A stretch of DNA of 64,000 nucleotides from Natrinema salsiterrestre (GTDB taxonomy: Archaea; Halobacteriota; Halobacteria; Halobacteriales; Natrialbaceae): contig NZ_JAMQOT010000006.1 in assembly GCF_029502005.1 (NCBI RefSeq), forward strand, positions 186,001-250,000, given 5' to 3'. Position 1 is the stretch's first letter, and each line of letters opens with the position of its first letter. Below the pieces are notes generated by a model that saw only the letters and a list, made by a program, of their open reading frames with translations, had not been told where the DNA came from and ran no database searches. Of the stretch, positions 1-64,000 are shown piece after piece. The position numbers were made by a program, and so were the translations under genes.

Positions 1-181
1 TTTCGATCGAGGAGGCCGTCTCTGGGTGCCATCGCCGGATCACACCCGTCCGTTCAGGAGTTGCTACTGGGGTGTGTCCCCTTCCCCGTCGGTCATCGCG
101 GCCTCCGGGAACGGCACGGACGGTCCGTGCGCCGAGTGCTGTCGCTCCTCGACGGCGTTAATTTCACTCCGTTTCAGGACG
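1..181. other. left-edge region without a convincing gene
   Basis: No frame shows a recognisable protein. A short reading frame that would run leftwards off the window from an ATG at 32-30 (minus strand, beginning M-A-P-R-D-G) is possible but too short to judge. A GC-rich near-palindrome (GCACGGAC / GTCCGTGC) lies at about 113-130 and could form a hairpin, perhaps the end of a transcript arriving from outside the window. Confidence 0.3.
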
Positions 182-189
182 TTTATATC
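182..189 (+). promoter_or_regulatory. TATA box for candidate small RNA
   Basis: TTTATATC is a good haloarchaeal TATA element. Initiation about 25 bases downstream would fall near 208-212, exactly where a strong hairpin (212-243) begins. No protein start codon is placed to use this promoter, which supports a non-coding transcript. Confidence 0.5.
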
Positions 190-207
190 TCGGCGGGATG
201 TACGTGT

Positions 208-322
208 GCATGCTTCCGAAACCCTCGGTAGGGGTTTGGAAGCAAGTCTCGGGTGTCCTAACCACCCGGGGCGTTTGGGTGCGCTGCCCCCTGCGCTCGT
301 GCCTTTGGAGACTTGCTCCAGT
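208..322 (+). ncRNA. candidate structured small RNA with two alternative folds
   Basis: Hairpin A pairs GCTTCC (212-217) with GGAAGC (238-243) and AAACCC (219-224) with GGGTTT (232-237). A closing stem pairs GCAAGTCTC (242-250) with GAGACTTGC (308-316), and inside it CGGGTG (250-255) pairs with CACCCG (263-268) and GGGGC (268-272) with GCCCC (286-290). The segment 238-243 can pair either with 212-217 or, extending the closing stem, with 315-319, so two folds compete. A TATA box lies at the right distance upstream and no protein frame fits. I do not recognise it as SRP RNA, RNase P RNA, tRNA, C/D or H/ACA guide RNA. Folding was done by eye. Confidence 0.45.
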
Positions 323-663
323 TGAACGTTACCGTAACCTTACTTATAACTAATGAAAACGTGACAGGTAATTATCTGGTGCCGGTTCGAGTACCGATGG
401 AATTTCTCGAGTGCGGAGCGAAAGCGGAAGGTCGCTGGCATCGCGGGGCGGCGTTACCGCATCGAACGACTTCGTTCACTGCGTCTTCGCGCGGCAACGC
501 CGCGCGAACGATCCGAGTGACCGCTGGTCCCCCGCTATTCACGAAAACCACGGGCAAATTCGTTCCGCGGGTCGCCCAACGGCGACCCGATCACAGCGCG
601 TCACCGCACGTCGGCTCCCCTACTCGAGACGAGCGATCGCCGAATTATCGAGCCGAAGCGACC
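323..663. other. intergenic region
   Basis: No supported gene between the candidate RNA and the 3' end of glmM. It contains an AT-rich patch with a second TATA-like word (CTTATAAC near 341-348) and one perfect palindrome at 486-508, listed separately. Apparent frames here are low-complexity and show no recognisable protein. Confidence 0.5.
486..508. repeat. 10-bp perfect inverted repeat
   Basis: TTCGCGCGGC (486-495) and GCCGCGCGAA (499-508) are exact inverted copies around an AAC loop. It resembles other short GC-rich palindromes in this window (7058-7078) and may be a REP-like element or a transcript-end hairpin near the convergent side of glmM. Confidence 0.5.
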
Positions 664-2040
664 TCAGGCGTCGGCCTTCGCCTCGGCCAGCGCCTCGTAC
701 ATGTCCTCGGCGAGCGTCTCGGCGCGGTCGCCGTCGCGAGCCTCGGCGTAGATCCGGACGAGCGGTTCGGTTCCGGAGGGACGGGCGAGCACCCAGGCGT
801 CGCCGTAATCCAGCCGGTAGCCGTCTCGAGTGTTGAGTTCCGCCTCGGCGGCCTGCGCCTGGTTGGCCGCCGCGTCGAGCATCGCGTCGCGCTCGGCCGT
901 CGACTCGTACTCGATGTTGCGCCGGACGTTGACGTAGCCGTCGTAGGGGGAGACGATCTCGCTGACGGGCCGTTCGGCCACTAGCTCGAGGAATCGCGCG
1001 GCCGTGAAAGCGCCGTCCCGTGAGAGCCGATAGTCGGGGAAGAAGATCCCGCCGTTGCCCTCGCCCGCGACCGGCACCCGTTCGCCGTTGTCCTCGAGTT
1101 CCTCGATCCGCGTGATGATGTTCGTGGAGCCGATTGGGGTGAGCTCGAGCTCGGCCCCGACCTCGTTCACGACGTCGACCAGCCGCTGGGAGACGTTGAC
1201 CGCGGAGACGGTGGTGTCGCCGGGCTCGAGTTCGGCGGCGGCGAGCGCGGCGAGAGTGGCGTCGCCCTCGACGTACTCGCCGTGCTCGTCGAAGAAGATG
1301 GCGCGGTCGGCGTCGCCGTCGTGGGCGATGCCGACGTCGGCGTCGGTGGCCCGAACGAGCCGACCGAGATCGGTGAGATTGTCCGGGACCGGCTCGGGAT
1401 CGCGGCCGGGGAAGTGGCCGTCCGGCTGGGCGTTGACCGTCACGACGCGACAGCCGAGTTCGCGAAAGAACTCGGGGCTGGTCAGCGATCCCGCACCGTG
1501 ACCCGGATCGAGCGCGACGGTGAGGTCGGCGTCGGCGATCGTCTCGCGGTCCGCGGCCGCGAGCAGGTCGGCGACGTACTCCCGGCCGACGCCGTCGATC
1601 TCGTGGACGCGACCGGTCTCGTCCCAGGGAGCGACGGTGAACGACTCCGCGAGCAGGGTCTCCTCGATCGCCTCGAGGTCGGCGACCGCGAGTTCGACGC
1701 CGTCGCTCCCGACGAGTTTGACCCCGTTGTACGGCGGCGGATTGTGCGACGCCGTGATCACCATCACGGGGACCCCTTCCCGTTCGGCGTAGGCCTGTGC
1801 GCCCGGCGTGGGGACGATCCCGAGGCGGTCGACGTCGGTTCCCGTACTCGCCAGCCCGCTGGCGGCCGCGTCGGCCAGCATGCGTCCCGTATGGCGCGTG
1901 TCGCGAGCGATGGCGACCCGGTCCCCACCGTCGCCGTCCCCCCAGGTCGTCCCCGCCGCTTTCGCGACCCGCAGGACGAACGCGGGCGTCAACTCCTCGT
2001 TGGCGACGCCTCGAGTCCCGCTCGATCCGAAGACTTGCAT
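664..2040 (-). CDS. glmM: phosphoglucosamine mutase / phosphohexomutase
   Basis: A 458-residue alpha-D-phosphohexomutase. It interconverts glucosamine-6-phosphate and glucosamine-1-phosphate, or the related hexose phosphates, feeding UDP-amino-sugar synthesis for surface glycans. The phosphoserine loop TASHNP places the catalytic serine at about residue 98. The Mg-binding loop DGDADR, the sugar loop GEGNGG and the C-terminal phosphate loop RPSGTEP are all present, and the length is normal. Haloarchaea carry several paralogues, so glmM rather than phosphomannomutase is a family-level choice. It is transcribed divergently from the beta-propeller gene at 2144, with about 100 bases of shared upstream region. 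Confidence 0.88.
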   Translation of the reverse strand: MQVFGSSGTRGVANEELTPAFVLRVAKAAGTTWGDGDGGDRVAIARDTRHTGRMLADAAASGLASTGTDVDRLGIVPTPGAQAYAEREGVPVMVITASHNPPPYNGVKLVGSDGVELAVADLEAIEETLLAESFTVAPWDETGRVHEIDGVGREYVADLLAAADRETIADADLTVALDPGHGAGSLTSPEFFRELGCRVVTVNAQPDGHFPGRDPEPVPDNLTDLGRLVRATDADVGIAHDGDADRAIFFDEHGEYVEGDATLAALAAAELEPGDTTVSAVNVSQRLVDVVNEVGAELELTPIGSTNIITRIEELEDNGERVPVAGEGNGGIFFPDYRLSRDGAFTAARFLELVAERPVSEIVSPYDGYVNVRRNIEYESTAERDAMLDAAANQAQAAEAELNTRDGYRLDYGDAWVLARPSGTEPLVRIYAEARDGDRAETLAEDMYEALAEAKADA

Positions 2041-2143
2041 TACCGGCTAGTCTGACCGGCCACCTCAAAGGGATTCCGCAAACCGATTCGACCACAGCCG
2101 CCGCGGACGGAACGTTTTCGGCCCGCCGCCGCCACGGTCCCGT

Positions 2144-3010
2144 ATGGACTCGATCGAAGAGAAACGCGTCTACGGCGATCGCGGCGGGGCGATTACCGTC
2201 TACATCGCGAGCGGAATCGGCGTCGTCCGCGTCCGCGTGGCCGGCGACGCCGTCGGCGAATTCGGTCTCTGCGAGCGGTGTGACGCTCGAGACGTCGCGG
2301 CGACCCGCGGCGGCGTCGCGGTCGCGACCGACGAGGACGTTCGGCTACTCGACCTTCCGGACGGAGCCGGTGTCGACGAACCGGCAGACGAGACCTTCGT
2401 CGGGACGGACTTCGGCCCGGCGGTCGCCGTCGGCAACGACGACGGCGAGCTGATCGCGGCCGGCCCGGACGGCCGCGTGGCCGCTCGACCGGCCGGAACC
2501 GACGAGTGGACGACGCTCGAGGACGAGGTCGGTCGAGCGGTGCGAGCGATCGACGGCGATCTCGTCGGGACCGACGGCGGCGTCTACCGCGTCCACGACG
2601 GCGGGCTCGACCACGCCGGACTGACGGACGTCCGGGACGTCTCGGCCGCCGGCGTCCCGCTCGCCGCCACCGCCGACGGACTCTACAAGCTCGGCAACGG
2701 CTGGATGGAGATCCGCGAGGGGGCGTTCGACGTCGTCGCGGCCGATCCGCGCACGGAACCCGGCCGTCTCGAGCGCGCACACGCGGTCGCGGACCGGATC
2801 CTCTACGAGTACGACGCGACCGACGACGAGTGGCAGAAGGGGAGTCGCTCGAGCGACCGGATCGTCGGCGTCGACTACGGCGAAACGGTGTACGCCGTCA
2901 CGGCCGGCGGCGTGTTCCGCACGGCGACGGACGGGACGTGGCGAAAACGAGCGCTCGGCGTCACCGACGTAACGGGCATCGCAGTGCCGCGCTACGCGGC
3001 CGACAGCTGA
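2144..3010 (+). CDS. HVO_0234-family beta-propeller-like protein
   Basis: A 288-residue acidic, probably cytoplasmic protein with repeated short strands of the type G-G-V-Y-R-V, D-G-L-Y-K-L and G-G-V-F-R-T at about 40-50 residue spacing, the pattern of beta-propeller blades. I recognise it as the haloarchaeal HVO_0234 family, whose function is unknown. A C-x-x-C pair lies near residues 43-46. It sits just upstream of prs on the same strand, but a separate TATA-like sequence before prs suggests independent transcription. A TTTTC-rich TATA-like stretch near 2113-2118 precedes the ATG by about 28 bases, consistent with a leaderless mRNA. Confidence 0.7.
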   Translation: MDSIEEKRVYGDRGGAITVYIASGIGVVRVRVAGDAVGEFGLCERCDARDVAATRGGVAVATDEDVRLLDLPDGAGVDEPADETFVGTDFGPAVAVGNDDGELIAAGPDGRVAARPAGTDEWTTLEDEVGRAVRAIDGDLVGTDGGVYRVHDGGLDHAGLTDVRDVSAAGVPLAATADGLYKLGNGWMEIREGAFDVVAADPRTEPGRLERAHAVADRILYEYDATDDEWQKGSRSSDRIVGVDYGETVYAVTAGGVFRTATDGTWRKRALGVTDVTGIAVPRYAADS

Positions 3011-3165
3011 CGCTGCGAGTCCGGAACCGAGCACTCGTTTAAGTGGTTCTGGTCACAAGGTGAAGCTACGAAGGGCTTTTGCGGACAGCGCTACCGCTCG
3101 CGGAGCGGCGCGTCTCTCGGTCCGAGAACGAAAACTGGTTTACCCCCCGGCCTGTCCCACCGACT

Positions 3166-4023
3166 ATGATCGTTAGCGGATCCACGTCGCAGACGCTCGC
3201 CGCAGCGCTCGCACGCGAACTCGAGGAACCGCTCGCTGCGGTCGAGTACGACCGGTTCCCCGACGGCGAACTGCTGGCGGCCGTCCCCGGCGTGGCCGAG
3301 GCCGAGCCGTATCGGGCGGTGATCGTCGCGTCGACGCTCTCGAGCGACGCCCACCTCGAGGTGCTCCAGTTACAGGACGCCGTCCGGGAGGCGGGCGTCG
3401 AGAAGGTCGTCACCGTCCTTCCCTACATGGGATACGGCCGACAGGACGCCGCGTTCGAGCCGGGACATCCCGTTTCCGCGCGGGCCGTCGCCCGTGCGAT
3501 TTCGACGGGCGCGGACCGCGTGGTGACGGTCAATCCCCACGAACGGGCGGTCTGCAAGTTCTTCGAGCCGACCGCGACCGCGGTCGACGCGGCGGGTCGA
3601 CTGGCCGAGCCGCTCCCCGCCGACCTCGCGGATCCGGTCTTCCTCTCTCCCGACGCGGGTGCCGTCGAGCTCGCGGAGACGGTCCGGGACACGTACGGCG
3701 CGGGCGAGACCGACTACTTCGAAAAGACGCGCCACTCCGGTACTGAGGTGGATATCTCGCCCAGCGACGTCGACGTCGCGGGCCGCGACGTGGTCGTCGT
3801 CGACGACATCATCGCGACGGGATCCACCATGAGCGAAGCGGTCGCCGTGTTACAGGAACGAGACGTCGGTCGGGTCTTCGTCACCTGCGTTCATCCGCTC
3901 CTCGCGCGCGACGCCGTCACGAAACTCTCGCGGGCCGGCGTCGAGGCGATCTACGGCACCGACACCATCGAGCGCGGTGTCGAGACTATTTCGGTCGCCC
4001 CGGCGCTCGCAACGAACCTGTAA
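3166..4023 (+). CDS. prs: ribose-phosphate pyrophosphokinase (PRPP synthetase)
   Basis: A 285-residue enzyme that makes phosphoribosyl pyrophosphate from ribose-5-phosphate and ATP, the precursor for nucleotides and histidine. It has the family layout: N-terminal segment with F-P-D-G-E, the YMGYGRQD motif, the VNPHE segment with its conserved histidine and the PRPP-binding loop VVVDDIIATGSTM. The in-frame extension upstream to 3079 is not protein-like. I chose the ATG at 3166 because the protein then begins MIVSGSTSQ, as expected for archaeal Prs, and because a TTTACC box lies 25 bases upstream. Prs supplies upp, hisA and hisB, which are all in this window. Confidence 0.92.
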   Translation: MIVSGSTSQTLAAALARELEEPLAAVEYDRFPDGELLAAVPGVAEAEPYRAVIVASTLSSDAHLEVLQLQDAVREAGVEKVVTVLPYMGYGRQDAAFEPGHPVSARAVARAISTGADRVVTVNPHERAVCKFFEPTATAVDAAGRLAEPLPADLADPVFLSPDAGAVELAETVRDTYGAGETDYFEKTRHSGTEVDISPSDVDVAGRDVVVVDDIIATGSTMSEAVAVLQERDVGRVFVTCVHPLLARDAVTKLSRAGVEAIYGTDTIERGVETISVAPALATNL

Positions 4024-4146
4024 CTAAACGATTAAGTGGTGGCCAGACATCGTGCTTAGTTGGTAGCGCGTGGCACGAGACGGTCTCGGCCGCGACGAAT
4101 GCGAATCGGAATCGGACCGATTGCGGACAACGGACTAATCGACCAG

Positions 4147-4686
4147 ATGCACGGAATCGTCCACAAGACCCTCAAGGAGTACGTCGTCGACCGAACCGAC
4201 GACGGCACCTGGGACACGATCGTCGAGCGATCCGACCTCGAGCCGAAGCTGTACCTCCCCGTCTCCCACTACGACGACGCGGAGATCGACGCGATCCTCG
4301 AGACGCTCTCGACGATGGCGACCCAGGACAGACGCGCGATCGAGCGGGATTTCGGCAAGACGCTCGCTCCCGAACTACTCTCGACGTTCAGCGCTCACAT
4401 CCGCGGCGACTGGGACGTCGACGAACTCCTCGGCGGACTCGAGGACGTTTACGACGACATCGATAGCGCGACCGAGGAAACGTCGCTTCCGGCGATATCC
4501 TGTACGCTGGAGTCCGATCACGCGGTCGTCACGTACGACACTCACCGCGACCAGCAGTACTGCGGGCTGGCCCACGGGGTCCTCGAGGGCGTGATCGCCG
4601 CGTTCGACGGCGACGCGCCCGTCACGAAAACGGCCTGTGTCGACGACGGCGCCGAGCGCTGTGAGTTCCGCGTCGACCTCGAGTGA
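4147..4686 (+). CDS. H-NOX-like (heme NO-binding domain) protein with Tyr at the proximal ligand position
   Basis: A 179-residue single-domain protein of the HNOB/H-NOX family. It opens with MHGIVHKTLKEYVV and ends with a distal segment GVLEGVIAAF, both typical. H-NOX domains sense NO or O2 through a heme bound by His102, with a YxSxR motif holding the propionates. Here residue 102 is Tyr in LEDVYDDI, P115 is kept, and YxSxR reads YDTHR (130-134), so the heme-binding signature is altered. The reading frame stays open upstream to 4060; starting at MHG gives the usual family N-terminus, but an ATG at 4099 is possible. No kinase or cyclase partner is adjacent. Confidence 0.75.
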   Translation: MHGIVHKTLKEYVVDRTDDGTWDTIVERSDLEPKLYLPVSHYDDAEIDAILETLSTMATQDRRAIERDFGKTLAPELLSTFSAHIRGDWDVDELLGGLEDVYDDIDSATEETSLPAISCTLESDHAVVTYDTHRDQQYCGLAHGVLEGVIAAFDGDAPVTKTACVDDGAERCEFRVDLE

Positions 4687-4772
4687 GGCGGCGAAACGAC
4701 CGTCGCCGTCGATTTCTGTGTCGGAGAATGCACCGGGTAGCCGACCGAAAGACGTGTCGGTGCCCGCGAGCG

Positions 4773-6872
4773 TCAGCCGCGCCGAGCGAGCAGTGTAGCT
4801 GCGAGCGCCGTCACGAAGGCGACGAGCGCAGCTGGCATACCGAATCCGGGTACGTCATCGACCGCCGCGGCCGGGCCGCCGCCGACGCTGACGACCGCGG
4901 TCCGGTCGCCGACGGCCACCTCGTACCGGCCGTCCTCGTCGAACCGGAGTTCGGCATCGACAGTCGTCGTCTCGCCGGGTCGGAGCGCCACCGACCGGTT
5001 GGCGACGGTGCCGTCTACCGTCCGGAACTCGAGGACGGCCGCCGCCGGCCGATCATCGGCGGCTTCGACCGTCGCGGTCGCCGTTACCGGTTCGCCTGGC
5101 TCGATGCTGTCGGGCGCGACCTGCAGGTCGGTGACGGTCACGCTCGCGGACGAACGGACGACCGCCGTGAGCCGATCCGAGCCGACGCGGATATCGTACT
5201 CGCCGGGATCGGATGGCGTCCACGAGAGGGCGTGGCTCGTCTCCTCGCCCGGTGGGAGGGTCCCCCGCCGGTGGTCGACCACCCGTCCGTCGACCTCCAG
5301 GGTCGCGTCGTAGGTTCCCTCGCGATCGCCGGCGTTCGTGACGGTGCTCGGAATCGTCACCGGTTCGCCGGCCGGAACCGCGATGACGTCGGGGTCTCCG
5401 TCGGTACCGCTGGTCTCCGCGGCCGTCCAGCGCGGCCACTCCTGTCCCCCGACCTCGATCGGATCGGACCCCAGTCCGTACTCGAAGGCGGCCACCTCCT
5501 GATCGAAGGCGCTCCGGTGTTGGCTCCGGCTCCACATCTCCGGGGTGGACTCGGTTCGCGTGTACTGTTCCGCCACGGCGCGGACCTTCGCGCCGCCGTT
5601 GTCCTCGATCGCCCCCAGGAAATCCGCCTCGGTCACCGTCCCCTCCTGAGCGTTCAGCGTCCGGAACACGTCCTCGAGCGTGCGATCGCCGTCCGTCGCG
5701 ATTCGGAGCTGTCGATCGATCTCGCCGTAGGCGAGCGCTCCTTTCGTGTACGGCGTGTTCGGATCGTCCCACGTCGAGGGATCGGAGAGCACCGCGTCGG
5801 CGTAGGACGACCGTTCACCCCGCTCGAGGAGGCCGCTGAAGTCGCCGAAATCGGTACGCCCGCTCTCGAGGGCGAGCAGGCCCGCGTAGTAGTCGGCCTG
5901 CCCCTCGACGACCCACTTCGTCTCGGGGGCGGTGTCGTCGCTCCTGCCGGAAAACCGCTGACGAACGTGGACGTACTCGTGAAGCCAGACCGGGTTCGGC
6001 TCGTCGAGCGTGGCGTCGTCGACGACCCACGCGTCCGACGCTCCGTACTGAATCCCACGTTTCGATCCCCAGTCGATATCGCTCGGCACTGCGACCATGA
6101 AGACCTCGTCCCGCCGCGATCCGACCGCGAGTCGTTCGCGAGCGTCCGCGAGCGCTGTGAGGATCGCGTCCGGCGACTCTTCGAGGTCCGCGACCTCGGG
6201 AACGATCAGCCTGATCCGCCCGCCGTCGACGGCTCGCTCGTGCTCCGTTACTTCGCCGAAGAAGGCGATGTCGCCGCCGGTCGCCCCCGGTCCGTCGACG
6301 CGCGCCGACCGCTCGAGGCCGACCGACTCGGTTCCTCGCACCGAGATTCCCACGTCGGGGACCGGTACGATACCCCACTCGCCGGTGTCGATGAACGTGT
6401 AGCCCTCGCTCGAGGAACCCACGCCGCTCTCGTCGCCACCGCCCCGTCGATCCGCCGGCATCGTGTACCGGATCATCGGTTTATCGGTGTCCTCGGTCCA
6501 CTCGAACGTCCGCTCGCCGGTCCGCTCGAATCCCGACATCGACTCGACGGTCGCAGCCCCCGCGAGTTCGATCTCGAGTTCCGTCACCGAATCCGGCACG
6601 TGGACCGTCAGTTCCGCCTCGAAAACGTCGGGGTCGTCAGGTCGATGGTGAAGGACCGTCTCCCGGAGAACGACGTCCTCGGAGCCGCTGGTCGCCGCCG
6701 AGCCGGCGTTCGTCCCGACCGACGCGAGCGACTCGCTGGGGACGGGGCCAGCGGTCGACTCAGCGGTGACTGGCGACGCAGTCGCCTGTGCCGGCTCGAG
6801 CGCACCGACGCCAGCTGGCAGACTACCGACGAGCAAGACGACGAACGCGAGGACGGCGACCCGAGAGTTCAC
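4773..6872 (-). CDS. secreted gluzincin-type metalloprotease with PGF-CTERM anchor
   Basis: A 699-residue exported protein starting at a GTG. It has an N-terminal signal peptide (residues 1-25), a low-complexity linker and then a peptidase-like domain with HEYVH at 298-302 and a downstream Glu in EGQADYY (E323). This gives HExxH plus a Glu 20 residues later, the zinc site of gluzincins (M1/M61-like). Two beta-sandwich CARDB-like domains follow, at roughly 480-570 and 575-660. The C-terminus carries PGFGMPAA, a hydrophobic stretch and ARRG, the PGF-CTERM signal cleaved by archaeosortase A for lipid anchoring. Probable role: surface proteolysis; the substrate is unknown. Confidence 0.8.
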   Translation of the reverse strand: MNSRVAVLAFVVLLVGSLPAGVGALEPAQATASPVTAESTAGPVPSESLASVGTNAGSAATSGSEDVVLRETVLHHRPDDPDVFEAELTVHVPDSVTELEIELAGAATVESMSGFERTGERTFEWTEDTDKPMIRYTMPADRRGGGDESGVGSSSEGYTFIDTGEWGIVPVPDVGISVRGTESVGLERSARVDGPGATGGDIAFFGEVTEHERAVDGGRIRLIVPEVADLEESPDAILTALADARERLAVGSRRDEVFMVAVPSDIDWGSKRGIQYGASDAWVVDDATLDEPNPVWLHEYVHVRQRFSGRSDDTAPETKWVVEGQADYYAGLLALESGRTDFGDFSGLLERGERSSYADAVLSDPSTWDDPNTPYTKGALAYGEIDRQLRIATDGDRTLEDVFRTLNAQEGTVTEADFLGAIEDNGGAKVRAVAEQYTRTESTPEMWSRSQHRSAFDQEVAAFEYGLGSDPIEVGGQEWPRWTAAETSGTDGDPDVIAVPAGEPVTIPSTVTNAGDREGTYDATLEVDGRVVDHRRGTLPPGEETSHALSWTPSDPGEYDIRVGSDRLTAVVRSSASVTVTDLQVAPDSIEPGEPVTATATVEAADDRPAAAVLEFRTVDGTVANRSVALRPGETTTVDAELRFDEDGRYEVAVGDRTAVVSVGGGPAAAVDDVPGFGMPAALVAFVTALAATLLARRG

Positions 6873-6986
6873 TACTCATAGCTGGTAAGTCAGCGGCCAA
6901 GACGTTTATGGCAGCGTTACTGTCACCGGTTCGGAAAAATAAACACGGACGGAACCGACACGAGTCAGAGACAAACGAAAAAACCG

Positions 6987-7025
6987 CTAGTCCGACGCTT
7001 CCGCGGCCGCCAGCGGCTCGATCGC
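6987..7025 (-). pseudogene. duplicated remnant of the ileS 3' end
   Basis: Identical over 39 bases to 7195-7233, the last 12 codons plus stop of ileS. Read in the same frame the remnant continues for a few more codons as V-D-A-E-I-A-I-E-P-L, against T-I-E-I-A-I-E-P-L in ileS, so protein-level similarity extends past the identical part. This looks like the tail of a diverged or partly deleted second ileS copy, or a recombination scar. The two copies lie 208 bases apart. Confidence 0.65.
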
Positions 7026-7057
7026 AATCTCTGCATCCACCTTTTTCCGCTTCGGGA

Positions 7058-7078
7058 TTCGCTCGCTCCGCGAGCGAA
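7058..7078. repeat. REP-like palindrome
   Basis: TTCGCTCGC (7058-7066) and GCGAGCGAA (7070-7078) are perfect inverted copies around TCC. Words of this kind also occur near 24911-24930 in another intergenic gap, suggesting a dispersed haloarchaeal intergenic palindrome. Confidence 0.5.
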
Positions 7079-7194
7079 CCACTCGCCGCAAAAATCTGGA
7101 CCAAAAAACCCGCCTCGCTGCTCACGGGTCACTTCGTTCCCGTTCGCTATCGAGGACTTCGCATTCGCTCAGTCCTCGCGCCGCTCGGCGGTGA

Positions 7195-10100
7195 CTAGTC
7201 CGACGCTTCCGCGGCCGCCAGCGGCTCGATCGCGATTTCGATCGTCACGCCTTCGACCTCCCACTCCTTGCGGTGGCCGTCCTCGACGTCCCGGCGCTCG
7301 TCGGCGCGAACCTCCTCGCTGATCAGGTCCTTCCGGTCCGAGACGAGGTCGGCGATCCGCTCGTCGTCGATGGAAAACTCGAGCGCGATCCGCTCTTCGA
7401 CGTCGAGCTCGAGGTCCTTGCGCATCTCCTGGACGCGGCGGATGACCTCGCGAGCGTAGCCCTCGCTCTCGATGTCGTCGGTCAGCGAAGCATCGACGTA
7501 GGCCACGCCGCGATCGTCGCCGTCGGTTCCGAAGGCAGTGCCGGCGACGCTGTCGGGCGTCTGCGTCACGAAGGACACCATCTCGTCAGTGATCTCTTCG
7601 CCGTCCTCGAGGACGTCCGAGACGGCGTCCTCGATCGCCTCGAGGCTCGGCTCGTCGATGCGGGCCTCGTTGAGCGCGTTCATGACCTGTCCGGCGCGGT
7701 CGCCGAAGGCTGGGCCGAGTTCGCTCATGTCCGCTTCCGCGCTGTACTGAAGCTCCTCCCAGCGATCATCGGGCGAGACGAGTTCGATCTCGCGGGCGTT
7801 GAGCCGGTCCTCGAGCAGTTCGGTGTGTCGTTCGACGGCGTCGACCACGCGCTCGTCGTCCGCCGCGACGACGACGCGCGGAACGGGCCAGCGCAGCTTG
7901 CGGCCGGCCTGCTGGCGGGCGTTCGCGCCGGCTTCCTCGATCGCGCGGAGGAGCGAGACGTCCACCTCGAGCCGGTCGTCCTGGAAGTACTCGTCGACCG
8001 CCGGCCAGTCCTCCATGTGGACGGTGTCGAACCCGTCCTCGCCGGTTAACGTGGCGTAGATCTCCTCGCTGATGAACGGCGCGTACGGCGCGAGCAGGGC
8101 GATGCTCTCGCGGAGTACGCGGTAGATCGTCGCGTAGGCGGCCCGTTTCGAGCCGCTGTCCTCCTCGGCCCACATGCGCTCGCGGACCGCCTGCACGTAG
8201 AACCGGGAGACGTCGTCGACGACGAACTCGATGAGCGCGTCGAGCGCCCGATCCTGCCGGCGGTCCTCGAAGGCGTCGGTCATCTCCGCCTTCGTGGACT
8301 GCAAGCGGGCGAGCACCCACTCGTCGATCAGCTCGAGGTCTTCATCCACGTCCTCGAGCGTCGTTTCGGTGGGGTCGAACTCGTCCAGGCGCATGTACGG
8401 CAGCGGGAACCGGAAGACGTTCCACAGCGTCCGGAGGTGGTTCTCCATCGTCTGCATCCCGTCCCAGTCGAAGCGCATGTCCTCGCCCTGCGGGTTGTTC
8501 GAGAGGAGGAACATGCGCATCACGTCCCGCCCGTGGCGGTCGATCGCCTCGTGGGGATCGATCAGGATGTCCTTGGACTTGCTCATCGCGCGACCGTCGG
8601 GCATGAGCGCGTGGCCGTGCATCAGGACCTCCTGATACGGGCTCTCGCCGAGCGCGGCGGTGCCCATCCCCAGCTGGGACCAGAACCAGCCCCGGGTCTG
8701 GTCGTGGGCCTCGAGGATGAAGTCCGCGGGCCAGAGCTCGTCGAATCGGCTGTCGTCCGAGGGGTAGTCCAGCGTGCCCCACGACGCGACGGAGGAGTCG
8801 AGCCAGACGTCGAACACGTCGGGGACGCGGGTGTAGGTAGTGTCCCCGTCAGTGATCGTCAGATCGTCGACCGTGTCCTTGTGGAGGTCGACGTCGTCGG
8901 CGTCGACGTCCTGATCGACGCGCTCGGCGAGTTCCTCGCGGTCGCTGACGACGATTCGGTCTTCGTCGTCGTCCCGATCCTCCGGCGTCCAGATCGGGAG
9001 CGGGATTCCCCAGTAGCGCTGTCGGGAGACGTTCCAGTCGGGGGCCTCCTCGACGAAGTCCCGGAACCGATTGTCCCGGGCCCACTCGGGGTGCCACTCG
9101 CTGTCCTCGATGTTCTCGAGGAGATCCTCCTTGATGTCCGTGATCGTGATGAACCACTGGTCGGTGACGATCTGGAGGATCCCCGTGTCACAGCGCCAGC
9201 AGTGGCCGTAACTGTGATTGACGGTGCCGGAGGCGAGCAGTGCGCCGTTGTCCTCGAGGTCGGCCGTGATCTCCGGATCGGCGTCTTTGACGAACTGACC
9301 CGCGTACTTGCCGCCTTCTTCGGTGTAGACGCCGTCGCCGCCGACGGGACAGAAGATCGGGAAGCCGAGTTCGCGACCGCGCTCGAAGTCCACCTCACCG
9401 TGGCCCGGTGCGGAGTGGACGAGCCCGGTCCCGTCGCCGTCGGTATCGACGTAGTCGGCCGCGTAGACCTCGAACGCGCCCTCGGCGTCGACGTGGTCGG
9501 GCACTTCCTCTGCGAGGGGGTGCTCATAGGACCAACCGAGCAGTTCCTCGCCGGACAACTCCTCGACGACCTCGTAGTCGTCGTAGCGGCCCTCTTTCAG
9601 GACCTCCTCGTGTTTCGCGTCGGCGACGTAGAGGAGTTCCTCCTCGCCGTCCTTCTCGGCGCGCACGCCGACGTAGTCCCCGTCCTCGTCGACGGCGACG
9701 AAGGTGTTCGCCGGGACCGTCCACGGCGTCGTCGTCCAGATGACGATCGACCCGTCGCGGTCGGCGAGGTCGAATTTGACGTAGATCGAGGGGTCCTCGA
9801 CGTCCTCGTACTCGACCTCGTTGTTCGCGATGGCGGTCTCACAGCGCGGACACTGGGAGATCGAGCGATGGCCCTTCTCGACGAGGCCGCGGTCGGCGGC
9901 CTTCGAGAAGCCCCACCAGGCGGCCTCCATGTACTCCGGTTCGACCGTCCGGTAGGGGTCGTCCCAGTCCATCCAGACGCCGAAGTCCTGGAAGTCCTCC
10001 TGGAGCCCCTCGAGTTGCTCGTTGGCGTAGTCCTTGCACTCCTGGATGAAGTTCTCCTCGCCGAACTCCTCGATGTCCTGTTTGTTCTCGAACCCGAGTC

Positions 10101-10401
10101 GCTCCTCGACGCGGGTCTCGATGGGGAGCCCGTGCATGTCGTAGCCCGGGCGGTCGGTCACGTCGTACCCCTGCATCCGGAGGAAGCGGAGGTAGACGTC
10201 CTTCAGCGACTTGTTCCAGGTGGTTCCCATGTGCGCCGAGCCCGACGTGTACGGCGGGCCGTCGACGAAGAAGTAGGACTCGCCGTCCGATCGATGCTCG
10301 ACCGTCTGCTCGTAGGCGTCGACCTCGTCCCAGTACTCGAACACCTGCTGCTCGAGTTCGTGTGGGTCGTACTGGTCGTCGACCTCGTCGAACCTGCTCA
10401 T
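7195..10401 (-). CDS. ileS: isoleucyl-tRNA synthetase
   Basis: A 1068-residue class I aminoacyl-tRNA synthetase charging tRNA-Ile. The HIGH-equivalent is in PPYTSGSAHMGT near residue 50 and the KMSKS-equivalent is AMSKSKDI. Between them are the large CP1 editing domain and cysteine pairs (CPRC, CWRC) typical of the family. After the anticodon-binding domain comes the archaeal/eukaryal-like C-terminal extension. The length is normal for archaeal IleRS. The stop codon lies in a CTAG, and its last 39 bases are repeated 208 bases downstream. No neighbour suggests an operon. Confidence 0.95.
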   Translation of the reverse strand: MSRFDEVDDQYDPHELEQQVFEYWDEVDAYEQTVEHRSDGESYFFVDGPPYTSGSAHMGTTWNKSLKDVYLRFLRMQGYDVTDRPGYDMHGLPIETRVEERLGFENKQDIEEFGEENFIQECKDYANEQLEGLQEDFQDFGVWMDWDDPYRTVEPEYMEAAWWGFSKAADRGLVEKGHRSISQCPRCETAIANNEVEYEDVEDPSIYVKFDLADRDGSIVIWTTTPWTVPANTFVAVDEDGDYVGVRAEKDGEEELLYVADAKHEEVLKEGRYDDYEVVEELSGEELLGWSYEHPLAEEVPDHVDAEGAFEVYAADYVDTDGDGTGLVHSAPGHGEVDFERGRELGFPIFCPVGGDGVYTEEGGKYAGQFVKDADPEITADLEDNGALLASGTVNHSYGHCWRCDTGILQIVTDQWFITITDIKEDLLENIEDSEWHPEWARDNRFRDFVEEAPDWNVSRQRYWGIPLPIWTPEDRDDDEDRIVVSDREELAERVDQDVDADDVDLHKDTVDDLTITDGDTTYTRVPDVFDVWLDSSVASWGTLDYPSDDSRFDELWPADFILEAHDQTRGWFWSQLGMGTAALGESPYQEVLMHGHALMPDGRAMSKSKDILIDPHEAIDRHGRDVMRMFLLSNNPQGEDMRFDWDGMQTMENHLRTLWNVFRFPLPYMRLDEFDPTETTLEDVDEDLELIDEWVLARLQSTKAEMTDAFEDRRQDRALDALIEFVVDDVSRFYVQAVRERMWAEEDSGSKRAAYATIYRVLRESIALLAPYAPFISEEIYATLTGEDGFDTVHMEDWPAVDEYFQDDRLEVDVSLLRAIEEAGANARQQAGRKLRWPVPRVVVAADDERVVDAVERHTELLEDRLNAREIELVSPDDRWEELQYSAEADMSELGPAFGDRAGQVMNALNEARIDEPSLEAIEDAVSDVLEDGEEITDEMVSFVTQTPDSVAGTAFGTDGDDRGVAYVDASLTDDIESEGYAREVIRRVQEMRKDLELDVEERIALEFSIDDERIADLVSDRKDLISEEVRADERRDVEDGHRKEWEVEGVTIEIAIEPLAAAEASD

Positions 10402-10492
10402 ACCCGACCTAATCGCTTCCGACAGTAAAGAGGAATCGATATCGCGGATCTCTCGATCCGGTCGCTCGGGAAACCCAGTCGCGATTCAGCGC

Positions 10493-10723
10493 TCAGACGT
10501 ACTGCGAGAGGACCTTCTGGTAGCCGACTCCGTACGCGCCGGCGTAGAGCATGACGCCGCCGAGGACGGCCAGCCAGACCGCGATCATCGCCTCGCCCGA
10601 TCCGAGATGCTGCAGACTCGCCTGTTCGACGAGCACGCCGCCGACCGTCAACGCGCCCGCGACGAGGGTGTAGAGGATCAACGAGAGCGATTCCACGAGT
10701 AGTTCCGGGCCGATCGATGTCAT
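10493..10723 (-). CDS. small two-helix membrane protein
   Basis: A 76-residue protein with two hydrophobic helices (about residues 8-32 and 45-65) and a short tail ending in QYV. Family not recognised; it resembles many small haloarchaeal membrane proteins of unknown function. I prefer the ATG at 10723 over the GTG two codons upstream because GTTTACGG lies 27 bases before it on the minus strand. It is upstream of ileS with a 91-base gap, and divergent from the DNA glycosylase. Confidence 0.6.
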   Translation of the reverse strand: MTSIGPELLVESLSLILYTLVAGALTVGGVLVEQASLQHLGSGEAMIAVWLAVLGGVMLYAGAYGVGYQKVLSQYV

Positions 10724-10841
10724 TAGCACGCCTGTATCCGCCCAGCCACCGTAAACCTGTCCCCTCGCGTGCGACTCGATCGCACGGCCGCGAGCGCGCC
10801 GAACCGACCGGGCTAAAACCGCTGCAGCCGTCCCTCCGAAC

Positions 10842-11528
10842 GTGCCCGCGTCCGATCCCGACGCAGAATCCGAATCGGTACCAACCGACGACCCCGCCTA
10901 TCCGAGCGACCGCAACGTCCTCGAGCCCGACTGCACCCGCTGCCCGGCCTTAGCCGACTCCCGAGAGTGCATCTCGTGGGGGACCGGCGACCGCGACGCC
11001 GATATCGTAGTCGTCGGGGAGGCTCCCGGCCACGGCGACCTGGAAGCCGACCGCTGGCAGGGCGGGAACTGGACCGGCAAGGCCTACACCTCGCGCCACT
11101 CCGGCCGGCGCATTCGCCGGATGGTCGCTCAGATCGGCTACGGCGACGACGCCTACTACACGAACGCAGTGAAGTGTTTCCCAGCGGATCCCGACGACCC
11201 GGCGAGCAACCGCGAGCCCACTCCCGAAGAGCGCGCGAGCTGTCGAACCCACCTGCTGACAGAACTCGAGGCGATCGATCCCTCGGTCGTCCTCGCCACC
11301 GGCAAGCACGCGACGAAGACCGTGCTCGCGGCCGAGGATCGGGAACTCGAGGGATTCATCGACAGCGTCCTCGAACCGGTGCGCTGTGAGCGCCTCGACG
11401 TGTGGCTGGTGCCGATCCTCCATCCGTCCTATCAGGACGTCTGGATCGGCCGGCTGGGATACGAACCGGAGGGGTATCTCGAGGCGATCCGCGAGGTGCT
11501 GGCGGAGACGGTCGGGACGGACGTGTAA
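10842..11528 (+). CDS. uracil-DNA glycosylase, Fe-S (family 4-like)
   Basis: A 228-residue enzyme that removes uracil from DNA in base-excision repair. The substrate-binding motif GEAPG lies at 59-63 and a C-terminal HPS motif near residue 195. Four cysteines (31, 34, 112, 134) have the spacing of the 4Fe-4S cluster of family 4/5 enzymes. The N-terminus has an acidic, halophile-type extension of about 25 residues. The start is a GTG placed 26 bases after a CTAAAAC box, so probably leaderless. Family 4 fits slightly better than family 5, but the two are not separable by eye. Confidence 0.85.
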   Translation: MPASDPDAESESVPTDDPAYPSDRNVLEPDCTRCPALADSRECISWGTGDRDADIVVVGEAPGHGDLEADRWQGGNWTGKAYTSRHSGRRIRRMVAQIGYGDDAYYTNAVKCFPADPDDPASNREPTPEERASCRTHLLTELEAIDPSVVLATGKHATKTVLAAEDRELEGFIDSVLEPVRCERLDVWLVPILHPSYQDVWIGRLGYEPEGYLEAIREVLAETVGTDV

Positions 11529-11720
11529 CAGTCGCCGGGCGGAGCGCGACGCGGCTTCGAAGGGAAGCGATCAAAGCTGCTTGCCGTCACTCGATGGATC
11601 AGGCGGTGTTCGGACGATGCTCGAGCGAGAGTTCGACGGGAATTCGGTGGGAGTCGAACGGCGAGGCCCATTCGAGGCCTGCAGTGACGAGAGAGACCGC
11701 CGAACAGTTCAGTATCCTAA

Positions 11721-11730
11721 CGTTTTTTAC
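11721..11730 (+). promoter_or_regulatory. TATA-like box for candidate RNA
   Basis: CGTTTTTTAC lies about 25 bases upstream of 11750, where a run of three hairpins begins. No protein start codon is suitably placed. Confidence 0.35.
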
Positions 11731-11749
11731 GACCGGTTGAGTACCAGAG

Positions 11750-11840
11750 AAACGCGCACGAAAGTGCGCAGAGCCGGAGCGCACGGGTCCAACCAGCACT
11801 CCGGCTCACACAAACTCCCGCGTAGCGGGAGCAACTCACG
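11750..11840 (+). ncRNA. candidate three-hairpin RNA
   Basis: Three perfect stems follow each other: GCGCAC/GTGCGC closing a GAAA tetraloop (11754-11769), GAGCCGGAG/CTCCGGCTC with a 19-base loop (11771-11807) and CTCCCGC/GCGGGAG with a GTA loop (11815-11831). An ACA triplet follows hairpin 2 directly, as in H/ACA guide RNAs, but no kink-turn or guide pocket is evident. The strand is uncertain because the stems fold on either strand. It could instead be the subterminal hairpins of a decayed IS200/IS605-type end, although no transposase trace is nearby. Confidence 0.35.
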
Positions 11841-12080
11841 CTTGACAGCGATGAAATAAAGATGTGCCGACGTCTCGCCGCATCAGTTCCAGCAGCGTAG
11901 TTGCTCTTCGGTACGACGGGGCCACCCCTAAGAGAGATACATGTCCACGCGCATCCCCGGACACGGCGACTGTGGTACCGACGAACGCACGGAACCGACT
12001 GGCGGCGCGGGCACGCGTCCGCACTGCGAGTCGGTGTTCGCTGCGACGACAATCGACCGACGAACGGGTGCCGACTCGTG

Positions 12081-12308
12081 ATGCATCCGACCATCGCTGC
12101 TGCACTCGAGCGCGTCGCGGCCCTCGAAGGCCGCGAGTCGACGGCGCTCCCTCCGCTCGGCGAGACCGTCGACCCCGAGGCGCTCGGCTCGCTGCTCGAG
12201 TCGACCGGCGACGTCGCCGTTCGCTTCGAGTACGACGGCTACCGCATCGCGATCGGACCCGACCCCCGCGAGGTGGAGGTGGTGGAGGTGATCGATAGCG
12301 TGCGGTGA
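12081..12308 (+). CDS. HalOD1 output-domain protein
   Basis: A 75-residue protein matching the halobacterial output domain 1 layout: a helical N-terminus, the segment LGETVDPEALGSLL and the strand pair V-R-F-E-Y-D-G-Y-R-I. HalOD1 proteins are small stand-alone or receiver-linked modules presumed to act in signalling or transcription; the mechanism is not known. The frame is open further upstream, but that sequence is arginine-rich and not protein-like, so the ATG at 12081 is chosen. It is 42 bases upstream of the HIT gene on the same strand. Confidence 0.7.
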   Translation: MHPTIAAALERVAALEGRESTALPPLGETVDPEALGSLLESTGDVAVRFEYDGYRIAIGPDPREVEVVEVIDSVR

Positions 12309-12350
12309 GGTCGGGTAACCTTCTTGGGATGGGCCGACACACACTCGAGC

Positions 12351-12770
12351 ATGAGTACGATCTTCAGCCAGATCATCGAGGGGGAGATCCCCGCGCGAAT
12401 CGTGTACGAGGACGAGACGACGGTCGCCTTCCTCGACGCCAACCCGCTGGCCCCGGGCCACACGCTGGTCGTCCCCAGAGACGAGTACGAGCGGTTGAAT
12501 GACGTGCCCGACGACGTGGCGACAGACCTCTACGCGACCATCCACCGCATGGTTCCCGCCGTCGAGGACGCGGTCGACGCCGACGCGACCACCGTCGCGT
12601 TCAACAACGGCGAGGCCGCGGGGCAGGAGGTCCCCCACGTCCACTGCCACATCGTTCCGCGCTTCGAGGGCGACGGCGGCGGCCCCATCCACGCCGTCGC
12701 GGGCGAGCGGCCCGACCTCGCGGACGACGAACTCGACGACATCGCCGCCGACATCGAGTCTCGAGCCTGA
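12351..12770 (+). CDS. HIT-family nucleotide hydrolase/transferase
   Basis: A 139-residue histidine-triad protein. The motif H-V-H-C-H-I lies at residues 96-101, with the central histidine (98) as nucleophile in the family. The N-terminal segment (FSQIIEGEIPA, then FLDANPLAPGH) is typical of HINT/Fhit-like enzymes that hydrolyse nucleoside phosphoramidates or dinucleoside polyphosphates. An in-frame ATG at 12324 exists, but the family N-terminus begins at MSTIF, and a TAACCTTC stretch about 30 bases upstream could serve a leaderless transcript. Confidence 0.88.
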   Translation: MSTIFSQIIEGEIPARIVYEDETTVAFLDANPLAPGHTLVVPRDEYERLNDVPDDVATDLYATIHRMVPAVEDAVDADATTVAFNNGEAAGQEVPHVHCHIVPRFEGDGGGPIHAVAGERPDLADDELDDIAADIESRA

Positions 12771-12889
12771 ATCGACCGGAAGCGCTGCCGACGCCGGACG
12801 CTGCGATCGCCACTCCGACGCCGATCCGCGGCGCGACCGACGCGTTCGATCGCCGTGACGTTTTTCCGATCACCGACCGAGTGTCGCGT

Positions 12890-13120
12890 ATGACGCTCGC
12901 CGGCATCGCCGCCCAGTTTCGCGCCCACCCCGTCGCCATCACCCTCGAGCTCGGCAGCGTCCTCGTCTGCTGTCTGCTGTTCGCGGGCACCTTCGTCCTC
13001 CTCTCGCAGGGAGCCCCCACCGGCAGGGGCGACGCCTGGCTGGCGCTGATCGGCGTCGGCGTCGCCTTCGTGCTCGTCTGGACGGCGCTCGTCCCGCTGT
13101 ACGAGCGGACGCTGCGCTAG
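12890..13120 (+). CDS. small two-helix membrane protein
   Basis: A 76-residue protein with hydrophobic helices at about 17-38 and 48-68 and a short charged tail (YERTLR). Family not recognised. The ATG at 12890 is chosen over the GTG at 12881 because a GTTTTTCC box lies 27 bases upstream. Its stop codon shares CTAG with the stop of the convergent pibD gene, so the two coding regions overlap tail to tail by four bases. Confidence 0.6.
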   Translation: MTLAGIAAQFRAHPVAITLELGSVLVCCLLFAGTFVLLSQGAPTGRGDAWLALIGVGVAFVLVWTALVPLYERTLR

Positions 13121-14136
13121 AACAGGATCCCGAACAGCAGATCGCCGTAGCCCAGCGCGATCACCAGTCCCACGAAGATCGGGACGAGAAACGGCGTCCC
13201 CGGCGAGATCCAGACCGTCTCTTCCTCGGCGAGTACCTCGAGCCCCTCGCGGAGCGTCTCGGGCGTCGTTCCGTATGCCGAGCTATCGATATCGTCCAGA
13301 AAGGCGGCTGCACCCCACGGATCGTCGTACTCCGCGGCTGACGCCGGATCCGGGTCGCGATCCTCGTCGGGATCCGACTCGAGCGCGCCGCCGTCTCCGC
13401 GAACCGACACGTCCGCGGTCACCGCGCCGTCGGTCGGCGGGTTCGGCTCGTCGGGAAGCGTCGCCGGGTCCCGATATCGGTCGGGCCGCTCGCGCAGATC
13501 GGCCAGCGAGAGTCCCCGCCAGCGGAGGTACATCCGCAGCGCGTCGAGGTCGAGCCCGCCGCGAGAGAGCCCCGTCGGCGTCTCGAGCAGGCGGCCGTGG
13601 GTCTCCGGAATCCGATCCCAGGAGACGGGCCAGCCGACGAACATGACCGGGGCGATCCGGCCCGCGGCGGCGTTGCGGACGGCGAGGGCGAGCGGGAGCG
13701 CGACCCCGACGAGGACGGTGTTCGTCAGGATCGTAAACGAAAACGTCCCGATGCGGGTCGTCTCGAGCGGCAGCGTCACCGATCCCAAGGCGTACTCGGG
13801 AAACGTCGGGAAGAGGACGGCGAGGACGAGCAGGGCCTTCGCGTCGGCCCCACCGAAGCCGCCGAACCACCAGAACAGGTAGGCGATCGGGACGACCACG
13901 CCCAGACTGATCGCCGTCGGAATCAGGAACTCGTAGGTCCACGCGGTCCCGCCGGCGGTCCAGGAGAGCCATCCCTCCCAGGCCAACAGCGCGGCACCGA
14001 GCAGCGAGAGGGGGATCCAGACGGCACTCGAGACCCGCCGCGTCTCGATATCGCGGTAGGCGGCCCAGGCGAAGACCGGAACGGCGACGAGTCGAAGGAG
14101 GTCCGGACTCGTCGCCGAGACGCCGGAAACTGTCAC
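13117..14136 (-). CDS. pibD: prepilin/preflagellin peptidase, A24 family
   Basis: A 339-residue polytopic membrane aspartate protease. It cleaves the positively charged leader of type IV pilins and archaellins before assembly. The two catalytic aspartates are in AYRDIETR (D29) and in GGADAKA (D98), the GxGD-type motif. At least six hydrophobic segments are visible. A long acidic hydrophilic insert (roughly 210-295) separates the last two helices, as in haloarchaeal homologues. The frame remains open to a GTG at 14223, but that extension is arginine-rich, so I prefer the GTG at 14136; the exact start is uncertain. Confidence 0.85.
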   Translation of the reverse strand: MTVSGVSATSPDLLRLVAVPVFAWAAYRDIETRRVSSAVWIPLSLLGAALLAWEGWLSWTAGGTAWTYEFLIPTAISLGVVVPIAYLFWWFGGFGGADAKALLVLAVLFPTFPEYALGSVTLPLETTRIGTFSFTILTNTVLVGVALPLALAVRNAAAGRIAPVMFVGWPVSWDRIPETHGRLLETPTGLSRGGLDLDALRMYLRWRGLSLADLRERPDRYRDPATLPDEPNPPTDGAVTADVSVRGDGGALESDPDEDRDPDPASAAEYDDPWGAAAFLDDIDSSAYGTTPETLREGLEVLAEEETVWISPGTPFLVPIFVGLVIALGYGDLLFGILF

Positions 14137-14288
14137 GGATAGCTCTCTCGAGCGAAGGAGCGTTACGTTTTCGGCTCGGGCGAGCGCTCGAGAGGGGGAG
14201 CGAGCCGTCGGCTCCGCGGTCACGAGCGTCCGTTCGAAATAACGGGACGAAACGAATCAACCGGGGAAAACCGCCGTCGCGACTCGAG

Positions 14289-15443
14289 TCAGGTCGGTGC
14301 CACGGCGTCGACCTCGGACAGCGAGCGATTTTTCACCGCCCGTCCGTCGCGGTCGTCGAAGAGGTGGATCGCGTCCGGCGGGATGGTGGCGACGACGCGG
14401 TCGCCGCTGGAGACGTTTCGCATCCCGCTGATCGTGACGATAAACGTGTCCGGATCGGGGCCGTCGTCGTCGGCGAATCGGAGGTAGATGTTGTTCGACT
14501 CCCCGACCGGTTCGACCACGTCGACGACGCATTCGAAATCGTGTTCGCCGACCGAGGACTTCGTCGCGTGGAACTCGATGTCCTCCGGCCGGACGCCGAG
14601 CGTGAACTCCGTCGCGTCGCCCAGCGACGATCGAACGTCGCCGGGGAGCGGATAGGAGAAACGCTCGCCGGTCAGCGCATCGTCCGACAGCGTCACGTCG
14701 AAGAAGTTCATCGACGGCTCGCCGATGAAGCCGGCGACGAATCGGTTGTTCGGTGTGTGGTAACACTCCAGTGGCGTGCCGACCTGCTGGAGGACGCCGT
14801 CGTTGAGGACCGCGATGCGGTCGCCCATCGTCATCGCCTCCGTCTGGTCGTGCGTGACGTAGACCGTCGTCACGCTGAGGTCCTCCTGAATCCGCTGGAG
14901 CTCCGTCCGCATCGTCGCGCGGAGCTTGGCGTCGAGGTTCGAGAGCGGCTCGTCCATCAGGAAGGCCTCCGGATCGCGGACGATGGCGCGGCCGAGCGCC
15001 ACCCGCTGTTGCTGACCGCCGGAGAGCTCCGACGGTTTGCGATCGAGGAGGTCCTCGATACCCATCATCGCGGCCGTCTCCTCGACGATCGACGTCATCT
15101 CGTCGTCGGCCATGTCAGTCGATTCCTCCAGCCCGAAGCGCATGTTCTCCCGGACGGTCATGTGCGGGTACAGCGCGTACGACTGGAACACCATCGCGAT
15201 GTTCCGGTCGGCGGGCGGCGTGTTGTTGATCAGTCGATTACCGAGGCGGATCTCGCCGTCGGTGACCGTCTCGAGACCCGCGATCATGCGGAGCGTCGTC
15301 GATTTCCCGCAGCCGGAGGGGCCGACGAGCACGAGGAACTCGCCGTCGTCGATGTCGATATCTACGCCGTCGACGGCGACGATCTCGTTGCTGTCGCCGT
15401 CGTTGAACACCTTCGTTACCGTATCGAGCGTTAGTTCTGCCAT
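14289..15443 (-). CDS. sugar ABC transporter ATP-binding protein (MalK/UgpC type)
   Basis: A 384-residue ATPase powering the importer encoded just upstream. It has Walker A GPSGCGKST, Q-loop VFQSYAL, signature LSGGQQQRVAL, Walker B FLMDEPLSNLD and switch VTHDQTEA. A C-terminal TOBE/OB-like regulatory region (about 240-384) includes GVRPEDIEF. Last gene of a four-gene operon; the intergenic gap to the permease is 31 bases and holds AGGTGA as a ribosome site. The substrate class (sugar or glycerol-phosphate-like) is inferred from family similarity; the exact substrate is unknown. Confidence 0.92.
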   Translation of the reverse strand: MAELTLDTVTKVFNDGDSNEIVAVDGVDIDIDDGEFLVLVGPSGCGKSTTLRMIAGLETVTDGEIRLGNRLINNTPPADRNIAMVFQSYALYPHMTVRENMRFGLEESTDMADDEMTSIVEETAAMMGIEDLLDRKPSELSGGQQQRVALGRAIVRDPEAFLMDEPLSNLDAKLRATMRTELQRIQEDLSVTTVYVTHDQTEAMTMGDRIAVLNDGVLQQVGTPLECYHTPNNRFVAGFIGEPSMNFFDVTLSDDALTGERFSYPLPGDVRSSLGDATEFTLGVRPEDIEFHATKSSVGEHDFECVVDVVEPVGESNNIYLRFADDDGPDPDTFIVTISGMRNVSSGDRVVATIPPDAIHLFDDRDGRAVKNRSLSEVDAVAPT

Positions 15444-15449
15444 AGTGAA

Positions 15450-15455
15450 TCACCT
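15450..15455 (-). promoter_or_regulatory. Shine-Dalgarno site of the ABC ATPase gene
   Basis: AGGTGA lies 6 bases upstream of the ATG at 15443, complementary to the haloarchaeal 16S rRNA end. It indicates an internal, leadered cistron and supports this start. Confidence 0.6.
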
Positions 15456-15474
15456 GTGGAAGTCGTCAGGGGGG

Positions 15475-16416
15475 TCATGCTGTCACCCCTTCGGCGAACT
15501 TGTCGCCGAACAGGATGTAGACGATCAGTGTCGGGAACGCCGCCAGCATCGCCGCGGCCATCCGCAGCGGGAAGTTCGTCCCCGACTGGGAGACGCCGAT
15601 CCCCACCAGCTCTTGGGTCACGACCGATGCCTCGCCGAACTGGACGATGGTCAACGCGAACAGGAGGTCGTTCCAGACCTGCGTGAACTGGTAGATGAAG
15701 ACGACCGCGAACATCGGAATCGACAGCGGCAGCACGATGCGACGGTAGATCGTCGACACCGACGCCCCGTCGAGCCGGGCCGCCTCGATCATCTCGCTGG
15801 AGAGTTTCTTGTAGTGGGCACGGAACAGGAGCGTACAGATCGGAATCCCGTACGCCGTGTGGGTAATGATGAGCGCGACCAGCTTCCAGTGGTACTCCTG
15901 AACGAAGGGGATGCCGGTGAGCGCGACGAACATCGTCCGCAGCGGCACCACGTTGTACCAGAACTGGGTCAGCGGCACCAGAACCGCCTGATACGGAATG
16001 AAGATGCCGGCGATGAACAGCGCGTAGATGCCGACCTGACCGCGCCAGTCGACGTTCGTCAGCCCGTACGCCGCCATGCTCCCGAGCAGTCCCGACAGGA
16101 TCGTGGCCGGGACGACGAGGATGACGCTGTTGACCAGCCCCCTCGACAGCCCGTCGAACGCGTTCCCGAACGGCTCGAGCGAGAACGAGCCGGTACCGGG
16201 CACCAGCGGCTCGAGCGGTGGGAGATACGGCGTCGACCCGGTGTACGTACCGGGGTCCGTAATGGCCGTCATCAGCCCCGTCTCGATGGGGATGAGATAG
16301 AACACTGCCATCCCGACCAGGACGGCGTAGAGGACGACTCGGTTGAGAGCGGTGCGCGTTTCGGTCTCGTCGCTCGTCGCCGTCGTCGCACTCTCGTCGC
16401 TCGTTGCGCCGCTCAT
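15475..16416 (-). CDS. sugar ABC transporter permease (MalG type)
   Basis: A 313-residue membrane protein with about six helices after a short Thr/Ser/Glu-rich cytoplasmic N-terminus. The EAA loop that contacts the ATPase reads EAARLDGASVSTIYRRIVLP. Together with the adjacent MalF-type permease it forms the channel of a carbohydrate importer. Its ATG overlaps the stop of the upstream permease (ATGA) and is preceded by GAGGTGA, so translation is probably coupled. Confidence 0.92.
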   Translation of the reverse strand: MSGATSDESATTATSDETETRTALNRVVLYAVLVGMAVFYLIPIETGLMTAITDPGTYTGSTPYLPPLEPLVPGTGSFSLEPFGNAFDGLSRGLVNSVILVVPATILSGLLGSMAAYGLTNVDWRGQVGIYALFIAGIFIPYQAVLVPLTQFWYNVVPLRTMFVALTGIPFVQEYHWKLVALIITHTAYGIPICTLLFRAHYKKLSSEMIEAARLDGASVSTIYRRIVLPLSIPMFAVVFIYQFTQVWNDLLFALTIVQFGEASVVTQELVGIGVSQSGTNFPLRMAAAMLAAFPTLIVYILFGDKFAEGVTA

Positions 16417-17405
16417 AGTTCACCTCGCGTGTACTGCGTGTAAATATACGGTGTCACGATGAACAGTGCCATGACGAACAGGATGACGGCGATGGTCGAC
16501 CCGTACGCCCAGTTCTGATTGGCGTAGGCCTCCCTGACCATCCGCGTCGCGAGGATGTCGGCCGACGGACCGGGCTGGTAGCCGCCGTACATCGAGAACA
16601 GGAAGTCGAACGCCTTCAGCGCGAACACCGTGATGACGACCAGCGCGCTCACGGTCGCCGTCCGGAGCTGTGGAATGATGACGCGCCAGTACATCCGGAC
16701 CGTGCTCGCACCGTCGACGCGTGCCGCCTCGAAGTGACTCGTCGGAATGCCCCGCAGCGCAGCCAGATAGACGATCATGGCGTAGCCGCTGAACTGCCAG
16801 ATCAGGGCGAAGGCGACGGCTCCGAGCTTCAGGTCCGGGTTCTGAACGATCTCGACCGGCCCGATTCCCACCAGCCCGATAGCGGCGTTGATCAGCCCCG
16901 TCTGCGGGTTGTACATGTAGAGCCAGAACTTCGCCGTGACGACGAACGAGAGGCTCATCGGGAGCAGGTAGATCGTCCGGAACGTGTCCTCGAAGCGGAT
17001 ATTTCGGTCGACGAGGATTGCCAACAGCAATCCGAGCACGAGACAGACGACGGCGAACACGACCATCAGTATGATCGTGTTCTGGAGGGAGTTCCAGACC
17101 GGATCGACCGTCAGCTCCGACCACGTCGGCGTTCCGCCGTTGAACGCGATGACGTAGTTCTCGAAGTCGAGAGAACTGTAATCGGGGGCACCGAGGCCCT
17201 GAAAATCGGTCAACGACAGGACGAAGTTCCAGAGGACGGCACCGTACACGAACAGCCCGACGAGCAGGAAGGGTGGCAACCAGAAGGGGGCCGAGCGAAT
17301 CGAATCGCGACGCAACAGCGAGCGCTCTGCGGAGACCTCACCGCCGTCCGTACGGACGTCGCTGTCGGACCAGCGATTCCGGACTCTGGCTATCAGTTTG
17401 CGCAT
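16413..17405 (-). CDS. sugar ABC transporter permease (MalF type)
   Basis: A 330-residue inner-membrane permease with about six helices and a long hydrophilic N-terminus (residues 1-40). Its EAA loop reads EAARVDGASTVRMYWRVIIP. It pairs with the MalG-type permease encoded downstream, with which it overlaps by four bases. A 24-base AT-rich gap separates it from the binding-protein gene, and no ribosome site is obvious there. Confidence 0.92.
   Translation of the reverse strand: MRKLIARVRNRWSDSDVRTDGGEVSAERSLLRRDSIRSAPFWLPPFLLVGLFVYGAVLWNFVLSLTDFQGLGAPDYSSLDFENYVIAFNGGTPTWSELTVDPVWNSLQNTIILMVVFAVVCLVLGLLLAILVDRNIRFEDTFRTIYLLPMSLSFVVTAKFWLYMYNPQTGLINAAIGLVGIGPVEIVQNPDLKLGAVAFALIWQFSGYAMIVYLAALRGIPTSHFEAARVDGASTVRMYWRVIIPQLRTATVSALVVITVFALKAFDFLFSMYGGYQPGPSADILATRMVREAYANQNWAYGSTIAVILFVMALFIVTPYIYTQYTRGEL
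16420..16426 (-). promoter_or_regulatory. Shine-Dalgarno site inside the end of the MalF-type gene
   Basis: GAGGTGA lies 3 bases before the ATG of the MalG-type gene, within the coding end of the upstream cistron. Together with the ATGA overlap it points to translational coupling. Confidence 0.6.
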
Positions 17406-17429
17406 AATATAATACTCTGAGGCCCTCTC

Positions 17430-18701
17430 TTACTGGAAGGCGCTGATGAGCGCGTCCGCAGTCGCGTCGGGGTCGTTCTCTTCGAGGAAGCCACTGAACG
17501 CGTCACTGATGTTCGTTTTTATGTTAGGCGAGACGGCCAGCCCGTGTTCGATGGACGGCGGCTGGTTGTCCGAGCTCGTGAAGTCTTCGTACTGGTCCTG
17601 CTGGAACGTGTTGAGCTCCGAGACGTCGGCGTCCTCCCGCGGCGGGATGGATCCCTTCTCCTTGTTGAACAGGACCTGAGCCTCGGCGGTGCCACAGTAG
17701 CTGAGGAAGGTCTTGGTCGCCTCCGCCGACGGGTTGTTGTCGAAGTACGGGAACGAGTCCATGTTCAGCAGGTAGTTCCCGCTCGTGCCGGGGTAGGTGA
17801 TCTGGCCCCAGTCCTCGCCGTAGTTGAACTCGTCGTTGCCGCTGTAGGCACCCGCCGCCCAGTCACCCTGATGGATGAACGCGGCGTCGCCCTCCATGAC
17901 CATCGTGTTGGCCTCCGTAAAGCTGATCGAGGACGCGTCGCTCGGGTAGTACTCGCTGAGTTCGACGACGTTCTCGAGCGCGGATCGGACCTGATCGACG
18001 TCGCCGTCGCCCTCGATGAACGCGTTGTAGCCGTCTATGCCACCCTCTGCGAGCAGGATCGTCTCCCATAGCTGCGTGGTCGACCACGAACCGCTGGTCT
18101 GGTGTGCGAACGGGACCGCGTCGGTGTTCTGCGAGACGGCCTCGCAGGCGTCCACGACGTCGGCGGGAGTGGACAGCGACTCGGGATCGACGTCCGCCTC
18201 CTCCAGGACCGACGTGTTGTAAAAGAGGTTGTTGATGCGGTGGATGTTGAGCGGGACCGTCACGTACGTCCCGTCGAGTTGGGCCTGCTCCTTCGGGCCC
18301 GCGAGGTAGTTGTTCTTGAGGTCGTCGGTCCACACGTCGCCCTCGATATCGGCGTATGCATCACCGAACTTCGTCAGCGTCTGGCCCGGCCACGTCTGGA
18401 ACGTACTCGGCGGGTCGTTGGCCTGCAGCCGGTTGGAGACGACCTGGTCGAGGTTGCTCCGAGCGGCACCGTTGACCGGATCTTCGCCGAACTCGATGTC
18501 AGGGTGTTCCTCCCTGAACCCTCCGACGAGCGCTTCGATGGCGGCGTTTCCGTCGCCGGAAGACCAGGCGTGGAGCAGCTCGATGGCGTCCGACCCCGAG
18601 CCGTTACCGCCACCCGTACAGCCGGCCAGGCCGGCCGCTCCTGCGACAGCGGTCGATTTGAGCACGGTACGGCGCGAAAGAGGTGTATCGTTGTCTGCCA
18701 T
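17430..18701 (-). CDS. extracellular sugar-binding lipoprotein of ABC importer
   Basis: A 423-residue solute-binding protein (family 1). The N-terminus has a Tat signal (SRRTVLK at 9-15) and a lipobox LAGC with the lipidated Cys at 28, followed by a Gly/Ser-rich linker. It therefore folds in the cytoplasm and is anchored outside the cell by lipid. It captures the ligand and delivers it to the two permeases. First gene of the importer operon. The upstream region carries two TATACCGAA direct repeats, a plausible operator. Confidence 0.92.
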   Translation of the reverse strand: MADNDTPLSRRTVLKSTAVAGAAGLAGCTGGGNGSGSDAIELLHAWSSGDGNAAIEALVGGFREEHPDIEFGEDPVNGAARSNLDQVVSNRLQANDPPSTFQTWPGQTLTKFGDAYADIEGDVWTDDLKNNYLAGPKEQAQLDGTYVTVPLNIHRINNLFYNTSVLEEADVDPESLSTPADVVDACEAVSQNTDAVPFAHQTSGSWSTTQLWETILLAEGGIDGYNAFIEGDGDVDQVRSALENVVELSEYYPSDASSISFTEANTMVMEGDAAFIHQGDWAAGAYSGNDEFNYGEDWGQITYPGTSGNYLLNMDSFPYFDNNPSAEATKTFLSYCGTAEAQVLFNKEKGSIPPREDADVSELNTFQQDQYEDFTSSDNQPPSIEHGLAVSPNIKTNISDAFSGFLEENDPDATADALISAFQ

Positions 18702-18815
18702 AGTTTTGAATTCTACGTGCCCCCCATCACGGAGCGGGCGTCCCCTTCCGGGAATTCTCCGTGTGATGCCTTGACGACACGTATGAGGAAAAAGTACATC
18801 CTTCTGAGTAAATCT

Positions 18816-18849
18816 TTCGGTATACCCTCATAGTCGTTCGTTCGGTATA
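18816..18849 (-). repeat. TATACCGAA direct repeats upstream of the ABC operon
   Basis: Two exact 9-bp copies (18816-18824 and 18841-18849 on the plus strand as TTCGGTATA) spaced 25 bases start to start. The proximal copy abuts the presumed BRE of the sugar importer promoter, a position where a regulator could block or recruit TFB. It does not match the TACT-N8-AGTA motif of TrmB. Confidence 0.4.
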
Positions 18850-18975
18850 GAGAGGCAAACGGACAGGTCGGCAAGAGACGCTCGATATCGGTCACATCGC
18901 CAAATAAGGATATCGGCCGCTCGGTACGGAAGACACAGGCAGATCCGTCCCGCTCGAGGGACCGGTACAACGAAC

Positions 18976-18984
18976 AGTATATCC
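18976..18984 (+). promoter_or_regulatory. TATA box of the HPP gene
   Basis: AGTATATCC ends 25 bases before the ATG at 19009, giving a leaderless transcript. Confidence 0.6.
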
Positions 18985-19008
18985 GTCCGTGCTAACAAGG
19001 CAGCGGCC

Positions 19009-19515
19009 ATGAGAGAGGGTGCGGCGTTTTCGACACTGTACGTCGGCGTCCTGCTCGCGATCCCCGGACTGTTGGCCTGGGTGACCGGGCAAGCGCTGCT
19101 CTTCCCGAGTCTCGGCCCCTCCGCGTTTCTGTTGGCGACCGTTCGGGACGGAGAGGTCACCGCGCCGCGACGGGTGATCGGCGGCCATCTCGTCGGCATC
19201 GTCACCGGGCTGGTGGCGTACCACACCATCGCACCGGGTCTCGAAGTGTCCACTGCCGCACCGATGCTCGCGATCGCGCAACTCCGACTGGTGGCCAGCG
19301 GCATCGTCGCCGTCGTCCTGACGTCGGGCGGGATGCTGGCGACCGAGACGGTCCACCCGCCCGCCTGCGCGACGACGCTGATCGTCTCGCTCGGCCTCCT
19401 CCCGACGGTCGTCGACGGCGCGTTCATCGCCGTCGCCGTCGTCGCCCTCGTCGCTGTACACGAGCTCGTGACCGCAGAGCGATCCCTCGGAGACGGCGGT
19501 CCGCTCGGGCGCTGA
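19009..19515 (+). CDS. HPP-family membrane protein
   Basis: A 168-residue protein with four hydrophobic helices. It has the family signature around V-H-P-P-A-C-A-T-T and the N-terminal SLGPSAFLLA segment. HPP proteins are integral membrane proteins; some plant and cyanobacterial members are linked to nitrite transport, but the archaeal role is not established. Leaderless start as judged from the TATA box. It is divergent from the sugar importer, and no co-transcribed partner is seen. Confidence 0.8.
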   Translation: MREGAAFSTLYVGVLLAIPGLLAWVTGQALLFPSLGPSAFLLATVRDGEVTAPRRVIGGHLVGIVTGLVAYHTIAPGLEVSTAAPMLAIAQLRLVASGIVAVVLTSGGMLATETVHPPACATTLIVSLGLLPTVVDGAFIAVAVVALVAVHELVTAERSLGDGGPLGR

Positions 19516-19878
19516 ACCGGCTATTTGGACTCAGAGAGGGTACTGAACTCGTCGACCAGCGGGGGAACCTGTCACGAGTCTCGTATTCGGCCGCGGGGTC
19601 GCGTCGGTCGCGTTCCCGCTCCGCGAACGCGATCGACGTTTGCGACCGGCCTGCGTTCCGGATGCGTCGGAAAGCGATACGGATCGGCTCGTCGGGAGCA
19701 CCGGACGACGCGATGAACGGAGAACGCCGACAGCGCTCTCGACGGGATTTCGCGAGATCGACTCGAGCGCGTCTTCGAAAATCGACGGAGCGGGCGCTGC
19801 TCGGGCGATGCGACTCGGGAGAGCGAATAAAACGCACCCCGGGAACCGGGGTGGGGTCGATCGCTGCGCGGGACGTCG
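19516..19878. other. intergenic region between convergent HPP and ferredoxin genes
   Basis: 363 bases without a recognisable gene; the apparent frames are arginine/serine-rich and non-protein-like. It contains imperfect palindromes (for example around GCGTTC...GAACGC near 19609-19630) and, at its right end, a good terminator hairpin for the ferredoxin gene. Confidence 0.55.
19824..19853 (-). terminator. terminator of the ferredoxin gene
   Basis: On the minus strand, CACCCCGG-TTC-CCGGGGTG (19853-19835) is followed directly by CGTTTTATTC. A GC-rich stem plus T-tract lies 26 bases after the ferredoxin stop, an unusually bacterial-looking arrangement for an archaeon. Confidence 0.55.
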
Positions 19879-20268
19879 TTAAATGACGCGGTTCTGCAGG
19901 TAGTCGAGGTGCTTCGCGTTGTAGACGATCTTGACCTCATCGGTCTCCGCCGACCCGATACAGGTCAGACGGACGTTCTTTTCCTCGACCTCCTCGTCAG
20001 AGAGGATCTGCTGCATGTCCATGTCGATCTCGCCCTCGAAGACGATGGCTGCGCAGTTCGCACAGGCACCGGCGCGACACGAGAAGGGCCAGTCGTAGCC
20101 CTGGGCTTCGGCCGCCTCGAGGATGTACTCGCCCTCGGCGACGTCGAGCGTGCCGTAGTCCTCGTCGTCGAGGCCGGCGTCGGCGGCCTCCTCGAAGAGA
20201 TTGTCGTCGTCCATGTCCCAGCCCTGGTCGTCCAGTACTTCGTAGTTGAGGTATTCTACCGTGGGCAT
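19879..20268 (-). CDS. fer: halobacterial 2Fe-2S ferredoxin
   Basis: A 129-residue plant-type ferredoxin with the haloarchaeal acidic N-terminal insert. Cluster cysteines lie at 64, 69, 72 and 103 ([10 protein letters not shown] and LTCIGS). Length and layout match Halobacterium and Haloarcula ferredoxin, the electron acceptor of 2-oxoacid:ferredoxin oxidoreductases. The frame is open far upstream, but the family N-terminus [12 protein letters not shown] fixes the start. Upstream are a CTATACC box and, further out, a GTCAA-AA-TTGAC palindrome. A terminator hairpin follows the gene. Confidence 0.95.
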
Positions 20269-20645
20269 CACTCTGTGATTCGAGTCCCGGACTGGTATAG
20301 CTTGCTGTTCAGTCCTAAATTGTCTATCAGTCAAAATTGACCAATTCGAAGGAAAGAACGTCCCGGTTTCGAACAATATCAGCGACCGAACGGAAGAGAA
20401 AAAAGAAATGTTCGGACGAATTCGAACGAGGGACGCGTTCTTTGCCGGATTCGAAACCAATCGGGAGTCGCCCGATCGATGTCCCTGCGAGGGGTGTCGA
20501 CGGATGTCTTCGCGAGGGGACCCACGAAAGAGACGAATGCCGGGCGGACGAGTAACGGAACCGACGGGCCGAAAACGACACGCGACGTCGTCCAGCAGTT
20601 CGGATTGCCGAACTCGAGAACGGAGGGAACGACGAGAGCGACCGT
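20269..20645. other. intergenic region upstream of ferredoxin
   Basis: 377 bases without a supported gene. The left part is AT-rich promoter DNA for fer (CTATACC near 20294-20300, ATTTAGG near 20316-20321, palindrome 20330-20341). The right part, following the stop of the PiT gene, shows no clear terminator or gene. Confidence 0.5.
20330..20341. promoter_or_regulatory. palindromic operator-like element upstream of fer
   Basis: GTCAA-AA-TTGAC is a 12-base dyad 62-73 bases before the fer start and just outside the possible TATA elements. The position would suit a redox- or iron-responsive regulator; the binding protein is unknown. Confidence 0.3.
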
Positions 20646-21830
20646 TCAGAACCCGAAAATCGGCACGAATCGGAAGGTGAGATAGGCTCCGATCGTCGAG
20701 ATGGCCGGGACGACGTTTTGCATGAGGATGACGCGGGCGGTCGTGGAGGGGTCGAACAGATCCGACGCCTTGGGGATGTCCTCGACGTCTTCCTCGCCGA
20801 TCTCGGGCGAGCGTTCGCCCTCCTCTTCGGCGGTCAGCGCCCCGACGGAGACGCGCGTCTCTTCGCCGGCCCGGACGCCCGACAGCGTCGTCGTTCGGGT
20901 CGCTCGCCCCCACCCCAGGCCGACGATGCTCATCGTCGCGATGACGACGAAACTCGCGGGGATACCGATCGAGGAGAGGGCGACGACGATGCCCGAGCTG
21001 ATGACCGCGACGACGATCGCCGCCGTCAGCGGGAGGTTCGTGATGTCGTTGCCCAGCGTGTCGAGGGTGCGGCGGGCGATCGTAAAGCAGCCGACCGCGA
21101 CCGCTGCACAGCCGATCAGGATCAGCGGCACCATCCCGACGTCGCCGGTCCCGTAGATCGGCGCGATCGCGTTGGCGATGTTGCTCGTCCCCGATGCAAA
21201 GCCCATCAGGCAGCCGATCGCGACGACCACCAGCGCACCGGTGATCTCCCGGCGATTGGCATCGACGCCGAACTGGAGTCGCGGGACGAGGCCCGAGTTG
21301 TCGATCGAGACCATCGGTCTCCCGCCCTGTTTGCTCTCGATAGCGACCCAGGCGTTGATTCGGGGGTAAAAGTACCGACCGACGACGCCGGCCACCCAGA
21401 AGCCGAGGATCGGCGCGACGATCCACCAGACGGCGATCTCGCCGAGCGTGTCCCAGTTGAGCTCGCCGGTCGCCAGCCCGAGCGCGGCGATCGCCCCGAC
21501 TGCGGTCATCGACGTCGATGCGGGGACGCCCGCGTAGTTACCGACGAACAGCGCGCCGCCGATGAAGAAGAGCACGGCGACGTTCGAGCGCAGCGTGAAG
21601 ATGGAGGTGTCGTTGACGAGACCGGTGCCGAGCGTATCGACGACGTTCGGGCCGATCGTGTAGGCCCCAACGAAGAAGAAGATCGACATCAGTCCGGCGG
21701 CCATCACTTTCGTGATCACGTTCGCGCCGACGGCCGGTCCGAAGGCTGGTCCGGTCGTCGAGCCACCGATGTTGTAGCCGACGAAGATCGCAGTGAGGAT
21801 TCCGACGATAAGCAGCGGTTCCGCGTTCAC
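20646..21830 (-). CDS. PiT-family inorganic phosphate transporter
   Basis: A 394-residue protein with about ten hydrophobic helices and a hydrophilic central-to-late loop rich in Glu. The two PHO4 signature segments are recognisable ([20 protein letters not shown] near the start and GTSNIANAI in the second half). PiT proteins import phosphate, often as a metal-phosphate complex, driven by an ion gradient. A second, quite different PiT gene lies at 36893. No phoU-like gene is adjacent. Lies between fer and the SLC13-type transporter, all on the minus strand. Confidence 0.85.
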
Positions 21831-21854
21831 GCTCGGAAGTCACGCGAGCCGATA

Positions 21855-23882
21855 CTAAAAACTCGCCCATTCGCTCCCGTTCTGTGAAACCGGTGGCAGG
21901 AACGAGGTCCCTCGGGGTTCGGTTGTCAGTGTGATACGTGTGCAGTAGCGATAGATCCCCGATCGACCGATCGGAGACGGACGACGAGACGAGCGTCGAC
22001 TGAGGACGAGACGGGTTCGGTCATCAAACGCCCAGAAGAACGCGATTCCGAGGACGGTGACGACCGACAGTAGCAGCTGTAGCGGTGCGCCGATCCGGGC
22101 GTAGTCGCTGAACCGGTAGCCGCCGGGACCGTAGACGAACAGGTTCGTTTGATAGCCGATCGGCCCCAGGAAGGCGGTGCTCGCGGCGAAGGTCACCGCC
22201 AGCACGAACGCGAACGGATTCGCGTCGATCCCCGCGGCCGCGGCCGCCGCGACCGGAATCAACAGGACGACGCTGGCGTTGTTGCTGATGACGTTGGTCA
22301 GGAGCGCCGTGAGCAGGTAGAACAGCCAGAGAACCGCGATCGCCGGAAGCACCGCCGCGGCCTCGACGATTCCGAACGCGAGCAGCGCCGCTGCCCCGGT
22401 TCGTTCGAGCGCGATCCCCAGCGGAATCACCCCCGCGAGCAGGAAGATAATGTCCCACTCGACCGCGTCGTAGAGTTCGTTGGGCTCGAGCACGCCCGTG
22501 ACGACCATCGCAACCACGGCCGCGAGCGCGGACACGAGGATCGGGTAGAGCTCGAGGGCGGCGACGGCGACGACGCCGACCATGATGGCGACGGCGACGG
22601 GTGCCTTTTCGGTGCGGTAATCCGGTCGAGGGGGTTCGCGAGCGACGATCACGTCGTCGCCGCGGGCGAGCCGGTCGAGCGTCTCCGGCGGTGCCTGCAC
22701 GAGCAGCGTGTCGCCGACGGCGAGGCGCGTGCCGACGATGCGATCCCCGACGAGTTCGCCGCGGCTGCGCAGCCCGAGCACGGCGGCGTCGAACTCCTCC
22801 CGAAACCACTCGAGATCGAGGCGTTCCCCGACGAGCCGCGAATCCAGGGAGACGACCAGTTCAGTGAGCACGCCCTCGTCCGACGTCGAAAGCGCCGCGG
22901 CCCCGGCCGGTCTGCCGAGCGGTTCGACGCCCGCCGCGTCCTCGAGCGTCGTGATCGCGTCGCGGTCGGTCCGCACGACGAGGACGTCGCCTTCCGCGAG
23001 CGACGTGCCCTGTTGCGGTGCGACCGACCGCTCCCCCTCGCGAACGACCTGAACCACGTCGACGGCCGGTCCGAGCGCCGCGGTCGCGTCGCGAACGGTC
23101 CCGCCCGCGAGCGGAGACCCCGGAACGACCGCGACGTCGGCCAGATAGTTACCGACGGCGTACTCCTCGAGGTAGTCTGCGTTGGGCGGGACCCGTTCGG
23201 GGAGCAGATAGTGACCGACGAAGATCAGGTAGAGCGAGCCGACGAGGACGACGATTGCACCCAGTTTCGTGAACTCGAACATCGAGAACCGGTGGAGCTC
23301 GGGATACTCGGAGCCGAGTCGGGCGCTGACGTCGCTCGCGAGGATGTTCGTCGAGGTGCCGATGAGGGTGAGCATCCCGCCCAGCTGCGAGGCGTAGGAG
23401 AGCGGAATGAGCAATTTCGAGGGAGACGTGTTTCCCCGGTTCGCGACGTCGGTGACGATCGGCACCAGCAGCGCGACGACCGGCGTGTTGTTCAGGAAGC
23501 CGGAGACGGGAGCCGTCGCGGCGACGGTCGCGAACACCTGTTTTCGGGTGCTTTCGCCGGCGAAATCGGCCATCCGTCGCCCGAGCTCTTGCACGATTCC
23601 GGTCCGGCTGATCCCGCCGCTCAGGATCAACATCGCCAGCACGGTGATCGTCGCCTCGTTCGCGAATCCCGAGATGCCGGTCTCCGGATCGATCCCCGTC
23701 CAGGGCTCGAGGACGACCAGCACGACGATCAACAGGATCGCGGTGACGTCGATCGGCAGGCGCTCGGTGAGAAAGAGGACCAGCGCGAAGCCGACGACGC
23801 CGAAGACGACGAGGACGTCGGTCGTCACGTCGGGCTGCGCGGTCGTCGCCTGTGCGAGGAAACCGCACGCCGACAGCGGCAT
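21855..23882 (-). CDS. SLC13-type permease with two TrkA-C domains
   Basis: A 675-residue ion-coupled transporter of the DASS/ArsB-NhaD superfamily. Two membrane halves flank a cytoplasmic block (roughly 230-400) with two RCK/TrkA-C-like repeats (PGSPLAGGTVRD and DSRLVGERLDLEWF begin them). Conserved loops such as GFLNNTPVVALLVPI and NVISNNASVVLLIPV match SLC13 carriers of dicarboxylates or sulfate. The substrate cannot be read from sequence. The ATG at 23882 is chosen because AATTATTAC lies about 27 bases upstream; a GTG four codons earlier is possible. It ends 24 bases before the PiT start, so the two may be co-transcribed. Confidence 0.85.
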   Translation of the reverse strand: MPLSACGFLAQATTAQPDVTTDVLVVFGVVGFALVLFLTERLPIDVTAILLIVVLVVLEPWTGIDPETGISGFANEATITVLAMLILSGGISRTGIVQELGRRMADFAGESTRKQVFATVAATAPVSGFLNNTPVVALLVPIVTDVANRGNTSPSKLLIPLSYASQLGGMLTLIGTSTNILASDVSARLGSEYPELHRFSMFEFTKLGAIVVLVGSLYLIFVGHYLLPERVPPNADYLEEYAVGNYLADVAVVPGSPLAGGTVRDATAALGPAVDVVQVVREGERSVAPQQGTSLAEGDVLVVRTDRDAITTLEDAAGVEPLGRPAGAAALSTSDEGVLTELVVSLDSRLVGERLDLEWFREEFDAAVLGLRSRGELVGDRIVGTRLAVGDTLLVQAPPETLDRLARGDDVIVAREPPRPDYRTEKAPVAVAIMVGVVAVAALELYPILVSALAAVVAMVVTGVLEPNELYDAVEWDIIFLLAGVIPLGIALERTGAAALLAFGIVEAAAVLPAIAVLWLFYLLTALLTNVISNNASVVLLIPVAAAAAAGIDANPFAFVLAVTFAASTAFLGPIGYQTNLFVYGPGGYRFSDYARIGAPLQLLLSVVTVLGIAFFWAFDDRTRLVLSRRSSRRPSPIGRSGIYRYCTRITLTTEPRGTSFLPPVSQNGSEWASF

Positions 23883-23999
23883 GGAACGGTCCACACCGAC
23901 CACACATGTAATAATTCCGTAAAGATAAACGACAGTGTCGCGGCGATGGCGGTCATCGAAACCGTCGCCTTTACTCGCGCCGGGCCCGCGCTCACTGGT

Positions 24000-24752
24000 A
24001 TGAACAGCGACGACGCGAGCGGCGAGTTCGGGAGGTTCGAGGTCATCCCGGCGGTCGACATTCAGGACGGCGAGGTCGTCCAGCTCGTCCAGGGCGAACG
24101 CGGCACGGAGAAGACCTACGGCGACCCCGTCGAGGCCGCCCGGCGGTGGATCGACGCCGGCGCGGACACGCTCCACCTCGTCGATCTCGACGGCGCGTTC
24201 GAGGGCGAACGCGAGAACGCGGACGCCATCGATGCCGTGATCGACGCCGTCGAGGTGCCGACCCAGTTAGGCGGCGGGATCCGCACCGCCGACGACGCGA
24301 TCGACCTGCTCGAGCGGGGCGTCGACCGCGTCATTCTCGGCACGGCGGCGGTCGAAAACCCCGGCATCGTCGCGGACATCAGCGAGGCGCATCCGGACAG
24401 TGTCGTCGTGAGCCTCGACGCGAAAGACGGCGAAGTCGTCGTCGAAGGATGGACCGAAGGGGCCGGGATCTCGCCCGTCGAAGCCGCCGAGCGGTACGCG
24501 GACCTCGGCGCCGCCGCGATCCTCTTCACGAACGTCGACGTCGAGGGCCGACTCGAGGGCGTCGCCACCGAACCGGTCCGCGAACTGGTCGCGGCGACCG
24601 ATATCCCCGTGATCGCGAGCGGCGGGGTGGCGACGCTCGAGGACGTCCGGGCGCTCGCCGATGCCGGTGCGGCCGCGGTCGTCGTCGGCAGCGCGCTCTA
24701 CGAGGGGAAGTTCACGCTCGCGGAGGCGCAGGCAGCGGTCGACGACGCCTGA
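24000..24752 (+). CDS. hisA: ProFAR isomerase (histidine biosynthesis)
   Basis: A 250-residue (beta/alpha)8 enzyme isomerising the phosphoribosylformimino-AICAR ribonucleotide in step four of histidine synthesis. Signature segments are VIPAVDIQDGEVVQL with the first catalytic Asp, the LGGGIRT phosphate site, the TNVDVEG segment and VIASGGV. The frame is open far upstream, but homologues begin near this ATG and TTTACTC lies 28 bases before it, so the transcript is probably leaderless. hisB is 2.5 kb downstream and not in the same operon. Confidence 0.95.
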   Translation: MNSDDASGEFGRFEVIPAVDIQDGEVVQLVQGERGTEKTYGDPVEAARRWIDAGADTLHLVDLDGAFEGERENADAIDAVIDAVEVPTQLGGGIRTADDAIDLLERGVDRVILGTAAVENPGIVADISEAHPDSVVVSLDAKDGEVVVEGWTEGAGISPVEAAERYADLGAAAILFTNVDVEGRLEGVATEPVRELVAATDIPVIASGGVATLEDVRALADAGAAAVVVGSALYEGKFTLAEAQAAVDDA

Positions 24753-24795
24753 CGAGGCGTCGCGGTCGGTGTCCCGACAGTTGTCGGGGCCGGGA

Positions 24796-24851
24796 ACACG
24801 GCTCGAGCAACGCGAGAGCCGTGTGACCCACTGTCAGAGCAAGCTCTGACA
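24796..24851 (+). terminator. tandem hairpins after hisA
   Basis: ACACGGCTC/GAGCCGTGT (24796-24824) and TGTCAGAGC/GCTCTGACA (24832-24851) are two perfect 9-bp stems starting about 45 bases after the hisA stop. They may protect or end the hisA transcript; no T-tract follows immediately. Confidence 0.4.
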
Positions 24852-25073
24852 CGCATCGCAGAAGTAAGCTTCCGCTCAACGGGGGAGGGCAGGCCGTTCC
24901 CAGTTCGGTGACCGCGAGCGAGCGCAGCGAGCGAGCGGGCCGACGACCGATGTGGAGGGCCGCTGTGCGGCCCGGAACGGAGGGAGGAGCGTCTTCGTGA
25001 GCGGAGCGAACGAAGGCTCGGAAGTCGCAGCCCGCGAACGAAGTGAGCAGGAACGTCTTCCGGTGCTTTTGAT

Positions 25074-25151
25074 CGAAATTTTGCCGAGGGACGCGACGGC
25101 GTGCGGCAGCGTAGCTGCCGTCGCCGTCACAGACCGCAGAGCAAAATTTCG
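25074..25151. terminator. large nested palindrome, probable bidirectional terminator
   Basis: An outer 11-bp inverted repeat, CGAAATTTTGC (25074-25084) and GCAAAATTTCG (25141-25151), encloses an inner hairpin with GACGGCG/CGCCGTC and CGGCAGC/GCTGCCG arms (25095-25128). It abuts the trkH stop and lies between convergent genes; the outer arms supply T-tracts on both strands. Confidence 0.5.
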
Positions 25152-25152
25152 G

Positions 25153-26649
25153 TTATGATTTCCAGAACGTCGGCGTCAACAGCACGAGTACCGGGATGAT
25201 TTCGATGCGGCCGACCCACATCATGACGATCATCACCGTCCGAGTGAACGGCGAGAAGGCCAGGTAGTTGTCGAACGGGCCGGCGACGCCGAACGCGGGA
25301 CCGATGTTGAGGAAGATCGAGGCGGCGGCACCGAGCGCGTCGAACTCGTCGACGGGATTGCCGACGCGGGCCGAGTCGACGACGATGACGACCGTCAACA
25401 GGAAGAAGATCACCACCACGAGCATGACGTACGTGAAGACGTCGCCGACGGTCTCCTCGTCGATCACGGCGTCGTCGAGTCGGACCGGGCGAACGGCGTC
25501 CGGGTGAACGGCGGTAAACAGGTTCCGACGAAACGTCTTACCGATGACCAGCCAGCGGAGCGACTTGATCGAACACGTCGTCGACCCGGCCATTCCCCCC
25601 GTGAACATACAGAGGAACAGCATGTGCTTCGCGCCGGGCGACCAGAGATCGAAATTCGCCGAGGCGTAGCCCGTCGTCGTCACCATCGAGACCACGTTGA
25701 ACAGGCCGTGACGGACCGTCGGCTCGAGTCCCATCGCGAGGTCGGGATCGAGCGCGAGGGTGACGACGACGATCGCCGTAACCGACGCGAGCAACCCGAG
25801 GTAGAAGCGGAACTCGTCGGACTCGAGGGGACGCCGGAACTCGCCCCGAGAGATCGCATAGAGGAGGACGAAGTTGGTCGCACCGAGGATCATGACGGGG
25901 ATCAGCGTCCACTGGACCGCCGGCGAAAACGCACCGATGCTGTCCGGCTGGGGCGAGAAGCCGGCGGTCGAGACGCTCGTAAGCGCGTGTGCGACGGCAT
26001 TGAACGGGTCCATTTCGGGTGCGATCCCGATCCAGGAGAGCGCAAGGAGGAGGAGCGTCGTGACGACCGTCAGTCCGACGTACAGTCCCCAGATGAGCCG
26101 CGCGGTCTCGTCGAGATGGGGCCGAAGTTTGCGGACGTTCTGCGTCTGGGATTCCGTTTCCATCAGCTGGGCGCCGCCGACGAGCAGATGGGAGAACAGG
26201 CCGATCGCGACGATCAGAATGCCGAGCCCCCCGAGCCACTGGAGGATCGCCCGCCAGAGCATGATCGATCGAGGGTGTGCATCGAAGTCAGCGATTACCG
26301 TCGCTCCCGTCGTCGTCACGCCGCTCGTACTCTCGAAGACGGCGTTGACCGGCCGTGCGAGCACACCGTTCCCCGCGAGGAGAAACGGGATCGCGCCGAC
26401 CAGCGCGACGCCGAGCCACGTCAGTGCGACCATCAGGAACGCCTCCCGCTGACCGATCTCGTGATGGTCCGTCAGCGCCTCGAGACCGACGCCGAGGACG
26501 ACGGTGACCGCGATCGTGACGAGAAAGGGAAGCGGATCGGTGCCGTCGACGAACGCGAGAGCGAGCGGCGCGCCTAACGGGACGGCGAGCCATTTCAGGA
26601 CCAGCCCGGTGAGACTACAGCTCGAGCGCCAGTCGACGCGAATCAACAT
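25153..26649 (-). CDS. trkH: TrkH-type potassium uptake channel subunit
   Basis: A 498-residue membrane protein with the four-fold channel repeat. The filter loops are TSGVTTTGATV, TSVSTAGFS, SMVTTTGYAS and FLNIGPAFG, each with the conserved glycine. It forms the K+ pore that, with a cytoplasmic TrkA gating ring, imports potassium for osmotic balance in salt-in halophiles. No trkA gene is adjacent. A TGTTATTCC stretch about 27-32 bases upstream suggests its own promoter, although a small membrane protein gene lies 114 bases upstream on the same strand. Confidence 0.93.
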   Translation of the reverse strand: MLIRVDWRSSCSLTGLVLKWLAVPLGAPLALAFVDGTDPLPFLVTIAVTVVLGVGLEALTDHHEIGQREAFLMVALTWLGVALVGAIPFLLAGNGVLARPVNAVFESTSGVTTTGATVIADFDAHPRSIMLWRAILQWLGGLGILIVAIGLFSHLLVGGAQLMETESQTQNVRKLRPHLDETARLIWGLYVGLTVVTTLLLLALSWIGIAPEMDPFNAVAHALTSVSTAGFSPQPDSIGAFSPAVQWTLIPVMILGATNFVLLYAISRGEFRRPLESDEFRFYLGLLASVTAIVVVTLALDPDLAMGLEPTVRHGLFNVVSMVTTTGYASANFDLWSPGAKHMLFLCMFTGGMAGSTTCSIKSLRWLVIGKTFRRNLFTAVHPDAVRPVRLDDAVIDEETVGDVFTYVMLVVVIFFLLTVVIVVDSARVGNPVDEFDALGAAASIFLNIGPAFGVAGPFDNYLAFSPFTRTVMIVMMWVGRIEIIPVLVLLTPTFWKS

Positions 26650-26763
26650 CGAACAGCCGTATCTGTACGACCGAGCGGAATAACAGTTCGGATGGAACGA
26701 GACGGATCGAACCCGAGCGGGACGCGGACCGGCGGCCGAGGACTCAGGCGGCGACGCGAACCC

Positions 26764-27030
26764 TCAACCGTCGTAGCCGTGACCGACGTAGAGGGCGAGG
26801 ACGTTGGCCGCCAGCAAGGTGACGAACGTCACTATCACGGTCGTATCGCCGAGCCCCTGTACGAGGAGGGGAATGTACATGAAGGGCAAGGCGATAGCGG
26901 CCCAGAACGAGAGGAACTGGACGGGTCCTTTGAGCGAGCGGACGAACCGGTCGTAGTACTCGCGGCGGGGCGTTGCCTCGTGGTTCGACGGGGCGATCGA
27001 TTCGTTCGACAGGGGGGAGGGGTTGGACAT
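26764..27030 (-). CDS. small two-helix membrane protein upstream of trkH
   Basis: An 88-residue protein: a polar N-terminus (about 35 residues), then two hydrophobic helices (about 37-58 and 63-83) and a short tail ending YDG. Family not recognised. It lies 114 bases upstream of trkH on the same strand. A role in the same uptake system is only a guess from position. Confidence 0.6.
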   Translation of the reverse strand: MSNPSPLSNESIAPSNHEATPRREYYDRFVRSLKGPVQFLSFWAAIALPFMYIPLLVQGLGDTTVIVTFVTLLAANVLALYVGHGYDG

Positions 27031-27306
27031 CGAAGCGGGTCACCTCTGCTCGAGTAAGACATTCACCCAACCCATCATATAACAGGCCGAATATTGGCGC
27101 CGTTTCGGTCCGTTTTACCTCGTTAATGGTATACAACTGACGTTTTTAAACCGCTTTAGAAAGAGCCAGACATTTCATGATCGGTTTTAATTCCCTTATT
27201 CTGAATTGGCACCGGAACTGTCCGACTTCGATCAGGTTCCCCCGCCGGCGACGTGCCGAGGGCGACGAGCGGAATCCCCTTGTACCGGGGGCGGAATGAC
27301 TCTCTC

Positions 27307-27894
27307 ATGAGCGAGCGAACGGCGACTGTCACGCGCGAGACTGCCGAGACGACGATCGAGTGCACGCTCGAGATCGACGGCAGCGGCACGGCCACGGTCG
27401 ACACCGGCATCGGGTTCTTCGACCACATGTTGACGTCGTTCGCCAAGCACGGTCTGTTCGACCTCGCGGTGGAGTGCGACGGCGACCTCGAGATCGACGA
27501 CCACCACACGGTCGAAGACGTGGCGATCGTCCTCGGCGAGGCGCTCGACGAGGCGCTGGGCGACCGGGCTGGGATCGTTCGCTACGCCGACCGGCGGATC
27601 CCCCTGGACGAGGCCGTCGCGGGCGTGGTCGTCGACGTAAGCGGCCGGCCGCGGTTCTACTTCGACGGCACGTTCTCGCAGGCCCAGATCGGCGAGTTCA
27701 CCAGCGACATGGCGAGGCACTTCGGCGAGTCGCTCGCGATGAACGCCGGACTGACGCTCCACGTCGAGGTCGCGGGGGAGAACGCCCACCACGAGGTCGA
27801 GGCCCTGTTCAAGGCGCTGGCGCGGAGCCTCGACGACGCGACGCGGCTCGACGAGCGGCGGGAGGGGACGCCGAGTACGAAGGGAACGCTGTAG
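27307..27894 (+). CDS. hisB: imidazoleglycerol-phosphate dehydratase
   Basis: A 195-residue enzyme for the sixth step of histidine synthesis, dehydrating imidazoleglycerol-phosphate to imidazoleacetol-phosphate. The Mn-binding motifs DDHHTVED and HHEVEALFK are intact, as are GIGFFDHML and the Arg-rich start. Length is that of the monofunctional archaeal/fungal-type enzyme. The ATG at 27307 gives the family N-terminus; an upstream in-frame ATG at 27253 would add an unlikely extension. Convergent with the zinc-ribbon gene that follows. Confidence 0.95.
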
Positions 27895-27961
27895 CCGTCG
27901 GTGGGGACACCTTTCCTCACCGTGTAACGGGAGCCGGACAGCGACCGGCGGTCGCGACCTG

Positions 27962-28723
27962 CTACGGGCGGCGAAGCCGTCCGTTCTCTTCGACGAACTC
28001 GCCGTCCTCGATCGCGTGATCGACGATCGCTTCGACCTCGTGACTCTCGAGCTCGTAAGCTCCGGCGGCGAGCTCTTCGACGGCGCTTCGTTTCATCGGG
28101 AATTCGCGGTTGCGGAGGAGACGGACGACCTTGTTGTACGCCGCCGGGGGCCGGCTCGGCGAGCCCGCCGACGGATCGGTCGACGACTCGGTCGGCGCGT
28201 CGTTTGGCTCCGGCCGGTCGTCGGCGTCGACCGCGTCCGCGGAATCGGACGTGGCCCCCGCGTCGGTCGTGGAGTCCGGCTCGGCCCCGCTTTCGTCCGC
28301 TCGCTCGTCGCGCTCGAAGGTGATCCCATCCTCGAGAACGGATTCCGTAGTCGATCCGGGTTCGGAGTCGGAAGCGGCCCCGTCTTCGGCGTCGGCTCCG
28401 TCTGTCGGGTCCGAGACGCTCGCGCTCGGGCTGGCCGTCCGAGATCGGTTCTCCGTCGACTCGTCGGCGGTGGCGACGACGGACCCGGAGCCGTCCGTTT
28501 CCCGGGTCGCAGTCGCCTCGTCCGTCCCGTTCTCGGGTCCCTTTCCGTCGGCACCGGCACGGGCGAGTAGCGGCTCGATGAGGGTCTCGAGGCGCTCCTT
28601 GCAGTCGGGGCAACAGACGACGCGGCGCTGTTCGGCCTCCGTCGGCTCGAGTTCGGGCGGGACGATCTCGAACGCGCCGACGGCGTCGGCGTCACAGAAG
28701 TCACAGTTCCGGAGTTCGCGCAT
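27962..28723 (-). CDS. zinc-ribbon protein with long acidic disordered linker
   Basis: A 253-residue protein of unknown function. The N-terminus begins MRELRNCDFCDADAVG and continues to CCPDC near residue 40, forming a four-cysteine zinc ribbon. Residues about 65-190 are Asp/Glu/Ser/Thr-rich and surely disordered. The last 60 residues (A-Y-N-K-V-V-R-L-L-R onwards) look like a small helical, perhaps winged-helix, domain. This zinc ribbon plus helical tail suggests nucleic-acid or protein binding, by inference only. The ATG at 28723 is chosen because it places the ribbon at the N-terminus. Confidence 0.65.
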   Translation of the reverse strand: MRELRNCDFCDADAVGAFEIVPPELEPTEAEQRRVVCCPDCKERLETLIEPLLARAGADGKGPENGTDEATATRETDGSGSVVATADESTENRSRTASPSASVSDPTDGADAEDGAASDSEPGSTTESVLEDGITFERDERADESGAEPDSTTDAGATSDSADAVDADDRPEPNDAPTESSTDPSAGSPSRPPAAYNKVVRLLRNREFPMKRSAVEELAAGAYELESHEVEAIVDHAIEDGEFVEENGRLRRP

Positions 28724-28835
28724 AGTGTCGGCTATCACGGAGGGAGTAAAAAACCACCCGTCAGACGGGCGTGCGGGCCGTCGAACCCCTCGCCGCTCAC
28801 GGGAGAGCCCGACTCGAGCGACGTCGATCACTGGG

Positions 28836-28844
28836 CATTATACT
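28836..28844 (+). promoter_or_regulatory. TATA box of the HTH-ACT regulator
   Basis: CATTATACT ends 25 bases before the ATG at 28870, giving a leaderless transcript and deciding that start. Confidence 0.6.
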
Positions 28845-28869
28845 GACGCGTCCGTACAGCCGACATCGA

Positions 28870-29373
28870 ATGTTCGACGAGATCATGGAGAAGTTCGAGG
28901 GATCGCCGAGTCAGCAGGCAGTTATTCGCCTGCTGCTCGAGCGGGGCTTCTCGGTCAACGACGACGGACGAGTCGTATCGGGCGGGATCGAAATTCCGAA
29001 CACGGGGATCGCCCGCGAGATCGGTGTCGACCGACGGGTCGTCGACTCGACGACCGACGTGATTCTCGAGGACCCCGAGCTGCGCCGGATCTTCCAGAAC
29101 ATCTCGCAGGTGCCGAGCCTGATGGATCTGGCACCGGTCCTCGACCTCACGGTGCTCTCTATCGAGGTCGGCGACGCCGAGCAGAAGGGAATCGTCGCCC
29201 AGGTCACGGGTACGCTGGCCGATCACGACATTTCGATCCGCCAGACGATCAGCGAGGATCCAGAGTTCACGGACGAACCGCGACTCTACCTGATCACCGA
29301 CGAGGAGCTCCCGGGTGACGTGATCACCGCGATCCGCGACCTCGAGTTCGTCCGGAAGATCGAAATTCAGTGA
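28870..29373 (+). CDS. amino-acid-binding regulator, HTH plus ACT domains
   Basis: A 167-residue protein. Residues 1-75 form a helix-turn-helix-like region (Q-Q-A-V-I-R-L-L-L, then IAREIGVDRRVVDST). Residues 92-167 form an ACT domain starting L-D-L-T-V-L-S-I-E-V, with the GIVAQVTGTLADHDISIRQ segment. This is the archaeal family annotated as ACT-containing regulator of amino-acid metabolism. It probably binds an amino acid and controls biosynthetic genes; target and ligand are not shown by the sequence. Convergent with the DUF7522 gene (16-base gap). Confidence 0.78.
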   Translation: MFDEIMEKFEGSPSQQAVIRLLLERGFSVNDDGRVVSGGIEIPNTGIAREIGVDRRVVDSTTDVILEDPELRRIFQNISQVPSLMDLAPVLDLTVLSIEVGDAEQKGIVAQVTGTLADHDISIRQTISEDPEFTDEPRLYLITDEELPGDVITAIRDLEFVRKIEIQ

Positions 29374-29389
29374 GCGCGGTCCCGACGGC

Positions 29390-29797
29390 TCACTCCTCGC
29401 GCTCGACGGCGACGGTGTCCGCGAAGCTATCGAGTACCGACGCGAGCGCGCTCGTGAGTTCCTCGAACCGCTCCATCGACATCTCGTCGGTCGTCACCCA
29501 GACGCCGTGTGGACCGCGGATGACCCGCGACAGGTAGCCGTTCTCGAACATCCGAATCGTCGCCTGATACTCGCCGAGTTGCGTGTTCCGGTAGGCCGAC
29601 TGCGAGCGAAAGCCCAGCCGCTCGTGTTCGGCGAACCCGATCAGATCGGCGGTCTGCTCCAGATCCGATCGGAGATACAGCTGCTCGACGTCGTCCTCGG
29701 TGAAGTACGTGATACTGCGCAGTTCGTCGCCGACCGTCGTCCGACAGACGCTGTGGAGCTCGCTCTCGAGCTCGGAGTCGATAGTCTCACCGTTCAT
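29390..29797 (-). CDS. DUF7522-family protein
   Basis: A 135-residue acidic soluble protein beginning MNGETIDSELESELHSVCRT. It contains the family-like stretches TTVGDELRSITYFTEDDVEQLYLR and LGEYQATIRMFENGYLSRV. I recognise it as the haloarchaeal DUF7522 family, often present in several copies and without a known function. The frame is open upstream, but the extension is proline/arginine-rich and unlikely. The start could be the GTG four codons earlier. Confidence 0.7.
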   Translation of the reverse strand: MNGETIDSELESELHSVCRTTVGDELRSITYFTEDDVEQLYLRSDLEQTADLIGFAEHERLGFRSQSAYRNTQLGEYQATIRMFENGYLSRVIRGPHGVWVTTDEMSMERFEELTSALASVLDSFADTVAVEREE

Positions 29798-29980
29798 GTG
29801 TGCACACAGCGCACGGAGGGACAATAGCGTAGGGGTCCGGGCGAAACGTTCGGGTGTCGAACTCGTTTTCTCGCGCCGAACGGACCGACGGCCTCTTTTC
29901 GCCGGCCGAGGTACCACAGCCATGGCCAGCCTCGAGGGGCGACACCGAGACCGACGGCGAGACGCGGCGGGTGAGCGGCC

Positions 29981-30604
29981 GTGAGCGGGGCGTATCGTAC
30001 CGTCGCGGAGCCGGCCACCGCCGAGTTCGTCGTGCAGGGCTCGGAGTTCATCGGTCACGTCCGGCCCGTCCAATCGGTCGACGCGGCCGAGGACTTCGTC
30101 GATGCCGTCCGCGAGGAGTACGCCGATGCCACGCACAACGTCCCCGCCTACCGAGTGCGGGCCGGCGACGAGGAAAGCGATGGCCACTTCCTGCGCGAGT
30201 ACTCGAGCGACGACGGCGAGCCCTCTGGGTCGGCCGGGAAACCGGCGCTGAACGTCCTCACCCAGCGAGAGCTCGAGAACTGCGCGGTCGTCGTGACCCG
30301 CTACTACGGCGGGACGAACCTCGGCGTCGGCGGTCTCGTCCGCGCGTACTCCCGGGCGGTGAAAGACGCCGTCGAGAACGCTGGTGTCCTCGAGGAACGG
30401 CCCCACGAGCAGGTCGAGATCACCGTCGAATACGACGACTCCGGAACCGTCCGCTCGATCCTCGAGAGCGAGGGCTACGAATTCGAGGCCGACTACGAGG
30501 CCGCGGTCAGCTTCGACGTCCGCGTTCCGATCGCGGAGGGCGAGGCGTTACGGGATCGGATTCGGAGCGCGACGAGCGGTCGGGCCGACCTCTCGACCGA
30601 GTGA
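29981..30604 (+). CDS. IMPACT/YigZ-family protein
   Basis: A 207-residue UPF0029 protein. The N-terminal domain shows the family signature F-V-V-Q-G-S-E-F-I, ATHNVPAYR and YYGGTNLGVGGLVRAYS. A C-terminal ferredoxin-like half (about 135-207) follows. YigZ/IMPACT proteins are linked to translation control in eukaryotes; the archaeal role is unknown. Start is a GTG, preceded only by a weak GGGTGA word. Confidence 0.88.
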   Translation: MSGAYRTVAEPATAEFVVQGSEFIGHVRPVQSVDAAEDFVDAVREEYADATHNVPAYRVRAGDEESDGHFLREYSSDDGEPSGSAGKPALNVLTQRELENCAVVVTRYYGGTNLGVGGLVRAYSRAVKDAVENAGVLEERPHEQVEITVEYDDSGTVRSILESEGYEFEADYEAAVSFDVRVPIAEGEALRDRIRSATSGRADLSTE

Positions 30605-30648
30605 CCGTGCGGGCGCGACCGGTCCGAGAAATCGGCGGTCCGGCTTCG

Positions 30649-31515
30649 CTATCGTGTGCCGGCCTCCTCGAGGCGGCGTTCGATCGCCGCGAGGACGGCC
30701 TCGGGGTCCTCGAGCTCGTCGCGGTCGAACCGCCAGTCGAAGAAGCCGCGATCGATGACGAGTTCGTCGTTTCGAAGGCGGACGTGGGAGACTGATTTCC
30801 ACGGGACGAACTCCTGCATGTACGGACGCGTCATGACGATCCCGGCCTCGTAAACGCGAACCTCGGGTGGGGTGTCGGGCTCACCCGGGAGCCACTGCTC
30901 GACTCGACCGCGAGCGGGGCCGAAAGCCACAACAGTGGTTGCCAAACCGACCCAGGTGACAGCAGTCAACGGTTCACCGGAGACGCCGTGAATGACGGCC
31001 AGGCCACCCCACGCGAAAACGAGAAGGCGGTCGTGGTTTACGAAGCTAGACGGCTCCCACTGCCACGTCTCGAGAGGCTCGTCGCAGGTGACCGCATCCA
31101 CGTAGCGGTTCTCCGCACACCTCGCGACGACGAGTCCCGCGACGGCGACGCCGAACGTCGATCCGAGGGCGACGACCCCGGATCGCGATTCGACGACGCC
31201 GAGCAGCGAGACGAGGACGGTGAGGACGAGCAGCGCCATCGAGACGGCGATCGTCACTCGGCGCGGCCACGTCCGACCGAGCCAGACGGGCAGTCCGTGG
31301 AGGCGTCTCGTGAGAACGACACCGACCGCACTCCCGACCAGGAAGGCCGCGAACGCGGTTCCGAGGAGGGCGATCGTCGACGGTGCGTTCGGTTCGACGA
31401 CCGTCGTCGCGCTACCCGCGACGATGACTCCCGTATAGACACCGAACACGACCTGAAATACCCCGTCCGGGGGTCCGGATTCGGGGTCGGCAGTCGCCTT
31501 CGTGTTCCGGCCCAC
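30649..31515 (-). CDS. membrane protein with C-terminal PH-like domain
   Basis: A 288-residue protein with about six hydrophobic helices in the first 200 residues. The cytosolic tail begins PPEVRVYEAGIVMTRPYMQEF and continues to VPWKSVSHVRL, the strand pattern of bacterial PH-like (bPH/DUF5673-type) domains. Function unknown. AT-rich DNA upstream (around 31541-31556) could hold its promoter. Convergent with the IMPACT gene. Confidence 0.65.
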   Translation of the reverse strand: MGRNTKATADPESGPPDGVFQVVFGVYTGVIVAGSATTVVEPNAPSTIALLGTAFAAFLVGSAVGVVLTRRLHGLPVWLGRTWPRRVTIAVSMALLVLTVLVSLLGVVESRSGVVALGSTFGVAVAGLVVARCAENRYVDAVTCDEPLETWQWEPSSFVNHDRLLVFAWGGLAVIHGVSGEPLTAVTWVGLATTVVAFGPARGRVEQWLPGEPDTPPEVRVYEAGIVMTRPYMQEFVPWKSVSHVRLRNDELVIDRGFFDWRFDRDELEDPEAVLAAIERRLEEAGTR

Positions 31516-31644
31516 GACTACAAAATCTTCTCACTCGACTGTTAAAATATTTTTCATAACGGGCGGTCTGATTCGGACCCGGGTTCGAAACGGCCAGCGG
31601 ATACTCGAGTGTCGACGCCTTCTCGAGACCCGAAGCTGGGGACG

Positions 31645-31656
31645 AAATATATAATC
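31645..31656 (+). promoter_or_regulatory. TATA box of the S9 peptidase gene
   Basis: AAATATATAATC, one of the strongest TATA boxes in the window, ends 20 bases before the ATG at 31677. The centre-to-start distance of about 27 indicates leaderless mRNA. Confidence 0.65.
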
Positions 31657-31676
31657 GGTCGGATTCGACAGCGGGT

Positions 31677-33791
31677 ATGAACGAAATCGAGGCTGTCGAC
31701 TACCATGACATCGCCAGCGTGGGGGAGCCCCGACTCTCGCCGGACGACGAGCGCGTCGCGTTCGTCGCGCAGCGTCCCGAGGACGAGGAGTCGTACGCGA
31801 CGACGATTCACGTCGTTCCGATCGGCGGCGGCGAACCGACGCAGTTCACCGTCAGCGACGGGGTGGACAGCCAGCCCCGGTGGAGTCCCGACGGCGAGTA
31901 CCTCGCGTTCGCCAGCACCCGCGGCGAAGAGGGCGACCGCGAGCAGGTCTGGATCCTGCCGACGGACGGCGGTGAGGCCCGGCGAGTCACGTCGGTCGTC
32001 GGCGGCGTCACCGACCTCGAGTGGAGCCCGGACGGCTCGCGACTGCTCTTTACCCAGCGAGTTACCGCGGCCGACCGAGAGGCGGAGCGCGATCGGTCCG
32101 TCTATCCCGACTACGAGCGTGACGAGCCGGATCCGCGCGTGATCGACCGCATGATCTACCGTGCGGACACGGCGTACCTCGACGGCCGACGCAGTCACGT
32201 CTACGTCCTCGAGGTCGAGCCGGCGCTCTCGAATAGCCCGGAGCCGGACGGCGACGCGGTCACGCGGCTCACCGGCGACGACGAGCCGGTCGACGGCGAC
32301 CGCGACTACGTCGCCCCCACGTGGGGTGACGAAGAGACCGTCTACTACGCCGCCAAGACCGGCGACGAGCCCGACGACTCGCTCGAATACGAGCTATTCG
32401 AGCATGACCTCGAGACCGAGGCAGTCGAGGCTATCACCACCACGACGGGCTGGCTCGAGTCGATCGACGCCACCGCGGACGGCAGGATCGCGTTCGAGTA
32501 CACGCCGGAAGAAAGGGCGTCGATGCGCCAGACGGAGATTCGCGTCCACGACCGCGAGGACGGGACGGAAACCACACCGACGGCACCGCTGGATCGGACC
32601 GTCGGCTACCGGTGTACGTTCCAGTGGGGGCCCGACGGCGACGCGCTCTACTTCACAACGCCAGACGAGGGCTCGCGCGTCGTCTGGTCGGTTCCCGGCG
32701 ACGCGAGCGGGGAGCCGACGGCGGTCTACGGCGACGGCGTGACCGTCGAGTCGTTCGACGTCGGTCGGAACGCGATCGCCTACGTCCAGAGCGAGTGGGA
32801 CCACCCCGGCGACGTCTTCGTGACGACCCGGGGCGGCCGCGAGACGACCCGACTGACGCGGATCAACGACGAGTATCTCGCGGACCGGCCCGTCCGCCAG
32901 CCGGAAGAGATCCGGTTCGAGAGCGACGAAGACGCCGGCCGGCTACAGGGGTGGTTCCTCACCCCGCCCGACTTCGATCCCGACGAGACCTACCCGCTCG
33001 TCGTCGAGATTCACGGCGGCCCGCACGCCCACTGGACGACGACCGGCACGATGTGGCACGAGTTCCAGACGCTCGCGGCGCGGGGCTACGTCGTCTTCTG
33101 GTGCAATCCGCGGGGGTCGACGGGCTACGGCGAGGACCGGGCGACGGCCATCGAACGCGACTGGGGAGCGGTCACGCTGACCGACGTCCTCGCCGGCGTC
33201 GACGCGGTCTGCGAGCGCGATTTCGTCGACGCCGACAACGCGTTCGTCACCGGCGGTAGCTTCGGCGGATTCATGACCGCCTGGACGGTCGGCCACACCG
33301 ACCGGTTCCGCGCGGCCGTCTCCCAGCGGGGCGTCTACGACCTCACCGGTTTCTACGGCTCGACGGACGCCTTCAAACTCGTCGAAGGCGACTTCGGGAC
33401 GACGCCCTGGGAGGAGCCCGAGTTCCTCTGGGAGCAGTCACCCGTCGCCGCCGTCCCCGAGGTCGACACGCCCACCCTCGTGATGCACTCGGACCGCGAC
33501 TACCGCACGCCGGCGAACACGGCCGAGCTGTTCTACCTCGGGCTGCGGAAACACCGCGTCGACACCCGACTCGTCCGCTACCCCCGCGAGGGCCACGAGC
33601 TCTCCCGCTCCGGCGAGCCGGCACACGTCGTCGACCGCATCGAGCGCATCGCCCGCTGGTTCGACGGCTACTCGGACCACCACGAGGCTCCGCCGGCGCT
33701 CGAGCGCGACCCCGAGGCGGGCCTCTCCGCGGGGTCGGACGAATCGGGCGAGAAAGGGGCGGCTGACGACGACACGGACACGACGGCGTGA
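31677..33791 (+). CDS. S9-family serine peptidase (acylaminoacyl-peptidase-like)
   Basis: A 704-residue prolyl-oligopeptidase-clan enzyme. The N-terminal 400 residues form a beta-propeller with TolB-like blades (SPDDERVAFVA, SPDGEYLAFAS, SPDGSRLLFT). The C-terminal alpha/beta-hydrolase domain has the nucleophile in GGSFGGF (Ser528), an Asp in HSDRDYRTP (about 608) and the His in REGHEL (640). It likely trims oligopeptides or N-acyl peptides in the cytoplasm, as no signal peptide is seen. The C-terminal 25 residues are acidic and disordered. Confidence 0.92.
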   Translation: MNEIEAVDYHDIASVGEPRLSPDDERVAFVAQRPEDEESYATTIHVVPIGGGEPTQFTVSDGVDSQPRWSPDGEYLAFASTRGEEGDREQVWILPTDGGEARRVTSVVGGVTDLEWSPDGSRLLFTQRVTAADREAERDRSVYPDYERDEPDPRVIDRMIYRADTAYLDGRRSHVYVLEVEPALSNSPEPDGDAVTRLTGDDEPVDGDRDYVAPTWGDEETVYYAAKTGDEPDDSLEYELFEHDLETEAVEAITTTTGWLESIDATADGRIAFEYTPEERASMRQTEIRVHDREDGTETTPTAPLDRTVGYRCTFQWGPDGDALYFTTPDEGSRVVWSVPGDASGEPTAVYGDGVTVESFDVGRNAIAYVQSEWDHPGDVFVTTRGGRETTRLTRINDEYLADRPVRQPEEIRFESDEDAGRLQGWFLTPPDFDPDETYPLVVEIHGGPHAHWTTTGTMWHEFQTLAARGYVVFWCNPRGSTGYGEDRATAIERDWGAVTLTDVLAGVDAVCERDFVDADNAFVTGGSFGGFMTAWTVGHTDRFRAAVSQRGVYDLTGFYGSTDAFKLVEGDFGTTPWEEPEFLWEQSPVAAVPEVDTPTLVMHSDRDYRTPANTAELFYLGLRKHRVDTRLVRYPREGHELSRSGEPAHVVDRIERIARWFDGYSDHHEAPPALERDPEAGLSAGSDESGEKGAADDDTDTTA

Positions 33792-33893
33792 CGCGAGCGG
33801 GCGCTCAAACGTCCGCTTCGTCTGGATCCCGCCGAGACGAATTCCGCAGACGGGGACCGGGTTCGACCGGAAACGAGGGGGTTACGGGGAACA

Positions 33894-33900
33894 CCTATAC
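33894..33900 (+). promoter_or_regulatory. TATA box of the DUF2892-like gene
   Basis: CCTATAC lies 25 bases before the ATG at 33925. Confidence 0.5.
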
Positions 33901-33924
33901 CTGCGTCTCGCTCGTCCGTCCAAT

Positions 33925-34128
33925 ATGGACAGGAACGTCTGTGGAGTCGACCGCCTCGGCCGTCTCGTCCTCGCGGCGACGCTACTGCTCGTCGGCTACC
34001 GGAACCGGAATCGAACGCTCGGCGCGCTGGTGTTCATCGCCGGAAGCGACATCCTCGCGACAGCGATCATCCAGCGGTGTCCGGTCAACGCCGTACTGGG
34101 GATCGACACCTGCGGAACGAATCAGTAG
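33925..34128 (+). CDS. DUF2892 / YgaP-like small membrane protein
   Basis: A 67-residue protein matching the short two-helix module that in YgaP follows a rhodanese domain: N-terminal RNVCGVDRLGRLVLA, two hydrophobic stretches and C-P-V-N-A-V-L-G-I-D-T-C at the end. Function of stand-alone copies is unknown. Leaderless promoter. Convergent with the cupin gene; the 61-base gap holds CGAGCGCT tandem and palindromic words that may end both transcripts. Confidence 0.75.
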   Translation: MDRNVCGVDRLGRLVLAATLLLVGYRNRNRTLGALVFIAGSDILATAIIQRCPVNAVLGIDTCGTNQ

Positions 34129-34189
34129 CAGTGTGGGTGTCACGGCCAGCAGAGTCGGCTCGAGGCCGAGCGCTCGAGCGCTCGAGCGC

Positions 34190-34564
34190 TTACTCCGCCG
34201 GTTCGTACGGCGCGACGTCGTCGACCGACGGAGCGCCGATGGCGACGACCGAGACCGGTTCCTCGGCGTCGTCGGGATTGTACGCGCGGTGGGGCGACTC
34301 GGGCTGGGCCGCGAACATCGAGCCCTCGGGGACGACGAGTTCCCCCTCCGGCGTCTCGACGTGAAGCGTTCCCGAGAGCACGAGGAACGCCTCCTCCTGC
34401 GTATCGTGAACGTGATAGGCCAGGGGCAACTGCTCGCCCGGCTTCGCGTCGAACCGGTTGATCGCGACGTTGTCCATCCCGGCCGCTTCGCTCAGCCGGC
34501 GGAGATCGCAGGGCCGCTCGTCGACTCGCTCGAGATCGTCCGGATCGACGACGCTGTAATCCAT
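34190..34564 (-). CDS. cupin-domain protein
   Basis: A 124-residue single-domain cupin. Motif 1 is H-V-H-D-T-Q-E-E-A-F-L-V-L-S-G with the metal-type His and Glu, followed by ETPEGELVVPEGSMFAA and motif 2 around SPHRAYN. Metal-dependent sugar isomerase, dioxygenase or ligand-sensing roles are all possible. The ATG at 34564 is preferred to an in-frame ATG nine codons upstream (34591). Lies downstream of upp on the same strand with a 75-base gap. Confidence 0.78.
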   Translation of the reverse strand: MDYSVVDPDDLERVDERPCDLRRLSEAAGMDNVAINRFDAKPGEQLPLAYHVHDTQEEAFLVLSGTLHVETPEGELVVPEGSMFAAQPESPHRAYNPDDAEEPVSVVAIGAPSVDDVAPYEPAE

Positions 34565-34639
34565 GGGAACTCGATGCGAGTCGATCCGCAAAAGTCCGTC
34601 GGCACTCGTCGAGAAGTGACGGGCGCGAGAAACGTTCGC

Positions 34640-35317
34640 TCAGGTCGTCCGGAAGGCGCGGTCGCCGGCGTCGCCGAGGCCTGGAACGATGAAGCCGTCG
34701 TCGTCGAGCCGGTCGTCGATCGACACGGTCAGCAGGTCGGCCTCGTCGAACTCCTCGTTGACGCGGAGCAGTCCCTCCGGTGCCGACACCGCCGAGAGCA
34801 CGATCAGGTTCTCCGGCCGAACCGCGTTCTCGACAACGTGCTCGAGGACGGTACACATCGTACTCCCCGTCGCGAGCATCGGATCGGCGATGATGACCGT
34901 ATCTTCCTCGTGGATTTCGGGGAGTTTCACGTAGTCCACCGAGATCGGGAACGAGCCGTCCTCGGCGCGACCGGCTTCCTCGTCGCGGCTCGCGCTGATG
35001 ACGCCCTGCCGCGCCCGCGGGAAGGCCTTGAGCAGTCCCTCGACGAACGGCGTCGCGGCGCGCAAGACGTTGATGATGACCACGTCGTCGAGCCCGCGGA
35101 CCCGTTCGCCCATCGTCTGCTCGAGGGGCGTCTCGATCTCGACGTACTCGGTCTCCATCCGGCCGTCGATGATCTCGTAGCCGCAGATCCGGCCGAGTTT
35201 GACCAGTCCCTTGCGGAAGCTGACCTGCTCGGTCTCGACGTCGCGCAGCCGCGAGAGCGTGTCCTTCGCCAGTGCGTGCGTGATGAGATAGGCGTTGTCC
35301 CGGTCTTCGATCGGCAT
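34640..35317 (-). CDS. upp: uracil phosphoribosyltransferase
   Basis: A 225-residue pyrimidine-salvage enzyme that joins uracil to PRPP to make UMP. The PRPP loop is [13 protein letters not shown], and the C-terminal uracil-binding region [19 protein letters not shown] is complete. The ATG at 35317 gives the family start [12 protein letters not shown]; an in-frame upstream start would add a non-conserved piece. Uses the product of Prs (3166). Confidence 0.93.
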
Positions 35318-35462
35318 ACCAGTACAGCCACCCGCCGGGTAGTTCACAGTATCGATCACTCGCGGGGCGCGGCGTCACCGGCGAACTCGAGTCACGCCAC
35401 CCTCGCGACCCAGCTATCGCGATCGATCGGCCGACCGGGACAGGCGAGCGTCGGCAGAGAGG

Positions 35463-35470
35463 TTTATATC
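35463..35470 (+). promoter_or_regulatory. TATA box of the DUF5828 gene
   Basis: TTTATATC lies 30 bases before the ATG at 35500. Confidence 0.55.
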
Positions 35471-35499
35471 CGTCCACCCGTTATCACCGGCCCAACCGA

Positions 35500-36222
35500 A
35501 TGGAAGAGAGCATCTCGGGGTTCAAAGTTCGCGGTGACTGGGGCGACATCGTCGAACACGGCGAGCGCATCACGCGCGCGCTTCGAGACGTGGACGTGCA
35601 CGAACCTGATCAGGAATACGGCGACCGCTTCGCGAGCGCCTTCGAGGAGTGGGACGAGTGGCGCCCCAAGGCCCACGAAACACTCGATTCCGACGTCAGC
35701 GAAAAGACCGCGGATCAGGCCAGCGTCGAAGAAGGCAAGGGCGAGAAGGCCGGCAAGGAGCCCGACGAGGACATCAAGACCGCCGGCGAGAAGCTCTCCG
35801 AGTCCTACGAGCGACTCGAGGACGACGACGCCGAGGGCGCGGTCGGCAACTGGAAAGAGTCGATCGATTACGTCGCGCGGGCGGCCGACTCCGCGAGCCG
35901 CAAGGCGCTGCGCCGCGTCGAGGACACGGTCTACCAGAACGTGATGACCCAGCTCGCGCCCTACTACTTCGACAACGAACTCGTCAGCGCCAACGTCCAG
36001 CAGGCCGCGCGCAACGGCGGCAACGGCGAGCAATTCGTCTTCGAGGTTAACGTCAACGACGACGACCTCAAAGAGGAGGTCTCCGACCGCCTCGCCGAGT
36101 ACGCCGACGAAATCGACCGCTGGCACGTCGAGGTCGAGAAGGACACCGACGCCGCCGAAGCCATCGAGGGCGCGGAAGCGCCGCCGGAAAACGGCGACAA
36201 CTCCAGATCTACGACGAACTGA
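35500..36222 (+). CDS. DUF5828-family protein
   Basis: A 240-residue, very acidic soluble protein beginning MEESISGFKVRGDWGDIVEHG, which I recognise as haloarchaeal DUF5828. It has a charged, possibly coiled central region (about 60-110) rich in Glu/Lys/Asp, then a helical-plus-strand domain ending near residue 215 and a polar tail. No catalytic motif is visible. Function unknown. Monocistronic by context. Confidence 0.75.
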   Translation: MEESISGFKVRGDWGDIVEHGERITRALRDVDVHEPDQEYGDRFASAFEEWDEWRPKAHETLDSDVSEKTADQASVEEGKGEKAGKEPDEDIKTAGEKLSESYERLEDDDAEGAVGNWKESIDYVARAADSASRKALRRVEDTVYQNVMTQLAPYYFDNELVSANVQQAARNGGNGEQFVFEVNVNDDDLKEEVSDRLAEYADEIDRWHVEVEKDTDAAEAIEGAEAPPENGDNSRSTTN

Positions 36223-36280
36223 GGCAGCCGGCCGGGTTGCCATCCCCTCGCCCCCGGAATAATACGGACTGAATCATTCG

Positions 36281-36288
36281 AAATTTAT
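36281..36288 (+). promoter_or_regulatory. TATA box deciding the start at 36311
   Basis: AAATTTAT overlaps an in-frame ATG at 36287, so that ATG cannot be transcribed from this box. The next ATG (36311) is at the expected leaderless distance. Confidence 0.5.
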
Positions 36289-36310
36289 GCCTCGCGAGCG
36301 GTCCTTCCCC

Positions 36311-36742
36311 ATGGGACGCGATCTGCGGGGTATCGCGGAGTGGCTGCTCGAGCCGAGCACCGGTGAGGCACCCCTCGGCGTGGGACTACTGGGGTGGCTC
36401 GTCCTTTTCAACGGGATTCGAATTATCGTTCGAGGCAGTAGCGGCGAAACCGTTCCCGGAATGTGGCCCGCAATCGCCGTCGGTGGGTGTCTGGTCACTC
36501 TCGCAGTGGTGATCGTTACCGGCCGACCGATCGGCCTCGCAAGCGGAGTCCTCGCCTGGAGTTTTCACATCACATTGGGATTTTTTGGGGTTCTCGAGTC
36601 AGGTACCGTCGAAGATGATGTCGATTTGCTACTGGGTATCGTGGCCGCCACGACACTCTGGGTAACCGGACTCTGGATCCTGTACAGAAACGCCGATTTC
36701 TTTCTCGCCGCCGATCCGAGCGACGCTGAACCAGCAGGCTAA
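36311..36742 (+). CDS. four-helix membrane protein
   Basis: A 143-residue hydrophobic protein with four predicted helices (about 24-42, 52-75, 80-98 and 110-130) and a short polar tail. Family not recognised. The start is set by the TATA box position. It precedes the second PiT gene by 150 bases on the same strand, but nothing ties the two functionally. Confidence 0.6.
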   Translation: MGRDLRGIAEWLLEPSTGEAPLGVGLLGWLVLFNGIRIIVRGSSGETVPGMWPAIAVGGCLVTLAVVIVTGRPIGLASGVLAWSFHITLGFFGVLESGTVEDDVDLLLGIVAATTLWVTGLWILYRNADFFLAADPSDAEPAG

Positions 36743-36892
36743 GCAAATCTCGGAGCGGCGTCCGATCGATACCGACGCAGACGAGACTCGGATCGAAAGC
36801 AGCGAGTTACCCGTGACACACCGACGCACAGCCGCCGCTGGCGACCGCAGGTCGGCACACACTTGTAGGGGCCGCCAATATGGACCGGATAG

Positions 36893-38086
36893 ATGGTCGA
36901 AATCGCCACGCTGGGGACCTTCGCCGTGGCCGCACTCGCGAGTCTCTTCATGGCCTGGGCGATCGGTGCCGGCTCGAGCGGCTCCACTCCCTTCGCCCCG
37001 GCGGTCGGCGCGAACGCGATTTCAGTCATGCGCGCGGGCTTTCTCGTGGGGCTTCTGGGATTCAGCGGCGCGGTCTTGCAGGGCGCAAACGTCTCCGAAG
37101 CGGTGGGGACCGAACTGATCGCCGGCGACGTCACGCTGTCGTCGCTGGCCGCCACGATCGCCCTGCTCATCGCGGCCGGGCTGGTGGCGATCGGCATCTT
37201 CACCGGGTATCCGATAGCCACGGCGTTCACCGTCACCGGGGCGGTCATCGGCGTCGGCCTCGCCATGGGCGGTTCCCCCGCGTGGGCGAAGTACACCGAA
37301 ATCGCCACGCTGTGGGTGCTGACGCCGTTCGTCGGCGGCGGCATCGCGTACGCGGTCGCTCGAGCGCTCCGCGCCGACGGGCTCTCCGAGGAGTATCTCG
37401 TCATCGTCCTCGCGGCGCTGGTCGGCGCGATCGTCGCCAACATCGAGTTCGCGATCCTCGGCTCCGGTGCCGGCGGCGCGTCGATCGCGCAGGCCTCGAG
37501 CGGCTGGCTTCCGGGGCCGGCGATCGCCGGCACGGCCGCCGCGACGCTCGCGATCGCGATCGCCTGGGCGGGTGCGATCGCGTTCGACCTCCGGAGCGGA
37601 ACGGAACAGGGCGAGCGCCACTTCCTGCTCGTCCTCGGCGGGCTCGTGGCCTTCTCCGCCGGCGGCAGTCAGGTCGGGCTGGCGATCGGCCCGCTGATCC
37701 CGCTCTCGGGCGAGCTCGAGCTCCCGCTGCTCGCGATGCTCGTCGGTGGCGGGTTCGGCCTCCTGCTCGGCTCGTGGACCGGCGCGCCGCGGATGATCAA
37801 GGCGATCTCGCAGGACTACTCTTCGCTGGGACCGCGGCGGTCGATCGCCGCGCTCATCCCCTCCTTTATCATCGCGCAGGCCGCGGTGTTCTACGGGATT
37901 CCGGTCTCGTTCAACGAGATCATCGTCAGCGCGATCATCGGGAGCGGCTACGCCGCGGCCGGTGCCGGCGGCGGCGTCAGCCCCCGGAAGATGGGCTTTA
38001 CCGTGCTCGCGTGGATCGGGTCGCTGGCCGGCGCGATTATCGTCTCCTACACCGGCTACGCCGCCATCGCCGCACTCTTGCTCTGA
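36893..38086 (+). CDS. PiT-family inorganic phosphate transporter (second copy)
   Basis: A 397-residue protein with about eleven hydrophobic helices. N-terminal signature: WAIGAGSSGSTPFAPAVGANA; a second inverted repeat follows with G-G-S-Q-V-G-L-A-I-G-P and G-S-W-T-G-A-P-R-M-I-K. Only distantly similar to the PiT at 20646 by eye, so not a recent duplicate. It probably imports phosphate by cation symport. No phoU-like gene is adjacent. Confidence 0.85.
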   Translation: MVEIATLGTFAVAALASLFMAWAIGAGSSGSTPFAPAVGANAISVMRAGFLVGLLGFSGAVLQGANVSEAVGTELIAGDVTLSSLAATIALLIAAGLVAIGIFTGYPIATAFTVTGAVIGVGLAMGGSPAWAKYTEIATLWVLTPFVGGGIAYAVARALRADGLSEEYLVIVLAALVGAIVANIEFAILGSGAGGASIAQASSGWLPGPAIAGTAAATLAIAIAWAGAIAFDLRSGTEQGERHFLLVLGGLVAFSAGGSQVGLAIGPLIPLSGELELPLLAMLVGGGFGLLLGSWTGAPRMIKAISQDYSSLGPRRSIAALIPSFIIAQAAVFYGIPVSFNEIIVSAIIGSGYAAAGAGGGVSPRKMGFTVLAWIGSLAGAIIVSYTGYAAIAALLL

Positions 38087-38107
38087 GCCGCGCGACATCG
38101 AACGGTC

Positions 38108-38114
38108 TTTACAC
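38108..38114 (+). promoter_or_regulatory. TATA-like box
   Basis: TTTACAC lies 22 bases before the ATG at 38136 and favours that start over the in-frame GTG at 38127. Confidence 0.4.
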
Positions 38115-38135
38115 GAGAGGTCGTGAGTGCGACGT

Positions 38136-38882
38136 ATGGACGAGGACGCCGTCGACGTCACCGCCGACGGAGACGCTGACGAGACGATCCAGTGGCGGCG
38201 AGACGCCAGTACCTCGCGCACCGTGCGTCTCCTGTGGGCGTTCGGCGTCGGCACCTTCTTCGCCGCGATCGGCACCGTCGTCTGCTGGCGGCTGTACAGG
38301 CTCGCCGGAGAGGCCGCGGGCAGCGCCGGCCGAACCGTCATCGTCGCCCTCATCGTCTCGCTCTCCGCGACCGTGCTCGCGCTGGCAGCGTCCCGTCACA
38401 CCGAAGGCCACCTCGAGGCGCTGACCCGTCGGGTTCCCGTCGACGTCCCGTCGGGGGCGAGTCTGGACCGCGCGATGGACGCCGCCGTCGGTACAGTGGT
38501 CATGGGCGCGATCATCGGCGCGCTGATGGGTATCGGTCGATACGTGTCACAGAACGAACTGCTGGCCGTCGGTGCCGGCCCCTTCACCGGGCTGGCAGCA
38601 CTCAGTATTCCGCTCGCCTTGCTCGCGCTCGTCCTCGCCTCGTTTCTCCAGTCGGTCGGGACGTTCGACCGCGACGGGCGGACGATCTACCTCTACGAAC
38701 CTGAACAGGCGATCGACCTCGCGGTGATCGACGCCGTCTCGGTCCGATACGTCGGTGACATCGCCGTCCTCCGGCTCAGATACGCACAGCCGGACGGACA
38801 GTACGTGCAGGGACCGCGCCGGATCGTCGTTCCACCCGCGGTCGCACACGACGTCGCCGCCCTCGTCGACTCGGACCCCTGA
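38136..38882 (+). CDS. membrane protein with C-terminal PH-like segment
   Basis: A 248-residue protein: a short acidic N-terminus, four hydrophobic helices (about 25-47, 57-75, 110-130 and 140-170) and a soluble C-terminal part with alternating strands (T-I-Y-L-Y-E-P-E-Q-A-I-D-L, V-S-V-R-Y-V-G-D) resembling a PH-like fold. Function unknown. Convergent with the CNNM-type gene (three-base gap). Confidence 0.6.
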   Translation: MDEDAVDVTADGDADETIQWRRDASTSRTVRLLWAFGVGTFFAAIGTVVCWRLYRLAGEAAGSAGRTVIVALIVSLSATVLALAASRHTEGHLEALTRRVPVDVPSGASLDRAMDAAVGTVVMGAIIGALMGIGRYVSQNELLAVGAGPFTGLAALSIPLALLALVLASFLQSVGTFDRDGRTIYLYEPEQAIDLAVIDAVSVRYVGDIAVLRLRYAQPDGQYVQGPRRIVVPPAVAHDVAALVDSDP

Positions 38883-38885
38883 GGA

Positions 38886-40292
38886 TCACTCGTCGTTCTC
38901 GTCGATTTCCAGCGGCGGGGCCTCTCCCTCCGTCTCCTCGTCCGGTTCTTCGCCCGGGATCTCGAGTTTCTTGAGGCGGGCCTTCATGATACGGGTGTTT
39001 TCGACGGTTTCGACGGTGATTCTGACGCCGTCGTAGGTGATCTCCTCGCCCTCCTCGACGAGCCGACCGGCGCGGTTGAAGATGAAGCCGGCGATCGTTT
39101 CGAACTCCTGGCCCTCCGGCAGGTCGATGTCCAGGGCCTCGTTGACGTCCTCGATGTTGACCTCGCCGCGGACGAGGACCGTATCGTCGTCGATCTCCTC
39201 GATGGGCTGATCCTCGCCGCCCTCCAGGATTTCGCCGACGATCTCCTCGATCATGTCCTCCATCGTCACCAGCCCCTCCGTCGTCCCGAACTCGTCGATG
39301 ACGAGCGCCATGTGCATCCGGTTTTCGCGCATCTCCCCGAGCAACTCGTCGACGTTCTTGGATTCGGGGACGTGCAGCGTCGGCTGGATGAGATCCGCGA
39401 TCTCGAGCTCGTCGTTGACCGGCTCGCCGTAGTTGAGATCGCGGACGAGATCGCGGATGTGGACGACGCCCTGAACGTTGTCGAGGCTCCCCTCGTAGAC
39501 CGGAACGCGAGCGTGGCCGCTCTGGATACAGGTTTCGATGGCCTCGTCGATGTCGGCGTCCTTCGGAACCGCCGTCATGTCCAGCCGCGGCGTCATGACC
39601 TCCTTGACGATCGTGTTATTGAAGCGGAATATCCGCTGGAGCATCTCGTGTTCCTCCTCCTCGAGGACCCCCTCGCGCTCGCCGGACTCGATCATTTCCT
39701 GAATCTCGTCGCGCGTGACGTACGGCGTCTCGATCGCGCCCGTCGAGCCGGTCAGCCGGTTGATCTGGCGGGTGAGGTAGTCGAAGAGGACGACGAGCGG
39801 CAGCATCAGTTTCTCGGCGGCCTTCAGCGGTCCGGCGACGCGGATCGACCAGGACTCCGTGTTCTCGACCGCGTAGGACTTGGGTGCACTCTCACCGAAC
39901 AGTAACACGACGGCGGTGATCCCGAGCGTCGCCGCCGTCACGGCCGCCAGACCGCCGAGGTACAGCCCGAGAATGGCCGTCGCGATCGAGGACATCGCGA
40001 TGTTGACGATGTTGTTCCCGACGAGGATCGTCACGAGCAACCGGTGTGGATCCGACTTCAGCGCCTTCACGCGTTCCGCGCCCGGAATCCCGTCTTCCGC
40101 CATCCCTTCGACGCGGTGTTTCGGGATGGAGAACAGCGCGATCTCCGACGACGAGAAGAACGCAGAGAGACCGACGAGGGCGACGAGGGCGACCGCTCCG
40201 AGGATCGTCACCATCGACTTCTCGATCTGGAGTCCTACCACTGGGACCTCGTAAACAGCCAACACGGCCGCAGGGAGCGAAGACAACGCCAT
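38886..40292 (-). CDS. CNNM/HlyC-type transporter (DUF21, CBS pair, CorC domain)
   Basis: A 468-residue membrane protein. A DUF21 transmembrane domain (about 27-205) is followed by a CBS pair (about 225-345, with MTPRLDMTAVP and D-E-F-G-T-T-E-G-L-V-T) and a CorC_HlyC domain (about 360-450). Homologues are Mg2+ exporters or their regulators (CorC/MpfA/CNNM); the hemolysin name is historical. The C-terminal tail is very acidic. Transcribed divergently from the glutaredoxin-redoxin pair across a 112-base promoter region. Confidence 0.9.
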   Translation of the reverse strand: MALSSLPAAVLAVYEVPVVGLQIEKSMVTILGAVALVALVGLSAFFSSSEIALFSIPKHRVEGMAEDGIPGAERVKALKSDPHRLLVTILVGNNIVNIAMSSIATAILGLYLGGLAAVTAATLGITAVVLLFGESAPKSYAVENTESWSIRVAGPLKAAEKLMLPLVVLFDYLTRQINRLTGSTGAIETPYVTRDEIQEMIESGEREGVLEEEEHEMLQRIFRFNNTIVKEVMTPRLDMTAVPKDADIDEAIETCIQSGHARVPVYEGSLDNVQGVVHIRDLVRDLNYGEPVNDELEIADLIQPTLHVPESKNVDELLGEMRENRMHMALVIDEFGTTEGLVTMEDMIEEIVGEILEGGEDQPIEEIDDDTVLVRGEVNIEDVNEALDIDLPEGQEFETIAGFIFNRAGRLVEEGEEITYDGVRITVETVENTRIMKARLKKLEIPGEEPDEETEGEAPPLEIDENDE

Positions 40293-40374
40293 TGATATAC
40301 AGCCTTATGGCTGGATCGGTTAACAGTTTCCCATTTTACCCCGAAAATCGGTCATCGCCGCCGGCGACGACACG

Positions 40375-40381
40375 TTTACCC
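40375..40381 (+). promoter_or_regulatory. TATA-like box of the glutaredoxin-redoxin pair
   Basis: GTTTACC lies 24 bases upstream of the ATG at 40405. Confidence 0.45.
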
Positions 40382-40404
40382 GACCGTTTCCCCTACGATT
40401 GATC

Positions 40405-40710
40405 ATGAGTGAGACCGCCGATCCACCGATCACGTTCTACCGGCTGCAGGGGTGCCCGTACTGCGAGCGGGTCACTCGCCTGTTGAACGAGTACGGCCTC
40501 GAGTACCGGTCGCGATTCGTCGAGCCGATGCACTCCGAGCGGAACGTCGTCAAACGCGTCGCCGGCGTCCGGACCGTTCCCGTCGTGGTCGACGACAACA
40601 CCGGCGTCACGATGGCGGAAAGCGCCAACATCGTCGACTACCTCGAGTCGACCTACGGCGAGGGCGAGCGGCCCGACGCGGCCGCAGCGGGCGCGGGAGG
40701 TGACGACTGA
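40405..40710 (+). CDS. glutaredoxin-like (GST-N) protein
   Basis: A 101-residue thioredoxin-fold protein with the redox motif GCPYCERV near residue 15, the TVPVVVDD cis-Pro segment and M-A-E-S-A-N-I-V-D-Y-L typical of glutaredoxin/GST N-terminal domains. Haloarchaea use gamma-glutamylcysteine rather than glutathione, so that is the likely thiol partner (inference). A short low-complexity tail ends at a TGATG overlap with the redoxin gene, so they form an operon. Confidence 0.85.
   Translation: MSETADPPITFYRLQGCPYCERVTRLLNEYGLEYRSRFVEPMHSERNVVKRVAGVRTVPVVVDDNTGVTMAESANIVDYLESTYGEGERPDAAAAGAGGDD
40696..40703 (+). promoter_or_regulatory. strong Shine-Dalgarno site inside the glutaredoxin gene
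   Basis: GGAGGTGA, a full match to the haloarchaeal anti-SD, lies 6 bases before the redoxin ATG and within the last codons of the upstream gene. It indicates efficient coupled translation of the second cistron. Confidence 0.7.
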
Positions 40711-41225
40711 TGCCCGAGTTCGACGTCGTCGAGCTCGGTCCGACGGACCATCCCGAACCCGGCGAGGAGGCCCCCGAGTTCACCCGCCCGCTCGTCACCG
40801 ACGAGTTCTGGGAGGACCGGACGCTGTCGGAGCTCGTCGGCGAGAGTGACGGACCGACCATCCTCGTCTTCACGCCGATGACCGGCTCCTTCCTCGCCAA
40901 GTACATTTGGGACGAGTTGACGGAGCGAAACTGGGACGAGCGCGCGGGACGAGTCGTCGGCGTCACCGCCTCGACGCCATACGGCATCAAGCGATTCCTC
41001 GGCGACAACGACTATCCGTTCGCGTTCTTCGCCGACCCGAGCAACCGGGTCGCCGAGTCCTACGGGATCGACCACGAACTCGACGGCATGACCGGCATCA
41101 GCGAACCGCGCGCCGCCTTCTTCGCGCTCGACGACGACCGGACGATCACGGGCGCGTGGGTCGCCACCGACTGGCCCCATTTCCCCGACTACGACGAACT
41201 CGAGTCGGAACTCGGCCTCGAGTAA
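40710..41225 (+). CDS. redoxin-domain protein without cysteine
   Basis: A 171-residue AhpC/TSA-like thioredoxin-fold protein. The normally catalytic segment reads L-V-F-T-P-M-T-G-S-F-L-A-K, where peroxiredoxins have F-x-P-x-x-x-T-x-x-C. There is no cysteine anywhere in the protein, so it cannot act as a thiol peroxidase. Length and the R-A-A-F-F-A-L-D-D-D strand still fit the family. Co-translated with the glutaredoxin-like protein, it may be a chaperone-like or regulatory partner. Confidence 0.8.
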   Translation: MPEFDVVELGPTDHPEPGEEAPEFTRPLVTDEFWEDRTLSELVGESDGPTILVFTPMTGSFLAKYIWDELTERNWDERAGRVVGVTASTPYGIKRFLGDNDYPFAFFADPSNRVAESYGIDHELDGMTGISEPRAAFFALDDDRTITGAWVATDWPHFPDYDELESELGLE

Positions 41226-41283
41226 CGAGCCGGACGACCCCGAACGACAGCTTTTTGCCCGATATGGGCCGAGTTCGAACCGT

Positions 41284-41868
41284 ATGAGCGATCTCGACCG
41301 CGCAGCCGACGCGATCGATGCGGGGGAGCTCGTCGTCTACCCCACGGAAACCGTCTACGGCCTCGGCGCGGCCGCGCTGGATCCCGCCGCCGTCGAGCGC
41401 GTCTTCGACGTGAAGGGACGCGACCGCTCGAAGCCGCTCTCCTTCGCCGTGCCGTCGATCCCGTCGGCGCTCGAGTACGTCCGTGCCACAGACCGGGAAC
41501 GGCGGTTCATGGCGACCGTTCTCCCCGGCCCCGTGACGGTCCTCTGTCGTCGCCGGGACGCCGTCCCGGACGTGCTCACCGCCGGCCGCGACCGCGTCGG
41601 CGTCCGCGTGCCGGACAACGATCTCGCGCTCGCACTGTGCGAACGGGCCGGGACGCCGATCACCGCGACGAGCGCGAACGTCAGCGGCCGGGCGAGCGCG
41701 CGAACGCTCGCGGATCTCGATCCGGAGATTCGACAGGCCGCCGCGGTCGTCCTCGATGGAGGGGAAACGGGGGGTACCGAGAGCACCGTGGTCGACGTCT
41801 CGAGCGACACGATTCACCGGCGCGGAGCGCAGGCCGACGAGATCGAGGCGTGGCTCGAGAGCCACTGA
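41284..41868 (+). CDS. L-threonylcarbamoyladenylate synthase (YrdC/Sua5 domain)
   Basis: A 194-residue YrdC-domain enzyme making threonylcarbamoyl-AMP for the t6A modification of ANN-decoding tRNAs. It shows Y-P-T-E-T-V-Y-G-L-G, V-K-G-R-D-R-S-K-P-L, the L-P-G-P-V-T strand and TSANVSG. It is the short YrdC form without the C-terminal Sua5 domain. A GCTTTTTGC box 27 bases upstream suggests leaderless mRNA. Confidence 0.9.
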   Translation: MSDLDRAADAIDAGELVVYPTETVYGLGAAALDPAAVERVFDVKGRDRSKPLSFAVPSIPSALEYVRATDRERRFMATVLPGPVTVLCRRRDAVPDVLTAGRDRVGVRVPDNDLALALCERAGTPITATSANVSGRASARTLADLDPEIRQAAAVVLDGGETGGTESTVVDVSSDTIHRRGAQADEIEAWLESH

Positions 41869-42066
41869 AATCGCGACGGACTCGGGTACAGTGGTTCTCT
41901 CGGTTCGGTCTCGCCCATTCTTTCATAAAAGTGTCCACCAGTGTCCCCCGCTGCCGGTCCGGAGTAACGTTTTTCATACAGTTCGTTGAAGCTGGCGTGT
42001 CGAGTCCATGTCAGACAATACCAAACACAATTGGGCCGACTCGAGAGTCCGCCAGTACACTCCACC

Positions 42067-43164
42067 ATGATCGACCTCGAAGAGACGTTCATCTTCGACG
42101 CCGTCGTGCACGCGTATAACCTCGCACCGTCGAACTACCGCAACGAACAGTACGCGCAGGGCATCACCGAGATGATCTACGGGACCGTCGACGAGGCCTC
42201 GCCGCCCGGCTACCGGGTGACGCGCGACGGGTACGTCCGGAACTGGTCCGTCGAGGAGACGGCGAACATGCTCTTTCTCGAGAGCGACACCGACATGGCG
42301 ACGTTCCAGTCGCTCCCGCTGTACGCCTATCACGACGGGTTGACGGCCAACGAGAACTGCGTCGAGGCGGTCGAGGAGTACCCGGAACGGTTCCTCGGGT
42401 TCGCCAACATCGATCCGCTCCGCGACGGCTGGGAGGAATCGCTCGAGGAACAGGTCGAGGCAGTCGACCCGGTCGGGCTCAAACTCTACCCGTCCCACTG
42501 GGGCGAAGAACACCACGAGGGATGGCGCATGGACGACGAATCGATCGCGTACCCCGTCTTCGAGAAGGCGAAGTCCCTCGGAATCGACCTGATAGAGGTC
42601 CACAAAGCCATTCCCTTCGGTCCCGTTCCGCGGGACCCGTACCATCCCGGAGACGTCGACGACGCCTGCGCGAACTTCCCGGAGCTCGACTTCGGCCTCG
42701 TCCACGGCGGCCTCGCGTTCACCGAGGAGACCGCCTGGCAGATGGCCCGATTCCCGAACCTTCACATCAACATGGAGACCCTCGGCGTCCAGCTAGCGGC
42801 CAACGAGCGCGCGTTCGCCGAGACGATGGCCAAGATCATCAGCATCGGCGGCGAGGCCGTCCTCGACAGGATGTACTGGGGGTCGGCGGCCATGGCGTAC
42901 CATCCCCAGCCCGAACTCGAGGCGCTCCGAGATTTCGAGTGGCCCGACGACATCGCCCGACGGGGCATCGACTTCGGCGAGATGCCGACCATCACCGACG
43001 AGCACAAGCGGAACCTCCTCGGGCGCAATTACGCCGACCTCGTCGGCCTCGATATCGACGAGGCGCGCGAGCGGCTCGCCGACGACTCGTTCAGCAAGCA
43101 GACGGCCGAGCAGGGGCTCGCCGACCCCTTCTCGACGACGAACGCGGCGTCGGAGGTGTACTGA
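42067..43164 (+). CDS. amidohydrolase-2-family protein
   Basis: A 365-residue TIM-barrel protein resembling the amidohydrolase/decarboxylase (PF04909) family. The N-terminal metal motif, usually D-x-H-x-H, reads FDAVVHAYN with only one His; later conserved pieces are L-K-L-Y-P-S-H-W, LVHGGLAF and YWGSAAM, where the usual Asp of GSD is Ala. The metal site may therefore differ from the standard. Frame-open sequence upstream is not conserved, and the ATG at 42067 gives a clean start; the leader would be about 70-90 bases if the promoter is the TTTTTCATAC stretch near 41970. Followed after one base by the MIP18-type gene. Confidence 0.78.
   Translation: MIDLEETFIFDAVVHAYNLAPSNYRNEQYAQGITEMIYGTVDEASPPGYRVTRDGYVRNWSVEETANMLFLESDTDMATFQSLPLYAYHDGLTANENCVEAVEEYPERFLGFANIDPLRDGWEESLEEQVEAVDPVGLKLYPSHWGEEHHEGWRMDDESIAYPVFEKAKSLGIDLIEVHKAIPFGPVPRDPYHPGDVDDACANFPELDFGLVHGGLAFTEETAWQMARFPNLHINMETLGVQLAANERAFAETMAKIISIGGEAVLDRMYWGSAAMAYHPQPELEALRDFEWPDDIARRGIDFGEMPTITDEHKRNLLGRNYADLVGLDIDEARERLADDSFSKQTAEQGLADPFSTTNAASEVY
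43152..43158 (+). promoter_or_regulatory. Shine-Dalgarno site for the MIP18-type gene
   Basis: GGAGGTG lies within the last codons of the amidohydrolase gene, 7 bases before the GTG at 43166. It supports that non-ATG start and translational coupling. Confidence 0.65.
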
Positions 43165-43165
43165 C

Positions 43166-43558
43166 GTGAGCGCGGAAGCGTCCCCGCTTGCGGTCCGGAA
43201 CCGACTCGACGAGATCGTCGACCCCTGCAGCGAGGCCCGCGGGACGGACATCAGCATCGTCGAGATGGGCCTGCTCAAGAGAATCGAGATCGAGGACGGG
43301 ACGGCTCACATCGAACTCCGGATCACGTCGCCGTCGTGTATGATGGTGGGGTACTTCATCGAACAGGCGAACAAGCGCGTCGGGAGCCTCCCCGGCATCG
43401 AGGACGTGAGCCTGGAGACGGACGCGGGCCTCTCGTGGCGAGAGGAGATGATGTCCGAGGACGCGAAAGAGCGCCGACGGGAGCACCAGCAGGCGCTGGC
43501 CGACCGGTACCACGACGAACGGAACGCGACGACGACGGCTCCCGTCTCGGAGGACTGA
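43166..43558 (+). CDS. MIP18/DUF59-family metal-sulfur cluster assembly factor
   Basis: A 130-residue protein with the DUF59 core: D-I-S-I-V-E-M-G-L-L-K-R-I-E-I, then T-S-P-S-C-M-M-V-G with the conserved cysteine, and E-D-V-S-L-E-T. SufT/PaaD-like members help load Fe-S or other metal clusters on target proteins. A polar charged tail (95-130) is extra. Tight coupling to the amidohydrolase suggests it matures that enzyme's metal centre or a partner oxygenase encoded elsewhere (inference). Confidence 0.85.
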   Translation: MSAEASPLAVRNRLDEIVDPCSEARGTDISIVEMGLLKRIEIEDGTAHIELRITSPSCMMVGYFIEQANKRVGSLPGIEDVSLETDAGLSWREEMMSEDAKERRREHQQALADRYHDERNATTTAPVSED

Positions 43559-43570
43559 CGGGGCCCTCAC

Positions 43571-44257
43571 CTAACCGAACCCCAGCAACGACCGCAGCGT
43601 TCGCGTTTTGACCCCACACTCCGCGGCGAACTCGCAGGACTCACACTTCGAACGGTTAGTCGTCCGCGCCGGCGGCCCGTCTAGTTCGCGAACCGCACGA
43701 AGCGCGCTGCGATACTGTGCTTTCCGCCGCATCGTCACGTCGACCGATCGGATAACACCGTACGCCGGGTACTCGAGCCATACCCGGTCGACCGACTCCT
43801 CGTACTCCCAGGCCAGTGCCTTCGCGGCCGCGACCGCGTGAACCGACTGGGGCTTCCAGACGCCGTTTTCGGGCGGTTCGCCGGTCGAAATCAGCGCCGG
43901 CTCGAGCGGGTCGGTAAGCACCTTGTGAACGATCCCGCGACAGTGGCGACCGGTCGCAAAGACGTCGCGTTCACGTGGATTACGGAGGCGCTCCCAGTGG
44001 CCCGCGTCGCTGAGTCGGTCCCGGGTCGCCGCCAGCGTGTCGCGGTACCGGACGGACGGAACGGCGATCGGTTCGGATTCGAGCGCACTCGGCGGGGCCG
44101 CGAGCAGTTCGTCGTAGCGGGTCGCAATCGAGCGGATCGACTCGATCTCGGGCGGCGGGTCGCGATCCTCGTCGGGGAGGCGTCGCTGATAGTAGCACTT
44201 CCGCGGGCAGTACGCGGCAGTTCGGAGATCGCTGAACGAGACGTGCGCTCGGGTCAC
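43571..44257 (-). CDS. Cas4/Dna2-like Fe-S protein, nuclease motifs degenerate
   Basis: A 228-residue protein with the cysteine pattern of Cas4: YCPRKCYYQRR near the N-terminus and C-E-S-C-E-F-A-A-E-C close to the C-terminus, likely ligating a 4Fe-4S cluster. The RecB-type nuclease core seems altered: the expected G-x-x-D is GIVH, and an E-x-K is not visible before the QAAAY-like helix (here AVAAAKALAWEY). No cas genes or repeats are in the window, so this is an orphan form common in haloarchaea. GTG start 21 bases after a clear TATA box. Confidence 0.7.
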   Translation of the reverse strand: MTRAHVSFSDLRTAAYCPRKCYYQRRLPDEDRDPPPEIESIRSIATRYDELLAAPPSALESEPIAVPSVRYRDTLAATRDRLSDAGHWERLRNPRERDVFATGRHCRGIVHKVLTDPLEPALISTGEPPENGVWKPQSVHAVAAAKALAWEYEESVDRVWLEYPAYGVIRSVDVTMRRKAQYRSALRAVRELDGPPARTTNRSKCESCEFAAECGVKTRTLRSLLGFG

Positions 44258-44277
44258 GGGCCGTCTGGCCGCGGCTT

Positions 44278-44285
44278 GGTATAAG
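44278..44285 (-). promoter_or_regulatory. TATA box of the Cas4-like gene
   Basis: CTTATACC on the minus strand ends 20 bases before the GTG at 44257 (centre about 25). It fixes this GTG as a leaderless start against a long open frame upstream. Confidence 0.6.
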
Positions 44286-44301
44286 AACCCTCGCCGGATC
44301 C

Positions 44302-44553
44302 TTACGGGATCCAAATCGACGCATCGAGCACGAACCTGGACACTGGGAACGGCCTTCCGTCGCGAATCGTCAGGGGATAGCTGACGGACGCCACGACGCA
44401 GAGGGCGAATCCGCCGACGACACCGGCGATCGTGAGCGCGAGCGCGCCGTCTGCGACGACGGATCCCATCGCGACGTAACAGCCGACCGCCAGCGCGCCA
44501 CCGAACAGGACCGCCTCGAAGAGCGCGGAGAGGAGTCGATATCCGCGGTACAT
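44302..44553 (-). CDS. small two-helix membrane protein
   Basis: An 83-residue protein with hydrophobic helices at about 10-30 and 36-58 and a polar C-terminus ending S-I-W-I-P. Family not recognised. It lies between Cmi4 and the Cas4-like gene on the same strand; its stop is 45 bases before the Cas4-like start, but that gene has its own promoter. Confidence 0.55.
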   Translation of the reverse strand: MYRGYRLLSALFEAVLFGGALAVGCYVAMGSVVADGALALTIAGVVGGFALCVVASVSYPLTIRDGRPFPVSRFVLDASIWIP

Positions 44554-44661
44554 TCCTCTGTGCGACGCTCTCGGCGCGGGTTGTCAATCTATCGAACAAT
44601 ACGGGAACGGGTGACGAAAACGGGCGGCCGACGAAAACGAAGTCCCCGCGGTTACGTCGCC

Positions 44662-45252
44662 CTAAAAGTCGACCTCGGTCTCCATTCCCTCCGTCGCGTC
44701 CTCGAGGCCGTCCTCGCGGAGGTCGGACGTCATGCGCTCGGAGAGGTCGGCGTCCGCGAGGATGCTGTCGAACTCGTCGCGGTAGCGGTCGTTGGCCGCT
44801 CGAGACTGGTCTTCCGCCGCGGCGACGCGGCGGTAGCGGCGGATCTGGGCCTCGCTGACGTCGTACTCCGCGGCCAGCGTCGCGTCGTCCTCCTCGCGGT
44901 CGCGGATCGCCGCGAGGTCGACCTCGTCGGCGTCGGCCTCGCCGACGAGATGGAGCGCCATTCGTGCCTCGAAGACCGCATCGGAATCGACCTCCAGTTC
45001 GTCGGCGATCTCCTCGTCGCTCCGATCGTCGTAGAAGCCTCGAGCGACCGCGAGCAGTTCCTCGTCCGAGAGGGGCGTCTCGAACGCGTATCGCTCGCGC
45101 ATCTGCTGGACGACGCTCTCGAGCCGGTCCGCGTCCGAGCGCTCGTCCCGCTCGATCGAGCCGCGGGTGTTCTCCTGCGATTCGGTGACCGTTTCCTCGC
45201 CGTCGGTGACGTCGGTGAAGATATCTCGGAGTTCTTCGGTTTTCTCGTTCAT
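44662..45252 (-). CDS. conditioned-medium-induced protein 4 (Cmi4) homologue
   Basis: A 196-residue acidic protein beginning MNEKTEELRDIFTDVT, which I recognise as the haloarchaeal Cmi4 family, named from genes induced by conditioned medium in Natrialba. It contains two helix-turn-helix-like segments: L-S-D-E-E-L-L-A-V-A-R through E-I-A-D-E-L-E-V-D-S-D, and L-A-A-E-Y-D-V-S-E-A-Q-I-R-R-Y-R. A DNA-binding or sigma-like role is plausible but unproven. A CTTAAATAG box lies 25 bases upstream. Confidence 0.72.
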   Translation of the reverse strand: MNEKTEELRDIFTDVTDGEETVTESQENTRGSIERDERSDADRLESVVQQMRERYAFETPLSDEELLAVARGFYDDRSDEEIADELEVDSDAVFEARMALHLVGEADADEVDLAAIRDREEDDATLAAEYDVSEAQIRRYRRVAAAEDQSRAANDRYRDEFDSILADADLSERMTSDLREDGLEDATEGMETEVDF

Positions 45253-45276
45253 GGGTGGACACTCCAGACGGGAGTC

Positions 45277-45285
45277 TATTTAAGC
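45277..45285 (-). promoter_or_regulatory. TATA box of the Cmi4 gene
   Basis: CTTAAATAG on the minus strand, 25 bases before the ATG at 45252. Confidence 0.55.
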
Positions 45286-45402
45286 CTGTTGCCAGATCAC
45301 GTTGGGCGAGCGAATCGAACACGGACAACTATTATAAACTCGAGTCGAGATGAAAGTTTTCGCAGGACAGCGGAGGGGTGTGCTACCGAGCGGTGTGGCA
45401 AG

Positions 45403-45410
45403 AATTAAGT
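45403..45410 (+). promoter_or_regulatory. TATA box of the HdrD-like gene
   Basis: AATTAAGT lies 24 bases before the ATG at 45434 and supports that start. A second strong box, TATTATAAA (45332-45340), could give a longer leader of about 70 bases. Confidence 0.5.
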
Positions 45411-45433
45411 TACAGCCACCCCCCTCATTGGAC

Positions 45434-47623
45434 ATGAACGGCTTAGCACAGTCGGACGTGGCGAGGGAGACGTACTGGGGGATCACCAGCGTCGAGTACG
45501 CGGTGTTCTACCTCCTCGCGTTTACCGCCATCGCCATCTTCGTCTACGGCGTCTACCAGCGGTTCGCCCGCTACGCCGACGGGGACGACGATTCCTTCGC
45601 CCGTCTCGACGATCTTCCGGACCGTATCGTCAGCAGTGCCAAGATCGTGCTCTCGAACGAGAAACAGTTCAACAGGGACCTCTATGGCGGTCTGATGCAT
45701 TCGTTTATTCTCTGGGGTTTCCTGACGCTCTTCATCGCGACGTCTATTCTGGCGTTCGATATGTACGGCGTTCAGAAGCTCTTCCAGATGGAGAGCTTCT
45801 GGGAAGGTGACTTCTACCTCGCCTACCAGTTCATGGTCGACGCCATGGGCCTGCTCTTCGTCGTCGGCATCGGGATGGCGATGTACCGCCGCTACTGGGT
45901 CCGCAACCACCGCCTCTGGGGCCGCCACACCTCCAACGAGGACGACGTCTTCATCTGGACGCTGTTCGCGCTCGGCGTCGGCGGCTTCCTGCTCGAGGGG
46001 CTGCGCGTCTACAGCGCCGGGATTCCGGACCACGAGATCGTCAGCTTCGTCGCCTACGGCATGGCGCTGGGCTTCGACGCGATGGGGCTCTCGACGCTCG
46101 GCCCCGAACAGGCCGGGTTCAACACCGCCGGGCTGAACGTCGAGAACCTCCACTGGCTCGCGTGGTGGTCCCACTCGCTGATCGCGTTCTTCTTCATCGC
46201 GTGGATCCCCTACGCCAAGCCGTTCCACATGATCTCCTCCTTCGCGAACGTCGTCACGCGCGACGAGAAAGCGGGCCAGCGCCTGCCCAACGTCCCCTCC
46301 GATCTGGACGCGACCAACGCCGAATCCATCGACGACTTCACCTGGAAGGAGATCCTCGACCAGGACGCCTGTACCAAGTGCGGCCGCTGTTCGTCCGTCT
46401 GTCCCGCCAAGGCCTCCGACCGACCGCTCGACCCGCGGGACGTCATCCTCGACCTGAAATCCTACCGCGAGGACCTCGACGCCGGCGGCGAGGAGCAACC
46501 CATCGTCGCCGACGGCGGCACGAGCGTCATCAACTCGGAGACGATGGAGTCCTGCATGGCCTGTATGGCCTGCATGGACGCCTGTCCCGTCGAGATCGAA
46601 CACCTCAAGAGCTTCACCCGACTCAACCGACAGCTGACCGACCAGGGCGACGTCGACTCGAGCATGCAGGACGTCTTCCAGAACGTCATGCAGAACGGCA
46701 ACACGTTCGGCGACTCGCCGCGAAACCGCGGCGACTGGGCCGACGAACTCGAGTTCGACGTCACCGACGCCCGCGAGGAGGAAGTCGACTACCTCTGGTA
46801 CGTCGGCGACTTCCCGAGCTACGACGAGCGCAACAAGCAGGTCGCCCGCTCGCTGGCCACGATTCTCAAGGAGGCCGACGTCAGCTTCGGCATCCTCTTC
46901 GACGACGAGAAGTTCGACGGCAACGACATCCGCCGCGTCGGCGAGGAGCTACTCTACGTCGAACTGGCCGGTCATCACGTCGAAACGTGGGAAGACTGCG
47001 AGTTCGACAAAATCGTCTGTACCGACCCCCACTCCTACAATACCTTCAAGAACGAGTATCCGGAGGTCAACTTCGACGAGTTCGCCGACGACCCGATGAT
47101 GCCCTTCGACTACGAGGAGCAGTGGAACGAGGACGGCGAGATCGACGTGCTCCACTGGACGCAGGCCGTCGAGGAGCTCGTGAGCGACGGGAACCTCGAC
47201 CTGAACGGCACCGAACTCGACTACACGGTCACCTACCACGACCCGTGTCACCTCGGCCGATACAACGACGAGTACGAGGCCCCGCGCGAACTCATCAAAG
47301 CGACGGGCTGCGAACTCGACGAGATGCCCCGCAACCGCAGCAACTCCTTCTGCTGTGGCGGCGGCGGCGGCGGCCTCTGGATGGACTTCGAGGAAGAGCC
47401 CAAACCGAGCGAGGAGCGGATTCGAGAAGCGCTCGAGGACACCGACGCCGGCAGCGGCGTCGAGAAGTTCGTCGTCGCCTGTCCGATGTGCATGACGATG
47501 TACGAGGACGGCCGCAAGACCGGCGGCTACGAGGACGAGATCGAGATCGTCGACGTCGCCGAACTCATCGTCGAAGCGATCGGCAAGGCAGACGAAGCGA
47601 AGGTCGAAGTCGCCGCGGACTGA
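45434..47623 (+). CDS. membrane Fe-S oxidoreductase, HdrD/GlpC-like with NarI-like anchor
   Basis: A 729-residue fusion. Residues 1-280 form about six membrane helices resembling the NarI/HdrE cytochrome-b type anchor. Two 4Fe-4S sites follow: C-T-K-C-G-R-C-S-S-V-C-P (about 312-325) and C-M-A-C-M-A-C-M-D-A-C-P (about 374-387). The C-terminal part has cysteine-rich CCG motifs (D-P-C-H-L-G-R near 602, F-C-C-G-G-G-G near 637, V-A-C-P-M-C near 682). Such proteins pass electrons between a dehydrogenase or ETF and the quinone pool. Haloarchaea lack methanogenic heterodisulfide chemistry, so the true donor is unknown. Confidence 0.87.
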   Translation: MNGLAQSDVARETYWGITSVEYAVFYLLAFTAIAIFVYGVYQRFARYADGDDDSFARLDDLPDRIVSSAKIVLSNEKQFNRDLYGGLMHSFILWGFLTLFIATSILAFDMYGVQKLFQMESFWEGDFYLAYQFMVDAMGLLFVVGIGMAMYRRYWVRNHRLWGRHTSNEDDVFIWTLFALGVGGFLLEGLRVYSAGIPDHEIVSFVAYGMALGFDAMGLSTLGPEQAGFNTAGLNVENLHWLAWWSHSLIAFFFIAWIPYAKPFHMISSFANVVTRDEKAGQRLPNVPSDLDATNAESIDDFTWKEILDQDACTKCGRCSSVCPAKASDRPLDPRDVILDLKSYREDLDAGGEEQPIVADGGTSVINSETMESCMACMACMDACPVEIEHLKSFTRLNRQLTDQGDVDSSMQDVFQNVMQNGNTFGDSPRNRGDWADELEFDVTDAREEEVDYLWYVGDFPSYDERNKQVARSLATILKEADVSFGILFDDEKFDGNDIRRVGEELLYVELAGHHVETWEDCEFDKIVCTDPHSYNTFKNEYPEVNFDEFADDPMMPFDYEEQWNEDGEIDVLHWTQAVEELVSDGNLDLNGTELDYTVTYHDPCHLGRYNDEYEAPRELIKATGCELDEMPRNRSNSFCCGGGGGGLWMDFEEEPKPSEERIREALEDTDAGSGVEKFVVACPMCMTMYEDGRKTGGYEDEIEIVDVAELIVEAIGKADEAKVEVAAD

Positions 47624-47721
47624 TCGACTCGCGGTCGGCTCGATTTCGGTGATGCGTGCGTATCGCTCTCGTTCTTCGACAGACTGACGCGCTGGTTGCG
47701 AAGCCGTGGGTTCGCTCCCAG

Positions 47722-47904
47722 TTACGACTCCGAATCGTCACGGAACAGCTCGATCGTCTCGTCTTTCGACTCATAGGCGTCTCGAATTATTCGCTCGAGT
47801 ACCACCGATTTGGGGACGTTCCGACCGGTCTCGCGGCGGATCTCCGCCTGAAGCTCCTCGAGCCGATCGTTCGTTGCCTCCGTGATCTCGACCGACGAGC
47901 ACAT
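47722..47904 (-). CDS. ribbon-helix-helix protein, DUF7557-like (antitoxin-type)
   Basis: A 60-residue protein: a short strand (S-S-V-E-I-T) followed by two helices (T-N-D-R-L-E-E-L-Q-A-E-I-R-R-E-T-G, then V-L-E-R-I-I-R-D-A-Y). This is the layout of CopG/VapB-like regulators. In haloarchaea such proteins (DUF7557) often stand alone; no toxin gene is adjacent here. The ATG at 47904 is chosen because family proteins begin directly with the strand. Confidence 0.65.
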   Translation of the reverse strand: MCSSVEITEATNDRLEELQAEIRRETGRNVPKSVVLERIIRDAYESKDETIELFRDDSES

Positions 47905-48001
47905 ATGTCCATCTTCCAATCGCTTTCGCAAAACGGTTTTCGTCGGGTTTCGTGCCGAACGATCAGTACTCGCCGAGAGACGACTGGTCGATCAGTGATC
48001 C

Positions 48002-48727
48002 CTAGTCGGAACGGCCGACCGAAGCAGAGGTGTCGGCAGTGGTATCGATCCGCTTTACCTCGCGAACGAACTCGAGGAAGTTCTCGAAGACCAGCTTCGC
48101 CCCGCAGGCCGCCTGGTAGTTCTCGTCGGTGATCTCTGCGAGCACTGACTCGCGGCGCTCGTCGGAGAGTTCCTTCCGGTGGACGAGGTCGCGAGCGGTT
48201 TCCATATCGTACTCGGGATGGAACTGGACGCCGAACACGCGGTCGCTGCGGAAGCCGTGATTCGAGTAGTCGTTTTCGGCGAGGGGCTCGGCTTCGGGCG
48301 GGAGTTCGGTGACTGCATCCGAGTGGCTGGTGAAGGCGGTGAAGGTCTCGTCGATGCCGTCGAACAGCCGCGATTCGCCGGTGTGGTCGATCTCGCTGTA
48401 GCCGACCTCGTAGACGCCCATGTCCGCGACGGTCCCGCCGAGGACGTCGGCCAGCAGCTGGTGGCCCCAACAGACGCCGAGGAACGGAATGCCGCGATCG
48501 ATCGCATCGTCGACCCACTCCGCGACCGGCTGCATCCAGTCGTCGTTCCAGTAGACCGACGCCCGCGAGCCGGTGACCACAGCGCCGTCGTAATCGAAGC
48601 CGTCGGGAACCGTGCCGTCGGTCGCGTCGAACTCCGCCAGCGAGGCGTCGAGTTCGCGCCGGAAGTTCCGCGTCGTGTTCTCGTCCCGATGGGCCGCGTT
48701 CAGGACGGCGATTCGGAGCTGACTCAT
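48002..48727 (-). CDS. class I glutamine amidotransferase-like protein
   Basis: A 241-residue stand-alone GATase-1 domain. The nucleophile is C86 in G-V-C-W-G-H-Q, and the His/Glu pair is H170/E172 in F-G-V-Q-F-H-P-E. It resembles the GuaA-N-like and gamma-glutamyl-peptidase-like group rather than a biosynthetic subunit, and no synthase partner is next to it. A GTCTATTC box lies about 27 bases upstream of the ATG. Confidence 0.85.
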   Translation of the reverse strand: MSQLRIAVLNAAHRDENTTRNFRRELDASLAEFDATDGTVPDGFDYDGAVVTGSRASVYWNDDWMQPVAEWVDDAIDRGIPFLGVCWGHQLLADVLGGTVADMGVYEVGYSEIDHTGESRLFDGIDETFTAFTSHSDAVTELPPEAEPLAENDYSNHGFRSDRVFGVQFHPEYDMETARDLVHRKELSDERRESVLAEITDENYQAACGAKLVFENFLEFVREVKRIDTTADTSASVGRSD

Positions 48728-48860
48728 TACGCCATAGTGGCGACTCGAGAAGAATAGACCTTCCGCCACGCGCCGGCATTGCCGAAACCGACGACGGCGG
48801 GCTCGGAGAGAAGACCTCGGGTAGAGCGGCTGGCAGGCATCGTATCGCCCGGTCCGACGG

Positions 48861-50108
48861 TTACCCGGGGTGGTAGTTCCCGTCGTCATCTCGGTAGAAT
48901 CGCTCGCCAGTGTCGAACCACCCGTCGAGGAACCGCCCGCGATCGCCCCCCTCGTCGCGCTCGGCGCGCTCGACGTCGGCCGGTTCGTACCAGTTCCCGT
49001 CCCGTGTTCCGGTCCCCTGTAGGTAGCCGTCAGCGACCACCGATCCCGAGAGCCGGAGTCGTCCCTCACCCGCGCCCTCGAACGTCGCCCCCTCGTCGTC
49101 GACCAACCGAGCGCGACAGTCCGGCACCGGCCGGCCGACTCCGGTGCCGTCGACGTCGATTTCGGCGGGCGTACCGGCGGTTTCGAACCGCTGGCCCAGT
49201 GCGGTCGGACACTCGAGACGGCCGTAGACCCGCGCGACCGGGACGCCGCGATCGCGGTAGGCCGCGACTACGTCGTCGTCGACCGGGACCCCGCAGATCG
49301 CCCGCTCTATGGAGTCGGCGGCGGTCTCGAACCCGGATTCGGCCGCGATATCGCGAAGCGCTCGCTCCCGACCCGGGAGCAACGTCGCTCCTTCCCGATC
49401 GATCGCGGTCGCGGCGTCTCCGGGGTCGAACGCCCGGTCGAGGAGCAGCGTACCGCCGACGTACAACACGGAGAGGGCGACGCGAACGAGACCGTCCGCG
49501 GCCGACAGCGGCGTGACGAGCGGGACGGTATCGTTCGCTGCGACCCCCCACGCGACCACGCTCGTGACGCAGTTTCGTTCGATAGTGTCGGCGGCGTAGC
49601 CGGCCACCGGCCGGCCGGCGTCCCCGTGGAGGGCGAGCAGTGGCCGGTCGCCCGTCGCTTCCCCGTCGAACGCGACGGAACTTCGATCCGCGTCGGTCAA
49701 CTCCTCGAGCGTCACCGACCGGTCGAAGGGGATCGACCGGACCAGATCGCGCTGGGCCGCCTCCGCGACGACGATATCGGGCTCGAGGACGTCGAAGGGG
49801 CGTTCGACCGTGGCCGGCGTCAGGAGGTGTGAAATCGGAGCGAACGTCACACCGAGTCTTCGGCAGGCGAAGAACAGCGCCAGCGAGGCCACTCGGTTTC
49901 GCGTGACGAGGCAGACGGTATCTCCGGGGGCGATATCCAGCGCCGAAAGCCGCTCGGCCGTCCGCGTCGCGATGGTCGACAGTTCGCCGTAGGAGACCCG
50001 GTCCTCGTGGACCGTCTCCGCCGGCGCGTACAGTCGCCGCTCGGAGATGTCGACGACCGCCGTCCGATCCGGGAACCGCTCGGCCCGTCGCGCCAGCGAG
50101 AGTGTCAC
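48861..50108 (-). CDS. AMP-dependent ligase homologue, truncated and motif-poor
   Basis: About 415 residues with the ANL-superfamily N-terminal fold: L-A-R-R-A-E-R-F-P-D-R-T-A-V-V-D, then a V-S-Y-G-E-L segment. The P-loop (usual Y-T-S-G-T-T-G-x-P-K-G) is replaced by A-L-H-G-D-A-G-R-P-V-A-G. The later A5-like motif is Y-G-R-L-E-C, and it stops soon after D-G-W-F-D-T-G-E. The whole C-terminal lid with the catalytic Lys is missing, so normal adenylation is unlikely. The GTG at 50108 is chosen; a GTG at 50123 would add five residues. Confidence 0.7.
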   Translation of the reverse strand: MTLSLARRAERFPDRTAVVDISERRLYAPAETVHEDRVSYGELSTIATRTAERLSALDIAPGDTVCLVTRNRVASLALFFACRRLGVTFAPISHLLTPATVERPFDVLEPDIVVAEAAQRDLVRSIPFDRSVTLEELTDADRSSVAFDGEATGDRPLLALHGDAGRPVAGYAADTIERNCVTSVVAWGVAANDTVPLVTPLSAADGLVRVALSVLYVGGTLLLDRAFDPGDAATAIDREGATLLPGRERALRDIAAESGFETAADSIERAICGVPVDDDVVAAYRDRGVPVARVYGRLECPTALGQRFETAGTPAEIDVDGTGVGRPVPDCRARLVDDEGATFEGAGEGRLRLSGSVVADGYLQGTGTRDGNWYEPADVERAERDEGGDRGRFLDGWFDTGERFYRDDDGNYHPG

Positions 50109-50393
50109 GCCGGTGACTCCCACGCTCGAGTACGTAGTAGACAGGGGGTCAGTCGCAAGCACGAGAGCGAGTAAGACCGATCGACCAGTACTTCGGCGCG
50201 CCATGCCGCGATGAGCCGCTGGCGAATCGCGGCCCGAAACCGCGAGGGATGAGTGAGTGAGCGACGCGAGCGAACGAATCGGCTGGGGAGGGTGTGGCGG
50301 TCCTCGTCGCTACGATTGCAGGACAGGCATCGCCGCAGAAATCCGCGGAACTCGACCCGAGAACTGATCCGTCGAGAGTCCTCTCCTGACGGA

Positions 50394-51179
50394 TCACCCG
50401 TCGCCTTCGGTGTGTTCCTCGAGAAACCCGAGCGACCGATCGTTTACCGTCCGCGAGCGCTCGACGAAACAGAGGTGCCCCGCACCCTCGAGCCCGGTGA
50501 ACTCTCCGCGCGGAAGCCCCCGCGCCAGCTCCCGCCCGGCCGCAGGGGGTACCAGTTCGTCCGCCGTCCCGTGAATCACCCGCGTCGGCTGCGTCACCTC
50601 GACCAGCCACTCGGTCGCGTCGAACCCCTCGAGCGCCGCCGTCTGCGCCTCCCAACCCTCGCGGTCGGCGTCGCCGTCGGCTCGCCACTCGACGATCCCG
50701 TCTCGGACGTCCGGCTGGGCGTCGATGAATTCCTCCGAGAGCGCCGCGGAGAGCGAGTCCCGAAGCGCGTCAGAGTCGTCCGGGGGTGCGAACAGCGGCT
50801 CGAGGTCGAACTCCTCGCCCCGAGCCGCGGTTCCGAACAGCGTCAGCGTCGCGACGCGACTCGAGGTCCGGGCCGCCTCGAGCGCGATCGCGCCGCCGAG
50901 GCCACAGCCCACGAGGTGGGCGTTGCGAATGTCGCAATCGGCGAGGACCGCCTCGAGGTCTTCGACGAGCGTCTCGAGGTCGTAGGGGCCCTCGGGTCGG
51001 TCGGAGCGGCCCGTGCCTCGGAGGTCCCAGACGACGGCCTCGTGGGGACCGGCGACGGCGGCGTGTTGCCAGCCCCAGAGCCAGCCGCCGAGGCCGGCCT
51101 CCGGGACGAAGACGACCGGCTCGCCCCCGCCTTCGCGGTCGTAGTACAGCGAGACCGATCCGTTCGAAGCAGTCGGCAT
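50394..51179 (-). CDS. alpha/beta-hydrolase-fold protein lacking the nucleophile Ser
   Basis: A 261-residue protein with the hydrolase layout: the G-L-G-G-W-L-W oxyanion loop, W-D-L-R-G-T-G-R-S-D, the nucleophile elbow, H-G-T-A-D-E-L-V-P and G-A-G-H-L-C. The elbow reads V-G-C-G-L-G-G (91-96), so the Ser of G-x-S-x-G is Gly93. The Asp and His of the triad seem present. It may be inactive, or use another nucleophile such as the neighbouring Cys92. Just downstream of alaS on the same strand (80-base gap). Confidence 0.8.
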   Translation of the reverse strand: MPTASNGSVSLYYDREGGGEPVVFVPEAGLGGWLWGWQHAAVAGPHEAVVWDLRGTGRSDRPEGPYDLETLVEDLEAVLADCDIRNAHLVGCGLGGAIALEAARTSSRVATLTLFGTAARGEEFDLEPLFAPPDDSDALRDSLSAALSEEFIDAQPDVRDGIVEWRADGDADREGWEAQTAALEGFDATEWLVEVTQPTRVIHGTADELVPPAAGRELARGLPRGEFTGLEGAGHLCFVERSRTVNDRSLGFLEEHTEGDG

Positions 51180-51259
51180 ATGTGACCGGACGGGACGGAC
51201 GCCGAAAGAAGGGGTCGGTTTCGACTCGAGCGATCCACTCAGACAGCGGTGGCCGGTGG

Positions 51260-54037
51260 TCAGGCGTTCAGTACCTGCCGCAACACGTCGGGCGCGTCCT
51301 CGAGCGCGTCGTCCAGATCCTCGACGTTGGGGCCGCCGCCCTGTGCGAAGTCCGGCGGGCCGCCGCCGCCGCCGCCGACCTTCGCCGCGAGTTCGCCGAC
51401 GACCTCGCCGGCGTTGACGCCGACGTCGTCGGGGACGGCGACGACGAACTGCGCCCCGCTCTCGCCGCTGCCGATGACGGCGATTTTGCCCTCCTCCGCG
51501 AGGGCGTTGGCGGTCGCTCGGAGTTCGTCCATGTCGGCGTCGAGGCGCTGGACGACGGCCGTCGCGTCGCCGACGTCGACCTCCTCGCCGCCGCCACCGC
51601 CGCTCGCGCGGGCTTCGGCGAGCTGTTCTTTGAGGTCCTCGATCTGTTTACCCCGCCCCTTCCACTCTTCGAAGAAGCGTTCGGCGGTCTCGGGGACGTC
51701 TTCGGGCGAGACGTCGAGGATCGCGGCGGCCTCGTAGAGCGCGTCCTCTTTGACCTGCGTCGCCTCGATGGCCGCCTCGCCGGCGGCGAACGTGATTCGC
51801 TCGACGCCGTCCTGCACGCGCTCGGTGTTGAGGATCTTGATCGTCCCGATATCGCCGGTCCGAGCGACGTGGGTGCCACCGCAGGCCTGCGTGTCCTCGT
51901 CGACGTGAATCAGCCGGATCTGTTCGCCCGGCGGGATCCCGCCCTGATAGAGATCGAAGCCGTGTTCGGCCTCCGCGTCGTGACGGTCGGGCCACTCCTG
52001 CGTGACCGTCGTGTTGTCCATCACGATCTCGTTGGCCAGCGACTCGATCTCCTTGACGTCCTCGCGAGCGATCCGGTCGTAGTGTCGAACGTCGATCCGC
52101 GAGGAGTCGACGCCCTTCTGCGCACCGGCCTGTCGGATGTGCTCGCCGAGTACCCGCCGCGCGGCGTGGATGACGATGTGCGTCGCCGTGTGATGGCGCA
52201 TGAGCTGGCGACGGCGACCCCCGTCGACCTGCCCGTTGACGAACTCGCCCTTGCCGGGGTCCTCGTCGGTCCGGTGACAGATGACGCCGCCCTCGATCTG
52301 GACGTCTTCGACTTCGACGGTCGTGTCGTCGGTCGAGAGCGTCCCCGTGTCCGCGGGCTGGCCACCGCCCTCGGGGTAGAACATCGTCTGGTCGAGGACG
52401 ACGTCGTAGCCCTCCTCGCGCTCGAAGACGTCCAGGACGACCGCCTCGAACTGGGTCCGCTGCTGGTCGTCGTAGTAGAGTTTCTCCGTCTCCGGGAGAT
52501 CCTCGAACCGTTCGTCCTCCTCCTCGGTCGTCTCCGCGACCGACTCCGGCGTGTCGTGGCGCTTCGCGACGAGGCTGTAGAAGTCGTCCGGGATATCGAC
52601 GTCCGCGCCCGTCTCCTCGGCGATTTCCGCGACCATATCCGGCTGGATGCCGTGGGAGTCGTAGAGCTCGATCAATTCATCGGTCGGGATCGGCTCGCCC
52701 TTCTTCGCGTACTCCTCGGCCAGCGTCTCGACCCGGCGACCGCCCCGCTCGAGCGTCTCGCGGTACTTCTCGACCTCGGTGCGGACGATGTCGCGGATCG
52801 TGTCGCGGTTCTCGTACTCGAGGCGCTCGGCCTGCATGTCGACGAGTTCGTCCAGCGGCGCGTCGACGCCGACCGTATCGCAGAGCCGCTTGGTCCGTCG
52901 GAGGATCATCCGCGTGAGATAGCCCGTGCCGACGTTCGAGGGGACGATGCCGTCGCCGAGCATGTACGCCAGCGTCCGGCAGTGGTCCGCGATCGCGTAG
53001 ATGTCCTCGAGGGGCTCCATCAGTGCCTCGAGCTCAGTCACCTCGACGCCGAGCTCGTCGGCGATCTCGCCGCGGGCGGTCTCCATGTCCTCGGCCTCGT
53101 CGATGTCCATGTGGCCCGCGAGCTTCGCGGTGCGATGGATCAGCGCCTCCTGCTCGTCGGTGTGCTCGAGGCCGGCGTTGTCCTTCAGGAAGGCGATCAT
53201 GTCGGGGTAGACCGCCTCGTAGACCGTCGGCGTCCCCTGAGAGACCCAGGTCCACCGCTCGAGCCCGTAGCCCGTGTCGACGATGTAGGTGTCCATCGGG
53301 CTGTAGCGGTTCCCGTCTTTCATCTCGTACTCGCCGTCCGGGTCCTGTTCCATGGACATGAAGACGAGCGTGGCGAGTTCGACGCCGCGGTAGATGACTT
53401 CGATCGCGGGGCCGGCGTTGCCGCCGCCGACCCACGGGTCCTCGATGTAGATGACCTCCTCGAGATCGACGCCCATCGAGTCGAAGAAGCCGTCGCAGAG
53501 TTCGACGGTGTGGTCCTTCCAGTAGACTTCGCCGTGATAGGCGTACTCGCCTTCCTCGACGTCCTCGCGCGTGTTGAACGCGTGGTGGGCCATCATCTCG
53601 AAGGCCATCGTGTGCCGTCCCGTCTTGCCGACGTTGTCGATGTCCTGCATCCGGATGCACGGCTGGGAGACGCAGAGCGGGTTCGCCGGAGGCGGCGTCT
53701 CGCCGCTCGTCACCAGCGGCTGGAAGTCGTAGATCGACGCCTGCGTCAGCAGGACGTCGTCCCGCCAGCGGTTCGCCGCGACGGGATAGGGGTCGATGCG
53801 CTCGTGGTCGTTGGCCTCGAAATAAGAGAGAAAGGCCTCGCGCATCCCCGTCAAGTCGTACGACTCGTCGAACCCCGAGTCGTCGATGAAACCGTACTCC
53901 TCGCAGGGCGGCTCGCCGCAGGTCACCCTGCTCTCGTCGCGCGTCCAGAAGTGAGCGCCACACTCCGGACACTCCTTGCGCTCGAATCCTTCCTCCTCGA
54001 AGTACTCGAGGCGGTACTCCTCCTCTAGTTCGCTCAT
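51260..54037 (-). CDS. alaS: alanyl-tRNA synthetase (archaeal type)
   Basis: A 925-residue class II synthetase. The archaeal N-terminal extension carries a zinc-ribbon-like C-P-E-C...C-G-E-P-P-C (about 23-45). The catalytic core is followed by the editing domain with H-H-T-A-T-H and C-G-G-T-H-V. A glycine-rich C-terminal oligomerisation region ends the protein. It charges tRNA-Ala and edits mischarged Ser/Gly. The ATG at 54037 matches the conserved [13 protein letters not shown] start; the longer open frame upstream is not conserved. Confidence 0.95.
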
Positions 54038-54324
54038 TACGCGTGTATTGGCCCTGCAGCGCGTAAAACAGTTCCGCAACCGCCGTCGGACGCGCGGTCG
54101 GCGGGCTCGAGCGCGTCGTCGACCCGCCGTCAGCGATCGAACCGGCCGGCGTATCGCGTCGGTCTCCGGCCCACCGCTATCGAGCATCCGTTCGAACCGG
54201 CCGCGGTATCGACCGATTTCTTGGATTTTCTTTACTTCCAGTTGAAAAATTCACTACGCTGTCCAGTAAATCCTTAACGGTGGAATCACCTCTCGGTACA
54301 TAGACTAGCGCGGACTCCGACGCA

Positions 54325-56484
54325 ATGACCCGGCCCCGAGCGACCACACAGACGCGGACGATCCTCTACGTCGCCGATCTCGAGGCGACGGCCAGCGACG
54401 GCGCCGCCGCGCTCGAGGCGGTCGAATCGGGGCCCGACCGCTCGGCGCGGCCGGCGACGACCGTCGAGCGGGTCCGCAACTGGGCGAAAGGGGTCGACTG
54501 CGTCGTCTTCGCCGAGACGCCGACGACCGCGGCGGGCTCGAACCTGCTCGAGGTGGTCGACGCCTGCGGCGAGACGCCGCTGGTGCTCTTTTCGGACTCG
54601 TCGTACGCGCCGACGGCCGCCCGATCGACCGACGGCATCGACGGCTACGTGCGCCGGGATACCGACGACGCCGTCGAACACCTCGCGGACGAGATCGAGT
54701 GGGTCTGCGGGGGCGTCGACCGCGCCGAAAGTTCCGATCCCGAAACGGAGACGGAATCGGAACCGGAACCCGGCTCGGGGGCGAACGCGGAGTCCGACTC
54801 CAGTGCGATCGCGATGGCCGGCGACCGAGCGCCACCGACTCCGACCCCCGCCGATCGACTCCTCGAGTCGGTGCCCGAACTGGCCGCCTGTCGCGACCGC
54901 GATCGGCTCTTCGAACTCGTCGTCGAGGCCGCGGCCGACGCCGTCGAGTGCGAGTACTGCTGGCTCTCGACGGTGCACTTCGGGCAGTTCGAGCCGCGGG
55001 CGACCACGACGGCGGTTCCGGAAGCCGACCTCGAGTCGACCTCGCGCGAGGGACCCCTCGGTGACGTCCTCCGGACCGGAGAGCCGCTCCGCCTCGACGA
55101 TATCGCGGCCGACGATCGGCTCGCGGCTCCCTTCGAGGGAATCGAATCGTTGTACTGTTTCCCCGTGGGCGACGTCGGTATCTTGCACCTCGCCGCCGGG
55201 GAGCCGGCGGCGTTCGACGAGTCCGACTGCGACGTGCTCGCACAGTGGTGTCGCTCCGGCACCGCCGTCCTCGAGCGAATCGACGCCGACGCGAGTCGGG
55301 ACACGGCGCGCGAGCGACTGCGCCGGGAACGGGACCGACTGCGGGAGGAACGCGATCGGCTCGCGGACGAACGCGACCGCTCTCGCGCCCTGTTCGCGAA
55401 CGTTCCGGAACCGACGGTCAGATACGAGGTCGACGACGGACGGCCGATCGTTCGGGACGTCAACGACACGTTCACCGAGGTCTTCGGCACCCACGCCGAG
55501 ACCATCGTCGGCGACCCCGTCGACGAAGACACCGTCCCGCCCGGCCTCGAGCAACGACGTGCCACGCTGCTCGAGTCGCTGCGGGCGGGCGAGCGCCGCC
55601 AGCTCGTCAGTCGCCGGGAGACCGTCGACGGCGTCCGCGAGTTCCTGCTGACGCTGGTCCCGGTCGACGCGGATCCGGACGGAGACGCGAACGGGACGAC
55701 CGCCGATCACAACCCCGAAGGGTTGATCATCTACAGCGACGTCACCGAGGCGAACCGTCGCGAGCGAGAACTGGCGGCCGCTCGGGCGCGCCTCGAGACG
55801 ATCGCAGATATGGTCGACGAGGACGTTCGCGGGCCGCTGAACGTCGCGCGCGGGTATCTCGAGCTCGCCGAGGAGACCGGCGATCGGGAGCACTTCGACG
55901 AGGTCGACGACGCACAGGAACGACTACGGGAGGTCGTCGACCAACTGGTCGCGATCGCTCGGCGGGACGACGCGCTCGTCGAGACCGAACCCGTCGCCAT
56001 TCACGACGTCGCGCGCCGGGCCTGGGTCGCAGTCGATACCGGCGACGCGCGGCTCGTCACGCAGGCGGCGAACGACCGCGTCCTCGAGGCGGACAAGACC
56101 CAGCTGCGGGAGCTGTTCGAACACCTGCTGCAGAGTACGGTCGACGTATCGGAGCGCTCCGACGCGGAGACCGACGGCGAGACGAGAATCGAGAACGATG
56201 CGACGCCGGTCGTGACCGTCGGGGCGACCGACGACGGCTTCTACGTCGCTCGACGAGATCCCGACGCCGAGACCGGGAACGTCGACGGACTCGAGACGGA
56301 TCCGGTCCCCGGGCAACTGGCCGCGGCCGACGGCACCGGGTTCGGGCACGGCACCGTCGAACGAATCGCCGACGCCCACGGCTGGAACGTCGGCGTCGCC
56401 GAGGACGACGACCGCGTCGCCTTCGCGTTCCGCGGCGTCGACGCCGGCGACGGGAAAAGGAACGGGAACGGAAGCGAAGGATAG
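54325..56484 (+). CDS. histidine-kinase-like sensor with degenerate H and N boxes
   Basis: A 719-residue soluble protein. Order: a receiver-like N-terminus (about 10-130), an acidic linker, a GAF domain (about 180-320, with E-Y-C-W-L-S and Y-C-F-P-V-G-D-V-G), a charged coiled coil (330-355), a PAS domain (about 365-480) and a kinase-like module. The H-box reads V-D-E-D-V-R-G-P-L-N, with Glu in place of the phospho-His of H-D-L-R-N-P-L. The N-box F-E-H-L-L-Q-S lacks the Asn residues, and the G-box is G-T-G-F-G-H-G. It is probably a pseudokinase sensor or scaffold. Divergent from alaS; no partner regulator adjacent. Confidence 0.75.
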   Translation: MTRPRATTQTRTILYVADLEATASDGAAALEAVESGPDRSARPATTVERVRNWAKGVDCVVFAETPTTAAGSNLLEVVDACGETPLVLFSDSSYAPTAARSTDGIDGYVRRDTDDAVEHLADEIEWVCGGVDRAESSDPETETESEPEPGSGANAESDSSAIAMAGDRAPPTPTPADRLLESVPELAACRDRDRLFELVVEAAADAVECEYCWLSTVHFGQFEPRATTTAVPEADLESTSREGPLGDVLRTGEPLRLDDIAADDRLAAPFEGIESLYCFPVGDVGILHLAAGEPAAFDESDCDVLAQWCRSGTAVLERIDADASRDTARERLRRERDRLREERDRLADERDRSRALFANVPEPTVRYEVDDGRPIVRDVNDTFTEVFGTHAETIVGDPVDEDTVPPGLEQRRATLLESLRAGERRQLVSRRETVDGVREFLLTLVPVDADPDGDANGTTADHNPEGLIIYSDVTEANRRERELAAARARLETIADMVDEDVRGPLNVARGYLELAEETGDREHFDEVDDAQERLREVVDQLVAIARRDDALVETEPVAIHDVARRAWVAVDTGDARLVTQAANDRVLEADKTQLRELFEHLLQSTVDVSERSDAETDGETRIENDATPVVTVGATDDGFYVARRDPDAETGNVDGLETDPVPGQLAAADGTGFGHGTVERIADAHGWNVGVAEDDDRVAFAFRGVDAGDGKRNGNGSEG

Positions 56485-56497
56485 CCGCGACCGGCGA

Positions 56498-57490
56498 TCA
56501 GGCGTCCGCCTCGAGCGCCAGCGAGGCCAGCATCGCCTCGAGTTGCAGGCGCTCGTTCGCGCCCTCCGTGATCCGGTAGTCGACCTCCCCGAGTCGCTCG
56601 AGGAGTCGAACCGTCGCCCGTTCTGGAAGATCGAACTCCCAGGCGGAGCGGTGCAGCTGGTCGATGACGTCGCCGCCGGCGAGGCCCCGCTCGGTCAGGA
56701 GGTCCTCGAGAGCGGCGCGGGCGGCGGTGAAGTCGCCGCCGATGGCGTGCTCGACCATCGCCTCGACCTCCTCGGGGCGGGCGGTCGCGGTGATCGCGAA
56801 GACGGTCTCCTCGTCGACGGTTTCGCCCATCACGGCGGCGGCCTGCAGGGCGTTGATGGCTTTCCGCATGTCGCCGTCGGCCGCGTAGACGAGCGCGTCG
56901 ACGCCGTCGTCGGTCACCTGAATATCCTCGGTGGCGGCGATCTCCCGAATCTGGGCCTCGACGGCGTCGTCGGTGAGCTCGGTAAAGCGGAAGACCGCAC
57001 ACCGCGACTGGATGGGATCGATGATCTGACTCGAGTAGTTACACGAGAGGATGAAGCGCGTGTTGTTCGAGAACTGCTCCATCGTCCGGCGCAGCGCGGA
57101 CTGGGCGTCGGAGGTCAGCGCGTCGGCCTCGTCGAGGAAGATGATGCGGTGGTCGTAGCCGCCGAAACTCGAGCGCGCAAAGTCCTTGATCCGATCGCGG
57201 ACGACGTCGATCCCGCGCTGGTCGGAGGCGTTGAGCTCGAGGAAGTTCTCCCGCCAGTCGTCGTCGTAGACCTCTCGAGCGATCGCCTGTGCCGCCGTGG
57301 TCTTTCCGGTCCCGGCCGGCCCCGCGAACATGAGGTGGGGGAGGTCGTCCTGTTCGACGTAATTTTTGAGCCGCGGAACGATGTCCGTGTGGCCCTTGAT
57401 CTCGTCGAGTCGTTCCGGGCGATACTTCTCGATCCAGACTTCGGTCTTCCCGGGTGTGGGCTCCGCCGCCTCGGCGTCGGCCTCGCTCAT
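56498..57490 (-). CDS. rfcS: replication factor C small subunit
   Basis: A 330-residue AAA+ clamp-loader subunit that loads PCNA on DNA. It has Walker [10 protein letters not shown], Walker B F-L-D-E-A-D and the S-R-C motif in [10 protein letters not shown]. The N-terminus is [10 protein letters not shown]. Length is normal and no intein is present, although archaeal rfc genes often carry one. A TTTTATCTTT box 20-30 bases upstream fits a leaderless transcript. Tail-to-tail with the sensor gene. Confidence 0.95.
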
Positions 57491-57510
57491 ACCGGTCGAA
57501 GGCGGGGCCG

Positions 57511-57520
57511 AAAGATAAAA
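57511..57520 (-). promoter_or_regulatory. TATA box of rfcS
   Basis: TTTTATCTTT on the minus strand ends 20 bases before the ATG at 57490. Confidence 0.55.
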
Positions 57521-57640
57521 CGACCGAAGGTGGCTCTCGAACGCGATCGGCCTCCCGAGAACCGGACGACCGGGGAGGCGACTGCGAGCCCCGAAACGGT
57601 AAGCGGTCCGTAACCGATCCGATTCCCGATATCTGCGTAA

Positions 57641-57650
57641 CAATTTTTAC
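57641..57650 (+). promoter_or_regulatory. TATA box of the bactofilin-type gene
   Basis: CAATTTTTAC lies 27 bases before the ATG at 57678. Confidence 0.5.
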
Positions 57651-57677
57651 TGTCTACTCGAGGTAGGGCACCCCGCA

Positions 57678-58778
57678 ATGAGCAGGAACGATCGACTACC
57701 GCGACTTCTCGTCGTCGCACTGGTCGTGCTCGTCGTCTGCGGGACCGTTCCGGCGACGGTCGCCGCCCAGACTGACGGGCAGACCGGCGGCACGGTCGTC
57801 GTCGAGGAAGGCGAAACGGTCGACAGCCTCGAGGCGTTCGGCGGGAGCGTCGTCGTCCGCGGCACGGTGACGGGCGACGTCAGCGCCGTCGGTGGCGACG
57901 TGCGGATAGAACAGACCGGTTCGGTCGGCGGCGATCTCGAGGCCGCCGGCGGGAGCGTCGCGATCGCGGGAAGCGTCGACGGTGACGTCGACGTCGGGGC
58001 GGGAAGCCTCACGGTCGCCGAGAGCGGCACCGTCGGCGGCACGCTCATGGCCGGCGTCGGGAGCGCGACGATCGACGGCACGATCGAGGGCGACGCCGAG
58101 ATCGGGGCGGAGACGATTCGACTGGGCGAAACGGCCAGTATCGCGGGCGATCTGCGGTACGACGGCGACCTCGAGGGGAACACCGACGCGGTCGCCGGCG
58201 AGATTCGGGAGGACCCGTCGCTGGGGGTGGACGTCGCGCCGACGATTCAGCCCTTCGCGTCGTGGCTGTTCACCGCGTACGTCCTCGCGCTGAATCTTCT
58301 GGTCGGTGCCCTGTTGCTCGCGCTGTTCCCTCGCTTCTCGGAGGGCGTCGCGGACCGCGTCGCGTCGGGACCGCTTCGCTCCGGGCTCGTCGGACTCGGA
58401 GTCCTCGTCGGGATTCCCGTCCTCTTGATCGCGCTCGCGATCACCGTCGTCGGCATCCCGCTGTCGATGATCGGGGGCTTCGTCTTCGGACTACTGCTGT
58501 GGATCGGGACGATCTACGGCCGCTTCGCCGTCGCCGCGTGGCTCCTGTCGCTGGTCGGGCTCGGCAATCGGTGGCTCGCGCTCGTCGTCGGACTGGTCGC
58601 CGGCGCGCTCCTCTCCCGGCTCCCGATCCCGATCGTCGGGGAGACGATCAACCTGCTCGTCCTACTGCTGGGGCTCGGCGCGCTCGTTCGCGGGCTCGTC
58701 GGCCACTGGCGCACCGCTCGAGGTCGAGAACAGGAACGCCGCGTCGGCCCCGGTCCCGACGAACCGACCGCCGACTGA
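57678..58778 (+). CDS. bactofilin-domain membrane protein
   Basis: A 366-residue protein: signal peptide (1-31), an extracytoplasmic right-handed beta-helix of short Gly/Val/Asp repeats such as V-T-G-D-V-S-A-V-G-G-D-V and V-D-G-D-V-D-V-G-A-G (about 35-180), then four or more membrane helices (about 195-345). Bactofilins polymerise into filaments without nucleotides, but most are cytosolic. Here the repeats appear to be outside the cell. Short polar C-terminal tail. Function unknown; a role in envelope shape or curvature is a guess. Confidence 0.82.
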   Translation: MSRNDRLPRLLVVALVVLVVCGTVPATVAAQTDGQTGGTVVVEEGETVDSLEAFGGSVVVRGTVTGDVSAVGGDVRIEQTGSVGGDLEAAGGSVAIAGSVDGDVDVGAGSLTVAESGTVGGTLMAGVGSATIDGTIEGDAEIGAETIRLGETASIAGDLRYDGDLEGNTDAVAGEIREDPSLGVDVAPTIQPFASWLFTAYVLALNLLVGALLLALFPRFSEGVADRVASGPLRSGLVGLGVLVGIPVLLIALAITVVGIPLSMIGGFVFGLLLWIGTIYGRFAVAAWLLSLVGLGNRWLALVVGLVAGALLSRLPIPIVGETINLLVLLLGLGALVRGLVGHWRTARGREQERRVGPGPDEPTAD

Positions 58779-58821
58779 CGTCGAGCGACGCGCTCAAGGC
58801 CGTCGCCTCGTAACCCGAGCT

Positions 58822-59073
58822 ATGCACGTCACCGTCGACGTCAAAGGCGAGGACACCTACGAACTCGAGCTCGAGGCGGTGGCGGGGGCCGGAGACGGAC
58901 CCGAAGCGAACTCCGATACCGCCGACGCGCCGCCCACCTACGCGGACCTGCTCCGCGAGGTCGATCTGAGCCCCCACGAGGTGAGCGTCCTCGTCGACGG
59001 TCGCCCGATCCCCGAGGATCAGCCGGTCGAGAGCGACCACGTGACGGTGTTGCGGCTCATCAAGGGCGGATAA
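58822..59073 (+). CDS. samp2: ubiquitin-like small archaeal modifier protein SAMP2
   Basis: An 83-residue beta-grasp protein ending V-L-R-L-I-K-G-G. The diglycine tail is adenylated by the E1-like UbaA and then joined to lysines of target proteins (sampylation), or used for tRNA wobble-uridine thiolation. The block D-L-S-P-H-E-V-S-V-L-V-D-G-R-P-I-P-E-D matches Haloferax SAMP2. Relative to that 66-residue protein it has an insert of about 17 residues (A-G-A-G-D-G-P-E-A-N, about 24-40), likely a flexible loop. It lies 43 bases after the bactofilin gene. Confidence 0.88.
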   Translation: MHVTVDVKGEDTYELELEAVAGAGDGPEANSDTADAPPTYADLLREVDLSPHEVSVLVDGRPIPEDQPVESDHVTVLRLIKGG

Positions 59074-59117
59074 CCGCGATCCCGAGACGGATCCACTCGG
59101 TACCGGCGAACGGACGA

Positions 59118-60263
59118 TTACTCGTCGAACCGGTCGAGTCGAAACATGTCGATCGGGTGGTCCGTCTCGCCGTCGACGGCGAGGTCGGCGAGGATCTCGC
59201 CGACGACGCTGGCGAACTTGAACCCGTGGCCCGAGAAGCCCGCGCCGACGGCGACCTGCGGGTAGTCGGGGAGCGTATCGAGGATGAAGTGCTCGTCCGG
59301 GGAGTTCGTGAACATGCAGGTCGCGAGCCGCATCGTCGGCCCCGCCGCGTCGGGGAAGTACGTCGCCGTGGCGTCGCGGAGGAGCTGCTCGTCCTCGAGT
59401 CCCGGTTCGGTGTCGTACTCGTCCGGATCGACCTGTTCGTCGCGGTGGTGGTACTTGCCGATCTTGAACCCCGGTACGTCGTAGATGGGCAGCCCGTAGA
59501 ACCGTCCCTCGGGAACCTTCAGGTTCCAGACCGGGAAGTTCTCCGGCTCGAAGGTCGACGGCTCCTCGGGCTGGAACCAGCCGAGCACCTGTCGTTCGGG
59601 GACCGCGAGCCCCTCGAGCGCGTCGGCGAACTCCTCGTTCCAGGCACCGGCGGCGAGCACCATGCTCCCGGCCTCGTAGGTTCCTCGATCGGTCTCGACC
59701 CGAACGCCGTCGTCCGAGGTCGGTTCCCACTCCAGGACCTGTTCGCGGGCGCGTATGTCGGCGCCGGCAGCCTGTGCCGTCTCGACGTGGCCGACGATCG
59801 ACTGCTCGGGGACGACGAAGCCGCCGTCGGGCTGGTACAGCGCTCTGTACCCGTCGGGAAGCCGATAGCCCGGGAACCGCTCGGACAGCTGCTCGCTCGT
59901 GAGTACCTCGTGGGGAATGTCGTGCGCCTCGCAGGAGCGCAGCGACCCCTCGAAGACGGCGCTCTTCGCGGGACCGGCGTCGATCGACCCCGTCCGGTGA
60001 ATCACGTCGCGCCCGGTCTCCGCCGCGAGGTCGTCCCAGAGGTCGTACGCCCGTTCGACGAGCGGGATGTAGGACGGATGCTCGTAGTAGGCCCGCCGGA
60101 TGATCCGCGTGATGCCGTGTGACGATCCCCTCGCGTGGGGCACGTCGTAGCGCTCGAGGCCCAGCACGTCCACTCCGCGATCGGCGAGGTGGGCGGTGGT
60201 CGCGCTGCCCATCCCGCCGACGCCGATCACGACGACGTCGTATCGGTCTCCGCTCGTGTTCAT
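59118..60263 (-). CDS. solA: FAD-dependent amine oxidase, SolA / sarcosine-oxidase type
   Basis: A 381-residue flavoprotein of the monomeric sarcosine oxidase/N-methyltryptophan oxidase family. The dinucleotide motif is V-V-I-G-V-G-G-M-G-S, and H-G-I-T-R-I-I-R-R matches the family. The cysteine that binds FAD covalently in MSOX is in A-T-C-M-F-T-N-S-P-D-E-H-F (about 317). It oxidises N-methyl amino acids or secondary amines to give imine and H2O2. Tryptophanase lies 1.2 kb away, but no operon links them. Convergent with samp2. Confidence 0.86.
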   Translation of the reverse strand: MNTSGDRYDVVVIGVGGMGSATTAHLADRGVDVLGLERYDVPHARGSSHGITRIIRRAYYEHPSYIPLVERAYDLWDDLAAETGRDVIHRTGSIDAGPAKSAVFEGSLRSCEAHDIPHEVLTSEQLSERFPGYRLPDGYRALYQPDGGFVVPEQSIVGHVETAQAAGADIRAREQVLEWEPTSDDGVRVETDRGTYEAGSMVLAAGAWNEEFADALEGLAVPERQVLGWFQPEEPSTFEPENFPVWNLKVPEGRFYGLPIYDVPGFKIGKYHHRDEQVDPDEYDTEPGLEDEQLLRDATATYFPDAAGPTMRLATCMFTNSPDEHFILDTLPDYPQVAVGAGFSGHGFKFASVVGEILADLAVDGETDHPIDMFRLDRFDE

Positions 60264-60512
60264 CTACCGACCGATTCGACGACGCGACTCTTGAGTGTTC
60301 GTCCGTCGAGGACGCTCCTGCCGTCCGAACCGGCGTTACACCGGCCATCGGATCAGTGAAAGCCCAGTCGCTTTCCCCGTCGATGCGGTAGTCCGGATAT
60401 GATCGACCGCGTCCGCGAGTCGGACAGACCGAGCGGCGGTCCGAGACCGATCCCGTTCGATCGCCCCGGAATCGACGCGTTGTTAGCCCGCGCCGACCGA
60501 CCCTCCTGACGA

Positions 60513-60947
60513 ATGTTCGTCCGCACCGCCGTCCGCGACGACGCCCTCGAGGTCCGGCGCATCCTCGACGGCGCGATGCTCGAGCCGGGCGACGTCGAGC
60601 ACCGAATCGACGCCGCGGACGTCTTCGTGGCGGGCGATCGGCGGGGCGGATCGACGGACGCCGACGCCGCCGATTCGGCGGACCGCGAGCGGATCCTCGG
60701 AACGGTCGTCCTCGAGCCGATCGGGAGCGAGGAGGGCGCCCACGTCGCGGCCGTCGGCGTCCGCCGACGCCACCGGGGTCGGGGGATCGGCTCGGCGCTG
60801 ATCGAACGCGCGCTCGAGCGGGAGGGGCGGCTCACGGCGCGGTTCGACGACGGCGTCCGACCGTTCTACGAGCGGCTCGGGTTTTCGATCGAATCGATCG
60901 ACGAGCAGCGCCACCGCGGGGTGGCGGTAACGGCCGACCGCAGCTGA
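60513..60947 (+). CDS. GNAT-family N-acetyltransferase
   Basis: A 144-residue single-domain acetyltransferase. The acetyl-CoA pyrophosphate loop is R-R-H-R-G-R-G-I-G, followed by helix S-A-L-I-E-R-A-L-E-R, with the preceding strand A-A-V-G-V-R. The C-terminal F-Y-E-R-L-G-F is typical. A small acidic loop is inserted at about 48-60. Substrate unknown. It could act on small amines or protein N-termini. Confidence 0.85.
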   Translation: MFVRTAVRDDALEVRRILDGAMLEPGDVEHRIDAADVFVAGDRRGGSTDADAADSADRERILGTVVLEPIGSEEGAHVAAVGVRRRHRGRGIGSALIERALEREGRLTARFDDGVRPFYERLGFSIESIDEQRHRGVAVTADRS

Positions 60948-60983
60948 CGGCAGTCGACGGCGGCCCCGTCCCCTGCCAGCGCA

Positions 60984-60992
60984 CTTTTATCA
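60984..60992 (+). promoter_or_regulatory. TATA box of the 122-residue protein gene
   Basis: CTTTTATCA lies 25 bases before the ATG at 61018. Confidence 0.5.
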
Positions 60993-61017
60993 ACGGGAAC
61001 GTGGTACGTGGCCCCGC

Positions 61018-61386
61018 ATGGTACTCCAACGGATGCTCAGCGGCGATCCGTCGAAGAGCTCGAAGGTCTATCTGGCGATCGGTGCGCTCTCGCTCGTGAA
61101 AGCGATCGCGGTCCGCAAGGACCGGGACCGGTTCCGACGCGAGCTGATGGACGCCGGACTGTTCCTCGGCGTCGGCCTCCTGCTGCGTCGGTTCAGTAAA
61201 ATGAAGACGCAGAAGCGACGGGAGCTCGAGTCCCAGATCCCGGACTGGGCGGCCGACATGGCGACCTCCGAAGCCGCGTCGAAGGGACTCCAGCAGCTCG
61301 CGAAGCGACAGCTCGGCGGCCGATCGGAGCCCGAACCCGAGCCGCGGCTTCGCGACCGAGCGCGACGCGTCGTCTCGAGTCGCTAA
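61018..61386 (+). CDS. hypothetical basic protein with one or two hydrophobic segments
   Basis: A 122-residue protein not assigned to a family. It starts MVLQRMLSGDPSKSSKVYL and has moderately hydrophobic stretches (about 17-31 and 45-57) and a basic, charged C-terminal half with P-E-P-E-P and R-D-R-A-R-R-V. The TATA box and clean start support a real gene. Unusually basic for a halophile; a membrane-associated or nucleic-acid-associated role is possible. Confidence 0.6.
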   Translation: MVLQRMLSGDPSKSSKVYLAIGALSLVKAIAVRKDRDRFRRELMDAGLFLGVGLLLRRFSKMKTQKRRELESQIPDWAADMATSEAASKGLQQLAKRQLGGRSEPEPEPRLRDRARRVVSSR

Positions 61387-61413
61387 CCGCACCCGCCGTC
61401 GGTCGCGTTCTTC

Positions 61414-62793
61414 TCACTCCAACCCCCCATCGACGGCGGTCGGAGCCTCGGCGGAAACCGGCTCGAGCGCCGCGGAAAAGTGACGGAGCTCCGGAACCGC
61501 GGGGTCGGAGACGATCTCGAGGCCGGACACCTCCTCGCGCCGCTCGAGGACGGCCGCGGCCGTCTCGACGACGTGCTCGAAGTGCTCCCGGTGGTAGGTC
61601 CGGCGCGGGACCGCGAGCCGGACCAGTTCCGGACGGTCGGTCTCGGGGAACGCGAAGCTCCCGAGTTCGACGCCCCTGACTCCGCCCTCTCGGTACAGTT
61701 CGCAGACCAGCGCCTGCCCCGGAAACTCGTCGGCCGGAATCCCCGGAAACGTCGCCCCGGCGTCGAGGTAGACCGCGTGGCCGCCGACCGGTTCGTATAC
61801 CGGAAGGCCGGCCTCCTCGAGCATCGCGCCGAGTTCGCGGACCTGTTCGACCCGGTCTTCGACGTACGACTCCTCGACGGCCTCGCGCAGGCCGACGGCC
61901 ATCGCGGCGACGTCTCGACCGGCCATCCCGCCGTACGTGGGAAAGCCCTCGTAGAGGATCGCGCGCTGTTTGCACCGCTCGAAGAGCTCCTCGTCGTCGG
62001 TCGCGACGAAGCCGCCGACGTTCACGAGCCCGTCTTTCTTCCCGCTCATGACGAGCGCGTCGGCGTAGCCGAGTTGCTCGCGGGCGACCTCGGCGACCGT
62101 CGCGTCGGCGTACTCGTCCTCGCGTCGGGTCACGAAGGAGGCGTTCTCGGCGAACCGGCAGGCGTCGATCACGAACGCGGCATCGATCTCGTCGGCGAAC
62201 GCGCGGACGCGACGGGTGTTTTCGACGCTGACCGGCTGGCCCGCAGCCGAGTTGTTCGTCACCGTCAGGATCACCAGCGGGACGCGCTCCGCGCCGACCT
62301 CGTCGACGACCGCTCGCGCCCGCTCGAGCGAGAAGTTCCCCTTGAACGGCTCGTTCGCCTCCGGGTCGTGGGCCGCCGGAACCGGACAGTCGACCGGATC
62401 TGCGCCCTGATTCGAGACGTGCGCTCGCGTCGTATCGAAGTGGGTGTTGTTGAGGGCGACGTCGCCCTCGGAGAGCAGCGTACCGTAGAGGACGTTCTCC
62501 GCGCCGCGGCCCTGGTGGGTCGGCACCACGTGCTCGAATCCCATCACGTCCGCGACCGCGGACTCGAGGCGATCGAAACTCGACGAGCCGGCGTACGCCT
62601 CGTCGCCCCGCATGAGCGCGGCCCACTGGTCGTCGCTCATCGCACCCGTTCCGCTATCGGTCAACAGGTCGATGAAGACGTCGTCAGCGGAGAGCTCGAA
62701 CACGTTGTACCCCGCCTCCTCGAGCGCCGTCGCTCGTCGTTCCCTCGATGGCAACTGAATTCGCTCGACGACCTTCGACTTGTACGCGACCAT
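61414..62793 (-). CDS. tnaA: tryptophanase (PLP-dependent L-tryptophan indole-lyase)
   Basis: A 459-residue beta-eliminating lyase of the tryptophanase/tyrosine phenol-lyase family, producing indole, pyruvate and ammonia from tryptophan. The PLP lysine is in M-S-G-K-K-D-G-L-V-N, with P-T-H-Q-G-R-G-A-E, I-D-A-C-R-F-A-E-N and F-P-T-Y-G-G-M conserved. Length fits the family; tyrosine phenol-lyase is the main alternative. The upstream 270 bases contain a 33-bp tandem repeat and a short in-frame leader reading frame, both of uncertain meaning. Confidence 0.88.
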   Translation of the reverse strand: MVAYKSKVVERIQLPSRERRATALEEAGYNVFELSADDVFIDLLTDSGTGAMSDDQWAALMRGDEAYAGSSSFDRLESAVADVMGFEHVVPTHQGRGAENVLYGTLLSEGDVALNNTHFDTTRAHVSNQGADPVDCPVPAAHDPEANEPFKGNFSLERARAVVDEVGAERVPLVILTVTNNSAAGQPVSVENTRRVRAFADEIDAAFVIDACRFAENASFVTRREDEYADATVAEVAREQLGYADALVMSGKKDGLVNVGGFVATDDEELFERCKQRAILYEGFPTYGGMAGRDVAAMAVGLREAVEESYVEDRVEQVRELGAMLEEAGLPVYEPVGGHAVYLDAGATFPGIPADEFPGQALVCELYREGGVRGVELGSFAFPETDRPELVRLAVPRRTYHREHFEHVVETAAAVLERREEVSGLEIVSDPAVPELRHFSAALEPVSAEAPTAVDGGLE

Positions 62794-62886
62794 GGCCGTC
62801 CGTCACCGCGGCGCGTGTTCAGTCTAGCTGGCGTCTTGTGACCGTCGATGGCTCGAGCCATGCCCTTCCGGACGGATCGGCGCATC

Positions 62887-63010
62887 GATGGACGGAATCG
62901 AGAGGTCCGTTGATGGACGGGGTCACGGAACCGACGGGCGAAACGATGGACGGGTCCACGAGATCGACAGGCGCAACGATGGACGTGGCTACGAAATCGG
63001 CGGGCACACC
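62887..63010. repeat. 33-bp tandem repeat (minisatellite) upstream of tnaA
   Basis: Three full units (62912-62944, 62945-62977, 62978-63010) and a partial 25-bp unit (62887-62911), each beginning GATGGACG. Units share roughly two thirds of positions, and the period is exactly 11 codons. The array lies between the acidic protein gene and tnaA, 94-217 bases upstream of the tnaA start. On the minus strand a GTG-initiated frame (63007 to 62819, 62 codons) runs through it and encodes an 11-residue repeat. Confidence 0.65.
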
Positions 63011-63063
63011 GCCGACGATCGACGGCGACAGTACGATCGAACTCGCTCGCGTCCGTCGACGAA

Positions 63064-63579
63064 TCAGTACGCGTCGGACCCGGCAGTGCCGAAGGCATCG
63101 TCGGCCACCCGCGTCGTCGTCGGATCGCCGACGAGTTCCAGCTCGTCGGTCCCGCCGTCGCGGAGAACGAGCGTCTCGAACGAGGCGTCGTCGCTCGAGT
63201 CCGAATCGGTGGATTCGAGACTTTCGACGGAATCATCGGTAGCAGTCGCCCGGTCAGGGGTCGAAGCAGTCGCAGTGAGTGCGTCGAGCTCGGCCGCGGT
63301 GGCGTCGATCGCGTCGCCGTCGTCCCGGACGGTCGCGTCCGCATCCCCGGCGAACTCGCTCTCGAAAGCGGCCTCACGGCTCCAGTCAGTCGTCTCGTCA
63401 CCGAGATCGGCGAACAGTTCCGCGGCGGTCGCGTCGCTGATCTCGTCGGGCTCTGGGTCGTGTTTCCCGCCGCTTTCGACGAGTTCGGCCGGCGTCTCCG
63501 CGCCGCACGCCTCGAGGATCGCGTCCGGATCGGCCTCGACGTCCTCGAACACCTCCGTGACGGTCGAATCGGTACTCAT
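63064..63579 (-). CDS. acidic, largely disordered hypothetical protein
   Basis: A 171-residue protein extremely rich in Asp, Glu, Ser, Thr and Ala. It starts MSTDSTVTEVFEDVEADPDAIL, followed by a possible short helical hairpin (E-A-C-G-A-E-T-P-A-E-L-V-E). A structured-looking tail L-V-L-R-D-G-G-T-D-E-L-E-L-V-G-D is near the end. Family not recognised. The ATG at 63579 is preferred to the in-frame upstream starts (to 63666) whose extension is not acidic. Confidence 0.55.
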   Translation of the reverse strand: MSTDSTVTEVFEDVEADPDAILEACGAETPAELVESGGKHDPEPDEISDATAAELFADLGDETTDWSREAAFESEFAGDADATVRDDGDAIDATAAELDALTATASTPDRATATDDSVESLESTDSDSSDDASFETLVLRDGGTDELELVGDPTTTRVADDAFGTAGSDAY

Positions 63580-63735
63580 GACTCCGTCGCCACTCCGGTC
63601 GGCCTTCGTTACGCTGTCATTACCGCGGAACGAGGCTCTCGACACCGTCGTTAATACGACGTTCACGTCTGATCGGTCGATCGAAGCGCAGCGCGATACC
63701 GAGGTAGAAAGCGTCGAGCGCAGCGATCGCTCGGG

Positions 63736-64000
63736 CTAGAACAGGTCCTGAGTCAGCTCGAGGGTCTCCTCGCGGTCGTCCCAGTCGACGAACAGCGCGA
63801 CGCTGGTCGCGCTCGTGATGATGTCCTGCAGGTGGATCCGGGCCTCCGCGAGCGGGTTGACGATCTCGCTGATGATCCCGGGCTGATTGGGGAGTTCCCC
63901 GCCGGTGACCCGGATGACGGCGATCGGCGAGTCGACGGTGACGCTCGAGAGCGCGTCGCGGGCGATGACCTCCCGGTGGAGGATGTTCTCGGCTCGCTCG
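63736..64000 (-). CDS. lysC: aspartate kinase, C-terminal ACT domain (partial)
   Basis: The last 88 codons of a gene that continues beyond the right edge. The segment S-P-I-A-V-I-R-V-T-G-G, then L-P-N-Q-P-G-I-I-S-E-I-V-N-P-L and L-F-V-D-W matches the tandem ACT domains at the end of archaeal aspartate kinases, where amino-acid feedback effectors bind. The catalytic domain is outside the window, so the assignment rests on this tail only; another ACT-containing enzyme cannot be fully excluded. Confidence 0.7.
   Translation of the reverse strand, partial: ERAENILHREVIARDALSSVTVDSPIAVIRVTGGELPNQPGIISEIVNPLAEARIHLQDIITSATSVALFVDWDDREETLELTQDLF

Follow-up and report, generated by a model that had tools for sequence, protein, structure and literature searches.

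The window analysed here (64,000 nucleotides of Natrinema salsiterrestre, assembly GCF_029502005.1, contig NZ_JAMQOT010000006.1, positions 186,001–250,000, forward strand) carries a gene for a protein resembling the H-NOX heme sensors, but with tyrosine at position 102, where the proximal histidine of the heme would be expected. The original prediction saw in this either a tyrosine-ligated heme or the loss of heme. How such a protein might work, and whether the substitution is peculiar to this gene or the property of a wider group, is the question raised by this locus.

The gene and its product

The frame is open for 179 codons plus stop (Table 1). An alternative start, TTG at 4060, would give a product of 208 aa; the start at 4147, already used in the original prediction, is the better one because its Met is matched by an aligned Met in all 88 related sequences without the proximal His (the His-less sequences, see below). 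The protein matches Pfam HNOB (PF07700) at 1e-21 and 78 bits (cut-off 25.5) over profile positions 1–159 of 163. Its best solved sequence relatives are entries of the H-NOX protein of S. oneidensis (So), one of which, 2kii, is matched at 4.4e-10. An AlphaFold2 model, computed with 17 orthologs alongside the window protein (mean pLDDT 77, pTM 0.77), has the H-NOX fold; a structure prediction had been suggested as a check. The top PDB fold match is again S. oneidensis H-NOX (4u99, TM 0.87; Z 20.4, rmsd 2.4, 176 aligned residues). Judged by descent and by modelled fold, the product is an H-NOX (HNOB) protein, and judged by alignment it fails the defining feature of the heme sensors, the proximal His.

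The C-terminal part also matches V4R (PF02830; 9e-6, 26.1 bits, below the curated cut-off of 31), MetOD1 (0.011) and MsvR (0.0017, far below cut-off). A Cys cluster has been described for V4R and MetOD1 (PMC5847659). What separates the window protein from V4R, MetOD1 and MsvR-type domains is that its full-length match is to HNOB, and that it has no DNA-binding or kinase part. Two further H-NOX genes are present in the same genome (contigs C11 and C20), with 30% and 33% identity to the window protein over the alignment, and both have the proximal His.

Table 1. Features of the window discussed in the text (positions are those of the window).
Feature	Position	Strand	Remarks
HVO_0234-like beta-propeller gene	2144–3010	+	near 75/88 His-less, 0/58 His-type sequences
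prs, ribose-phosphate pyrophosphokinase	3079–4023	+	Pfam match on 3103–4020; open frame, start probably further in
His-less H-NOX (HNOB) gene, 179 aa	4147–4686	+	open frame, Pfam HNOB, fold match
His6 codon	4162–4164	+	His in 84/88 His-less, 0/58 His-type sequences
Tyr102 codon (TAC), proximal heme-ligand position	4450–4452	+	
Pro115 codon	4489–4491	+	kept in 84/88 His-less sequences
YDTHR, corresponding to the heme-propionate motif YxSxR	4534–4548	+	Arg kept in 82/88 His-less sequences
Cys139 codon	4561–4563	+	counterpart of a zinc ligand in the S. oneidensis protein (ligand identity from PMC7108781)
Cys164 codon	4636–4638	+	aligns with an S. oneidensis zinc ligand (same source)
Cys172 codon	4660–4662	+	aligns with an S. 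oneidensis zinc ligand (same source)
CARDB-domain protein	4773–6872	-	near 70/88 His-less, 0/58 His-type sequences

Residue 102 in haloarchaeal homologues

In the family alignments Tyr102 falls on the proximal His (His103 of the S. oneidensis protein), and the stretch from residue 102 to Pro115 is gap-free, with the same spacing as in nine H-NOX proteins of other archaea. The assignment of Tyr102 to the proximal position is borne out by both observations, and the original prediction was equally right about Pro115, which is kept, and about the YxSxR counterpart, which has the Tyr and the Arg, with Thr in place of Ser.

Homologues were collected by searching for HNOB in overlapping genome samples of the family (125 genomes, 81 with a match) and the order (392 genomes, 91 with a match). 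All matches within the family and all those outside it were fetched and aligned with the S. oneidensis protein; three of 113 family matches (L160, L161 and L162) were dropped as partial, broken or divergent. A sample of 392 genomes of the phylum gave 14 non-haloarchaeal genomes with a match, of which nine full-length sequences (L204–L212) were added and five partial or weak ones omitted. Residue 102 is His in 58 of the 146 haloarchaeal sequences (referred to here as His-type), Tyr in 46, Ala in 12, Thr in 11 and Val in 10, with Ser (3), Arg (2), Ile (2), Leu (1) and Phe (1) as rarer states. Such a survey had been proposed as a check on the window gene; with 88 of 146 sequences lacking His, the substitution is not a one-off. 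The clade that these 88 form (see below) is notable because His is described as absolutely conserved among the 598 H-NOX sequences surveyed in PMC7108781. No account of a His-less haloarchaeal H-NOX clade was found in the open-access literature searched.

A single loss followed by drift

Trees were computed with column 102 excluded, by quick searches giving SH-aLRT support only. The 88 His-less sequences form one clade in the haloarchaeal tree (SH-aLRT 96), and do so again (SH-aLRT 97) when the nine H-NOX sequences of other archaea, all with His, are included as outgroup. His is thus taken as the ancestral state. The node joining the 88 to a clade of 52 His-type sequences has an SH-aLRT support of just 1, too low to single out the His-type group nearest to them. 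Nineteen early-branching His-less sequences, from several haloarchaeal families, have Tyr (18) or Phe (1) at position 102, while the remaining 69, a subclade that includes the window protein, have Tyr in 28 and other residues in 41. Tyr therefore looks like the founding state of the His-less clade, and the trees indicate that the proximal His was lost once, early in the haloarchaea, its replacement most likely being Tyr.

Within the window's subclade the Tyr has been replaced repeatedly, by Ala, Thr, Val, Ser, Ile, Leu or Arg. The first six of these are not normal heme ligands. Parsimony counts at least 8 losses of Tyr102 within the His-less clade, or 10 if it was never regained. Column 102 changes 22 times in this clade, more often than 72% of columns (the median being 16), and not at all in the 52-sequence His clade. 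The genes as a whole are nevertheless constrained: dN/dS is 0.04–0.36 in all 18 computed pairs, including pairs in which both members lack Tyr, and neighbouring pairs with S/S, V/V, A/A or T/T at 102 give 0.08–0.36. On these values the His-less genes as a group are under purifying selection, and the presence of 88 such relatives under selection makes the substitution in the window more than a matter of chance.

A heme ligated by tyrosine was considered first as the mechanism of the whole clade, and was set aside in view of the way residue 102 drifts. As an account of the window protein, with Tyr102 taking over from His102, it is not without attractions. Tyr is the commonest His-less state (46 of 88); it is present in 18 of the 19 early-branching sequences, where, with L200 excluded, column 102 is among the 33 of 179 columns that are invariant in the other 18 (two of the 33 being gap columns); and Tyr102, Pro115 and Y-x-S/T-x-R occur together in 37 of the 88, the window protein included. 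Tyr-ligated heme is also known from other folds (PMC7462610). Against this, the losses of Tyr have occurred in genes that are still under purifying selection, no set of sequences has Tyr and Arg invariant together, and in human sGC beta the exchange of the His for Cys (H105C), itself a potential ligand, leaves the protein without heme (PMC8196705). Tyr ligation is consequently regarded as improbable. The two-part proposal of the original prediction has fared unevenly: ligation by Tyr does not hold as a mechanism of the group, whereas the loss of His ligation stands, at the level of sequence.

Heme-pocket residues

The pocket is better kept than the ligand position. Tyr130 is conserved in 86 and Arg134 in 82 of the 88 His-less sequences, as are the glycines of the hinge, Gly70 (88/88) and Gly144 (87/88). 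The conservation is, however, split. In the 69-sequence subclade of the window, Pro115, Tyr130 and Arg134 are each present in 69 of 69, while among the early-branching 19, which nearly all have Tyr102 (18/19), Arg134 is found in 13 and Pro115 in 15. This split disfavours Tyr-ligated heme as a shared mechanism, since the sequences with the most constant Tyr are not those with the most constant pocket. The invariance of Pro115, Tyr130 and Arg134 in the window's subclade, at the same time as residue 102 drifts, is the best argument that its pocket is still doing something. Some positions are newly fixed: Phe81 occurs in 88/88 His-less sequences versus Tyr in 58/58 His-type, and Leu35 and Leu37 are new in the His-less clade, each in 88/88.

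The missing His is most simply read as a loss of heme, and retention of Pro115 and of the Arg of YxSxR is odd for an empty pocket. Nor is a flat rule of no His, no heme safe, because the H103G mutant of the S. oneidensis protein was solved with Fe(II)CO (2kil, by its title). The pocket may still be used without axial ligation, with Y-x-S/T-x-R and Pro115 holding a heme by its propionates alone, a tetrapyrrole without iron, or some other carboxylate ligand. The invariant residues of the 69-sequence subclade and the heme kept by the H103G mutant are both consistent with this, as are cinaciguat-type compounds bound to H-NOX domains in 4iae, 5mnw and 7d9t, by the titles of these entries. The lower conservation of Arg134 and Pro115 in the early-branching sequences speaks against it, and the motif could instead serve the fold; overall, we consider a ligand in the pocket somewhat unlikely, yet to be kept in mind. 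A more elaborate version, to which we give slightly less credence, is that after loss of the iron ligand the pocket has been kept for a new job in a single-copy gene tied to prs (see below), where Y-x-S/T-x-R and Pro115 would bind an unligated tetrapyrrole, or a carboxylate ligand other than heme, that is read together with the cysteine/zinc site.

A histidine that might compensate for the loss was sought among the seven that the window protein has, and His6 alone is general in the clade while missing from the His-type sequences. His2 and His84 are common to both groups, while His41, His133 and His143 are new, but are present in 45, 47 and 57 of the 88, respectively, and His125 is found in 18. 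His6 lies in the first helix, whose residue 5 is known to contact the heme in Tt H-NOX; the fold matches include I5F and site-5 structures. Its distribution (84 of 88 His-less versus none of 58 His-type sequences) and this neighbourhood would suit an axial ligand moved to residue 6, but in a helix residue 6 is turned by about 100 degrees relative to residue 5, and the His may instead serve the fold or a partner. A transfer of ligation to His6 appears highly unlikely.

Zinc-site cysteines

The three cysteines aligned with zinc ligands of S. oneidensis H-NOX, Cys139, Cys164 and Cys172 (together, Cys3), are complete in 77/88 His-less and 58/58 His-type sequences, and their columns change only 4, 5 and 3 times, respectively, versus a column median of 16. 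Ten of the 11 His-less sequences with incomplete Cys3 also lack Tyr102. Cys3 is present in 45/46 of the sequences with Tyr versus 32/42 of the other His-less ones (Fisher p 0.003), although these sequences are related and so do not provide independent evidence. The fourth ligand position is Lys161 in the window protein, and E, K or R in 80/88 His-less sequences, not His or Gln. At this position Glu is found in 54/58 His-type as well as 38/88 His-less haloarchaeal sequences, and His in S. oneidensis.

Two further observations concern this region. The H-NOX proteins of other archaea (L204–L212, mostly from fragmentary genomes) keep the His, and the three zinc-site Cys are absent from them in the alignment. 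Acidic low-complexity insertions occur between Cys164 and Cys172 in L199, L120, L122, L139 and L158, L199 being without Cys at 164.

Gene neighbourhood and copy number

Neighbouring genes were scored by tblastn with eight queries over a span of about 4 kb, which contig ends cut short at some loci. In 84/88 His-less sequences prs precedes the H-NOX gene on the same strand, and it is near none of the 58 His-type (an ORF-based pass found it in 74, the tblastn pass in 84); the distance from the matched end of prs to the start of the H-NOX gene is 26–543 bases, with a median of 126. A phosphomannomutase-type gene of the window is similarly found near 73/88 His-less and 0/58 His-type sequences. In the window the HVO_0234-like beta-propeller gene and prs follow each other on the same strand (2144–4023), an arrangement widely kept beside the His-less H-NOX gene. 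A link to PRPP synthesis is suggested by gene order only.

The surroundings of the His-type genes are of another kind. In 44/58 of them an MCP gene follows on the same strand, and cheA is nearby in 14/58 and cheW in 19/58, while the His-less sequences have an MCP gene in reach in 1/88 and cheA or cheW in none. Around the window gene, over about 4 kb, neither MCP nor che genes turned up, and a kinase, cyclase or receptor gene was not seen next to it. All 88 genomes carry exactly one His-less copy. Given its single copy, its fixed place and this pattern of neighbours, the His-less gene behaves like a core gene of these lineages, inherited vertically and no longer tied to chemotaxis.

One of the excluded sequences, L161 (reversed locus, about 3967–4497), is a broken His-less copy with matches in three frames, directly behind an intact prs. 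A decaying gene without function could account for this copy and for the loss of zinc-site Cys in 11/88, but is hardly to be reconciled with the low dN/dS of 18/18 pairs, the intact frames of the 88 sequences used and the single copy in a fixed place in 84/88; we regard decay as very unlikely indeed.

Proposed function and relation to known H-NOX proteins

Established at the level of sequence are the loss of His ligation, its restriction to a single clade, the later freedom at position 102, selection elsewhere in the protein, and the keeping of Cys3 and of a fixed genomic place. As a working explanation, which we rate a little short of an even chance, the window protein would be an H-NOX paralog without axial heme ligation, most likely heme-free, that signals through the Cys3/zinc site. 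After the single loss of the proximal His, the protein would no longer use an axially ligated heme and would most likely be heme-free in the cell. Signals would be sensed at the Cys3/zinc site next to the hinge glycines (Gly70, Gly144); oxidation of the cysteines to disulfides would rotate the two subdomains relative to one another, as has been reported for heme-free V. cholerae H-NOX and for Caulobacter H-NOX. The output partner is not a neighbouring MCP, CheA or CheW. Weak points of this explanation are the retained pocket residues, the ability of the S. oneidensis H103G mutant to hold heme, the incomplete Cys3 of some sequences and the fourth ligand position, which is not His or Gln.

The window protein shares with bacterial heme H-NOX (S. 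oneidensis SO2144) homology over the whole length, the fold, Pro115, the Tyr and Arg of YxSxR, Cys 139/164/172 and the glycine hinge, and differs from it in lacking the proximal His and in having Lys, rather than His or Gln, as fourth zinc ligand. Closer parallels to the proposed function are the heme-free H-NOX of V. cholerae, in which oxidation is sensed at the zinc Cys (PMC7108781), and the Caulobacter H-NOX, which is activated by oxidation of zinc-ligand Cys (PMC12329717). The three zinc-site Cys are common to all of these, as would be, on the reading proposed here, an output without NO-heme chemistry. Unlike the window protein, however, those of V. cholerae and Caulobacter have retained the proximal His, can bind heme and act on the kinase HnoK. 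The His-less clade offers a natural test of heme-independent H-NOX signalling, as proposed from these heme-free proteins.

A second parallel is the 'pseudo-H-NOX' of sGC alpha, which has lost heme binding and, in human alpha, is without the His (PMC8196705, PMC5322342). Both are H-NOX paralogs, and the haloarchaeal protein would share the heme-free state. sGC alpha differs in being part of a cyclase and in having a pocket filled by an N-terminal extension, which the 179-aa window protein does not have. Among prokaryotes, the His-less clade may be seen as the counterpart of this sGC alpha domain, itself still unexplained.

Since the clade scores far above the cut-off of the Pfam 'haem-NO-binding' family, annotation by name would make its members NO/O2 heme sensors despite the absent heme ligand, and the label is probably misleading for them. 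The two types can be compared within one cell, as the same genomes often (31 of the 88) also have a His-type paralog beside a chemotaxis receptor gene (57 have no His-type copy among the sequences used). Five genomes outside the family (L173–L176, L180) carry a tandem pair of His-type H-NOX genes, some of them beside cheA, cheW or cheC-like genes.
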